DNA from: a virus
Length of the DNA: 44,504 nt
Reading direction: 5' to 3' (one strand)
Virus record (IMG/VR): IMGVR_UViG_3300026094_000011
Coordinates: 1-44,504 of that record
The notes beneath the pieces are model-generated. The model was not told the origin of the DNA and made no database searches. It saw only the letters and a list, made by a program, of their open reading frames with translations. Positions 1 to 44,504 of this stretch are shown in pieces. The stretch's first letter is position 1. Each line of letters begins with the position of its first letter. A program made the position numbers and the translations under genes.

Positions 1-1474
1 GGAATTTAGCCGCTGTTGCGATTGCCTTTTCAAGAGTGATGAACAAGCGACGAACGTTAATGCGATCAAACGCAGACGGACGTGCCAGGGCAGTCTTATC
101 TCCAAAGAGGACAGTGCCTTCACCAGGAAATGAAACGATCGGATTCACACGAGACTTATAGAGTGAATCGCGCTCAGCCTTAACCGGATTGTGTGCAACC
201 TTGATTACGCCACGAATCTGGCCACGGTTGAATCCTGCTGGTGAGAACCATGGATCCTGCACATTATCGGTAAAGGCGCAAAGACCTGCAACCGAACCGG
301 CAGCGTTGACAAACCGGAATTTGTCGTTATAACGGTCATAGACCTGAATCGCAGTCGAATCAAGAACCGCGTATGATGTGGAGTTGATTGTATCAGCCCA
401 CTCGATAACGCTGTCATTCGCGAAAGGGTTATTGATCGTACGACCTGACGACGGTGAAAGGAAGACAACAACATCGCGCCGACCTTCAGCAAGCTGAACG
501 AGCTGTGTCGCGATATTCTCATCATCACCCTCAGGAAGATCCGGACCAATGATCAGATTTACATCAACCGTTTCTGAATCAGCAAAAAGGTTATATGAAT
601 CGACGAGGTCACCAAACGAAGCAAGATTACCACCATCGGAACCACCTTCAAGATCATACTTAATAACTGTATCAAGAGTGCTGTACTCGAAACCATCTGA
701 AGAAGATACTAGATCGTCGGTGTCATTCGTGTTTGTACCGGCTTCTGGGATATTTTCTGTGTCGGCTTGTCCGATCCAAATCCAAGCGGACTGATCATTA
801 ATGACGTCGCGATAATAGTTATTAGTACCGTCAGCCTTCTTAGCGTTGGAAGCCTGCGAAAGACCTGCAAAAGTCTCAAGAAGCTCACCCTCAGTACCGG
901 TGATCTTACCATCTTTATCATACACGATAACATGAAGTTCATCACCAGAGATTGAACGATCCTCTGCGAACTGCGTTGTTGACGGTTTAAAATCAAACTG
1001 ATCCTGGAATACTGGATCAAGAAGATCAAATGCCGCCTCGCTAGTAACAATTTCGACACCAATTGAATTACCTAACTCACCAGGATACTTGGCAATTGCC
1101 TCGTCACCTTCTGAGAAAGTTTGTGTCTCAAAATCGTCGGAGTTTGGAACGAGAGTACCGGAACCGCCGGCATTAGCGTTCAAAAGGAGTGATGCATCCG
1201 GATCCTGAGGATCGGCGATGTCTGTTCGAACTACTCGAAGATCATTTGCATACTGCAAGAACTGAGTAGCCCCAAGAAAAAATTTGTAGTTAGCGTCGTC
1301 GGGTTCGCCAAAAATTGACACCAGCTGTTGTTCGGAACCTACCTGAACGATCTGATTCACGGGACCCCATGGAAAAGATCCGGCAATCGCGCCGATCGAA
1401 GTAGAGACAGCCGGAACCACATTGGTGAGATCAATCTCGCGAACCTGTACGCCTGGAGAGACCTGAAAAGCCAT
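1..1474 (-). CDS. 18: Tail sheath protein gp18 (N-terminal part, cut by window edge)
   Basis: This is the contractile tail sheath subunit, which polymerises around the tail tube and shortens on infection. Reading the minus strand from the ATG at 1474 gives an open frame of about 491 codons that runs off the left edge without a stop. It begins MAFQVSPGVQVREIDLTNVV, followed by a segment with SIGAIAGSFPWGPV, the classic start of T4-like sheath proteins. Near the window edge it reads NVRRLFITLEKAIATAAKF, the conserved C-terminal-domain motif that precedes the sheath handshake region. T4 gp18 has 659 residues, so roughly a quarter is missing. The start is supported by a GAGG element about 9 nt upstream and by a perfect late promoter at 1542-1549. 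It lies directly downstream of gp17, as in T4. Confidence 0.95.
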   Translation of the reverse strand, partial: MAFQVSPGVQVREIDLTNVVPAVSTSIGAIAGSFPWGPVNQIVQVGSEQQLVSIFGEPDDANYKFFLGATQFLQYANDLRVVRTDIADPQDPDASLLLNANAGGSGTLVPNSDDFETQTFSEGDEAIAKYPGELGNSIGVEIVTSEAAFDLLDPVFQDQFDFKPSTTQFAEDRSISGDELHVIVYDKDGKITGTEGELLETFAGLSQASNAKKADGTNNYYRDVINDQSAWIWIGQADTENIPEAGTNTNDTDDLVSSSDGFEYSTLDTVIKYDLEGGSDGGNLASFGDLVDSYNLFADSETVDVNLIIGPDLPEGDDENIATQLVQLAEGRRDVVVFLSPSSGRTINNPFANDSVIEWADTINSTSYAVLDSTAIQVYDRYNDKFRFVNAAGSVAGLCAFTDNVQDPWFSPAGFNRGQIRGVIKVAHNPVKAERDSLYKSRVNPIVSFPGEGTVLFGDKTALARPSAFDRINVRRLFITLEKAIATAAKF

Positions 1475-1490
1475 GTGCTATTCCTCTTTT

Positions 1491-1535
1491 TCAGAAAAAA
1501 CTTATATGTGATATCATAATACGATGTGTTTTCAT
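1491..1535 (-). other. 14-codon upstream ORF in the sheath leader (tentative)
   Basis: The leader between the late promoter at 1542-1549 and the gp18 ATG contains an ATG at 1535 followed by 13 sense codons and a TGA (MKTHRIMISHISFF). If transcription starts at the conserved A six bases after the octamer (1536), this ATG begins at +2. Nothing shows that it is translated. It has no ribosome binding site and may be chance. Confidence 0.2.
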
Positions 1536-1541
1536 TGATAC

Positions 1542-1549
1542 TATTTATA
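1542..1549 (-). promoter_or_regulatory. T4-type late promoter for gp18
   Basis: The minus strand reads TATAAATA, followed by GTATC and then A. This is an exact match to the T4 late promoter octamer recognised by the gp55/gp33 sigma-like complex with the sliding clamp. It is in the 89-nt gap between gp17 and gp18, 67 nt upstream of the sheath ATG. A dedicated promoter fits the high copy number of sheath protein. Confidence 0.85.
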
Positions 1550-1563
1550 AAAACAGAAAACTC

Positions 1564-3180
1564 TCAGAAAAATGTACCGAACTGATCGTCATCACTCGTT
1601 GTCCATACGTCACCATCAACGACCTCAAAGCGATTATCAAGTCCGTTATCAATCTCACCGAATGGAAGCATATCGTCTTCGATCATTTTCATCTGTTCTG
1701 CATAAATCATTTTCTTAACATCAACGTCTGCATACTCGGCAAACATCTGTGTCGTCGTAAACCATCCAAATAGAACCAGATTCATAACCAAATCGTCATG
1801 GTTACCATCGGACGCTTCAAACGACGAGCCTCTTGCAACAAACGTCGAGAGCTCCATTATCGTGTATGCGTCACGGATAACAATCTGGTCTTGTTCAATC
1901 AGATCTTTCATAGTCGATGTGCCGATCCGCTTGACCTTGCGGCTCATATGTACACCGATTGCACCTGCCTTTACCGCAGATTCGACGAATACATTTTCAT
2001 ATTCAAGTTCGTAATAGAGACCATTACAGACTGTTTCACCAGAATCATTTGATTCGATGACGACATACGCTTCGTTATAGGTCTTTGCATACTTGTAGAT
2101 GATATCAGGAAACAGCAACGGTGATATCATATTGTCACGGAATACCGCAACCTGCTTAAATGGTTTGGTTGACACGTCAATAATATTAAACGTCGAGTAG
2201 TCTCGTCCGCGGCCCTTTGCCACATCGACGAACATCATGTATTCAGAGTCCGGATTTGGTCGCTCGAATACACGCACCGAATCCTGTTCATATATCGGAT
2301 TCTGAGACTTGAGTTTCAGCAGCTTGTCACCAGAGATGAGCGTGTTACCTGAACCCAGGAAATCATTGCCATATTCCTGTTTAAACTGAAGTTCGGAAGT
2401 ATTGGCAATTGTTTCTTGTTTCCATTTCTCGTCACGACCCGGCACGTCCCACCAGTCAATCCGAAACGGTTTAAAGTTATTCGTCTCTTGGACAGCACCT
2501 TCCCACAGTTTGTGAAATACATTACCAAGACCGTTTGCCGTGGACGTAACGATGATCTTGGTATTTTTACCCGACGAGATAACCGGATAGGTTGATGTAT
2601 AGAACTCTGCGTCATTCTGGACAAACGCAAACTCATCAAGGAACAATAAGTTCACCGAGAAGCCACGGATTGATGATGACGATGTAGACGATGCAATAAT
2701 CCGAGAGTTATTCGAAAATTCAACCGAGGTCTTGTTTAGCGCCTTACATCCAGGCTGAAGGAAGAATGGTAAATTTTCAAGCGCTAGGGTAACACGCGCC
2801 AGCATTTCCTTCGCAGTAGCACCCTTGTTCGCAAGGATTGCGACTGTTTTCTCTGGATTGAATACCGCATACCATAGGAGGAATACGACAGACGAGATCG
2901 ATTTACCTGACTGTCTACACGCTAGGACAATCGAGAACCGATTATCGTTGAAGTGCTCGAACATTTGTTCCTGATATGGATATAATGAAAACGGAACAAG
3001 TCCGCCGTCGAGTGAAATGACCTTAATATAGTTCTCGGCAAAGTATACCGGATCCTTCAGACACTTTGCGTATTCATTAATCTCATGCTGGGTCCACTCT
3101 TGCTCGACGCCATCACGCTTGATATTATTATTACCAAGATATGAGGTCGACGACTGGCCATGCATTCGCTGATCTGACAC
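1564..3180 (-). CDS. 17: Large terminase subunit gp17 (packaging ATPase/nuclease)
   Basis: This is the DNA-packaging motor that translocates and cuts the concatemeric genome at the portal. The ATPase domain has a Walker A motif around residues 89-94 (RQSGKS, K93), a Walker B motif LLFLDE at 178-183 (D182, catalytic E183) and a coupling motif VTSTANG at 211-217. The RNase H-like nuclease domain has D319 in FVDVAKG, E376 in VVIESN and D462/D463 in GNHDD, matching T4 D401, E458 and D542. At 538 aa it is shorter than T4 gp17 (610 aa), but all catalytic residues are present. The start is GTG at 3180. A GAGGA element 7 nt upstream favours it over the internal ATG at codon 6. It follows gp16 by 3 nt. 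Confidence 0.97.
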   Translation of the reverse strand: MSDQRMHGQSSTSYLGNNNIKRDGVEQEWTQHEINEYAKCLKDPVYFAENYIKVISLDGGLVPFSLYPYQEQMFEHFNDNRFSIVLACRQSGKSISSVVFLLWYAVFNPEKTVAILANKGATAKEMLARVTLALENLPFFLQPGCKALNKTSVEFSNNSRIIASSTSSSSIRGFSVNLLFLDEFAFVQNDAEFYTSTYPVISSGKNTKIIVTSTANGLGNVFHKLWEGAVQETNNFKPFRIDWWDVPGRDEKWKQETIANTSELQFKQEYGNDFLGSGNTLISGDKLLKLKSQNPIYEQDSVRVFERPNPDSEYMMFVDVAKGRGRDYSTFNIIDVSTKPFKQVAVFRDNMISPLLFPDIIYKYAKTYNEAYVVIESNDSGETVCNGLYYELEYENVFVESAVKAGAIGVHMSRKVKRIGTSTMKDLIEQDQIVIRDAYTIMELSTFVARGSSFEASDGNHDDLVMNLVLFGWFTTTQMFAEYADVDVKKMIYAEQMKMIEDDMLPFGEIDNGLDNRFEVVDGDVWTTSDDDQFGTFF

Positions 3181-3183
3181 TAT

Positions 3184-3549
3184 TTAGTCCTCGTCGTCGT
3201 GTTCTTGATCTATTACAGCATTCTCTTCCATACGTTTATGTAACATACGCTGTAGATCGGTCGTCGATCCAACATATACATTATTCTGTGTCATATTACC
3301 ATTAGGTATTTGCTTCTGATCAATCAGTCGGACCTCTTTCTTTTTCTTTTGGAGGTCCATTAATCGATCGGCAACCTCAGCGTTCTGCTTTAACATATTC
3401 GAAAGCACCTCAAATGCGCGAGGATGCTCAGATTCACGAGCAAGGTCTAGCATTAGATCAATGGCCTCATCACCTTTTTCGGAAAGATTATAGTATTTTG
3501 CACGAGCATAATCATAATCATCGTTAATTTCGTTTTCTTCATCACTCAT
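3184..3549 (-). CDS. 16: Small terminase subunit gp16
   Basis: This is the probable small terminase, the ring-forming regulator that recognises DNA and stimulates gp17. The identification rests on position (between gp15 and gp17), size (121 aa; T4 gp16 is 164 aa) and composition. The N-terminus is acidic (MSDEENEINDDYDYARAKYY). A central helical segment, with ALDLARESEHPRAFEVLSNM-like character, resembles the coiled-coil core of small terminases, and the tail is acidic. The frame is open further upstream to 3564. I chose the ATG at 3549 because it forms an ATGA overlap with the gp15 stop, a typical coupled junction. Confidence 0.85.
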   Translation of the reverse strand: MSDEENEINDDYDYARAKYYNLSEKGDEAIDLMLDLARESEHPRAFEVLSNMLKQNAEVADRLMDLQKKKKEVRLIDQKQIPNGNMTQNNVYVGSTTDLQRMLHKRMEENAVIDQEHDDED

Positions 3550-4550
3550 GGCGCTGTATCCCATATCTCGTCAATGGATTGTACTGTAAATGATGCATTT
3601 GATAGTTCACCAACAACGGTTTCACCAATTTTAAATCGGTCGTCGGGAACGATAATACCTATGCCATCATCGGTAATATCTGAAATCACTGCGGTTGCAC
3701 CAGACGTTGCGCCAAAGACTGATTCGGACATCTGGAAACCGCCAGAAATTAAATCATAGTATAGGAAAGCACGATCGTATAAATTTGGATTATAGGATAC
3801 ATTAATTTTATAATCATCATTCTCACCAGCGTCTTTTGGCGAAATAGTGATTAGAGATGAAGCACCAGGAACTCCGGTTTCTGGCATATTCTTATCCGCA
3901 ATATCAACCTTTGTTTCTCGAATAATCGGAGCTTCGGAATCGTCTGTAGGGTAAATCGGTCCATAATAATTAATTTTTGTTTCAAAATTTAATGTATAGA
4001 TTAATGACCGTCGAGACATAAAGTCTCCTTCATAGTCGTCATCCATTGAGACTGAATTCAAAATAAACGGCATATCATTCTTAAAATTATTATCAAGTTC
4101 ATTTACTGTTACTGTATATTCAGGCTGAAAATACGGAAGAATTTGCTCAAGAATCTGAAGTGCATCCTCGGTATGCCGAGAAATGATAGAGAGCTCAAAC
4201 CCTAGACGATATGTCGATGGATAATATGTATATTTACGCGACGATGAGCTCGTACCTGGTATTGTATACCGGGTCCCACGCTGGATTCGTTTTGACTCGT
4301 CGTACTCGATTGATGTAATTTCGAACGACATTCTCGGTAGCTTAATTGCTAGTTTTTGATCCTCGAGATTTTGTTCGTTCTTTAATCTAGCTAGAAACTT
4401 TTGGCGCGGACCATACGATAAAGGGACTTTAATATCTGACATTACCCGACCAGACGCATCACGCTTAATAACATGAATATTATTGAAAAGAGTACCAAAT
4501 ACCGATACTGCTCGTCGCGTGTGTTCGTGATAAAAATGATCCGATAACAT
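3546..4550 (-). CDS. 15: Tail terminator / sheath stabiliser gp15
   Basis: This protein caps the finished tail and joins it to the neck. The N-terminal part (FYHEHTRRAVSVFGTLFNNI, then VPLSYGPRQKFLAR) is the well-conserved start of T4-like gp15. At 334 aa it is longer than T4 gp15 (272 aa). The extra part is C-terminal, about residues 265-330, and contains a small beta module with FGATSGATAVISDI followed by FKIGETVVGEL. A similar pattern occurs in gp53 here. It begins 2 nt after the gp14 stop and overlaps gp16 by 4 nt, so translation is probably coupled through the neck and packaging genes. Confidence 0.92.
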   Translation of the reverse strand: MLSDHFYHEHTRRAVSVFGTLFNNIHVIKRDASGRVMSDIKVPLSYGPRQKFLARLKNEQNLEDQKLAIKLPRMSFEITSIEYDESKRIQRGTRYTIPGTSSSSRKYTYYPSTYRLGFELSIISRHTEDALQILEQILPYFQPEYTVTVNELDNNFKNDMPFILNSVSMDDDYEGDFMSRRSLIYTLNFETKINYYGPIYPTDDSEAPIIRETKVDIADKNMPETGVPGASSLITISPKDAGENDDYKINVSYNPNLYDRAFLYYDLISGGFQMSESVFGATSGATAVISDITDDGIGIIVPDDRFKIGETVVGELSNASFTVQSIDEIWDTAP

Positions 4551-4552
4551 AA

Positions 4553-5791
4553 TTAATTATTATCCTTAACTCGTGGATCTCCAAACGGATTAATTTCACT
4601 AAAGTCTATAATTGAGCCCGAGTCAATTTCATATTGCGTATTATCTGCATATGCGTCTTGGTTGTCAGGTATATAAAGATCCTCAGAATCGCCAAGCTCA
4701 TAAACTTTAAGTATAGTCCATCCGGAATCAGAGTCATCATCGTCTCGAATAATATTGCCGCTTTCAGGCATAAACTCATGTACCTCACCGCCGGATGCTT
4801 TTACTCCAACTAATTGTAGATTTGCTACACGAGTAACATTTTCAAAACCAATATACTCCTCGGCCTTACGAGTTTCATCGAATCGTGCAACCTCACCACT
4901 AATAACTATTCGTTCTCGGCTTGGCTCTGGCGATTTTTCAAGATCAAATGCAACGTCTCCAACATAGCCTAAGCCAGGATTTGTAACTATAATATCTGTG
5001 ACCACGCCTTCCGTATCTATGATTGCGTAGCCTTCCGCGCGAATACCAGACCTCGGCAAGGGGAATTCCACTATTGGCGCACTTTCATATCCAAAGCCAG
5101 GTTCAAGTATCTCTGTATCCTCCACCGACCCTGTATTAATATCAATAACAGCAAGAACTTTTGCTGTTGCTATTGCCTCAGTTTGAATAAGCTGATGAAT
5201 ATTCTCACCTTCATAGAATCCACGCTCACCGCCCTCAATTTCAAGCACAGTACGTGTAGCAAATTCTGTCTCATATTGATCTATACCACGTATACCTGTA
5301 TCAAGTTCCTCAGAGGAATATTCAAATAGTTCACACTGAACTTCAAAAGTAGGAAGATTGGAAAGACGGTAAAATGGCTTTTCGTGTTCGACGAACTTAA
5401 TTTCAAATAATGAATTTGTCAGCGGAAGATATATTAGATCGCCTTCTTGTGGTCGTATCGCGCTTACGTCATTTTCGTCGAGATCAACAAGCTGCTGAAA
5501 TCTCCTTTTTGAAACCACAAACGTTGCTTGATCTCGAATCTCAAGACCAAATTTGGATAACAGCGTGCCCTCACCCTCAAATCCTTCAGTGTTTGCAATA
5601 TACATTTCAATAGTATATGCATCATCGAACCGAGAATAATCTTCGTTAAAAATCTCATCCTGTTCTATGGAGACTCGAGGAATATATAATATATCTTGCC
5701 CATACATACGAAGACCCTCGATTACAAGGTCCTCGTACAGATTTTGCTCAGTCCATACTGATGGTGAGAAATATACGTTTGTTGGTGGCAT
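4553..5791 (-). CDS. 14: Neck protein gp14 with inserted GxGY repeats
   Basis: This neck protein closes the head after packaging and binds the tail. The start (PPTNVYFSPSVWTEQNLYED) and the end (NPFGDPR before the C-terminus) match T4-like gp14, and it sits between gp13 and gp15. It has 412 aa against 256 in T4. The excess is mainly an internal beta-rich insert. Around residues 215-290 this carries two units of the form G-x-I/V...I..PGxGY (EPGFGYESAP and NPGLGYVGDV), and a further linker follows to about residue 345. The same repeat type is expanded in gp8 of this window. Gap to gp13: 9 nt. Confidence 0.9.
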   Translation of the reverse strand: MPPTNVYFSPSVWTEQNLYEDLVIEGLRMYGQDILYIPRVSIEQDEIFNEDYSRFDDAYTIEMYIANTEGFEGEGTLLSKFGLEIRDQATFVVSKRRFQQLVDLDENDVSAIRPQEGDLIYLPLTNSLFEIKFVEHEKPFYRLSNLPTFEVQCELFEYSSEELDTGIRGIDQYETEFATRTVLEIEGGERGFYEGENIHQLIQTEAIATAKVLAVIDINTGSVEDTEILEPGFGYESAPIVEFPLPRSGIRAEGYAIIDTEGVVTDIIVTNPGLGYVGDVAFDLEKSPEPSRERIVISGEVARFDETRKAEEYIGFENVTRVANLQLVGVKASGGEVHEFMPESGNIIRDDDDSDSGWTILKVYELGDSEDLYIPDNQDAYADNTQYEIDSGSIIDFSEINPFGDPRVKDNN

Positions 5792-5800
5792 TATAGATTT

Positions 5801-6544
5801 TTAACCAACATGAAAGTCTATTGGATATTCATATTTAAGCTGCATCTCTTCCTCAATCTGCCGTATCTCTTCCGTTGCCTCATCAAACATTTGCTGACCG
5901 TTAAAAGTAACACCTCCTGGTAGTTCCATACCTTCAAACTTTTTAAGGTTTACACCCCACTGCCTTTTGAGGAGAGCAGTCAGGTATCGCTTAAGGAACA
6001 TATCATTGTAGACATCGGTATGAGTATCAGGATCAAGAATGCGGTATCCTTCAATGACAACATATTCGCCAAGTTGAAGTTGATACTCCCAGTCAATATT
6101 AAGATAAAGTCTATTCATATGTCGATTAAATTCAACCTGTGGCGTACCATTAATCATCATATCAATGGTTGAAATATAATTCTGAACATGTACATAATTT
6201 GATAAACTACCGGCAAACCCCAAGTTATACATATCGTTTAATGCCATTTGATATCGCGCATCAAACATTGAGACCGAGGAATTGTCATAAGAAAGTGGTA
6301 GAATTTTAACGATGTTAATTACCGCATCGGGGATTGGAATCCATTCATTATCACGATCGTCCTGTGTAATCTCATGTTTAAAAAAATCATGATAGATTGC
6401 ATCTGAATGGTATTCACGATAAAACTGAAGTGCCTCATCAACTCGATCCTCAATTTGATCTTCATCCAAATTTACTTCGAGTACTGGCGCACCAAGATTA
6501 CGAAGACAGTAATTAATTAAGGATTTACGTGAATTTGGTATCAT
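5801..6544 (-). CDS. 13: Neck protein gp13
   Basis: This head-completion/neck connector sits under the portal. The N-terminus (LINYCLRNLGAPVLEVNLDEDQ... with QIEDRVDEALQFYREYH) is the hallmark of T4-like gp13. The middle segment (SMFDARYQMALNDMYN) and the C-terminal part (LKRQWGVNLKKFEGMELPGG) are also characteristic. Length is 247 aa against 309 in T4. The order gp13-gp14-gp15-gp16-gp17-gp18 is fully syntenic with T4. A near-consensus late promoter (AATAAATA) lies 28 nt upstream. No strong ribosome binding site is visible before the ATG. Confidence 0.92.
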   Translation of the reverse strand: MIPNSRKSLINYCLRNLGAPVLEVNLDEDQIEDRVDEALQFYREYHSDAIYHDFFKHEITQDDRDNEWIPIPDAVINIVKILPLSYDNSSVSMFDARYQMALNDMYNLGFAGSLSNYVHVQNYISTIDMMINGTPQVEFNRHMNRLYLNIDWEYQLQLGEYVVIEGYRILDPDTHTDVYNDMFLKRYLTALLKRQWGVNLKKFEGMELPGGVTFNGQQMFDEATEEIRQIEEEMQLKYEYPIDFHVG

Positions 6545-6571
6545 ATTGAATATGCCTATGCAACCATCTAA

Positions 6572-6579
6572 TATTTATT
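6572..6579 (-). promoter_or_regulatory. Near-consensus late promoter upstream of gp13
   Basis: The minus strand reads AATAAATA, matching 7 of 8 bases of the T4 late octamer, in the 48-nt gap between the glycine-rich gene and gp13. It would give the neck and packaging genes their own late transcript. It is weaker evidence than the perfect sites because the gap is AT-rich and the base six after the octamer is T, not A. Confidence 0.5.
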
Positions 6580-6592
6580 GGACGTTTGTTGT

Positions 6593-7498
6593 CTAATAGT
6601 TGGTAATTGTATTCGAACTTCCTTGATCTACATTTGTAGTAGGAAACTCACGGGTCACCGAGTCGTCGCCCCAGATAATACGAACGGCTCCTTGTCCGCC
6701 GGAGGTTCCTGATGCACTAGTATCGTCCTCAGTAGCGGCGCCGCCACCGCCGTATTCACCAGCTCTAGTGCTTGTAGGATCTGTTGGAGCATTACTTCCA
6801 CCTACCGTGGATGGGCTTCCTGCAGTGCCACTTGCGCCTTCACCAAAAATTCCAACGCCGCCACCGCCGCCGTCTGCCCCTGGAGGTCGACTGTTCACAT
6901 CCTGTCCACCGGCGCCGCCCCCACCAGAACCGTTAGCGTTTTCAGTACCACCGTTACCAGTATATCCGCCAGCACCACCGCCACCTGCGCCGGCACCGTT
7001 ATTTTGCGCGTCGCCTCCGGCACCGCCGGATCCACCGCCATCTCCTGAAAAACTTCCTCCAGAACCTCCAGAAGCAGTTGAAGAGTTTGATATACCCAGA
7101 CCGCCGCCAAAAGCTCTAACAACGAAAGATCCGGATCCTACATCGACAGAACTTTCGTCGCCCGTAGTTCCATCACTAGAAGTTGAACCGGCGGATCCTC
7201 CTGCACCAACTTCTACAACAATTGATGAGCCGGGTGTTACTGCAATATTATTTACCCAACCAAGACCACCACCGCCACCGGCTGATGCTCCTGGACCCGA
7301 GGTTCCACTGTTTCCACCACCACCACCGCCGCCGCCAACAGCGACAACAGAGATGGAAGTAACGCCATCCGGAACGGTCCAATTTGTTATACCAGTTGTT
7401 GTAAATACCGCTTCGCCGGCTGGTGCAATAGTGATAAAGGTTCCTCCTGAGAAACCTCGCGCTGAACCGCCGCCAAAGGTTGAGATCATAGGTGCCAT
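6593..7498 (-). CDS. Glycine-rich adhesin-like structural protein
   Basis: This is a 301-aa protein whose residues 55-270 are dominated by glycine, including a run of eight at 55-62 and many GGGGAGG blocks. A short beta segment precedes them (TNWTVPDGVTSISVVAVGG), and GQGAVRIIWG (residues 268-277) follows. This framing is common in phage and bacterial glycine-rich surface proteins. Packed polyglycine-II helices are known in the tip adhesin gp38 of Salmonella phage S16, so a receptor-binding role is a reasonable inference. It is the last gene of the fibre block, just before gp13. The start at 7498 is preceded by an AAAGAG element. The function is inferred from composition and position only. 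Confidence 0.75.
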   Translation of the reverse strand: MAPMISTFGGGSARGFSGGTFITIAPAGEAVFTTTGITNWTVPDGVTSISVVAVGGGGGGGGNSGTSGPGASAGGGGGLGWVNNIAVTPGSSIVVEVGAGGSAGSTSSDGTTGDESSVDVGSGSFVVRAFGGGLGISNSSTASGGSGGSFSGDGGGSGGAGGDAQNNGAGAGGGGAGGYTGNGGTENANGSGGGGAGGQDVNSRPPGADGGGGGVGIFGEGASGTAGSPSTVGGSNAPTDPTSTRAGEYGGGGAATEDDTSASGTSGGQGAVRIIWGDDSVTREFPTTNVDQGSSNTITNY

Positions 7499-7513
7499 TA
7501 TAATATCTCTTTA

Positions 7514-8257
7514 TTACGCAAACTGAGTCAGTGAGGCAAATATTTTTACCCCGGAAGTAGTGCCATCTTCATTCAGCAATGTAAAAGTATATGCGTCAAT
7601 GCTATTTGGATTGCCTTCTGTAGGTGGCGAGCCGCCTTGCCAGAACGTTGTAACAGATTGACCTTCTACTGTAGGATTTTGAATATAGTATGCAGTAGAA
7701 CCCTGAGTGGCTAAAATAACTATTGTAACAGCTTGGCCTATGTCAGTATAATCAGTGAATAAGCCCGAAGTAAATCCACCAGTAAAATTTATGTTAGTAT
7801 CCGCAGTTTGTACACTTGTTAAATATCGAATTCCTGGGTCTTCGGCAGCAACAGAAAGATTTCCGCCAGTCGAACTTGATGTTATAAACTTTTCTTTAAT
7901 GGATTCAAATGCTGATCCAGATGGACCTTCGGCAATAACACCTGGAAAAAGTCCCGATTTACTAAAAGACCAAACATCAAAGTTGGAATCATATGTAATA
8001 CTTGCTTGTGCTGGCCCAAGATTAATGCCTACACCATCAGCAGATGCAGCGTCAAAAAGTGAATTACCAATGGTAATACCGCTGCCGATATCTAATCCTC
8101 CACCGACAGTTAATTCCCCACTGACAGTTATAATATCAAAGGATTCTCCTATTGTTAAATTTGGATTACCCTTAAGTGTTCCGTCAACAGTTACGTTAAC
8201 CAGATCCGCATTTCTACTGTCGTCGATTACCGTTGTTCCAACTACCTTAATAGCCAT
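7514..8257 (-). CDS. Short tail fibre-like structural protein
   Basis: This 247-aa protein is built like the short fibre proteins of marine T4-like phages. The N-terminus is MAIKVVGTTVIDDSRNADLV, the attachment-type start seen in many of them. A beta-repeat shaft follows (GGLDIGSGITIG). The C-terminal domain reads WQGGSPPTEGNPNSIDAYTF, then FTLL, ending in ASLTQFA. That domain often ends such proteins. No enzyme motif is visible. A near-consensus late promoter lies 34 nt upstream, and the glycine-rich gene follows after 15 nt, so the two may be co-expressed and form one appendage (inference). Confidence 0.8.
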   Translation of the reverse strand: MAIKVVGTTVIDDSRNADLVNVTVDGTLKGNPNLTIGESFDIITVSGELTVGGGLDIGSGITIGNSLFDAASADGVGINLGPAQASITYDSNFDVWSFSKSGLFPGVIAEGPSGSAFESIKEKFITSSSTGGNLSVAAEDPGIRYLTSVQTADTNINFTGGFTSGLFTDYTDIGQAVTIVILATQGSTAYYIQNPTVEGQSVTTFWQGGSPPTEGNPNSIDAYTFTLLNEDGTTSGVKIFASLTQFA

Positions 8258-8290
8258 CTTCGTACACCTTTAATACTATTAGCTTAATAT

Positions 8291-8298
8291 TATTTATC
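8291..8298 (-). promoter_or_regulatory. Near-consensus late promoter
   Basis: The minus strand reads GATAAATA, then ATATT and A. This is 7 of 8 bases, with the conserved A at the expected start site. It overlaps the stop codon of the upstream 97-aa gene and lies 34 nt before the ATG of the 247-aa fibre gene. Confidence 0.6.
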
Positions 8299-8590
8299 AA
8301 ATATTATAACCATTGTTAAATAGATCATCCACAGCATCCGACGAAATTTCCATTTGATTAATGACAGTCATAAACCAATCATCATATCTGTATACCTTAT
8401 CGGCATATTGCCACTCGATTTCGGCTACAGTTTTTTTATCCGTGGGTAAATTTACTATCGAGTTTTCAAAATCGATTAGAATATTTGCGTTGTTAAGAGC
8501 TAGCCTTAGCTGCCTCATTGTAATAGGAAATCTTTTCAGATAATATGAACTTATACTACTTTCAAGTTCTTTAATTGTTTTCTTTGACAT
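8297..8590 (-). CDS. Small protein of unknown function in the fibre block
   Basis: I do not recognise this protein. From the ATG at 8590 it has 97 aa. The frame is open four codons further to tandem GTG codons, but the ATG is the simpler start. It looks soluble and mostly alpha-helical, unlike its beta-rich fibre neighbours. A basic first half contains KRFPITMRQLRLALNNAN, and an acidic aromatic second half contains IEWQYADKVYRYDDWF. There is no signal peptide or membrane segment. It follows the 862-aa fibre by 21 nt and precedes a late promoter, so it probably shares the fibre transcript. It could be a fibre-assembly chaperone or a minor virion protein, but nothing in the sequence decides this. 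Confidence 0.75.
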   Translation of the reverse strand: MSKKTIKELESSISSYYLKRFPITMRQLRLALNNANILIDFENSIVNLPTDKKTVAEIEWQYADKVYRYDDWFMTVINQMEISSDAVDDLFNNGYNI

Positions 8591-8611
8591 TATGGTCACC
8601 ACACTTCTATA

Positions 8612-11200
8612 TTAAATTGCTCTGATTTTTAAATTTTCTGATTCAGTAGACAGATTAGTAAAACGAACCACAGTTTGTTCTGGCTGATCGTAAGTATAAT
8701 CAGTTCCCAATATTGCAGCCTCATTTTTTACATTTGCGTCATAATTAATATCAACCCCATTTGTAACAGGCGATGTTGTTGTCTGAGACGTAATATCAAA
8801 AATTATCCCAAGGTCGAGCGTATTAGTTACTGCAAAATAATCAGAATCAGAAGCTGATTGTAGCTGACTCCCATCCATTTTATTTGGGCTAATATTAATA
8901 GCTTCTTCTAAAGCATAATATATGTCATTAACTGTTGAAAGTTCCCAGGTTTCTGAGCCGTAAGTAACATTTGTATTAATTTCCCAATTACCAGAATTTA
9001 GTCTGACAATTTTTCTAACACCAGATCCGTTTAAAACCACGTCAAACGAATTGCGGTCATCTGTTGATATTCCATAGTATATCGACCCATCATTTTCCGT
9101 GTCGTTTGCTATCATATTATTAATATCTGCCCAGTATTCAGTATCAATTTGACCTTCGTTCGTAGTAATTGCAGACGACGTTTTATCTACCGCAATCAAT
9201 GATAGACCTAGATCATACTCAAATACTGTGCCTTGATCCATTGCAAATAATTTACCGGTGTCTGAAAGAAATAGACCTTCAGGTGAGGATATCTGACCTG
9301 AAACCGACAAGGTTGGACCAGTGGAGATTGATGAGGTCGCATCCCACGGAGTAGACAAAATATACTCAACGACGGTATCATTGCTTTCAAGCGCAAACAA
9401 CTTACTGCCAGTATTCTGATCTATATAAAATGCATCTATGGTGTTAGATGTGAAAGTTTGCTGGCCTGAAGACGATAGAGTCGAAATATTCCAAGGAGTC
9501 GAAAGATCATACTGATGTATTTCTCCACCACTTGACGTATACATCCGAGTACCATCATTCTTAAAAAATAGACCTTCGGTGCCGGTAACACTTGCACTAC
9601 GGGTCAAACTTGCAGTATCAATATCAAACGGCGTAGATAAACTATACTGTTCCATATTACCACTAGCATCCATTGTATAAAAATCGGTGCCATCATCGGA
9701 GACAAAAACACCCTCGGCCGTACCAGGATCAATTGATGAAGTATCCTTACTGCCGGCACTGCTTAAATCCCATGGAGTACTTAATATAAATTGAGCAACA
9801 TCGCCGCTATCGGCGGTAGTATAGAGTCTTGTGCCATCCCGATTAAATGACATGCCCTCTCCATCGGATTCACTGATGCTCAATGACGAACCAGAATATG
9901 TGGCATCCGTCAGATTTGTTTCCTCATTAATGGTGGCAAATTTAATACTAGAGTCAAATGTCAAGTCAAATAATTCCCAATCACCTGAGTTAATTGTAGA
10001 TGTATCATTAAATGAATTGATAATCTGATAATTACCCTCTGTATCAAGAATTAGAGCCTCACCACCATTACCAATTAAAACTTTACCCACATCAGTATCA
10101 ACAAACGAGCCTGAACCTAGAGTAAATGTTCCGTCTGTACTTGAGCTTGAAGGAGTTATTGTAGTGTCGTAGGCCGTATCATGTAGCTTAAATGTATTTG
10201 TATCACAACACAATGCCCAATCGGAATTTGTAAGATTAACCTGTGGAACTTCTTTGGTTACACTAATACTAGGATTTGTCGTAGGCTCAGCCAATTCAAT
10301 ATCAATAGTTTCACTGCCGGTAAATGATCTATTAACAACCGCCTTTTCAAGATCGGTTGTTACCGACTGCCATTTCGAACCATTATAAACTTCAGATTCA
10401 CTTAAATCTGTATTAAAGCGAACACTGCCCGTTATAGGATTCGAAGGTCTTTCCGCCGTTGTGCCACTAGGCAATGATAGAGACTTAGTTCCATTTGAAA
10501 GATTTAGAGAAAAGTCCGCGCCAATTACTGTTGTACCATTTATGGAAAATCCGTTTGTGGAATTAAAGCTGCCAGACGAAATTTCACCGGTGGATGCATT
10601 ATAAACAAGATCAGTTGAGGAAATATACCCATCTACAAGTTCACCGGAAGTTTGATCTGCCAAAATAACATGATAATCTTCGGTAAATCCATCATCATTT
10701 TTAATTGTAGGTGCAGCAATGGGTTTCCAATCAGTTACGTAATACCCTTCAAAATTATCAGTATCCTCGTTATAACGAATCTGACCTGTTATGGGTGTTG
10801 TTGGCTTCTGTGAATCAGTACCCGAAGGAATACCTAAAGCACCATCGTCAGAGAAACTTGGGTTTACTGAATTAAAGGTGACTATATTACTAACGCCACC
10901 GACATCGGTTTCAACAATTACCGATGAATCGTTGACCTGAAGATCTCCAGTAAAATTTGAAATCGTATCTGCATAATTGGCGTTATTTACATCAAAGGCT
11001 TGTACGTCTACTCCAATTTCAACACCAAGATTTTGTCTTGCCGCGGTTGCGTCGATTACGTCAGATAGATTCTGATCGCTCTCAAGTTTATTTGTGGTAA
11101 TTGAAATAAAGTTGAGGTCAACCTCTTCATTTGTAAGAGGAGAATTTTTAACAACTGCTCCTCCTCCTGTAGTTTCTCTTGTGGTAATTTCGGTAGCCAT
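8612..11200 (-). CDS. Tail fibre protein with beta-propeller-like insert
   Basis: This is an 862-aa fibre. The N-terminus contains NSPLTNEEVDLNF, a common attachment-end motif of marine phage fibres. Two related modules of the form PxNPITGxxRFN / TPITGQIRYNEDTDNFEGYY, followed by W, lie at about residues 130-165 and 245-280. Residues about 440-668 carry about five copies of a roughly 46-residue repeat with the core G..F..DGT.LYT......V.QY.LSTPWD, which looks like the blades of a beta-propeller. The C-terminal part is unassigned. The propeller is a plausible glycan-binding head (inference). A perfect late promoter lies 39 nt upstream, with an AGGAG element before the ATG. Confidence 0.85.
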   Translation of the reverse strand: MATEITTRETTGGGAVVKNSPLTNEEVDLNFISITTNKLESDQNLSDVIDATAARQNLGVEIGVDVQAFDVNNANYADTISNFTGDLQVNDSSVIVETDVGGVSNIVTFNSVNPSFSDDGALGIPSGTDSQKPTTPITGQIRYNEDTDNFEGYYVTDWKPIAAPTIKNDDGFTEDYHVILADQTSGELVDGYISSTDLVYNASTGEISSGSFNSTNGFSINGTTVIGADFSLNLSNGTKSLSLPSGTTAERPSNPITGSVRFNTDLSESEVYNGSKWQSVTTDLEKAVVNRSFTGSETIDIELAEPTTNPSISVTKEVPQVNLTNSDWALCCDTNTFKLHDTAYDTTITPSSSSTDGTFTLGSGSFVDTDVGKVLIGNGGEALILDTEGNYQIINSFNDTSTINSGDWELFDLTFDSSIKFATINEETNLTDATYSGSSLSISESDGEGMSFNRDGTRLYTTADSGDVAQFILSTPWDLSSAGSKDTSSIDPGTAEGVFVSDDGTDFYTMDASGNMEQYSLSTPFDIDTASLTRSASVTGTEGLFFKNDGTRMYTSSGGEIHQYDLSTPWNISTLSSSGQQTFTSNTIDAFYIDQNTGSKLFALESNDTVVEYILSTPWDATSSISTGPTLSVSGQISSPEGLFLSDTGKLFAMDQGTVFEYDLGLSLIAVDKTSSAITTNEGQIDTEYWADINNMIANDTENDGSIYYGISTDDRNSFDVVLNGSGVRKIVRLNSGNWEINTNVTYGSETWELSTVNDIYYALEEAINISPNKMDGSQLQSASDSDYFAVTNTLDLGIIFDITSQTTTSPVTNGVDINYDANVKNEAAILGTDYTYDQPEQTVVRFTNLSTESENLKIRAI
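9200..9880 (-). repeat. Five ~46-aa LSTPWD repeats inside the 862-aa fibre
   Basis: Five consecutive protein repeats end in variants of LSTPWD: FILSTPWDL, YSLSTPFDI, YDLSTPWNI, YILSTPWDA and YDLGLSL. Each is preceded by a GxxFxxDGTxLY-type strand pair. The repeats have diverged at DNA level, so this is an old protein-level expansion and not a recent tandem duplication. Confidence 0.8.
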
Positions 11201-11238
11201 TACTAATAAAACTCCTATCGGATATATAAACTTAAAAC

Positions 11239-11246
11239 TATTTATA
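11239..11246 (-). promoter_or_regulatory. T4-type late promoter upstream of the 862-aa fibre
   Basis: The minus strand reads TATAAATA, then GTTTT and A. It is an exact octamer in the 57-nt gap between the 1819-aa gene and the 862-aa fibre, 39 nt from the ATG. Confidence 0.85.
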
Positions 11247-11257
11247 ATCTTATTTGA

Positions 11258-14200
11258 TTATGCTTGTGATTCTGACCATGAGATGCTTCCATTTACGAAA
11301 AATGGATTTGACCCTGAAATCTGAGAGGTATTCTGAGGCAATATTGCAAGTGTAAGCAAATCTGGGCCCTCTGGGAATATTCCATCTCCGCCTAAAATAG
11401 AGTTACCTATTTCGAGCAACTCTTCCAGTGAAAATGTTACCGAACCTTCTGAAGCCTTTGTAGAATAAATTGCGGTACCCGATAAAAGCGTGTCGCCAGC
11501 AGAGTGCTCAATCACCTCGGATAACGACGGCCGCGGAGCCTTCTGAAACTGAATAGTACTAGGAGTAGCGTTCTGGAGGAGAAACACCTCAATTGCAGCA
11601 TTTGATGTTACAGAAGCTTGCTGTAAATTAAGCTGCATTCGATTAATAATTTCTCTTTCTCCTATACCACCTGTGATTGAACTATCGACGCTAGGTGCAA
11701 GTCTTACAGAAATAAGCGGTATTGGCCTAGTTAGATCAATAGGTGTATCCTCACCAATAATAAGGCCTGCACCTGAAATAATAGTAGGATACTCTGTTAC
11801 AGGCTCGCCAGCAGGGTTAGGATCGTTTACTGTTGCAGGGTAACTAGTGAATATTCTACTATCGTCCCCATCAAGTCTAACCTGAGTTACATAGGTTCCA
11901 TTAGGTAATTCATCCGAACCATCAACTCTAATCTGAAGACCTTCAACGGCCTGCGAAGCTGTTGCTTCATCCGTAGGTATTGAATATACAAAAACCCTTT
12001 GACCAGTAAGAGTAACCCGCTCAAAAATTGAATCCCCATTGCTGGTAATCGTACTACTGCTACCGTTTGTAAATGCAAAAGGTTTCGACTGACCATTAAA
12101 CTGATATGCCTTATCATCATCAAATCTACCATCCATCATAATCGACGTGCCGAAATGGAATAATGTAGGAGCAGTGGTAGACTGAGACCCATTACTGACC
12201 TCATATCTGCCAGGAAGGTTACCTGACCTAAAATAAGATTCTACTAATCTATTATTATGTTTATATTCGTGGAAATATCTTACGTGTCCGTCATTATCTT
12301 TAAATCCATATCTGATTTTACCAGCACCATACCAAGAATAATCAATATAAGCCATTTGTATTTTATTGATATCAATATTATAACCCGTTGCGCCGGTTCC
12401 ATCAGCCGGATCTATATTCCAATCTTCCTGTGGAGTTCTTGTATCTACTGTTTTTGTAATTTTGACTCTATCTGCATCAATTCCTCTATATGCGGGCTGC
12501 ACAACAAGTCTTTCGTCTGAGCTTATTTCAACAATTTTATATGATTGACCGCGAATAACCATCATATCATTTAGATTAAGTTGTGAATTAAAGCTAGTGC
12601 CATTACCAGAAATGACCTGGCTGGCTCTTCGGGCATTGATAGTACCAGCTATTTGTTGAGTTGAACTTCTACGGACCGCATATAGTTTTTGTCCATCATA
12701 TTCATAGAAGAATCCATTTTGGTCATCAAACATCCCGCCTCTTACAAAACTATCGGTCCAAGATTTGCGAACAAATTTAGGAAATCCTCCAGCTCTTACA
12801 TCTTGAGGACTCGAAAGCATATTGTATGTAAAGGTAAACTCATCTATAATAGACTCAACTGTAAATTCACCATTATAAGTATTAATGCCAACATCAACAG
12901 TAGCATCAGAAATAATAACAATATCTCCTGCCGAAAAATTGTGTTGCTCCTGAGTTATAACCGTAGCAATGGAGCCATCGGATCTAATTAATTCACGAAC
13001 AAGTTTTGGTGGATTAAAATTGATTGCAAATGAGTTTTGTATGCCCTTACCAGACTGGTATCGAAAGTATTTTCTTGATTGTCTTATAATTTTACTATCC
13101 GGTGAGGTGCCGGCAGTAATATCAACACCTCCATCAAATGGCAAGTGTAAACTATAACCATCTGGTCTTAATGACAATTCTGTTGCATAATAATACGGTG
13201 TATTCACAACTGTTGTACTTGAATTACCAAATATTGTCATTCTCTCTGGCGTTGTAATCGAATCTACAATCTTCTCTTCGACGTATTCGCCATTATTAAT
13301 ATAAATTTTATCAAATCTTTTAAAATTAGTTAAAAATGATGTATTATTACCAATAATTAAATTAGAATTACTTTCTGTTGAAATTGTACCAGTTCCTCGT
13401 ATATTCTTAATTACACTATTGGAAGTAAATATATGAGTCCCTGTTTCTGACGAAATGCCGATTACGTTATTATTTAATGCGTCTGAAACACTTACGGCAA
13501 GTTTTATAGTTTTGTCGCCCGTAACTATTGCAAAAAACTCTGTTCCATTGGTCGTATCGACAATATCTGTATTACCATTATTGTTATAGACAATTTTTTC
13601 CCCTGTAACCAGATTATGATCTAACAAAAATGTAATGGTATTATTCGCAATAATTGTAGCGTCAAACTCATAAGATCTTTCCGGGATACGAAAATCACTT
13701 CTCATCGTGAACGATTGAGGTGAATTAATCTCTGAAATATTAAAAATACCGTCATACGCACCAACCAAACTATTAACATTAAACTCATGAGATCCAGATC
13801 CCGGGCCTTCAAGTGTAAATACGGTAGAATTACCTTCATAGTTAAATCTCAATTCATAGGAATTACTCATAGGAGGAAATATCAAATTTGTTTCATTAGG
13901 ATTTACATTAACATTAAATCCCTTAACCCCAGAACCATCTGTTACCAGCAACTGGTTCATATTTTTACTATCAAACGTAGTTGATCTAGTAAAAACAGTG
14001 CCATTGTTCCCATCACTCTGACCAATTCGATAAAACGATCCGTCATCGAAGGTAATGTCAACAAATTCAAAACTCTCACCAAAATCACCTCTAAACTCAA
14101 TACTGTTTATTAAAACACCTATTGGATCAAACCCCAGTTCTGTTTCACAAGGAATAAAGAAGTTTTGTGTACTTGTATTTGCAGCACCTATTGTGCTTGA

Positions 14201-16717
14201 TACGCTGTTAAACTGCCCAATACCTGCGGTTCTGACGGACAGTCTACTGTCGTTAACTCTAGATAACTGAACTTCACTATTATTAGTAAGAGGTGGAATA
14301 ATGTCGCCAGATATGTTGGTATAAATTGATGAAACAGTCTCTCTTATCTTATGGTTATTAATAAAGATGGAATTAAAAAGAGGATTTTCTACTGATCTTG
14401 ACAACGTAAAGTTTTTTGGTACTCGAGCTATATCATCCGTATTTGGTGCCTGCTGAGTTGTAAGCCTAACTATGTCCTTGTTTATAACCGTGACATTCGC
14501 ATTGAAAAACTCGGGCATGTCAACAACGGTTCCATCTGACGACCCAAATGAAAATCTATCACCGTTTGCAAAATCGGTTGAATTTGCGGTAACATCTATA
14601 ATTCCAGGTGCAATACCGTGATCCGGAATAAAAATTGTATTATTTGAATTTAGCTTATTTGCAAAAACATAGAATATTTCTGATGTTGTTCCATAGTTAT
14701 CGGAATTATCATTAAAGTCAATATCAAAACTTCCATTAAATTCGCCATTGGATCCAGTTGAAGTTACAACATTATTATACTTAACGGATAGCGACCCATA
14801 TCTGCCATTTATTCTTTGATTTATTTGATAAGAAAATGCATCAGCACTCGATGTGTATGAGGTTAATGTTCTACCCTGGAAGGCAACCAATGCTGATGGT
14901 TCAGACAAACCTAGACCAAACTCTGAATCATATAAATCGCCGCCAGAATATTCTTTGTCAATACTGCCCAGAGAAGAATCAGTAGTCTCAAGTTCCATAT
15001 TTATTCTAGCAGCAGCACCAGGTGAGAAAAAACTAAGATCATCGACGCTGGAAGGAATTTCATGCGTAATTTGAAAGAAGGTTTGCCCACCACTTGTAAA
15101 TAGAAAGGGCGAAACATCAAAACCACTGAACGTATCGTTATTCATCCTTGAGAAATTACCACTCTGATCATCATTACTAGATGTAATGGTGGTATTTCCT
15201 ATGGTTATTGTTATGTCCTCAGAACTACTATTAAAATCACCCGCAACTAGAAATTGCTTGATTGCAACAGATGTTGGGTTCCCTCCTAAAACGGCAGTGA
15301 CATTTACATCAGTTGTTATAGTACTAGGGCCGTCAGGATTATCAATGATTTGACCACCATCATCCTGAGTAAAACCAAATTGTTCTATAACATTCGCTCG
15401 ATTAGCTGCTGTAAATCTGGTTGTACCTGAGGCTTCTTCTACCTTATATACGAGACCTAACCGGGCAAGACCATATTCATTATTTAACGTTTCTAAACTA
15501 ACAGCACTCGTTAAACCAGAATCGGGATGCAATTTAATAATATTATCATCTATTACTTCTACATAATAAACATAGCCATCTTCCAAACCACCATCAGTTA
15601 ATCCATGATATGGCGTATTAAATAAAAGAGTATATCTATTTCTTAATCCATGATTATTCCAAGTAATTTCATCTGTTGTTGCATTAACCGATGACGGAGT
15701 AAGATATACCGTATGTGTTGACTCCCAGTCGTATGGATTAACAGCCCTTTCCAATACATCAGACAGTCTACCTGTGTCGGCGCTCATATCAATAGGTGTT
15801 GATTCGGTAAATGTTGCCTGGGTATCAACGTATGGTCTTCCGTCAGGCGCCACAAGTGTACTATCATCAATTTCTAGAATCTTGGGTCCAACTGTATTAC
15901 GAAGATATACCTTGGTACTTGTATTAAACCCATGTGTTTCTTGAGTATTTACTAGGATATCAGATACTGCTGCACCGTCAGTATTAGCACCGTCCTCGAC
16001 AGTTATAGGTAGTGAAGATCCCTCAAAAAATTTACCTGGAGTAATTACAGTATAACCTCCTGAGATATTACCATCAAAAGACGCAGGAACATCAAGTTCA
16101 AAAAAGAAGGTTTGCAGATCAGGTACAGAGGAGACAACGAAAGCTCCTTCAGCCTGATACTGAGACAAACCTTGGGCAAAAAAAGGATCACCTACGGACA
16201 ATCCATGAGGTAACACAAATTTTACCTCAACACTCTTACTACCTCCAACTGCGGTAACTGACTTAAGTCCATCCAAGGGAGCGTCGCCGTTTGAACTATA
16301 GATGGTTGGGATATTATTAACTGTTTGTAGTGTTTCCCACTTTGTTGCCTGAAGACCATATTCAAAGTCGGTATCAATAAGATTTTCTGGATTTGAAACC
16401 CTCATCTTACCAACGGGATCAATCAGATCCTCGGCTGGAGTTATTTCTTGAGAATCTTTCTCAATAAAAATCTGAAGTTTATCAGTCGATGACATTGACG
16501 TTGTATCATAGGATAATACTATACTGGTTTTATCATCATCAAAATTATAGTTTGCCGAACTGTATCCTTTACTAGATTCTGCAAAGTTGTAAATAATTTC
16601 ATTTGTTTCAGTATTCGTAATAATGAGAAGTCTGTCTGGAGATATATCCCCCGGCACAGTAATAATTCCATCAACAGGATTAAATTCATATCTACCTGTA
16701 AAAATTTTCTTGGCCAT
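11258..16717 (-). CDS. Very large virion structural protein (1819 aa)
   Basis: This is the longest gene in the window. It belongs, by recognition, to the giant structural proteins of marine T4-like phages. The N-terminal part has SNPENLIDTDFEYGLQATKW, followed by ETLQTVNNIP. The C-terminal third has IQMAYIDYSWYGAGKIRYGF, then KDNDGHVRYFHEYKHNN, both strongly conserved in that group. The long middle is beta-rich and made of many short domains (HGL..GD.., FTV.S...). No enzymatic motif or membrane segment is visible. It could be a large appendage linking baseplate and fibres, or a side fibre. It starts 28 nt after the S74 fibre, with a near-consensus late promoter in front. Confidence 0.85.
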   Translation of the reverse strand: MAKKIFTGRYEFNPVDGIITVPGDISPDRLLIITNTETNEIIYNFAESSKGYSSANYNFDDDKTSIVLSYDTTSMSSTDKLQIFIEKDSQEITPAEDLIDPVGKMRVSNPENLIDTDFEYGLQATKWETLQTVNNIPTIYSSNGDAPLDGLKSVTAVGGSKSVEVKFVLPHGLSVGDPFFAQGLSQYQAEGAFVVSSVPDLQTFFFELDVPASFDGNISGGYTVITPGKFFEGSSLPITVEDGANTDGAAVSDILVNTQETHGFNTSTKVYLRNTVGPKILEIDDSTLVAPDGRPYVDTQATFTESTPIDMSADTGRLSDVLERAVNPYDWESTHTVYLTPSSVNATTDEITWNNHGLRNRYTLLFNTPYHGLTDGGLEDGYVYYVEVIDDNIIKLHPDSGLTSAVSLETLNNEYGLARLGLVYKVEEASGTTRFTAANRANVIEQFGFTQDDGGQIIDNPDGPSTITTDVNVTAVLGGNPTSVAIKQFLVAGDFNSSSEDITITIGNTTITSSNDDQSGNFSRMNNDTFSGFDVSPFLFTSGGQTFFQITHEIPSSVDDLSFFSPGAAARINMELETTDSSLGSIDKEYSGGDLYDSEFGLGLSEPSALVAFQGRTLTSYTSSADAFSYQINQRINGRYGSLSVKYNNVVTSTGSNGEFNGSFDIDFNDNSDNYGTTSEIFYVFANKLNSNNTIFIPDHGIAPGIIDVTANSTDFANGDRFSFGSSDGTVVDMPEFFNANVTVINKDIVRLTTQQAPNTDDIARVPKNFTLSRSVENPLFNSIFINNHKIRETVSSIYTNISGDIIPPLTNNSEVQLSRVNDSRLSVRTAGIGQFNSVSSTIGAANTSTQNFFIPCETELGFDPIGVLINSIEFRGDFGESFEFVDITFDDGSFYRIGQSDGNNGTVFTRSTTFDSKNMNQLLVTDGSGVKGFNVNVNPNETNLIFPPMSNSYELRFNYEGNSTVFTLEGPGSGSHEFNVNSLVGAYDGIFNISEINSPQSFTMRSDFRIPERSYEFDATIIANNTITFLLDHNLVTGEKIVYNNNGNTDIVDTTNGTEFFAIVTGDKTIKLAVSVSDALNNNVIGISSETGTHIFTSNSVIKNIRGTGTISTESNSNLIIGNNTSFLTNFKRFDKIYINNGEYVEEKIVDSITTPERMTIFGNSSTTVVNTPYYYATELSLRPDGYSLHLPFDGGVDITAGTSPDSKIIRQSRKYFRYQSGKGIQNSFAINFNPPKLVRELIRSDGSIATVITQEQHNFSAGDIVIISDATVDVGINTYNGEFTVESIIDEFTFTYNMLSSPQDVRAGGFPKFVRKSWTDSFVRGGMFDDQNGFFYEYDGQKLYAVRRSSTQQIAGTINARRASQVISGNGTSFNSQLNLNDMMVIRGQSYKIVEISSDERLVVQPAYRGIDADRVKITKTVDTRTPQEDWNIDPADGTGATGYNIDINKIQMAYIDYSWYGAGKIRYGFKDNDGHVRYFHEYKHNNRLVESYFRSGNLPGRYEVSNGSQSTTAPTLFHFGTSIMMDGRFDDDKAYQFNGQSKPFAFTNGSSSTITSNGDSIFERVTLTGQRVFVYSIPTDEATASQAVEGLQIRVDGSDELPNGTYVTQVRLDGDDSRIFTSYPATVNDPNPAGEPVTEYPTIISGAGLIIGEDTPIDLTRPIPLISVRLAPSVDSSITGGIGEREIINRMQLNLQQASVTSNAAIEVFLLQNATPSTIQFQKAPRPSLSEVIEHSAGDTLLSGTAIYSTKASEGSVTFSLEELLEIGNSILGGDGIFPEGPDLLTLAILPQNTSQISGSNPFFVNGSISWSESQA

Positions 16718-16745
16718 TTACCCTAAATCCTTTCCAATAATAATA

Positions 16746-18065
16746 TTATTTATTAGACAATTTATCTTTTAAATTATCTATTTGCGACTGCTGATCTTTA
16801 ATTGCTTCAATAAGTAATCCCACAATATTCCCATAGGAAACTGATTTAAATCCATCCGAACCAGTGTGAATCAATTCGGGCAGAACAGTTTCCAATTCCT
16901 GCGCAACAACACCAATTGATTTCTTGCCAGAGTTTTTAAATTCAAACGAAACACCTCTTAATGAAAGAATCTTTTCAATAGGTGTTTCGATTGTGTGTAT
17001 ATTATTCTTGACTCTTTCATCCGAAAGCGAATTAAAATCTGTGGCCTCAAGTGTGCCAGTTGAGGGGTTATATTTTAGTCCGAGAGTTGAAACATTTGCA
17101 GCTGTAAGAGACCCATTAGTAGAAGTTGATAAAACCGGAAAAACTGTTGTGTCAGTGGTATTATCATCGGTAATTGTAGCACCTGGAGTTTCCCAAATAA
17201 AAGCTCCGCCATCCCAAATAAGAGCTTGGCCGTTCATAGCACTCGCGGTATCTAAATTTAGGCCAGGAATTCTAAACCGACTTACAAAATTATTACCTAA
17301 AGTAATTTCGTTTGATACAGTAAAAGAACTAGGATGTGAATCAAAGCCGATAAGTGTAACATTGGTTCCACTTAAACTATTACCGCTACCTTCATTCCCT
17401 GCATTACTTCCTAAAGCCGTATTGAGATTTCCAGTACTAGAGCTAAGACTATTCGAGCCTACGGCAGTATTATTATTTTGCGTTGTAACAGATGACAACG
17501 AATTAAATCCAACCGCCGTATGATTATTTTGTGCTCCATCGTCGTTTACTAAGACATTTGAGCCGACGCCTACAGATTCTCCATCATTAACGCCATCTGT
17601 TAACCCATCAATTGAGCTTATAGGAAATTGCCAACTAAATGACCCGTCACCGTCTGATAATAGAACTTGACCAGCTGTACCATCTCCTGAGATATTTAAT
17701 TTATCTGCACCAATCGAATTTTGATCTACACTGAACTCTATAGTAGAATCTGTTGACTGATCCAGGGTAATGGTACCGCCACCAGCAAGAGATTCGCCGG
17801 CAGTAAATGAGATCGTAGAATTTTTAGGAGTGATATCACCCCACGAAAAAGACCCATCTCCATCAGATAAAAGCGCATCGCCCACATTGCCGGAATCACT
17901 AATATCATTCAACGTAACATTAAGTTCCTCCGCTCCAATTGAATTGGAGGGAATAAGAGGTAATTGAGTTGAATTAATCCATTTAGTACCATCAAAGGTA
18001 TAGGTTACATTATTAACAGTAAATGTATCATCTACTGATGGTGAACTTGGAAAGTTTATGGCCAT
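16746..18065 (-). CDS. Tail fibre/spike with C-terminal S74 intramolecular chaperone
   Basis: This is a 439-aa fibre with a self-processing tail. The shaft carries two LLSDGDGSFSW units and a set of NxTAxGxxSL repeats (TAVGFNSLSS, TAVGSNSLSS, TALGSNAGN) resembling YadA-type head repeats. The C-terminal domain begins at S348 with SDERVKNNI and continues through VSFEFK, GVVAQELETVLPEL and a closing coiled coil (IKDQQSQIDNLKDKL). This is the Peptidase_S74 / intramolecular chaperone family, which helps the fibre trimerise and then cleaves itself off. The catalytic pair, S348 with K353 five residues later, is intact. The mature fibre would therefore end at about residue 347. Confidence 0.92.
   Translation of the reverse strand: MAINFPSSPSVDDTFTVNNVTYTFDGTKWINSTQLPLIPSNSIGAEELNVTLNDISDSGNVGDALLSDGDGSFSWGDITPKNSTISFTAGESLAGGGTITLDQSTDSTIEFSVDQNSIGADKLNISGDGTAGQVLLSDGDGSFSWQFPISSIDGLTDGVNDGESVGVGSNVLVNDDGAQNNHTAVGFNSLSSVTTQNNNTAVGSNSLSSSTGNLNTALGSNAGNEGSGNSLSGTNVTLIGFDSHPSSFTVSNEITLGNNFVSRFRIPGLNLDTASAMNGQALIWDGGAFIWETPGATITDDNTTDTTVFPVLSTSTNGSLTAANVSTLGLKYNPSTGTLEATDFNSLSDERVKNNIHTIETPIEKILSLRGVSFEFKNSGKKSIGVVAQELETVLPELIHTGSDGFKSVSYGNIVGLLIEAIKDQQSQIDNLKDKLSNK
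16747..16754 (-). promoter_or_regulatory. Near-consensus late promoter upstream of the 1819-aa gene
   Basis: The minus strand reads AATAAATA, then ATATT and A, with the conserved A at the expected start. It overlaps the stop codon of the S74 fibre gene, 30 nt from the ATG of the giant gene. Confidence 0.55.
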
Positions 18066-18077
18066 AAATTTACTACC

Positions 18078-19544
18078 TTAGCCTAAAGCAATTGCATATA
18101 CGATTGAATCGGTTGTTGTTGAATAATCTGAGGACCAGGTTGTATCATAGTCATCTGAGGAATTTTTAACCAGCACATCTCCAGTTACTCCTCCAGCTGC
18201 TACACCTTCACCTACGGGTCCCTGTGGCCCTACTGGTCCCTGTGGCCCCACTGGTCCCTGTGGTCCGGTGGGGCCAATTGCCGCTGTATAAGCCGATACC
18301 CATTGTGTGGAGTCATTGTCTGTATAATAGATATACAGATTGCCATTAGTAGAATCCCACCACAGACTACCTTCTATAGGCTCTGGAGGGGGAGTATCGC
18401 TAATTAAAACCTTACCATCTTCGCCATTTTTTACTGATACTGCGGTTACCCATTGGCCAGAATCAATATCCTGATAGTAGACATAAAGATTGCCGTCAGA
18501 CGAATCCCACCATAGTGTTCCATCCGATGGCGAAGATGGAGGCGAATCGGTAGTAAAAATTGGTAATGAACTTAAACTAGTTGAACCTATTCCAGTAACA
18601 TGACCAAAACCGTCCAAGGTAATATCCTGTATAACGGTATTACCAGAATTATCCACCGAACCCTGTGATGACGTATCCGCGTGATTAATATCGATTGATA
18701 CGGCTGTTGACTGATTGGCGGAAAACGTTCCTGATCCAGTCAGACCATTTGCACCAGAAATGGTTAATGTGCCATCACCGATCCGCGAGTCTACACGAGC
18801 ATTTGTGAAGTATAGATTATTTGAACCTTCAGATAAATCGTCGGTATTCTTACTTACAAAATCGGTATCAAATTCTGATGATGTATATAGAAATGGCTTA
18901 TTTGTAAAATTATCATAGTCAAGATAATATGCGCCATTCTGATTTTCAAGTGTATCGGCATTACCGCCGTCGACCGATACCGACAGCGTTGCATTACCTA
19001 AATTTGTAAATGTAGCGGATCCTGTTGCATCACCGGATAAAGAAAGTGTAGGACTAGCTGTCAATGACGTTGAAATGTCTATATCGGACGAACCATCAAA
19101 CGATGCCGAACCGATTACAGCGCCCGAAAGTTCAATTGATCTTGCGGTGGCAAGTGTATCTGCGGTATTTGAATTGCCGTTTACATTACCAACCAAGTTA
19201 CCATTAAAGGTGGTAGCGGAGATTGAACCGGAAACTTGTAGCTTATCTATACCGTTATCAGTATTCGTACCAACAAGCACATTGCCGGCAGATTCTGCAA
19301 ACCGAATCGTGCCGTCATCGTCAATTTCAATTGAGGGAGAACCGGCGGTATTATTTGCGGAAAATACTGTTCCGCCTGTTATATCTGCTATCGATAGCAG
19401 TTGACCAGAATCGCCCTGCCACGAGAGTGTATCCGAGTCAAACATCTCAAGAGTGATCGTGTTCGTACGATCTGGTGAGAGGTATTCTACGTTCTGCGTA
19501 CGAAGTCCGTTCTTAACTACGAACTTTTTATCATTTCCTGCCAT
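18078..19544 (-). CDS. Tail fibre with collagen-like repeat
   Basis: This is a 488-aa fibre. The N-terminus (MAGNDKKFVVKNGLRTQNVE) is a typical attachment-end sequence. The shaft contains ADTLENQNGAYYLDYDNFTN and a DGFGHVTGIGS unit, both shared with the 1043-aa fibre upstream. Next come two copies of a module with LWWDS..GNLYxYY.D..S.QWV.A (about residues 335-420). A short collagen-like stretch of Gly-x-y triplets (about 423-445, GPTGPQGPVGPQGPVG) leads to a small C-terminal cap. Collagen-like segments act as trimeric shafts in phage fibres. It has a strong purine-rich ribosome binding site (AGGGGAAAGGG) and a perfect late promoter 37 nt upstream. Confidence 0.88.
   Translation of the reverse strand: MAGNDKKFVVKNGLRTQNVEYLSPDRTNTITLEMFDSDTLSWQGDSGQLLSIADITGGTVFSANNTAGSPSIEIDDDGTIRFAESAGNVLVGTNTDNGIDKLQVSGSISATTFNGNLVGNVNGNSNTADTLATARSIELSGAVIGSASFDGSSDIDISTSLTASPTLSLSGDATGSATFTNLGNATLSVSVDGGNADTLENQNGAYYLDYDNFTNKPFLYTSSEFDTDFVSKNTDDLSEGSNNLYFTNARVDSRIGDGTLTISGANGLTGSGTFSANQSTAVSIDINHADTSSQGSVDNSGNTVIQDITLDGFGHVTGIGSTSLSSLPIFTTDSPPSSPSDGTLWWDSSDGNLYVYYQDIDSGQWVTAVSVKNGEDGKVLISDTPPPEPIEGSLWWDSTNGNLYIYYTDNDSTQWVSAYTAAIGPTGPQGPVGPQGPVGPQGPVGEGVAAGGVTGDVLVKNSSDDYDTTWSSDYSTTTDSIVYAIALG
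18211..18275 (-). repeat. Collagen-like 18-bp tandem repeat
   Basis: About three near-perfect 18-bp units (GGTCCCTGTGGCCC plus four bases on the plus strand) encode the GPQGPV triplets of the 488-aa fibre. Such in-frame repeats can gain or lose units by slippage, changing shaft length without breaking the reading frame. Confidence 0.85.
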
Positions 19545-19580
19545 CGGTTCCCTTTCCCCTGATGGTTTATTTTATAAGAC

Positions 19581-19588
19581 TATTTATA
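19581..19588 (-). promoter_or_regulatory. T4-type late promoter upstream of the collagen fibre
   Basis: The minus strand reads TATAAATA, then GTCTT and A. It is an exact octamer in the 77-nt gap between the 1043-aa and 488-aa fibres. A run of ten T residues on the transcribed (minus) strand, at about 19593-19602, lies just upstream. Confidence 0.85.
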
Positions 19589-19621
19589 CAAATAAAAAAA
19601 AAACAATTCCGTCACTGATCA

Positions 19622-22600
19622 TTATGCCAGCGTAAGAATTTCTGTAACCTTATATTCAGTCGAATTTGAAGTCGTGCCGGACGCAAGAAGTCGTACAACT
19701 CCGGTTGCAATATCCGTATCAAATTGAACAAGCGGTGCTGCCCCGGTATATACGACACCGTATTCTGTTGCAAATGCATTCGTGCCATTGTGCGTAAGAA
19801 GTAATTCCGACACTTGTCTCTCACCAGATACCGTATCGGTAATCTGAACAATTAATTTTGCTCCACCATAAGTCGTCGATGAGAACGAGGCAATCTCGGT
19901 TTCTGTAGTCGATGATACAATAGCCGAGTCAGAATCATATCGAGTTACTGAATTAACATCAACTGCACCGACCGAAACTGAGTTCGTAGTAGAATTACCG
20001 CGATCGGTAATCGAATCAAGTGTGTCGGTTTCCGTATAAGAAGTAAGATATCTTCCGTCAAGATTTTCGGTTACAGTGCCCGAATCAGTTCGGGTAAGCG
20101 TAAGGACACCATTGGCGGTATCAAATGACATGGACGAAACGTAGTCGTTTGTATCAGATACAGTCTCGGTTGCAGATGATAAACCAGTAATATGCCCGAA
20201 CTCATCAAGTGTAATACTTTGAATATATGTTCGGCCTGAATTATCTACAGAGATTTGAGACGAGGTGTCAGAATGGTTGATTGTGACTGTATTATTTGTC
20301 GTTGCATTTGCATCAAACGTACCAGAACCAACAAGACCAGCTCCACCCGAAACTGTAAGTGTACCATTACCTATAGTCGGAGTATTCGTAAAATTATTAT
20401 AGTCAAGATAGTACGTACCATTTTGATTATCAAGAAGATCAGAATCGGCTGCCTTATCGCCTTGCAGTAAATATCGGCCATCAAGGTCAACTGTTATATT
20501 AACTGCATCGTTTCTACCAATTGTAAGAATACCGTCCACATCGTTAAACGACGCTGTATCAACAAATGTATCTACGGGATCGTTAGTTTCTGTTGATGTA
20601 GTAAACCCCGTTACATGTCCATACGTATCGAACGTAAGACCATTAACATAGGTTCTTGATGTTGCTGTTAGATTTGATACTGAGCTTGTATCGGCATGTG
20701 AAAACTCGGTGCCGTTAAGATCAAGACCGGATCCTGCGGTAAATGCACCAGAGCCTGAGAACTGTACCCATACAATATCGCCCTGTGAAGTAAAGTTACT
20801 GTCACTCGATGCCGTAGTTGAACCGATAGAAAAGTCATCAGGTACAGTCGCAACAAATCCTGTACTATTTAAAGTATCGCCATTGACAACAAATTCAAAC
20901 GCCCCCGGGATTTCGGCGGTTTCATCCATAAATTCAGCGCGAGTAAGGACCCAGGCAGTACTCCCATCACCTTCAGTTGTAAGTTCGTATGAACCGTTCT
21001 CGATCGGATCAGTCTGATCTTTAACAAGAATTGTCTCGCCTACTTGAAGTTGATAGCCATCCACAACAGGAAATGCGCCGACAGTATTAGCGGTAAGCGT
21101 GGCGCCTACGCCACTCGTTCCATTGTCATAGGTTGCTGACAAATTGGATATGGTTGCAACATAATCAGCAGGTTTTGCCTGAAGCCCTTGAGCAGTATCA
21201 TCAACATATTTCTTGGTTGCAGCATCTAGAGCGCCACTGGGTGCGCCTGAAAGTGTAAGAGTTCCGGTCATAGTATCGCCGGACAAATTAACAAAACTTG
21301 AATCGAGGTTAAATGATCCTATACTGGTCACATGACCAAAATCATCAAGATCGATATTTTGTATAACAGTATTTCCAGAGTTATTCACTGAGGTTTGTGT
21401 TGACGTATCTCCGTGATCAATCGTAACTGTGTTATTTGTCGTTGCATTTGCATCAAACGTACCTGAGCCAGACAAACCTGATCCGCTTGAGATCGTAAGA
21501 GTTCCATTACCTATAGTCGGAGTATTTGTAAAATTGCCATAGTTAAGATAATATGCGCCGTTCTGACCATCAAGGAGGTTTGAATCAGCAGCGGTATCAG
21601 TTGTTAAAAGATACCGACCATCAAGATCAACCGTTACATCAACAGTATCACTTCTTGAGAGAGTAAGGATTCCATCAGAAGTACCGAACGATCCCGATGT
21701 TACGTAATCATTCGTGTCAGTCGACGAAATTGTAAGACTATCTGTGCCGGGGTCAGTAGTAATTATAACATTCGAACCGCCGACGAATGTCAATATATCG
21801 TCTGATGAATCTGCAACAATATTACTTTGACCAGAAACTGCAATTGACTCAAACAAATTCTGCGGGGTTTCTGATACGATATATCGGCCGTCGAGATTTG
21901 CTGTAAGATCTGTGAGTGTTCCAGTTCGGGTTAGTGTTATATCTCCAGTGTTTGAATCAAATATAACAGAGTCGACATAATCATTTCCTGCCGATTCAGA
22001 ATCGACGTCAAATGTTATCGTATCAGTTGTAGGATCCGTGGTAATTAATATTGCATTACCCGCAACAAAAGTAAGGGTATCATTGTTTGTATCTGCAACA
22101 ACTGTGTTCTCGCCGGATATAGCAATATTTTTAAAAATATTTTGCGATGAGCCGCGATCCGAGTTGTCAAGAGCAATCGTCTGATTTGTTGACTGATTGA
22201 TTGAAAACGACGATGAACCTGAGAGACCGTTGCCACCCGATATCGTGATCGAACCGTCACCAATTGTTGGCGTATTTGTAAAGTTATTATAGTTCAGATA
22301 GTAAGCGGGTAGCTCACCATCGAAGGTCTCCGCATCACCAGCGGATTCAACGGACAGAGGGTTTCCGCTCGTACCATCACCTGTAAGAGTTGCATCGGTT
22401 GCGACTGTGCTCAGACTACCGGCGACAGCATTTGCGATATTCTGATCAAGATCAGCAAGAACGTCGGACAGGACGTTTGACGATGAGTAGTTATAGTTCG
22501 TCGTATCAATAGGAACACCGGTCTCATCAACAAACAGGTCATTCGACCCAGAAACAGAAAGACCTTGGTTAGGAATTAACCATGAACGCAACCCGGCGCT

Positions 22601-22753
22601 TGACGAAGCAAGAATACCATTATCTGATGGTGGTACCCCCGGATTCGGTTCAGCATTATCAAGAGAAAGAAACTCATAACGAATCGGATCAACATTTGTC
22701 GGGTCACTTACTTTTACACGACCCGATATCATACTAACAGTCCTACGACTCAT
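19622..22753 (-). CDS. Long tail fibre protein with internal repeats (1043 aa)
   Basis: This is a large fibre with at least three shaft repeats of the form ...LLDxQNGxYYLxYxNFTN, then TPTIGNGTLT(I/V)S, GSGTFDANATTNNTVT and DFGHVTS. They start near residues 130, 415 and 800. A module at residues 508-683 (KKYVDDTAQGLQAKPADYVA ... FTAGSGLDLNGTEF) is paralogous to one in the 746-aa fibre. DLDGRYL occurs repeatedly. The C-terminal domain (ELLLTHNGTNAFATEYGVVY ... VRLLASG) is a common end domain of phage fibres. Its start overlaps the 114-aa gene by 11 nt, so translation is probably coupled. It has no catalytic motif. Two exact DNA repeats lie 1140 bp apart inside it. Confidence 0.88.
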   Translation of the reverse strand: MSRRTVSMISGRVKVSDPTNVDPIRYEFLSLDNAEPNPGVPPSDNGILASSSAGLRSWLIPNQGLSVSGSNDLFVDETGVPIDTTNYNYSSSNVLSDVLADLDQNIANAVAGSLSTVATDATLTGDGTSGNPLSVESAGDAETFDGELPAYYLNYNNFTNTPTIGDGSITISGGNGLSGSSSFSINQSTNQTIALDNSDRGSSQNIFKNIAISGENTVVADTNNDTLTFVAGNAILITTDPTTDTITFDVDSESAGNDYVDSVIFDSNTGDITLTRTGTLTDLTANLDGRYIVSETPQNLFESIAVSGQSNIVADSSDDILTFVGGSNVIITTDPGTDSLTISSTDTNDYVTSGSFGTSDGILTLSRSDTVDVTVDLDGRYLLTTDTAADSNLLDGQNGAYYLNYGNFTNTPTIGNGTLTISSGSGLSGSGTFDANATTNNTVTIDHGDTSTQTSVNNSGNTVIQNIDLDDFGHVTSIGSFNLDSSFVNLSGDTMTGTLTLSGAPSGALDAATKKYVDDTAQGLQAKPADYVATISNLSATYDNGTSGVGATLTANTVGAFPVVDGYQLQVGETILVKDQTDPIENGSYELTTEGDGSTAWVLTRAEFMDETAEIPGAFEFVVNGDTLNSTGFVATVPDDFSIGSTTASSDSNFTSQGDIVWVQFSGSGAFTAGSGLDLNGTEFSHADTSSVSNLTATSRTYVNGLTFDTYGHVTGFTTSTETNDPVDTFVDTASFNDVDGILTIGRNDAVNITVDLDGRYLLQGDKAADSDLLDNQNGTYYLDYNNFTNTPTIGNGTLTVSGGAGLVGSGTFDANATTNNTVTINHSDTSSQISVDNSGRTYIQSITLDEFGHITGLSSATETVSDTNDYVSSMSFDTANGVLTLTRTDSGTVTENLDGRYLTSYTETDTLDSITDRGNSTTNSVSVGAVDVNSVTRYDSDSAIVSSTTETEIASFSSTTYGGAKLIVQITDTVSGERQVSELLLTHNGTNAFATEYGVVYTGAAPLVQFDTDIATGVVRLLASGTTSNSTEYKVTEILTLA
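20292..21526 (-). repeat. Direct DNA repeats 1140 bp apart within the long fibre gene
   Basis: Positions 20292-20323 are identical to 21432-21463 (32 bp), and 20364-20386 are identical to 21504-21526 (23 bp). Both pairs have the same 1140-bp offset, equal to 380 codons. Recombination between them would remove or duplicate an in-frame segment. Confidence 0.9.
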
Positions 22754-23087
22754 TCAATGTCTCCAGTACAGAAATTGTCAGCTTAACTATAGAATTGGTA
22801 TCTGAAAGAGCTACAATTGAATTACCACTTTCAACCACGAGTTTACCCGTTAATAGTCCGGCTGCATCATTTGGTGCGATTACATATGACTCAACAAGTT
22901 CAATATCTGTACTAGTGTCTCCGTCGCGTGAGATAAATGTTACACCTGCTCCATTGGACGACGATGTATTAGCAGCCTGGGCAAGAAGTACTACTGTTGT
23001 ATAGCCAAACGGTGTAGTATAGATTACCTGTTCAGTAGTTGTAAGTGTTTCATGAAAGCTTTTAAATGTATTCAGTGATGTAGACAT
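22743..23087 (-). CDS. Small structural protein preceding the long fibre
   Basis: This is a 114-aa, probably beta-rich protein. The middle (TPFGYTTVVLLAQAANTSSS, then DGDTSTDIELVESYVIAPND) resembles small virion proteins found next to fibre genes in marine myophages. A C-terminal segment ends in KLTISVLETL. No domain is named with confidence. It is 6 nt from the beta-helix gene and overlaps the 1043-aa fibre by 11 nt. It may be a collar or adaptor at the base of that fibre (inference). The sequence AATAAATA directly abuts the ATG, but a start six bases further on would lie inside the gene. Confidence 0.8.
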   Translation of the reverse strand: MSTSLNTFKSFHETLTTTEQVIYTTPFGYTTVVLLAQAANTSSSNGAGVTFISRDGDTSTDIELVESYVIAPNDAAGLLTGKLVVESGNSIVALSDTNSIVKLTISVLETLNES

Positions 23088-23093
23088 TATTTA

Positions 23094-24464
23094 TTAGTCC
23101 TCTAGTGCAAGGATGTACGGCGTAAGAACGTTAAAAATAGATCGATCAAAGGTAAGACCAGTGATAGTACCGTCATCTTGATTAATTGTGAGCTGATTAC
23201 CGATTCTAAAATCACCTCTTTGGTCGGTTGAAGTATAATAAACCTGACCACCATAATCGGAATCCTCTATAACTTCATTTTCCTGAATCGGGATACCTCC
23301 ATTTTCAGGCAAAGCCGTAGGTATATCAGTTCCTGCACCGACATATTCAAAGGTCATCGAAGATGCCGTTATCAAACTTCTTTGATAGAAATCCACTGCG
23401 GTGGTATCAGATATTGATTCTTCAAGGGGCTGTAATAATGTAACTGTATATAGGTCATCGAGAACTTCTGTTACATCATTAACTGTATAATACCGAGATG
23501 ATCCTGAAAATAATACTGCCTGACCATATGTAGGTGGTGTTGTCGTTGTAATGGATATTTCTGTATTATTTGCTATGTATGAACCTGATACGCTTCCCGA
23601 TGAAATAACCCCAGATACTCCCTCGGAATAAAGACCAAATGTGCCGAAGGATGAATTTGAGTTTGTCAGCGAGCACTGCCCACCCGATTGAGCCCAGATT
23701 CCTTTTTCACAAGCAATTGTAAAAATTGAAACAAGCTGTGCGTATCCACGATTAAGCAGATGAATACCAACGCCGCCCTCGTTATACTGAGTAAAGCCGT
23801 CGGCAATCATTGATCGAGTACCACCTGAAACAGAACCATCAATTCGCATACCAGTACCCGTTGACGTAATACACGAACAGTTCTGAACATAAGGGGAAGC
23901 GGTAATTGATGGAACAGATGATGGGTTTGGATTAAAAGCGACAGCTGCACCAGGACTCGTAAATCCTCGGAAAGTGATGCCGTTAAGATAGCAACCGTTA
24001 TTCACATAGAATAGATCATCACCATTAGTCGAAGGATATATCGAGACTGACCGAAGATTATCGCCTACAATAGTTGTAAACGGCGGCAGTTCAAGCGGAT
24101 TTGATATTGTATATTCGCCGGTTTTAAGATAGATCGTCGAGCGATATACGCTACCAGGATTGGATTGAAGATACGAATCGCGTTCTGCAGAAATAACAGT
24201 AATTGCTTGATCAAGTGATGCAAATGCTTCACCGATTGATTCACCGGTATTACTGTCATCACCAGTAGTAGCGACATAGTATACACGATCGGTGTTATCA
24301 ACTGAACCCATTGGAATAATGGATTCAAAACCGTTTCGATCGCGCTTGATGAACATCTGCCCATCGTGAGTATTAATTGCAATTTCGCCGAGATCAAGGT
24401 CAGCAGTTGAGGGTGCTTTCCCTTCAACCGCCGAACGCTTGACGCGAATTCTATTCTCTGCCAT
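23094..24464 (-). CDS. Tail fibre/spike with right-handed beta-helix
   Basis: This 456-aa protein begins MAENRIRVKRSAVEGKAPST, then LDLGEIAINTHDGQMFIKRD. That N-terminal module is widespread in marine phage fibres and resembles the start of the 746-aa fibre. From about residue 60 it changes to a parallel beta-helix pattern (YVATTGDDSNTGESIGEAF, then repeated strand-turn units such as NNGCYLNGITFRGF, RSMIADGFTQYN, GIHLLNRGYAQLVSIFT), resembling DUF1565/pectate-lyase-like spikes. No catalytic residues can be assigned, so it may bind or cut surface polysaccharide. A perfect late promoter lies 51 nt upstream, with a GGAG element before the ATG. Confidence 0.87.
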   Translation of the reverse strand: MAENRIRVKRSAVEGKAPSTADLDLGEIAINTHDGQMFIKRDRNGFESIIPMGSVDNTDRVYYVATTGDDSNTGESIGEAFASLDQAITVISAERDSYLQSNPGSVYRSTIYLKTGEYTISNPLELPPFTTIVGDNLRSVSIYPSTNGDDLFYVNNGCYLNGITFRGFTSPGAAVAFNPNPSSVPSITASPYVQNCSCITSTGTGMRIDGSVSGGTRSMIADGFTQYNEGGVGIHLLNRGYAQLVSIFTIACEKGIWAQSGGQCSLTNSNSSFGTFGLYSEGVSGVISSGSVSGSYIANNTEISITTTTPPTYGQAVLFSGSSRYYTVNDVTEVLDDLYTVTLLQPLEESISDTTAVDFYQRSLITASSMTFEYVGAGTDIPTALPENGGIPIQENEVIEDSDYGGQVYYTSTDQRGDFRIGNQLTINQDDGTITGLTFDRSIFNVLTPYILALED

Positions 24465-24480
24465 ATGGCATCAACTCCAT

Positions 24481-24494
24481 GCGGTATGTACCGC
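24481..24494 (-). other. Short hairpin in the beta-helix gene leader
   Basis: GCGGTA and TACCGC form a perfect 6-bp inverted repeat with a 2-nt spacer, between the late promoter at 24515-24522 and the ribosome binding site at about 24473. A two-base loop is too tight to form fully, so the outer pairs are the realistic stem. A role in translation is speculative. Confidence 0.35.
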
Positions 24495-24514
24495 GTTGAT
24501 AATAAACCTAATTG

Positions 24515-24522
24515 TATTTATA
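24515..24522 (-). promoter_or_regulatory. T4-type late promoter upstream of the beta-helix fibre
   Basis: The minus strand reads TATAAATA, then CAATT and A. It is an exact octamer in the 69-nt gap after the 746-aa fibre gene, 51 nt from the next ATG. It lies directly downstream of the stem-loop at 24524-24548. Confidence 0.85.
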
Positions 24523-24523
24523 C

Positions 24524-24548
24524 GGTGGTACTATCAGTAAGTACCACC
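24524..24548 (-). other. Stem-loop across the stop codon of the 746-aa fibre
   Basis: GGTGGTAC and GTACCACC form a perfect 8-bp stem with a 9-nt loop that contains the TGA stop. No T-run follows on the minus strand, so it does not look like a standard intrinsic terminator. It could protect the mRNA 3' end or slow transcription just before the next promoter (inference). Confidence 0.5.
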
Positions 24549-26774
24549 ATCAATATCGAAACCTTCAAGTGACGATGTTGCTGCACCGGAGCCAACAAGG
24601 TTCAGACCGACATACAGATTCTTTTCAAGTCCTATACCACCAGCAACCTGGAGTGCTCCTGTGGTAGTAGATGAGGAATTAACCGTACTTGTTATATCTA
24701 GTGTATCGGTTTCAAGTGTTGTGAAGTTACCCGTGCCTGGTGTAACCGTACCAATATCGGATGATTCGATCGTCTTGTTCGACAGAGTCTCTGATTGAGA
24801 CAGGGTGGCAAGAGTACCGGAAGTCGGGAACGTGACGTTCGTTGCACCCGTCATCGTAAAGGTCGATGTGAATGCGCCAGACGTTGTAAGCGAACCACCA
24901 AGTGTCAGGGTAGACGAGCCGTTGTCAACCCCGGTACCACCATAGGTGGGGTCAAGAATATCTGCTTCCCATGCACCAGTCGTAATTGTGCCAACGGTAT
25001 TAATCGATGTCTGACCGACATATGTCGACGAGATATCAATAGTATTCGAGTCAACGGTAATACGATTAGCAGTACCTTGGGCATTAATTACGCCATTTGA
25101 GAACGTAAGGCCATCACCAGCAATCTGTGAATCAACCTGGAGTTCGTCCGCCGTAATTGTAAGACCAGAATTTGTTGCAAGATTTACATTAAATTCGGTT
25201 CCGTTAAGTACGAGAGCTTCACCAGCGGTAAATGTACCCGCACCAGAGAACTGAACCCATACGATATCACCCTTATTGGTAAATCCGTTGGTATCGATTG
25301 TGGCTTCGGTCGAACCAATTTCAAAGTCGGTTGGAACAGTTGCAACCCAACCAGTATTACCATACTGAGTGCCTTCTGTAACAAATTCGAATGCACCGGT
25401 AATCTCGCTGGCCTCATCGCAGAAACTACAACGAGTAAGAACCCAAGGATTATTTGTATCGCCAACCTGCGTCAGAACGTATGAACCATTCTCGTATAGA
25501 GTATTCTGATCCTTAACGAGAATATTTTCGCCAAGCTGAAGTTGAGACCCGTCTATTGCAGGGAATGATCCATTTGAGTCGGCGGTGAGTGTTGCTCCAA
25601 TACCATTTGTTCCATTATCATAGGTTGCAACAAGATTATCTGTAGTTGCTAGATCGGCAGCAGGAAGCGCCTGAAGTCCCTGAGCAACTTCGTCAACATA
25701 CCGCTTATTTGCAGCATCCTTAGGATTTGACGGATCATTAACATCAGTAATACGAGAATCATTAACCGATACGATACCTGAGCCATCAGGATTGATTGAT
25801 ATATCGCCATCGGTATTAGTAGCAGAAATCTCGTTTCCGTTGAGGCGAATATTATCTACTGTTAGAAGACCCAATCCTTCAATATCAGAATACGTGGTAC
25901 CAGGTTCGACACTTGTTGTACCAAGCGTAATTGATTTAGTCGATACCTCTCCTGAATTAACCGAGAAGTTTGCCGAGCTAAATGATGCAACACCTCTTTG
26001 CGAAGTGCTGGCATTTGCAGCTGCAACCGTTACAGTATCGCCAGTTGAATTAACATTAACTGAAAGTGAATTCGAACCAGTAAAATCAAGCGTATCGTTA
26101 AGAAGATCAACAGATGTTGTACCAGTATCACCCGTAACCGATAAGGTCGTCGCGATATTAGCTGTACCTGCTGAGGAAAGTCGGCCATCTGAATCGACGG
26201 TAAATGTCGGAATTTCTGTTGATGAACCGTATGTGCCTGCTACAACTCCGGTTTCAACAAGATCCAGAGTTGAGGTGCCAGAATTATCATCATATACAAC
26301 AGAAATGGCACCTGATGTACCCTGAAGCTGGCCACCAGAGATATCCTCAATATACTCACTAATTGAGCGAGTAGTTGAACCATCATTAACGAAAAGATTA
26401 TATGCAACAGTTTGACCTGAGCCAGCAGGATTTAATTCAATATTTCCATCAACGTTGGTCGATGATATGGTATTTCCGTTAAGATTCAGATTATCTACGT
26501 TGAGTTCATCGATCTTTTTATTTGAATCAACTACAATTGCAGAATCGGCGGTAAGCGTGCCTCGATTGTGATCGAGCATGTCGGTAAAGTACTTACCACC
26601 GATAACAAAGTGATTAGAAGCATTGCCGTCAATCTCAGTACCAAAACCGATATAAAGACGATCGCCGCCATTTGTGCCGTTATCCGATAAACCGGAATAT
26701 GCAAGTTCACCCGCAGCAAGTACGCTCGGATTACCCGATGTCGAACTGCGCTTGATACGAATAGTGCTAGCCAT
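24534..26774 (-). CDS. Tail fibre protein (746 aa)
   Basis: The protein begins MASTIRIKRSSTSGNPSVLA, then GELAYSGL and GDRLYIGFG, the conserved attachment-end module of marine T4-like fibres. Two units with (N/D)NLNLNGNTISSTNVDGNIEL / DNIRLNGNEISATNTDGDIS follow. At residues about 351-526 lies a module (KRYVDEVAQGLQALPAADLA ... FTAGEALVLNGTEF) paralogous to residues 508-683 of the 1043-aa fibre. After that come a phage fibre segment with LDPTYGGTGVDNGSSTLTLG and GNFTTLETDTLDITST, and a short cap ending in DGGTY. The 70-aa gene precedes it by 2 nt. A stem-loop spans its stop codon. No enzyme motifs. Confidence 0.88.
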   Translation of the reverse strand: MASTIRIKRSSTSGNPSVLAAGELAYSGLSDNGTNGGDRLYIGFGTEIDGNASNHFVIGGKYFTDMLDHNRGTLTADSAIVVDSNKKIDELNVDNLNLNGNTISSTNVDGNIELNPAGSGQTVAYNLFVNDGSTTRSISEYIEDISGGQLQGTSGAISVVYDDNSGTSTLDLVETGVVAGTYGSSTEIPTFTVDSDGRLSSAGTANIATTLSVTGDTGTTSVDLLNDTLDFTGSNSLSVNVNSTGDTVTVAAANASTSQRGVASFSSANFSVNSGEVSTKSITLGTTSVEPGTTYSDIEGLGLLTVDNIRLNGNEISATNTDGDISINPDGSGIVSVNDSRITDVNDPSNPKDAANKRYVDEVAQGLQALPAADLATTDNLVATYDNGTNGIGATLTADSNGSFPAIDGSQLQLGENILVKDQNTLYENGSYVLTQVGDTNNPWVLTRCSFCDEASEITGAFEFVTEGTQYGNTGWVATVPTDFEIGSTEATIDTNGFTNKGDIVWVQFSGAGTFTAGEALVLNGTEFNVNLATNSGLTITADELQVDSQIAGDGLTFSNGVINAQGTANRITVDSNTIDISSTYVGQTSINTVGTITTGAWEADILDPTYGGTGVDNGSSTLTLGGSLTTSGAFTSTFTMTGATNVTFPTSGTLATLSQSETLSNKTIESSDIGTVTPGTGNFTTLETDTLDITSTVNSSSTTTGALQVAGGIGLEKNLYVGLNLVGSGAATSSLEGFDIDGGTY

Positions 26775-26776
26775 TT

Positions 26777-26989
26777 TTAGAATTCCCCGCCATCTAGTGT
26801 TTGTTTATTAAGTTGTATTGTTGGTCGCCATGTCTCTTCGAATGCTTGATATACAAGAACCGAACCATCTCGTACTCCGTCCGACGTAATATTGTCAAAA
26901 TCTTCAAGACGCCGAATAACAGAAACCGACGATTTTGCTCGGATTTGATTATCTCGTTCTTTTACGGTTGCTCGAATTTTTCTGGACAT
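26777..26989 (-). CDS. Small conserved structural protein (70 aa)
   Basis: This short protein has a basic N-terminus (MSRKIRATVKERDNQIRAKS) and an end reading VRDGSVLVYQAFEETWRPTI followed by LNKQTLDGGEF. The DGSVLVY...W segment is a recurring module in fibre-associated proteins of marine myophages, so an adaptor role at a fibre base is plausible. It directly abuts the 113-aa gene upstream and the 746-aa fibre downstream, forming a tightly linked three-gene set. Confidence 0.8.
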   Translation of the reverse strand: MSRKIRATVKERDNQIRAKSSVSVIRRLEDFDNITSDGVRDGSVLVYQAFEETWRPTIQLNKQTLDGGEF

Positions 26990-27331
26990 TTACTCTGTTC
27001 TCGTAACCTGAGGTATAATCTCTACGATTCCTTCAAGAACCTTGAATCGAGTACCAGAAACCGAATCTTCGGCAAAAATATCGTAGACATAACGCCCACC
27101 GCGCATTTGGCTAGTTGTTTCTTCCGGCACAGTAATTTCAATTTCTCCATCATTCGCATCTGTAATGGAGATAGTAAAATCATATGATGTTTCTGACTGA
27201 TACGTGCGACGAATCTGTCCATCGAACGTCAGGTTTGTAAGCTCAAGAGGATCTGAATTTCTATCCTCGAGAATAATACCTGTCTTGTAGTCAGAACCTT
27301 GATCAATGTAAATATTTGCGTATGTAGCCAT
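26990..27331 (-). CDS. Small beta-sandwich structural protein, predicted leaderless mRNA
   Basis: This 113-aa protein has the pattern IDQGSDYKTGIILEDRNSDP, L.NLTFDGQIRRT, EIEITVPEETT, GRYVYDIFAED, then VLEGIVEIIPQVTR. The pattern is widespread in tail proteins of many phages and resembles the N-terminal domain of baseplate upper proteins that connect fibres to the baseplate. No ribosome binding site precedes the ATG. The perfect late octamer at 27337-27344 sits exactly 5 nt upstream, so transcription from it should start at the A of the ATG. It heads the run of fibre genes. Confidence 0.83.
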   Translation of the reverse strand: MATYANIYIDQGSDYKTGIILEDRNSDPLELTNLTFDGQIRRTYQSETSYDFTISITDANDGEIEITVPEETTSQMRGGRYVYDIFAEDSVSGTRFKVLEGIVEIIPQVTRTE

Positions 27332-27336
27332 GGTAC

Positions 27337-27344
27337 TATTTATA
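27337..27344 (-). promoter_or_regulatory. T4-type late promoter 5 nt before an ATG
   Basis: The minus strand reads TATAAATA, then GTACC and ATG. It is an exact octamer in the 24-nt gap after the 71-aa gene. Placed at -13 to -6, as in T4, it puts +1 on the A of the start codon of the 113-aa gene. Confidence 0.85.
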
Positions 27345-27355
27345 TTTTAATTGAT

Positions 27356-27571
27356 TTACGAATTAATTTTATAGTTTTCATTTTCAAGTATTTCAAGAAT
27401 TTTGCCAAGAGTTTTTTCTACATTTTCAAGTCTATCGGCAAATGCTCTTTTTTCATTTTTCCTTGAAAGAAACTGCTCGTATTCCTGAGTATCATCGGAT
27501 ATAATTGCGCCATTCATGGTATCCTTTTTATATCCACTGTGATTTTGAATTTTAAGATATCGGTCATTCAT
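27356..27571 (-). CDS. Small hypothetical protein with coiled-coil end (71 aa)
   Basis: Unrecognised. The N-terminal half contains MNDRYLKIQNHSGYKKDTMN and a DDTQEYEQFLSRK segment. The second half, RLENVEKTLGKILEILEN, has heptad-like leucine/isoleucine spacing and is probably a short coiled coil. A gene of this size in this place is common beside the DUF4815-type gene in marine T4-like phages. It follows that gene by 6 nt and so shares its transcript. It may be an assembly helper or minor structural protein (inference). Confidence 0.75.
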   Translation of the reverse strand: MNDRYLKIQNHSGYKKDTMNGAIISDDTQEYEQFLSRKNEKRAFADRLENVEKTLGKILEILENENYKINS

Positions 27572-27577
27572 TTAAAT

Positions 27578-30500
27578 TTAGTCTTTAATTGCAATAACTC
27601 GAAGATCACGAATTCTTGGTACACGAGCCTCATCAGTTGATCTCATTACAATCTTTATTGCATGTATATTAAAGTCGTCAGTAAAGGTATTACTATATGA
27701 ATATTCTCTAAACGTATCAAAATTTTCTGTTACCGAGCCATAACTATCTGCCGGAATTTTTTGCCACGGCCTATCATCGATTGGTATACTACTGCCGGTT
27801 TCACGGACCTTATAAAAGACATCGATATTGGTCCCTGACGGTCTGTTTGCATCAAAGAATACTCGAATTTCATTTGCTGGATTAATAAGCTCGACCGCCT
27901 TGGTTATATAACGAGCAGCCGCCTCATCGGTCTCCGCAATATCATCAGTATCCTCAAGATTATTAATCCGATTTTCTACCGCAAGAAGCGCGATGCGTTT
28001 AATATCAACAAATGGTGATACATTATTACGATCGCTTTCAAGTATTCCTCTTACCGTAACAGATCCGTCGCCATTCTCGATACTTGTGCGTGATCTTTTA
28101 AGATAGTTATCCTCGCCGACGGTAATATTGGTAAAGTTGGAATCGGCGTTCCGTGAGAATTTATCAATTCCTTTAAACTCCCAATTTAACCTTGTATTAG
28201 GATAATTCTGAGTTTCGACGATTGGGTGTATGGTACTAAATGACACATGCTGTGTAGCCAGTATATCAGCGCTACCACTACGAGAACTTATATTTGCTGC
28301 TGTTGTAACCTGTACATAGTATTCATCGGGCTTTATCGGCTCGCTTGATGGGCCCACAGTAACCGTAAGATCAACATCAAATATTTCATTCTCTGGAACC
28401 CCGGCAAATGGACCAGAGTTCGGAGACGTAAAACGTACCGTATCGCCGTCAATCATTGAATGATTCGGATGCAGAACCTTAATGTAATTAGAACCATTCT
28501 CGAATATGAACGGACTCGTTGGAAGTATATTCACATAAGGATCTGCCTCCGTACCAGAATCGTTCGCAGACACCGAGTTCTCAAGAATAATTTGACCTGT
28601 TACGTTTGTGTCAAACTGAGCTCGATTGATCTTGAACTTAAGATCCTCCAACTGTGCCGGAGTCCATGTACTATTATTCTGTGACTTAAATAGCGAACCA
28701 AGAAACGGCTGTTTCGAAATTGTTTCACGAGTCAGGATATCCTGCTGACCCATTTCAGAAGTCCATACCGCAAGTTCTTCAGAATCTGACAGAATTACAA
28801 AACAGTATTCCTCATCTTCTTCAAGATATACCGGTGATGGAAATGTAAACCGAGTTGCGACTGTTGAATCGTCCGAACCTGTTCCTAAATCATTTGGACC
28901 TAAGGTAACGCTGCCATAAGGAGCAATCTCTGCGCCTGGAAATCCATTTTCCATGTTTCGGATTTGTACTGTAACACCAAATTGATTGTCATCAGGAATC
29001 GGGCCAAAGTATACGTCAATTGATGTTATAAATGCTCCATCCTCAAGGCTCATACCAAATGACTGAGCAAGAGGATCTCGGAACCGTCTGAATGGTCTGC
29101 GAGGAGGTGTAGGTGCAGGCGGTCTTGGCGGAGTAGGTCTACGAACTCTAACAGTATTTGATTGTGACACATTACTTGTGTCAATATCAACAATTGTAGT
29201 CGCTTCAAAGAACGTTGATATATCCTCAAGAATACCACTTGCGGAATATGTAGCTGAAGCATCTGTTGTTATGGTTTCCGTATCATCAAGGATCTCGAAT
29301 ATTCTATTACCTGTACGGAATCGAGTATCGTTATTATTAGGAATTTCAAACGTTCCTGAAAGTGTACCCGCAGCCGAGGTTGTAAGCTGTTCTCCCTTAC
29401 TACCGCCATTAGGTGTCACAAAGTTTGAAACATCAACACCATCAAAAAACGCAGTTACATTTGCAAGAGGTTTCATTCCAGTTGCATTAAATTCAATAAC
29501 GCGCGACCGAATAAATGGAACCGCTGATCTGTTTACAACACGATCTCCAAGTCTTTCAGTCTCTGTACTTTCTGATCTTACTGTTCTCTCGCCCGCGCGT
29601 GTACGAATAAGCCTATTGCCACGCCAGAATGTGCGCCACGCTCCCCATACAGTACCAAGACTGCTCTGATTTGCTCGGAATGCCGCCGTAAATTCATTAC
29701 CAGTATCAAGCGTTGTGTCTGGAACACGGCGAGTGGACACCCATGAGTCACTCGATGGATTAAGAATCATTGTGCCGTTAAACGAGAAGTTAACAAAAGG
29801 CTGAATTTTCTCAATCTTACTTGCTCTTTCCTGAGTAACAAGCGCGGTTTCACTATATGGAAGTGTAACTATATTACCAGTAATTTGATAATTAGATCCT
29901 TCCTCATTATCTTCAAGCTGAATTGATTTGGTCGATGATTCTGCTCGAAGTTCACCTAACTGTGGATCAACTCCGGCCCGATAGGTTTCCTTTTGCGCGT
30001 CACCAACATTGTGACCGGTAAATTGATCGACGAGAATACCCGACTTAAATTTATCAACAAATTCACGAGAGAGTGCATCCTGCTCAACAAGATTCAGTGC
30101 ACTATAATACTCGAGATTTTCAATACGATCCTCAAGACGCGCGATATCCTTCATTCTGAATCGAGGATGCTTGACCGGTCTGACATTAATATCATCGGTA
30201 TCAAATGTATATGCATTCATTCGAATATTATAAAGAGTAATGCCGTTATTGATGCCGTTTGGCTCTTCTGGTTCAAGGTCAGGTACACCGGCAATTACAA
30301 AGAACTTACCTTCGGTATTCACACAGATCTTATCACGCCGAGGAAGATAATAAACAAAATCAACAATTGCCTCGGTATCAGGAACAAACGAAACCGGAGT
30401 ATTTGAGAAGTTACCGGATGCATCAATAATCGGTCTTAGATCAATTGAATTTGCAAGTTTGTGTATCACACCACTCTGAGAAGTATATGACGGTATTTCT

Positions 30501-32557
30501 TCATATGAAATTGCTGAATATGAATCAGCGGTAAAGAAATCACCTGACCCATGATTAAAATAATTAAATGTGATGGTTAATTCAGTTTCTGGGGCTGCAA
30601 ATCCGGAACGAAGCCTGAGTGTTGAGATATCATAATAGTTATCTCGCTGTCCGGTATCAAGGATATAATAAGAACTAAAGTCGTTTCCATCACCATCAAC
30701 AATCGAAACAATCTCATATACGTCAGCAAACCCAAGATCAATGGTCGAACCTGGAGTCGCAGATGTAGTAAGAGTCGTATTCAGAATGGGCGTTTTTGTT
30801 TTAATCTGTGCGGATGACTTAAACATTACCGCATAAATTTCGACCTCGTCATTATCATTAATATCAAAATTACTAAGATCAAGAGTTACGGTTTGATTAC
30901 TCGCCGAAACGCTAACCGAATTCGGAGTATTGACGTCGCCGATTGATTCCGCCAAAGTCGATTCATTTACAATGTTGGTGACATATACAAGATAGTCGGT
31001 CACCTCATCTCTAAATTGTTCTGCACTAGCTGCGGTCGAAATTGTAACAGACGAACCTGATACCACAGATGCATATTTTTTAAAGAAATTAAATGATGAA
31101 TTTGTGACAGTATCAACTTCAGAAAATGGAAGATTGTAAATGGATGTCTGATCGGAAGGTTCTTGAAGAACAGTATTGCCAGACTCGACTGAACCTGCTT
31201 GTACTTCACCGGCGAACACCGGAAAAGTTGAATCTGAGAAAAATGTATTAACATCCGCGATCGAATTTGATCCGATAAAACTGAAATTAAAAAGATGGAG
31301 ACGAACAACCGGTTCACCTTCGACAACAGACTGCACTGCATCATATTCAACAGCCTTTACTGTTGCTGTACCAACCTGAGTTAAAGGTTCAACTGGCACG
31401 TTATTTGTATAGCTATGCGCAGCATCAGAATATAGTTTTACTGTACTGAAAGGTTCGGGATGACCAAATAAAGCTTTAACATGAATGTACTCTCCATATT
31501 GAAGAGGTACGAGTGTATTATTAGCAGATTCGGTAGTCCGGGCCTTATCAATATCGATTCGTGTTGTATCGGTAATATTAACACGATAACCTCTAATGTA
31601 AGCCTTACCGGGCTCAAATTCAAGGCGAAGTTTTGTATTATCTGTAGGATGATCCTCAACACCAATCGTAAAGTTATTTAGAACATAGTCTCCAGACTCT
31701 TCGTATGTTCGTCTTGCAAGAGTATCACCAAGGACAGAATATTGAGTTTCCCTGGCTTCTTTCGCAATTTCACCGTCTACGATTCGAGCTATTTCATTAT
31801 AATCAATTAGATTTGCAACGTCATTTTTTAGAACAAGTTGGGCATCAATTTTATATCGATGAGCGCCCGGCGCAGTCTCGTTTGAACTACCTCGAGCATT
31901 ATCAAGTAGTGAAGGGTCCTCTTCTGGTGTAACAAAGGTTTCGTTGGATAAAAGTCCGATCGACACCTCACCTTCAATCTCATCGATGCCAGTATATTTT
32001 GACACGATAACAGATTGGGCATCAACAAGAACAAACTGTTCCCTAAGAAAATATACGCCTCTTTGGACAAGAACGATTGTAGCCTTGCCAGTATATCCTA
32101 CCAGACTCTCAGTTTTTACTGATTCAGTTACACCGTCATTTCGCGTGACTGTAAGATTTTCGTTCTGTGCAAATTCTCCGCCTGTTGTATACGAGATATA
32201 AAAGGTGAGTGGATCACCATTTTCCAAACGAGAGATTGTTGTAATTGTGGCAGAAACGCCAGAAGAGTTTTCAATTCGTGCGCCTTCATAATTATCATTT
32301 TTGTTGCTTGTAAGATTAGGATCTTGAAGCCGAATATATGTAATATCACCAAGAACTTTTACGGCACCGGGAATAACCAAAGAGCCATTTTCAAAAACAT
32401 GATCGCCGAATCTGGAAATTTGTTCCTGAAGAATTGTTTGAAGTTGGGTTAACTCACGAGCTTGAACCGCATAGCCTGGACGAAAAAGAATACGGTGAAA
32501 CTTTTTATTCCTATCATAATCATCAAAATACGGTTCTGTATTAAAGTTTATGGCCAT
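27578..32557 (-). CDS. Large baseplate/tail structural protein, DUF4815-type (1659 aa)
   Basis: The N-terminus MAINFNTEPYFDDYDRNKKF, followed by HRILFRPGYAVQARELTQLQ and GNxV/GDHVFENGSLVIPG, is the signature of the DUF4815 family in marine T4-like phages. The family part covers roughly residues 1-850. A second region around 850-1150 contains AFRANQSSLGTVWGAWRTFW and an Arg/Thr-rich stretch. A proline-arginine-rich linker (about 1140-1165, PPRPPAPTPPRRPF) leads to DPLAQSFGMSLEDGAFITSI and a beta-rich C-terminal region with AVWTSEMGQ. It lies directly after gp8, where T4 has gp9-gp10, so it is probably a baseplate-periphery protein that carries fibres. No enzyme motif. Confidence 0.88.
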   Translation of the reverse strand: MAINFNTEPYFDDYDRNKKFHRILFRPGYAVQARELTQLQTILQEQISRFGDHVFENGSLVIPGAVKVLGDITYIRLQDPNLTSNKNDNYEGARIENSSGVSATITTISRLENGDPLTFYISYTTGGEFAQNENLTVTRNDGVTESVKTESLVGYTGKATIVLVQRGVYFLREQFVLVDAQSVIVSKYTGIDEIEGEVSIGLLSNETFVTPEEDPSLLDNARGSSNETAPGAHRYKIDAQLVLKNDVANLIDYNEIARIVDGEIAKEARETQYSVLGDTLARRTYEESGDYVLNNFTIGVEDHPTDNTKLRLEFEPGKAYIRGYRVNITDTTRIDIDKARTTESANNTLVPLQYGEYIHVKALFGHPEPFSTVKLYSDAAHSYTNNVPVEPLTQVGTATVKAVEYDAVQSVVEGEPVVRLHLFNFSFIGSNSIADVNTFFSDSTFPVFAGEVQAGSVESGNTVLQEPSDQTSIYNLPFSEVDTVTNSSFNFFKKYASVVSGSSVTISTAASAEQFRDEVTDYLVYVTNIVNESTLAESIGDVNTPNSVSVSASNQTVTLDLSNFDINDNDEVEIYAVMFKSSAQIKTKTPILNTTLTTSATPGSTIDLGFADVYEIVSIVDGDGNDFSSYYILDTGQRDNYYDISTLRLRSGFAAPETELTITFNYFNHGSGDFFTADSYSAISYEEIPSYTSQSGVIHKLANSIDLRPIIDASGNFSNTPVSFVPDTEAIVDFVYYLPRRDKICVNTEGKFFVIAGVPDLEPEEPNGINNGITLYNIRMNAYTFDTDDINVRPVKHPRFRMKDIARLEDRIENLEYYSALNLVEQDALSREFVDKFKSGILVDQFTGHNVGDAQKETYRAGVDPQLGELRAESSTKSIQLEDNEEGSNYQITGNIVTLPYSETALVTQERASKIEKIQPFVNFSFNGTMILNPSSDSWVSTRRVPDTTLDTGNEFTAAFRANQSSLGTVWGAWRTFWRGNRLIRTRAGERTVRSESTETERLGDRVVNRSAVPFIRSRVIEFNATGMKPLANVTAFFDGVDVSNFVTPNGGSKGEQLTTSAAGTLSGTFEIPNNNDTRFRTGNRIFEILDDTETITTDASATYSASGILEDISTFFEATTIVDIDTSNVSQSNTVRVRRPTPPRPPAPTPPRRPFRRFRDPLAQSFGMSLEDGAFITSIDVYFGPIPDDNQFGVTVQIRNMENGFPGAEIAPYGSVTLGPNDLGTGSDDSTVATRFTFPSPVYLEEDEEYCFVILSDSEELAVWTSEMGQQDILTRETISKQPFLGSLFKSQNNSTWTPAQLEDLKFKINRAQFDTNVTGQIILENSVSANDSGTEADPYVNILPTSPFIFENGSNYIKVLHPNHSMIDGDTVRFTSPNSGPFAGVPENEIFDVDLTVTVGPSSEPIKPDEYYVQVTTAANISSRSGSADILATQHVSFSTIHPIVETQNYPNTRLNWEFKGIDKFSRNADSNFTNITVGEDNYLKRSRTSIENGDGSVTVRGILESDRNNVSPFVDIKRIALLAVENRINNLEDTDDIAETDEAAARYITKAVELINPANEIRVFFDANRPSGTNIDVFYKVRETGSSIPIDDRPWQKIPADSYGSVTENFDTFREYSYSNTFTDDFNIHAIKIVMRSTDEARVPRIRDLRVIAIKD

Positions 32558-32573
32558 TCCTAATAATCCTTAA

Positions 32574-34718
32574 TTATGAATCTGTTTTGAATTCCAAAAA
32601 CGATCTCACTGTAAACGAAAGATCATCTGATGGCTCAAAAAGTCCACGATTTGTTGTATATAATAAATTACCCGAATATTTATTTACTATTGGCGTGGAC
32701 AAAACGTTTGTCAGGTTATATGTTTGAGAGGGGTCGTCTTTCCTGGAAAATACTAACGACGGTATTTTATAGGATGATGATAACTGCTGCAATTTCACCA
32801 AAGTGCCATTGACACTTATAACACGATATTGTACATTATTATTTATAAGAATTTCGTCGACTTTTATACCGTCGGTATTGCTAAACGATAGTTCAAAATC
32901 CGTAAGTAGTGATCTTTCAACAAGTTTACGATTTCCAGAGAGAGTGCGAGGATTCTGTATAATTCCATACTGCCTATAATCTTGATCAATTAAATCAAGC
33001 AAGGTATCATATCGAACAACCGAATATATTGCAAGAGTTCTTCCAAATAGTTCGGTTACAGCATCAAAACCGTGTCCATTAATTGGAGGGAGAATTGCAT
33101 ATGCTTCAGCAGATATAATATCTGTATTTGCGTCGGGAATTCTTCCTGGGTCGTTTATTGTTACGTTTGCATATGAGTAACCATTACCATATTTGGTCAT
33201 TATAATTTCTTTAATTACGCCGCGCTCAATGATAGGCTCAGCAACCGCACCTTCACCATCTCCTTCTATGGTAATAACTGTATCATCCGAATATCCAGTG
33301 CCTTGATTTGTTAACTTAATAGCATATATGGCACCCTCAACTGAGGTTTGTTCAATAATAGACTGATAGCCCGAAATATCGGAACCTTCAATTAATGATT
33401 CTATATTTGCTCCGCTACCTGATCCATCAACACCAAGTACTGCATAGGTATACCCAGAGCCAGGTGAATCAACAATTACCTTAATTATTTCGCCGGTATC
33501 AGGATCAACAATAGGCACAAATGATGCGCCTGATCCGTCGCCAGATACAGTAATAGTTGTTTCATTATCTATGGGATAATTTACACCAGGATCCTCTATT
33601 GTGGCATTTACAATTGAGCCCTCAAAGACCTGGGCCTTTAAAACCGCAGATGTATTCCCATAAATTCCACTGCCAGAATTAATAGGAAGTACAGTTAAAA
33701 TCGGGTCATCTGAATAGCCGATGCCAGGATCAGAAATTACTAGATCAATAATTGAGCCATTATCCTGAGATACTACTGGAATAATCTCACCACCACCAAC
33801 AACTATACTAAGTTCATCAGTACTATTATAGCCGGCTCCAGGATCTACAATGTCAAAACCTGTAATGCGGCCTTCTATGATAATTGGTTCGATTACTGCA
33901 CCAATGCCAGTTTCAGACAAAATATTAACTCTCGTTCCGGCAAAATAATTTTGACCCGTAGATTCTATAATGCCATCAGATTGAATGAGCTCAGAATCAG
34001 AATCAAGATCATTTAAATCTACACTATCGGGAATAATACTTACATCGGTAATTTCACCATTTACTCCGACCGAAACAATTTTACCTTCAGCACCAAACCC
34101 CGTTGTTGTATCAGATATATCAATTGTCGTGAGCTGATTTGTCGTATATCCAGAACCGCCGGAAACAATATTGACTTCTTCTATCGCGCCATTATTATAG
34201 AACGTATCTGTAAGAGCCTTCTGCACAGGCATGCTTTTATCGTATAAAAACTTGGTAGCCTTGACCGGTGCAATGGTGTACATGTATTTCCACAAGTAAC
34301 CATCAGATGTCCTAAAAGGTTGAGTTGAACGGATTCCTGGCTCAACCAAGGACGGCACTCCACCGCCATTATAAAGACATTTATAGACACCAAAATCGGA
34401 TGTCACGCAATAAAATGGTTTCTTTTCCATATTTAAAGTGTGATCCCAAAAGTCAAATACCTTACCTGACTCCCAATCAATCCGACGAGTCACGATAGAC
34501 GCATTAGTGGGTCTAATTCTATCAAGATATAAAATATTGTCCCTAATACGGCGGTCATACTCAGACGTTCGAGGGAACGCATCGAATTCAGGTTCATCCT
34601 CATCGCCCCAAGGATTTATTTTTCCTAGAAAAAAGTAATAATTACTTTTCTCAAAAAAAATGTCCTCGTATGTCTGATTTACGAGTATATTAAAAAAGTC
34701 GGATCTAACGGTTGACAT
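32574..34718 (-). CDS. 8: Baseplate wedge gp8 with a ~350-aa GxGY repeat insertion
   Basis: This is a wedge subunit of the baseplate. Residues 1-175 carry the gp8 signature: MSTVRSDFFNILVNQTYEDI, YFFLGKINPW, YDRRIRDNILYLDRIRPTNA and the hallmark SDGYLWKYMYTI. The C-terminal part (about 525-714, with LFGRTLAIYSVVRYDTLLDL and GNRKLVERSLLTDFEL) is also gp8-like. T4 gp8 has 334 aa; this one has 714. The excess is almost exactly the segment 175-525. That segment consists of about eight imperfect repeats of 40-50 residues with the core I..I.I.DPGxGY....(V/I)T(V/I).G.GxGA...P. It starts 1 nt after the 146-aa gene. Confidence 0.9.
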   Translation of the reverse strand: MSTVRSDFFNILVNQTYEDIFFEKSNYYFFLGKINPWGDEDEPEFDAFPRTSEYDRRIRDNILYLDRIRPTNASIVTRRIDWESGKVFDFWDHTLNMEKKPFYCVTSDFGVYKCLYNGGGVPSLVEPGIRSTQPFRTSDGYLWKYMYTIAPVKATKFLYDKSMPVQKALTDTFYNNGAIEEVNIVSGGSGYTTNQLTTIDISDTTTGFGAEGKIVSVGVNGEITDVSIIPDSVDLNDLDSDSELIQSDGIIESTGQNYFAGTRVNILSETGIGAVIEPIIIEGRITGFDIVDPGAGYNSTDELSIVVGGGEIIPVVSQDNGSIIDLVISDPGIGYSDDPILTVLPINSGSGIYGNTSAVLKAQVFEGSIVNATIEDPGVNYPIDNETTITVSGDGSGASFVPIVDPDTGEIIKVIVDSPGSGYTYAVLGVDGSGSGANIESLIEGSDISGYQSIIEQTSVEGAIYAIKLTNQGTGYSDDTVITIEGDGEGAVAEPIIERGVIKEIIMTKYGNGYSYANVTINDPGRIPDANTDIISAEAYAILPPINGHGFDAVTELFGRTLAIYSVVRYDTLLDLIDQDYRQYGIIQNPRTLSGNRKLVERSLLTDFELSFSNTDGIKVDEILINNNVQYRVISVNGTLVKLQQLSSSYKIPSLVFSRKDDPSQTYNLTNVLSTPIVNKYSGNLLYTTNRGLFEPSDDLSFTVRSFLEFKTDS
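32840..32847 (-). promoter_or_regulatory. Intragenic late-promoter octamer within gp8
   Basis: The minus strand reads TATAAATA inside the 3' part of the gp8 gene, about 280 nt before the DUF4815-type gene, which has no promoter of its own in its 16-nt gap. It may drive that gene, but at this AT content one or a few copies are expected by chance in coding DNA. Confidence 0.35.
33140..34195 (-). repeat. GxGY protein repeats encoded within gp8
   Basis: About eight divergent repeats of 40-50 codons each carry a PGxGY or GGSGY/GNGY turn (for example SGGSGYTTNQ, DPGAGYNSTD, DPGIGYSDDP, SPGSGYTYAV, NQGTGYSDDT, KYGNGYSYAN). The pattern suggests a stacked beta structure protruding from the baseplate wedge. 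Confidence 0.85.
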
Positions 34719-34719
34719 A

Positions 34720-35160
34720 TTAGTTAATCGTCACATTCCAATTAATTGTAAGAATATCGTCGGCCTCTTTATTAATAACCGGAAAAGTGGTACGACAAAG
34801 CATAATGTTGTCCGACTCTCCGTTAAAAATGCCAGCTTCAACAATAGCACCTGTGGCAACACCGGCATCAAATTCAGCAACGAAGGTTACAATATTTGAG
34901 TTTACTGTCGAACCATCAAGAGCTACGGATGCAAGTTCATTTTCAAGAGAAACGTTACCAACCTCAAGGTTTGCGTTTGAATCACCGACGGCCATTTCTG
35001 ACATGAAGGGCTCTGAATCATCGATCATGCGACGAGCAATAAACTCTTTACCCGTTAACACAACAATGTTTTTAAACTGATGTTTTTCCTTTACGGTACC
35101 ATCGGCCTTCTTGAGTACCACATCAAGAGTACCTGTAGGTTTAATATTGTCATTTACCAT
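34720..35160 (-). CDS. Conserved virion structural protein (146 aa)
   Basis: This protein contains KNIVVLTGKEFIARRM, then MAVGDSNANLEVGNVSLENE, FDAGVATGAIVEAGIFNG and a closing ILTINWNVTIN. The pattern is widespread in small tail or baseplate proteins of podo- and myophages, often beside fibre genes. The fold is probably all-beta. It lies between the 681-aa wedge-like gene and gp8 and has its own late promoter 36 nt upstream with a good AGGAGA ribosome binding site. That suggests it is needed in more copies than its neighbours. A role in fibre attachment is inferred, not shown. Confidence 0.82.
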   Translation of the reverse strand: MVNDNIKPTGTLDVVLKKADGTVKEKHQFKNIVVLTGKEFIARRMIDDSEPFMSEMAVGDSNANLEVGNVSLENELASVALDGSTVNSNIVTFVAEFDAGVATGAIVEAGIFNGESDNIMLCRTTFPVINKEADDILTINWNVTIN

Positions 35161-35196
35161 TTTCTTCCAATCTCCTGTTGTAAAATTCTACGATAC

Positions 35197-35204
35197 TATT
35201 TATC
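35197..35204 (-). promoter_or_regulatory. Near-consensus late promoter for the 146-aa gene
   Basis: The minus strand reads GATAAATA, followed by GTATC. It matches 7 of 8 bases of the octamer, and the GT extension also fits. It overlaps the stop codon of the 681-aa gene and is followed 36 nt later by an ATG with an AGGAGA ribosome binding site. Confidence 0.65.
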
Positions 35205-37248
35205 ATGTTACAACCACCAAGGATCCATTGAGAGATACCTCGGCAGAATCGTTAAGTGTTGTATGTGTTTCCGTAACAGTATATATTTCATCTATTACAG
35301 TGTATGAGCCGCCAAAAAAGTCACCCTTAAGATTCTTTTCAAGAGTTTTCTGATTTATATCATCACTGGTACTATTTAAATTATCTGTTAGTACCTTACC
35401 CGAAATAAAACTTTCATTATCTGATGAACTTATAGAATCGTTCGGCACCTTTGTTGGATTTTTAATTGGTTTATCAGTAGCGCCGTCTGAACTATCTGTA
35501 AGATATTTTATTATGTCTTTAAAGTCAAAGTCTTGTAGTACGGTTCTTGTAATCGTAATGGTATATAATTCTTGAGGTTCAAGGTAACCTTCACCAAAAT
35601 AATCGCCCTTAAAACTCTTCTCAAATTGTTTTTGAGTAATATTTTCATCTATTTCTAAATTATCATTTCTATTTTTTGTAACACTGATAAGTTGTGTATC
35701 GTTTGACACTACAACATTGCTGAATTTCTTGGTTAGATTATTTGAGATTTTTTCAAATATATCACCTACGTCAAGAATTTGTTTTCTGACATCCTTAATA
35801 ACAAATTCATCATCAATATTAACAAAGTCAATAGGATCAATTTCGATAAATGGCAACGCAAAGCTTATATCTACAACAAACGTATCAAAATTTATTGATC
35901 TTTCATAATTAAAAAATGGTTTTTGGCCAGCAACATTAAATTCTGGGATAAGGCTCTTATAATCGACGGGATTAACAAGGGAATTAAGTTCATATGAATA
36001 TGTTTGATAGAAAAAACTATCTTGAATACGAATGAACTCTTCAGATATGATACTTGAAAGATCTCGCCATTCTCCCTCAAGTTTTGCTCTAGCAGCAAAC
36101 CCTAATACAATTGTTGCTCTTGACTCATTCCATTCTTCAATGGTAATATCACTTATCTGATAATTAAAGACATTTTGATTTTCACTTGAGGTTAAACTTG
36201 TCGTTACAAACTTAGACTCGCCAACATAAAGTAAATTATCAACGTATTCCTCAAGGAAATAACTGCCATCAAAAAACCCAAAAACAGAATCAGAAAGGCT
36301 AACATTTTCCGACGCAATAAGTACGTCAAACCGGGTTCCGCCAGTAGGAAGTACCTCCTCTGTTATATTAAATCCGCTATCTGAAGGTCTTATTGGAAAT
36401 GGTGAAACAGTTAATATTTCAGACCCTGCATGCTGATAACCATGCTCAACAATTGATAGTTCATTAATGCCTGTATTTTCATCAACAGAATCAACACGAA
36501 TAAGTGTATCGCGATCAGTGCCAGGAAATTTAATAATCTGGCCAGCTCTCCAATACTCACCTCTATTCGTTACAGATATATTTGCTGGTGACGGTACTAC
36601 CTCACCGATACATATAAAATTATCAGTACTTTCTTCGCGTATGACATAATTATCACCAATTTTAACATTTTCAAAAGAAGTATTTTCAGAATAAACGCGA
36701 ACTAAATTAGGTGAAATTCTTTCATATCTATTTGCATCGACGAGAATCTCAAATTCTCTAAAGAGCTGATATACCTTAATGTCCACCATCGGTGTAACTT
36801 CATTTTGGCACTCAAGAGTAATAAATGACTCTTGAAACCATACAGAGTTTGATGGAATTAAAAGTTGTTCATTCGGATAAGATATTTCAACAGGTTCATC
36901 AAAGAAAATTCTAAAGAATGTCTTAATTGATTCTGGCGAACCACGTGACTGCCACAGTTCAGATATCTTATTATAAAATAGTTTTGGATCCGCTTCGTAT
37001 CGACGAGGAACAAAGAGACCAATCTCTTTTTCTATTCTTTTAAGAAACTGCTCTTGCTGAGTCTCAATAAATCTCTGTTCGGGCAGAGTATTTTGGAAGT
37101 AAGCGGATTGATTTTGTGTTTCAAGAAAATCAAGATACGCCCGAATAAATTGCACAAGTGCAGGATAACTTTCCCGAATATTGCTCGGGACAAATGTATC
37201 GATAAGTGCATCGATGTGAGGACTAATTTCTGAATTTACATCAGACAT
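35203..37248 (-). CDS. Baseplate wedge-type protein at the gp7 position (681 aa)
   Basis: This protein sits between gp6 and gp8, where T4 encodes wedge gp7 (1032 aa). I see no direct gp7 similarity. The N-terminus IRESYPALVQFIRAYLDFLE, then FLKRIEKEIGLFVPRR and LFYNKISELWQSRGSPESIK followed by TFFRIFFDEPVEI, is typical of large virion proteins at this place in marine T4-like phages. The middle is beta-rich. The C-terminal 150 residues contain two copies of a ~38-residue unit (about 534-572 and 629-667) with the core QK..EK..KGD(Y/F)FG..Y....E.YT(I/V)T.T.T. A role as gp7 replacement is inferred from synteny. Confidence 0.82.
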   Translation of the reverse strand: MSDVNSEISPHIDALIDTFVPSNIRESYPALVQFIRAYLDFLETQNQSAYFQNTLPEQRFIETQQEQFLKRIEKEIGLFVPRRYEADPKLFYNKISELWQSRGSPESIKTFFRIFFDEPVEISYPNEQLLIPSNSVWFQESFITLECQNEVTPMVDIKVYQLFREFEILVDANRYERISPNLVRVYSENTSFENVKIGDNYVIREESTDNFICIGEVVPSPANISVTNRGEYWRAGQIIKFPGTDRDTLIRVDSVDENTGINELSIVEHGYQHAGSEILTVSPFPIRPSDSGFNITEEVLPTGGTRFDVLIASENVSLSDSVFGFFDGSYFLEEYVDNLLYVGESKFVTTSLTSSENQNVFNYQISDITIEEWNESRATIVLGFAARAKLEGEWRDLSSIISEEFIRIQDSFFYQTYSYELNSLVNPVDYKSLIPEFNVAGQKPFFNYERSINFDTFVVDISFALPFIEIDPIDFVNIDDEFVIKDVRKQILDVGDIFEKISNNLTKKFSNVVVSNDTQLISVTKNRNDNLEIDENITQKQFEKSFKGDYFGEGYLEPQELYTITITRTVLQDFDFKDIIKYLTDSSDGATDKPIKNPTKVPNDSISSSDNESFISGKVLTDNLNSTSDDINQKTLEKNLKGDFFGGSYTVIDEIYTVTETHTTLNDSAEVSLNGSLVVVT

Positions 37249-37250
37249 TA

Positions 37251-39080
37251 TTATTCGTTCTTATCAAATGTTCTGTAGTTTGCGCCGGAATCATCCTCAC
37301 CTGTAATGATCGTATCGACGTAACCTTCAACACTATATCGATCGCATCGGCAATCAACCATAAGAATCGTATTAAATGCTCCTGCAATATCATATGAATT
37401 TGGAATTGCCTCGATAGAAATCATTGTTCCTTCAAAATCTGTCGGCACAAAATCTGTAAGAATAATCTTATTTCGTTCGATTGTACCAACTCTTCGTTTT
37501 ACAACCGATTCGTTACCTTCGGTTCCCGATACAACAATAACCTCTCTTGTTCCATCGTTATTAAGAATATCAGTAAATCGGCAGTTATCAGCGCCGTCAA
37601 TACTGAATCTGCTCGACGAACGAATTACGGGGCGAGTGCCAAAACTTTCAAAAAGATCAACTGAATAATCAAGAGTATAAGTCCGTTTTTCGGATAACGT
37701 AGGCACGAATCTTCTTGAAATGTAGACTCGGGCAAAAGAGTTAAGGATAGATTCGTCGGAATTATCAACCGTACGAAGGAAGTTTGAATACCGAAATACG
37801 GAATCAAATTCATTCAATTCTATATTACTAAATTCTCGAATGTCTTCAGTAACATTACTCTCAAGAGCATTCTTTGAAAGGTTTGTGAGCGAAGGGTCGT
37901 ACTTAAAGAAAACCTCGAACGTTATATACAGAAATGCCGGATCAATAATCTCTGGCGTAATCGTTGCAACATTTTTCGGGCTAATAATGGTATCGGTAAT
38001 GAATTCTTTTTCCTCGTTTGTGAGAAACTCGGTATTCTTAGGATTTACCGAGATAAAAACCTTACCATACGCGGGAGGATCATTCTCCTCACCACCCCAC
38101 GCCTTAATCGATCTAAGGTTTGCAAATGACTCTCGTACAATTGCCTCGTAATCTCTTGATGTGACAGCACGATTCTGTGCGGCATACGAAAGTGGTGCAA
38201 GATATTTTATTGATTCAATTGACTCCTTTTCGGAGCCACCGCGAGCAGAATTTACCGTCGATACAGTAATATCACTGAAGCCAGAAATTGAATCGACCGA
38301 TGTAAAGATTCTTGCACCGTTTGCCGCGCCCTTTTGTGTGACACCAAATTCAATATTAATGACGTTACCGTTTTCTAGCTGAGTACCCAGGATACCGTCA
38401 CCAAATGTAATCTCGAAAAGACCGTCAGGATTTTCAGTAATAAAATATACATTTGAATCTGGTTCAATTGTCGTAAGTGATCGCGCAGGAATAAACGGCG
38501 TCGATGTCAATGAAGTCTGTGAATCAAAAACTCTGACAAGAAGTGTCGACGTATCGGCGTTCTCATTTGGAATCAGATATTTTTCATTTGATTCGGCATC
38601 GAAAATATATTCTGCTGTATTCAACGCGACTTGTTGAATCGGAATATTCTGGAACGAACCTGTAGTTGATGCAAATTCGTCGAGAGTAATAAACGTATAT
38701 GATGTATTGTCAATCTTTGCGCGAAATTTATGTCCGCGAGGAATAACGAGTCTTTCTCCCGCCGGGGCATCTGCTACCGTAATATCGACAACAGCACCAG
38801 CGGATGTTGCAGACCGAGGTGTATAACCTAGCTGCCGAGCGTGACCTACAACCGAACCACGAAACTGAGCGGTATCAAGAAATGTCTCGTTGAGGCCAAG
38901 ATTCGCATTTACCGCATTATAGTGTGTAACATATGAGAGAAGATTCACGAGGCTTGAAACCGCAGAACCTTCAAAATCATAGTCTTGCAGAGTATCCTGC
39001 GAACGAAGAAAGTCCTTAAGGTTATCTCGAATCGATTCAAAATCTATATCCGATACATCTAATCTTTTTGTTTCGTTCAT
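37251..39080 (-). CDS. 6: Baseplate wedge gp6
   Basis: This is the core wedge protein that forms the ring of the baseplate together with gp7, gp25 and gp53. It has 609 aa (T4 gp6: 660). Diagnostic segments are FLRSQDTLQDYDFEGSAVSS, VTHYNAVNANLGLNETFLDT, ARQLGYTPRSATSAGA, FEITFGDGILGTQLENGNVI and the J-like AVTSRDYEAIVRESFANLRS with KVFISVNPK. The gene overlaps gp25 by 4 nt and is followed after 2 nt by the 681-aa gene, consistent with coordinated synthesis of wedge parts. Confidence 0.95.
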   Translation of the reverse strand: MNETKRLDVSDIDFESIRDNLKDFLRSQDTLQDYDFEGSAVSSLVNLLSYVTHYNAVNANLGLNETFLDTAQFRGSVVGHARQLGYTPRSATSAGAVVDITVADAPAGERLVIPRGHKFRAKIDNTSYTFITLDEFASTTGSFQNIPIQQVALNTAEYIFDAESNEKYLIPNENADTSTLLVRVFDSQTSLTSTPFIPARSLTTIEPDSNVYFITENPDGLFEITFGDGILGTQLENGNVINIEFGVTQKGAANGARIFTSVDSISGFSDITVSTVNSARGGSEKESIESIKYLAPLSYAAQNRAVTSRDYEAIVRESFANLRSIKAWGGEENDPPAYGKVFISVNPKNTEFLTNEEKEFITDTIISPKNVATITPEIIDPAFLYITFEVFFKYDPSLTNLSKNALESNVTEDIREFSNIELNEFDSVFRYSNFLRTVDNSDESILNSFARVYISRRFVPTLSEKRTYTLDYSVDLFESFGTRPVIRSSSRFSIDGADNCRFTDILNNDGTREVIVVSGTEGNESVVKRRVGTIERNKIILTDFVPTDFEGTMISIEAIPNSYDIAGAFNTILMVDCRCDRYSVEGYVDTIITGEDDSGANYRTFDKNE

Positions 39081-39484
39081 CGTAGTCTCTCTACTGAAAA
39101 GTCGACCGAAGTGGTGACTCCTTCCGGTGAAATAATTTCGAACTCAACGCGGACATTTATCGCGTTACGATCGGGTGATCCATCAACTACCACACCGAGA
39201 AGATTTACTCGTGGTTCATAATTTCTAAGTGCTGTTCGAATCTGCTCTTCAAGAATCGTTTCGACAATCGGATCAAAGTTTTCAAATAACTGAGATGTAA
39301 TATCTGATCCAAAATTTGGATCAAATGGTCTTTCTCCACGATTCGTAAGGAGAATATTGAGCACAGACTGTTTAACAGCCTGTTCATTTTTCTTAAGAGC
39401 AACGTCTCCTGTTACAGGATTCGCACGAAATGCGAGATCAAAATCACTATAGGACTGTTCTCTTGCAACGATTGTACTTGCCAT
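39077..39484 (-). CDS. 25: Baseplate wedge gp25, predicted leaderless mRNA
   Basis: This is the small wedge protein that starts sheath assembly; it is related to TssE/GpW-family gp25 proteins. At 135 aa it is close to T4 gp25 (132 aa). The diagnostic motif is LLTNRGERPFDPNFGSDITS, followed by LFENFD. A C-terminal domain with EIISPEGVTTSVDFSVERLR follows. The perfect late octamer at 39490-39497 stands 5 nt before the ATG, so a transcript from it would begin at the start codon. The nearest purine-rich element on a read-through transcript (GGATAGG) is about 14 nt away. It overlaps gp6 by 4 nt. Confidence 0.95.
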   Translation of the reverse strand: MASTIVAREQSYSDFDLAFRANPVTGDVALKKNEQAVKQSVLNILLTNRGERPFDPNFGSDITSQLFENFDPIVETILEEQIRTALRNYEPRVNLLGVVVDGSPDRNAINVRVEFEIISPEGVTTSVDFSVERLR

Positions 39485-39489
39485 AATGT

Positions 39490-39497
39490 TATTTATA
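39490..39497 (-). promoter_or_regulatory. T4-type late promoter 5 nt before the gp25 ATG
   Basis: The minus strand reads TATAAATA, then ACATT and ATG. It is an exact octamer filling the 14-nt gap between the PAAR gene and gp25. The spacing equals that at 27337-27344. Confidence 0.85.
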
Positions 39498-39498
39498 C

Positions 39499-39792
39499 CT
39501 ATCCACCGGCAAACACATTACCAGATCCTGCTGCAACGGCGGATCCACATGCGACGGGATCGCCAATTCTTCCTAATTGTTGGCCATTTGCAAAGACCGT
39601 TCCGGATCCAGCAGCAAGAGTTGATCCATGCGGAGGTGATGGAGACGGAGAACCATGCGCGGACCAACCGTCGCCTTGTCTATGTGCGGGTATTCCATTT
39701 ACAAATACATTTGGACTTCCACCCGACGATGGTCTCGGACCAAATGATCCGTGACCTGTACATGCGTCACCAAGTCGAGTAACTGGAGGCAT
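39499..39792 (-). CDS. PAAR-repeat spike tip protein (gp5.4-like)
   Basis: This is a 97-aa PAAR protein that should form the sharp tip on the gp5 spike. Typical elements are MPPVTRLGDACTGHGSFGPR, VFVNGIPAHRQGDGWSAHG, SGTVFANGQQLGRIGDPVAC and a closing GSAVAAGSGNVFAGG. The candidate zinc ligands, His and Cys, are present (C12, H14 region, H37, H46, C82). T4 gp5.4 has the same size and role. It lies in the hub cluster between the Ig-like gene and gp25, with an AGGAT ribosome binding site. Confidence 0.93.
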   Translation of the reverse strand: MPPVTRLGDACTGHGSFGPRPSSGGSPNVFVNGIPAHRQGDGWSAHGSPSPSPPHGSTLAAGSGTVFANGQQLGRIGDPVACGSAVAAGSGNVFAGG

Positions 39793-39803
39793 AATAAGAT
39801 ATC

Positions 39804-40376
39804 CTATACGTTGGAAAGCTGAGGAAAGTTACCGATTGATTTTTGAAACTCTAGATATTCCTCTGCCGATACTGGTTCACCATCGATCGTAAACGTTTCA
39901 CCATACTCCTCGGAATAATCACGAATAAACTGATCTCGATCAGAAGAATAATTGTTAATAACAAGAATTGAACAGTCCTGTTCTTCAAAGTATTCAGGAT
40001 CGGCTACGACAAATGCTCGAATCGTAAACTCCGCGGAATACGTACCTGCAAGAGCTGATCCGTATGTACCGTAGTTGGATCCATCTATCGCAATAACAAA
40101 ATCTTCTGGTTTTTCGAATTCATCAACCCACGTATCAAGATCAATCACCGTACCTGAAATAAATCCGGTTACCTCGTCGATACTAAGATCTCTAGGAAGT
40201 TCTCCCTCAGAAATTTCGTAATTAACCTCTGCGGATTGTTCGGTCTCAACGGCAGTGACTTGATACTCAAATTCAAATAACTCTCTTGGGTTTGATGATG
40301 TAGGTGCCCCGGAGAATTCGTTTGCCAACTGACCACCAGCGGTAGTAAACTGCACAATATATGGAACAGTACTCAT
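39804..40376 (-). CDS. Ig-like structural protein in the spike cluster
   Basis: This is a 190-aa protein. Residues about 10-120 look like a putative Ig / cadherin-like domain of the He_PIG type, with the key segment YEISEGELPRDLSIDEVTGF followed by ISGTV. An acidic C-terminal tail contains NYSSDRDQFIRDYSEEYG and ends in a helical segment, EEYLEFQKSIGNFPQLS. It lies between the spike gene and PAAR, overlapping the 64-aa gene by 4 nt (ATGA). In this position it is probably a minor baseplate or spike-associated protein, perhaps with a weak surface-binding role. The function is inferred. Confidence 0.8.
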   Translation of the reverse strand: MSTVPYIVQFTTAGGQLANEFSGAPTSSNPRELFEFEYQVTAVETEQSAEVNYEISEGELPRDLSIDEVTGFISGTVIDLDTWVDEFEKPEDFVIAIDGSNYGTYGSALAGTYSAEFTIRAFVVADPEYFEEQDCSILVINNYSSDRDQFIRDYSEEYGETFTIDGEPVSAEEYLEFQKSIGNFPQLSNV

Positions 40377-40567
40377 GATGTCGCAGCCTCGTTGGCCGCA
40401 CCCGGTTCTGGCTGTCCTGAATATTTGCCACCGTCCGTCGTCGCAAGTTCGATTGTCTTTGTCTTGAATCGAGGTTCAGCCTCGAATGAACTATCCGCTA
40501 CAGTGACAGTAAAATCCTGCCCCGGTGCGGCGGACGGTAAACTTCTTGGTACGATTGATGCACTCAT
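40373..40567 (-). CDS. Small orphan protein in the spike cluster (64 aa)
   Basis: Unrecognised. It starts MSASIVPRSLPSAAPGQDFT and continues with a short strand pattern (VTVADSSFEAEPRFKTKTIE), then an alanine/glycine-rich end. There is no signal or membrane segment. It is held in a tight cluster: 7 nt after the gp5-like gene and overlapping the Ig-like gene by an ATGA junction. That supports it being a real, translationally coupled gene. No clear ribosome binding site is seen. Confidence 0.65.
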   Translation of the reverse strand: MSASIVPRSLPSAAPGQDFTVTVADSSFEAEPRFKTKTIELATTDGGKYSGQPEPGAANEAATS

Positions 40568-40574
40568 ATTATTA

Positions 40575-41669
40575 TTAGTTCATGAAGATGTTGGAAGCGG
40601 ACTCGGTAAGATTACCCCCAGCCGTATCATTAATATTCCCAGAGACATTTGTATCCTCATTGCCTCCGATTGTACGATTTGAATTTGCGGCGACCTCGTG
40701 AATATAATCAGCATCAACAATGATCGTCTGATTACCGCCGCAGTGCAGAGAATTTTCACCAGTAATCGCGATTGATTGATTTGTATTCACTTCGAGTGCG
40801 TCGGAACCATCGACCTTACTTTCTCGGTTACCTCTGACATATTCGTGTTTGTTGCCATCGACCTCGAGAATGTAATCACCTTGGACCAGTTGACGCATAT
40901 TACCCTCGACGGTTACGTTCAGATCGCCTTGGATATACATGTTTTGATCGCGAATCGTCAGACTGTAGTTATCACCCACAACCTTTACTGTTGTCGTGCC
41001 GTCGTCAAGAATCTCGCGGTACGAACCCGACTGATGCATTTCGGTGATCCGAGTGTTATCAGACGTCGAATCATACTCCTCGATCATACCCGCTTCGTAC
41101 TCACGGATCGAGTTATACGGATATGCAGATTCTTGTTCGCCACGAAGATCGGGTTCGTCCCATTTTGATCTTACATATTCTGGACCACCGCCACCAGGAA
41201 CAACCGACGGGACCGTAAATTTCTTTGCCTTTGGAACTTCCGTAATGCGTTCCTGCAGTCGCGTATCATAGGTAGGATGTTCGGTCCATCTCTCGTCTGC
41301 GACTAACGAGAGATTTGAATCTTCTCCCGTCCATCGTGGATACACCGCAAACGGATCGGAGAAACCTTTCGAATAATTTGGCTTCTCCTCGGTCGACACG
41401 GGCAGAGAGCCGATTACTAGAGGATCTTGCATATTTTGATCCATAAACATGATGACGACCCACGTTCCCTCGACCAACTGCGAGAGAGTCGCTCCTGACG
41501 TGGACTCAGTAGGTGGTTGCATCACATATGACCAAGGAAGACTCTCGATCGGTATTAGCGCCTTACGATCTTCCGAATGTGCACCGAACACTCTCACGCG
41601 AACTCTCCCAAGTTTTTCAGGGTCGTTGCGGTCCTCAATCACGCCAATAAAAAATCCATTATCAATCAT
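40575..41669 (-). CDS. 5: Baseplate spike gp5-like, without lysozyme domain
   Basis: This is the central spike protein. Residues 1-92 form the OB-fold (FFIGVIEDRNDPEKLGRVRV, then LVEGTWVVIMFMDQNMQDPL and VIGSLP), as in T4 gp5 and VgrG. Residues about 210-360 are the triple beta-helix needle, visible as short repeats such as GDNYSLTIRDQN, GDLNVTVEGN, GDYILEVDGN and SGNINDTAGGN. Between them lies a linker of about 115 residues with no lysozyme sequence or catalytic Glu-Asp-Thr context. It has 364 aa against 575 in T4, where the lysozyme occupies residues 174-342. It overlaps gp27 by 4 nt. Confidence 0.9.
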   Translation of the reverse strand: MIDNGFFIGVIEDRNDPEKLGRVRVRVFGAHSEDRKALIPIESLPWSYVMQPPTESTSGATLSQLVEGTWVVIMFMDQNMQDPLVIGSLPVSTEEKPNYSKGFSDPFAVYPRWTGEDSNLSLVADERWTEHPTYDTRLQERITEVPKAKKFTVPSVVPGGGGPEYVRSKWDEPDLRGEQESAYPYNSIREYEAGMIEEYDSTSDNTRITEMHQSGSYREILDDGTTTVKVVGDNYSLTIRDQNMYIQGDLNVTVEGNMRQLVQGDYILEVDGNKHEYVRGNRESKVDGSDALEVNTNQSIAITGENSLHCGGNQTIIVDADYIHEVAANSNRTIGGNEDTNVSGNINDTAGGNLTESASNIFMN

Positions 41670-42967
41670 AACTGTGCTTTTTCTCCAATACCATCACGGA
41701 TCAACTCAACAGACATGCGGTACTCCGCGTCCTTAATGTAGTGTCTGATTGCAGAGACGATGTATTTACCAGAATTGACGAGGTCGAGTTGCTCTTCGTC
41801 ATTACTCAATCGCGGTTTAAATCTTACAAGATTATATGTCACGGTCTGACCAACTGTAAAAGGTTTGTCATTGTCAAGAGTATATGCAATCGAGTCCATA
41901 TAGACCTTCACGACGGTCGTCGCATGTCTTCTCACGTATGAATTAAGAATCGATCGGTCAAAGTCATCAATTGTATTCAGATTCGGAAAGTCATTATTAA
42001 ATGATCTAGAGTTCCGATTAAGGTGAAGGTTCCGAGTTGCCGTAAGTTCATTTACTGCGGATCCATTCACGACATAATCATCAGATATCCAATCCTTACC
42101 AATTGCAGGAGCCTCGGCCTTATAATCAAAGTCAACGAACTGATACTCGCTGTTCGATGGGTCGGTAATCGTGACAGTCGATCCAAAGACACCTTTGTTC
42201 AGACCATCATATGTATTGTATCCACGAGAAATAGCTTCGTCATATACCATCCCACGTTCACTGATTGACTGTCTTGTTGACTCAGCGTCCTTATCGGTAT
42301 TCGCCGGTTTCTTTTGTTCGATAACAGTAAGTGGTTCTCGGGCATACATTCTTGCGAACGAATCGATCCGAGTCTCACGTGGATAAAATGTATCGTATAC
42401 AAAGAGAGGAGTGTTGTCGTCTGCAAGTACACTCTTTTGGACCATATCGACCGCCTGAAGCGGTTTCATAAATGGAAAGACCACATTATGAGAAGTCTTT
42501 GCCTGTGTTCCTTCCATCGGTGTAAGTGTCGTGCCAAGGTGTTCATCAAATATATCCGAGATAATCTCATCGCCGCGACCTTTGTACGACTGAGAGAAAA
42601 GTCCAACAGAGTTTCTTGTCTGGACAACAGAATTAATACTGAGTTCGTATACACCGACGCCGTCAAGCTGTCTTGACACGTTTGCGACTCGCGTCACAAA
42701 AAACACTCGTGTGAGAGGTTTATCATCCCTTTTCCACGATATAAGAATTCTCTCTTGACCTATAAAAGGAAAATCGGAGAGCATCATCGAGTTGTCGACG
42801 ACACCAAGGTCGCCATGTATGTACGGAACATAGATTGATTCGTATAATGACAACTCGGTTACGTTATTTGATATGTCGTAATATTCTCCGTTGTGAGCGA
42901 TGATTGCAATCTTAAACGATTGAATCCCACTCGGCATATTTCCTTTTAGTTGCTCAGTATTGGACAT
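41666..42967 (-). CDS. 27: Baseplate hub gp27-like
   Basis: This hub protein, which forms the trimeric ring between tail tube and spike, has 433 aa (T4 gp27: 391). The N-terminal domain has IQSFKIAIIAHNGEYYDISN, followed by ELSLYESIYVPYIHGDLGVVDN, typical of gp27-like hubs. The middle segment VVFPFMKPLQAVDMVQKSVL and the closing YIVSAIRHYIKDAEYRMSVE also fit. It starts on the last base of the gp53 stop (TAATG) and overlaps gp5 by 4 nt, an order that keeps partner subunits together. Confidence 0.85.
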   Translation of the reverse strand: MSNTEQLKGNMPSGIQSFKIAIIAHNGEYYDISNNVTELSLYESIYVPYIHGDLGVVDNSMMLSDFPFIGQERILISWKRDDKPLTRVFFVTRVANVSRQLDGVGVYELSINSVVQTRNSVGLFSQSYKGRGDEIISDIFDEHLGTTLTPMEGTQAKTSHNVVFPFMKPLQAVDMVQKSVLADDNTPLFVYDTFYPRETRIDSFARMYAREPLTVIEQKKPANTDKDAESTRQSISERGMVYDEAISRGYNTYDGLNKGVFGSTVTITDPSNSEYQFVDFDYKAEAPAIGKDWISDDYVVNGSAVNELTATRNLHLNRNSRSFNNDFPNLNTIDDFDRSILNSYVRRHATTVVKVYMDSIAYTLDNDKPFTVGQTVTYNLVRFKPRLSNDEEQLDLVNSGKYIVSAIRHYIKDAEYRMSVELIRDGIGEKAQL

Positions 42968-43698
42968 TACCTAGTTCCATTCATCTCTATTTCAAACCGA
43001 TCAACAACATCGTTAATAAATTCTGGTCGAATTACCTTCAGTTTACCTTTTTCGTCATTCCGCTCAGTTTCAATCTGAGCAATACTGATCGGTGTAGTAT
43101 TTTCGGCGTAATAAGGAACGCTGTTACCATCAGAATCAATAAATCTTGCAGGAGCCATTGACCAATCTATAACAGATGCAATCTCGACGACCGAACCTGA
43201 ATCAGCACCGATCACCTCATTATCATTTGTCTCAGGAAATACTGTTTCTGATGACTCGACCTTTTCTACTCTAAGATAATTAAATGATGCATATTTCTCA
43301 CGAAGGATATAGACATCACTGTTATCATAACGAATCTCTTCACCGATTGTAAACTTGCCGATGATATCATCAGATGACTCGACGATAAGTGCCTTGCCTG
43401 GATATTTCTTCTCAAGGAATTGTTCGAATGACGGAACACTTTTGATTGTATCGCGCCAAGTGTTGATAATACGATCATTTAATATTGGAATTGTCCAGTA
43501 AAAATCTGTGGTATCATAAAGTTCCTGAGAAATATTATCAAATCTCTGGTCAGGCCTTGCATAATAAAAAGTATAGAACGAAATGTCGTCGGCTATTCTC
43601 GAAAAGATATCTGTATAGTGTGAAATATTTGTAAGTCTTTTCGATACCGAATCCGAGAGTATATAATCTGACTTCTGAAATTGTGTAAAATATGTCAT
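42967..43698 (-). CDS. 53: Baseplate wedge gp53
   Basis: This wedge protein joins hub and wedges. It has 243 aa (T4 gp53: 196). The LysM-like N-terminal half is diagnostic: FYYARPDQRFDNISQELYDT, then TDFYWTIPILNDRIINTWRD. After that comes a FTIGEEI...VIGADSGSVVEIAS module that resembles the C-terminal extension of gp15 in this window. The C-terminal part is VIRPEFINDVVDRFEIEMN. It begins 4 nt after gp48. Confidence 0.9.
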   Translation of the reverse strand: MTYFTQFQKSDYILSDSVSKRLTNISHYTDIFSRIADDISFYTFYYARPDQRFDNISQELYDTTDFYWTIPILNDRIINTWRDTIKSVPSFEQFLEKKYPGKALIVESSDDIIGKFTIGEEIRYDNSDVYILREKYASFNYLRVEKVESSETVFPETNDNEVIGADSGSVVEIASVIDWSMAPARFIDSDGNSVPYYAENTTPISIAQIETERNDEKGKLKVIRPEFINDVVDRFEIEMNGTR

Positions 43699-43702
43699 AA
43701 GA

Positions 43703-44446
43703 TTAGAAGCCCTGCTCGACCAATTGTTTTGATATTGGTCTTAATTCTGTGAATGACAATGAAAGATTTGTCTCGACGGGCATACCATTATTTCTGAAGA
43801 ATGATATTGAATTTGGATTATATACCACGCTGATCGCAGTACATGCAACCTCTGGAATTTTAATAATGCCACCGAGTGCCTGACGATATGATATATTAAA
43901 TGTGTCAGGAAACTTATATTCGAGAGCCGCTTCTTCTGGATATGCTGCCGACCTAAAAAAACGGAGAATATCGGTTACGGATTCCGCTTCTTGTTCTGAC
44001 TGTGGAATAAATGTAAAGTCAAACGAAAATTCTCGAATGCCAGGAGATTTAAACATCATGAATTCTTTTGGATTTGTCACGCGTCCCTGGTTTCGGGCTA
44101 TAACCGATCCACCGGGAAGTGCTGCCGCAGCACCGCGAGTAACTCCTCGACCGATTCCCTCAGCAACAGCCTGAACACTCTCTTTTGTAATATCGGATAT
44201 ATCAGCACCCTGCTGCTGCAATCGGTTAATTGCTCGTCCGGTCATACCCTCTTCTTGTGATTCATAGTTAATACTATCACTGATTGTATGATTCGTCGGA
44301 AAATAAAGAGCAACCTGTGAACCACCCTCGGTTCTAATTTCACCGGTACTACGATTTGATCTGTCGTATCTTGGCCGTTGGGTGCTGAATACTATCCAAG
44401 GATCGCTAAATCCATTGAGATCTTCTGGAAATCTTATCTGTGCCAT
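43703..44446 (-). CDS. 48: Baseplate tail-tube cap/junction gp48
   Basis: This protein sits on the hub and starts the tail tube. It has 247 aa, shorter than T4 gp48 (364) and gp54 (320). Characteristic parts are MMFKSPGIREFSFDFTFIPQ, then SVTDILRFFRSAAYPE, and the C-terminal VVYNPNSISFFRNNGMPVET with LSLSFTELRPISK. The related gp54 is the alternative, but the order next to gp53 and the sequence favour gp48. No second member is in the window. A perfect late promoter lies 35 nt upstream, while no strong ribosome binding site is seen. Confidence 0.82.
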   Translation of the reverse strand: MAQIRFPEDLNGFSDPWIVFSTQRPRYDRSNRSTGEIRTEGGSQVALYFPTNHTISDSINYESQEEGMTGRAINRLQQQGADISDITKESVQAVAEGIGRGVTRGAAAALPGGSVIARNQGRVTNPKEFMMFKSPGIREFSFDFTFIPQSEQEAESVTDILRFFRSAAYPEEAALEYKFPDTFNISYRQALGGIIKIPEVACTAISVVYNPNSISFFRNNGMPVETNLSLSFTELRPISKQLVEQGF

Positions 44447-44449
44447 AGG

Positions 44450-44457
44450 AATAAATA
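44450..44457 (+). promoter_or_regulatory. Near-consensus late promoter on the plus strand
   Basis: The plus strand reads AATAAATA (7 of 8 bases), 30 nt before the ATG at 44488. It faces away from the minus-strand promoter at 44481-44488 and would serve the gene that begins at the window edge. Confidence 0.45.
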
Positions 44458-44480
44458 CTTGTTAAGGTAACAACTAAGAT

Positions 44481-44488
44481 TATTTATA
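44481..44488 (-). promoter_or_regulatory. T4-type late promoter upstream of gp48
   Basis: The minus strand reads TATAAATA, then ATCTT and A. It is an exact octamer, 35 nt before the gp48 ATG, and probably starts the whole hub-wedge transcript. Its last base overlaps the ATG of the opposing plus-strand ORF. Confidence 0.85.
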
Positions 44489-44504
44489 TGGCATATAAAG
44501 GTAA
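44488..44504 (+). CDS. Start of a divergent gene, probably head completion gp4
   Basis: An ATG at 44488 opens a plus-strand frame that runs off the window after five complete codons, reading MAYKG. Gene 4 (50/65) head-completion proteins of T4-like phages commonly begin M-x-Y-K/Q-G-K, and in T4 gene 4 lies next to gene 53. Identity is therefore a reasonable but weak guess from five residues plus synteny. A plus-strand AATAAATA element lies 30 nt upstream. Confidence 0.4.

Follow-up and report, generated by a model that had tools for sequence, protein, structure and literature searches.

Start-Codon-Adjacent T4-Type Late Promoter Octamers Predict Leaderless or Near-Leaderless mRNAs for gp25 and Other Late Genes of Marine Myophages

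In the 44,504-nt stretch of marine T4-like phage DNA analyzed here (the window), the gene for the baseplate wedge protein gp25 is preceded by an exact copy of the T4-type late promoter octamer, TATAAATA, which is followed by exactly five bases and then the ATG. We refer to this placement as N5. We consider it likely, with a probability of roughly 0.8, that the octamer is a gp55-dependent late promoter that would place +1 at the A of the ATG or no more than a few bases from it, giving rise to a leaderless mRNA. A sequence-only reading of the window had made this proposal for gp25 alone; it stood for gp25, and its scope proved too narrow, as N5 was found genome-wide in Pelagibacter/OM43 myophages. 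Judging from octamer spacing, N5 is in these phages a second mode of putative late promoter placement, beside leadered late genes that bear a Shine-Dalgarno (SD) motif, and the best reading of the late mRNAs at N5 genes is that they would be leaderless or near-leaderless.

Results

The gp25 Start Region

The identity of gp25 (39077..39484, minus strand; 135 aa) is secure, with matches in both Pfam (PF04965 GPW_gp25, 7.7e-17) and PHROG (phrog_261, 1.2e-51). Read along the minus strand from 39504 to 39482, its start region is GGATAGG-TATAAATA-ACATT-ATG, in which the octamer occupies 39490..39497, the ACATT spacer 39485..39489 and the start codon 39482..39484; octamer, five bases and ATG are thus present on the minus strand at 39497-39482, as the sequence-only reading had described. 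Upstream lies a PAAR-domain spike-tip gene (39499..39792, minus strand; PF05488, 1.3e-16), whose TAG stop codon is followed by a single G, the octamer, the spacer and the gp25 ATG, with 14 nt between stop and start. The first T of the T4 late box is at -13 (PMC2988020), and a box that starts at this position has its +1 at the sixth base after the box, which in gp25 is the A of the ATG; the spacer would then cover positions -5 to -1. The earlier placement of +1 on this A is in agreement with the T4 numbering as well as with the preponderance of purines at the sixth base of leadered promoters, described below.

No SD match was found within the 20 nt before the gp25 ATG of the window. The sole purine-rich element upstream on read-through RNA is GGATAGG (39498..39504, minus strand), which is not a canonical SD; we measured its end at 13 nt from the ATG, close to the distance of about 14 nt given earlier. 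In T4, a hairpin in gene 25 reportedly brings a distant SD close to the start, and a stable hairpin was also predicted just upstream of the window gp25 on read-through RNA (one sequence folded). However, since those 20 nt contain nothing SD-like and the sole purine element is this far away, the hairpin does not bring an SD near the start, and the upstream sequence is unconserved among relatives whereas the octamer is conserved. We therefore regard a structured ribosome-binding site of the T4 gene 25 type as extremely improbable for this gene.

gp25 Spacing in Close and Distant Relatives

A gp25 search of viral contigs returned 31 loci. Octamer, five bases and ATG were found at gp25 in the window and in 26/26 marine relatives covering the start (53-97% identity), with 17 distinct versions among these 27 sequences. 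The five-base spacer has nine sequence forms and a constant length, the distance from PAAR stop to octamer varies from 1 to 5 nt (read from the sequences), and gp25 itself varies at its N-terminus and in its length (135 to 142). Within the window clade, indels occur in the spacer upstream of the octamer and none in the spacer downstream. On these sequences, chance is excluded as the source of the gp25 spacing across relatives, which lies far beyond it. In Aeromonas phages, which this search also retrieved, AAGGAG precedes the ATG and the octamer is absent.

The sequence-only reading had suggested aligning the gap between PAAR and gp25 in related marine myophages; N5 held in the window and its 26 relatives, but other gaps appear in more distant T4-like phages. 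In the cultured Pelagibacter phage HTVC008M, gp25 is also at N5. Among the best 80 relatives of HTVC008M in viral contigs, the octamer or its one-letter variant GATAAATA adjoins the gp25 ATG in 80/80, with gaps of 5, 6, 7, 8 or 9 that correspond to predicted leaders of 0-4 nt. The gp25 gap is 8 in Mosig, 16 in Melnitz, where an SD is present, 20 in phage C48C1 and 20-30 in several cyanophages and one Vibrio phage, while in T2, a Vibrio phage and several Synechococcus phages gp25 is leadered or lacks the octamer. Gaps of 6-9, 16 and 20 in some relatives indicate that a zero-length leader is not obligatory for gp25. As far as the sequences allow a promoter to be predicted, start-proximal placement is widespread, with exact N5 fixed in the window clade and common in the pelagimyophage clade and with an ordinary arrangement in some relatives. 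A freely varying distance between octamer and ATG, which had been named as grounds for rejecting the proposal, was not what we observed, although the distance is not invariant across all T4-like phages. In the gp25 tree, leadered cyanophage sequences separate the window clade from the pelagimyophage clade, which suggests separate origins, or loss, of N5; the long branches make this reading unsafe.

Among pelagimyophages, the gp25 gap was largely uniform within sub-clades and different between them (6 in loci L075-L093, mostly 8 in L096-L123), and the base at the sixth position shifted with the gap from one sub-clade to another.

Genome-Wide Octamer-to-ATG Spacing

We counted ORFs of 60 codons or more that begin at N5 and derived the expectation from 53 anagrams of the octamer. 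In the cultured Pelagibacter/OM43 myophages HTVC008M, Mosig and Melnitz, taken together with the window, N5 occurred at 11/82 octamers versus 0.385 expected (Poisson p 5e-13), while each other gap from 0 to 12 occurred at most twice and the base-composition anagrams had no N5 enrichment. The corresponding figure for a comparison set of T2, Syn9 and P-RSM6 was 1/47 octamers (none in T2, one in the two cyanophages). Five exact N5 sites are present in HTVC008M, at gp25 (ATG at 31132), gp2 (18916, minus strand), CsgF (7562) and two further genes with starts at 6280 and 49760 that encode a dioxygenase and a hypothetical late protein, and N6 sites are absent from this phage. The distribution of gaps is bimodal in HTVC008M, Mosig, Melnitz and two uncultured relatives, where a narrow peak at 5 is accompanied by a broad mode that begins near 13; in T2 and Syn9 only the broad mode is present. 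Across deduplicated marine loci, a set partly gathered through gp25, we found 63 N5 starts, and no other gap up to 30 had more than 8. Gap 5 also ranked first in IMG/VR contigs gathered by pattern, with 30 starts versus at most 9 at other gaps to 39 among the matches listed and with seed matches excluded. Octamers with N4 or N6 before ATGGCA were likewise often followed by an ORF among the matches listed in the IMG/VR pattern scans; since ATGGCA is itself start-like and only listed matches are counted, the N4, N5 and N6 counts from IMG/VR give no rates. A ATAAATAT control was discarded because it was contaminated by shifted seed matches, and the anagram controls stand in its place. None of the nine sequence sets contained an ORF starting with GTG or TTG at N5.

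The window itself contains eight exact octamers versus 4.1 expected from shuffles, a modest excess, and one octamer by itself would not be surprising here. Each of the eight lies on the coding (minus) strand. N5 and an ATG follow two of them, at gp25 and at a 113-aa tail gene (26990..27331, minus strand; phrog_1084/phrog_3304), whose octamer (27337..27344, minus strand) is followed by GTACC. Relatives of the 27331 site keep the octamer but have leaders of about 20-25 nt, which suggests that the leader was probably lost in the window lineage, and we rejected this site as conservation support. Four further octamers, all on the minus strand and conventionally placed, lie 34-50 nt before the ATG of other tail genes: at 44481..44488, 34 nt before the tail tube cap gene (43703-44446); at 24515..24522, 50 nt before a tail fibre gene with GGAG 10 nt before its ATG; at 19581..19588, 36 nt before gene 18078-19544, with a purine-rich AGGGGAAAGGG leader; and at 11239..11246, 38 nt before gene 8612-11200, with AGGAG 11 nt before its ATG. 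Three of these four thus have GGAG, AGGAG or a long purine run. The only modestly high count is in keeping with chance octamers in AT-rich DNA that have no promoter function. Their placement on the coding strand in 8/8 cases, the conservation at gp25, the anagram and spacing controls and the purine signature at the sixth base all argue against this explanation, which is refuted statistically and which we consider barely credible.

Genes Behind N5 Octamers

The DNA end protector gp2 (phrog_429) has its gene placed at N5 in the cultured phages HTVC008M, Mosig and Melnitz; the same holds for one uncultured pelagimyophage and for members of the wider clade to which the window belongs. Octamer, five bases and ATG were located at gp2 in five divergent phages (L046:18392-18916, HTVC008M, minus strand; L136:6113-6670; L141:1670-2263; L154:15437-15961; L018:3826-4413), and in HTVC008M the gp2 gene with this placement is transcribed divergently from its neighbor. 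To judge by their start regions, gp25 and gp2 are recurrent users of the predicted N5 placement. Other N5 genes encode a tube cap (phrog_230), CsgF, a dioxygenase, an Fe-S assembly protein (PF01521), a head-tail adaptor, a tail tube protein and a baseplate or tail fibre protein. The Fe-S cluster assembly gene (PF01521; L145:1397-1705), from an uncultured pelagimyophage, has an ATAAATA-N5-ATG start, and the same start was observed at a similar gene in a second uncultured pelagimyophage (L155:1998).

The close spacing may alternatively reflect genome compaction. In this case the octamer would work, but gp25 would be made mainly from polycistronic read-through RNA, translationally coupled to PAAR, and the start-proximal promoter would be minor or imprecise by a few bases. 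The mere 14 nt between PAAR stop and gp25 ATG, the many genes here without an SD and the gp25 gaps of 6-9 in other clades are consistent with such coupling. Compaction, however, predicts a spread of small gaps, whereas we observed a spike at 5 and almost nothing at 0-4; nor does it fit with indels being confined to the upstream spacer, or with N5 at divergently transcribed genes such as gp2 of HTVC008M. We consider this explanation unlikely and favor a late promoter that would initiate at or near the start codon.

The Position of +1

In the leadered promoters of these phages, A takes the sixth position after the box with a frequency of 0.70, G with 0.18 and C with 0.00 (88% purine); in cyanophages this base is a purine in 90%. 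As no ATG is near at these promoters, the peak points to +1 at the sixth base independently of start codons; together with the T4 numbering (PMC2988020), it gives indirect support for this position at N5 genes. The base before the ATG at N5 sites is T or C in 92%, which makes for the usual pyrimidine-purine start. The few genes with a gap of 6 invariably have a pyrimidine as the sixth base, so that the A of the ATG comes seventh. Genes with a gap of 8 invariably have a purine at the sixth position, and for them a 3-nt leader is predicted. Homologues of gp55 and gp33 are annotated in HTVC008M and C48C1; the window has no gp55 or gp33 matches and, being a 44.5-kb fragment, covers its genome only partly.

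An AU-rich, unstructured stretch before the start codon helps initiation without an SD. In line with this general role, TATAAATA-N5 might act as a translation enhancer on longer transcripts rather than as a promoter with +1 at the ATG. However, the octamer also occurs 13-59 nt before SD-bearing late genes, where the purine peak at the sixth base is promoter-like, and anagrams of the same composition are not enriched at N5. An enhancer of this kind is therefore very unlikely to explain the pattern, and we retain the late promoter reading.

Translation Signals

SD motifs were found at 3/34 N5 genes versus 61/99 leadered late genes of the same phages (Fisher 6e-8). In these phages only about 30-44% of long ORFs have an SD, and with such low overall use the absence of an SD is by itself weak evidence; the depletion at N5 genes is supportive of leaderless translation as predicted from sequence, not decisive. 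Rarity of SD motifs and exclusive use of AUG, both expected of leaderless mRNAs, characterize the N5 genes. According to a review, leaderless mRNAs are bound directly by 70S ribosomes (PMC9031893).

Among the long minus-strand ORFs of the window (at least 150 codons), 7/23 have an SD-like motif. HTVC008M encodes the ribosomal protein bS21 (L047:41228-41431), and a link between bS21 and SD-independent or leaderless late translation is speculation.

Discussion

The octamer, its spacing and conservation, the sixth-base preference and the SD depletion are observations from which we infer promoter activity, the exact 5′ end and 70S-type initiation. In the mechanism that we propose, late RNA polymerase would start on the A of the gp25 ATG, yielding an mRNA with a 0-nt leader and a 5′-AUG, and a 70S ribosome would bind this terminal AUG directly, without an SD. 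RNA reading through from upstream promoters probably carries gp25 too. N5 late genes would then have their start codon at the predicted +1, unlike the expression of structural proteins in T4. If this is true, virion proteins of some abundant ocean phages are translated independently of an SD, and the rule of octamer, five bases and ATG predicts start codons and 5′ ends genome-wide. A broader proposal is that T4-like phages of streamlined marine heterotrophs run a set of late genes (gp25, gp2, tube cap, CsgF, Fe-S and others) as a dedicated leaderless regulon that is read in an SD-independent, 70S-type manner, possibly favored by a phage-altered ribosome (bS21 of HTVC008M), with late protein ratios set without leaders; we put this forward tentatively, as possible but doubtful.

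Both T4 late promoters and leaderless mRNAs are textbook subjects. Text searches of open-licence papers turned up neither a report that T4-like phages make leaderless late mRNAs nor a description of late structural genes with +1 at the start codon. Late-promoter prediction was unsuccessful in a study of pelagimyophages (PMC7029224), which the location of boxes so near to the start codon may partly explain.

Comparison With Known Systems

The T4 late promoters, which depend on gp55, gp33 and gp45 and have TATAAATA at -13 to -6, resemble the sites described here in the octamer, the predicted distance to +1 and the late structural genes served, and gp55 and gp33 homologues are annotated in relatives. 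T2 differs in that the nearest start codon is at least 12 nt behind the box and N5 does not occur, whereas the marine phages have a class with the ATG at the predicted +1. T4 gene 25 is the same gene as the window gp25 and also has an unconventional start region; in T2, gp25 directly follows the baseplate hub gene and has no late octamer at its ATG, whereas the window gp25 has one. The cyanophages Syn9, P-RSM6 and Syn19 have in common the family (Kyanoviridae), the octamer and the purine preference at the sixth base, but their start codons are typically at least 20 nt behind the box and N5 is essentially absent. The leaderless cI mRNA of lambda is like the N5 genes in its 5′-terminal AUG, predicted for the latter, its lack of an SD and its use of AUG only. 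Unlike cI, which encodes a repressor, the N5 genes are late structural and DNA-end genes that would be served by a phage sigma factor, and their arrangement is repeated across the genome.
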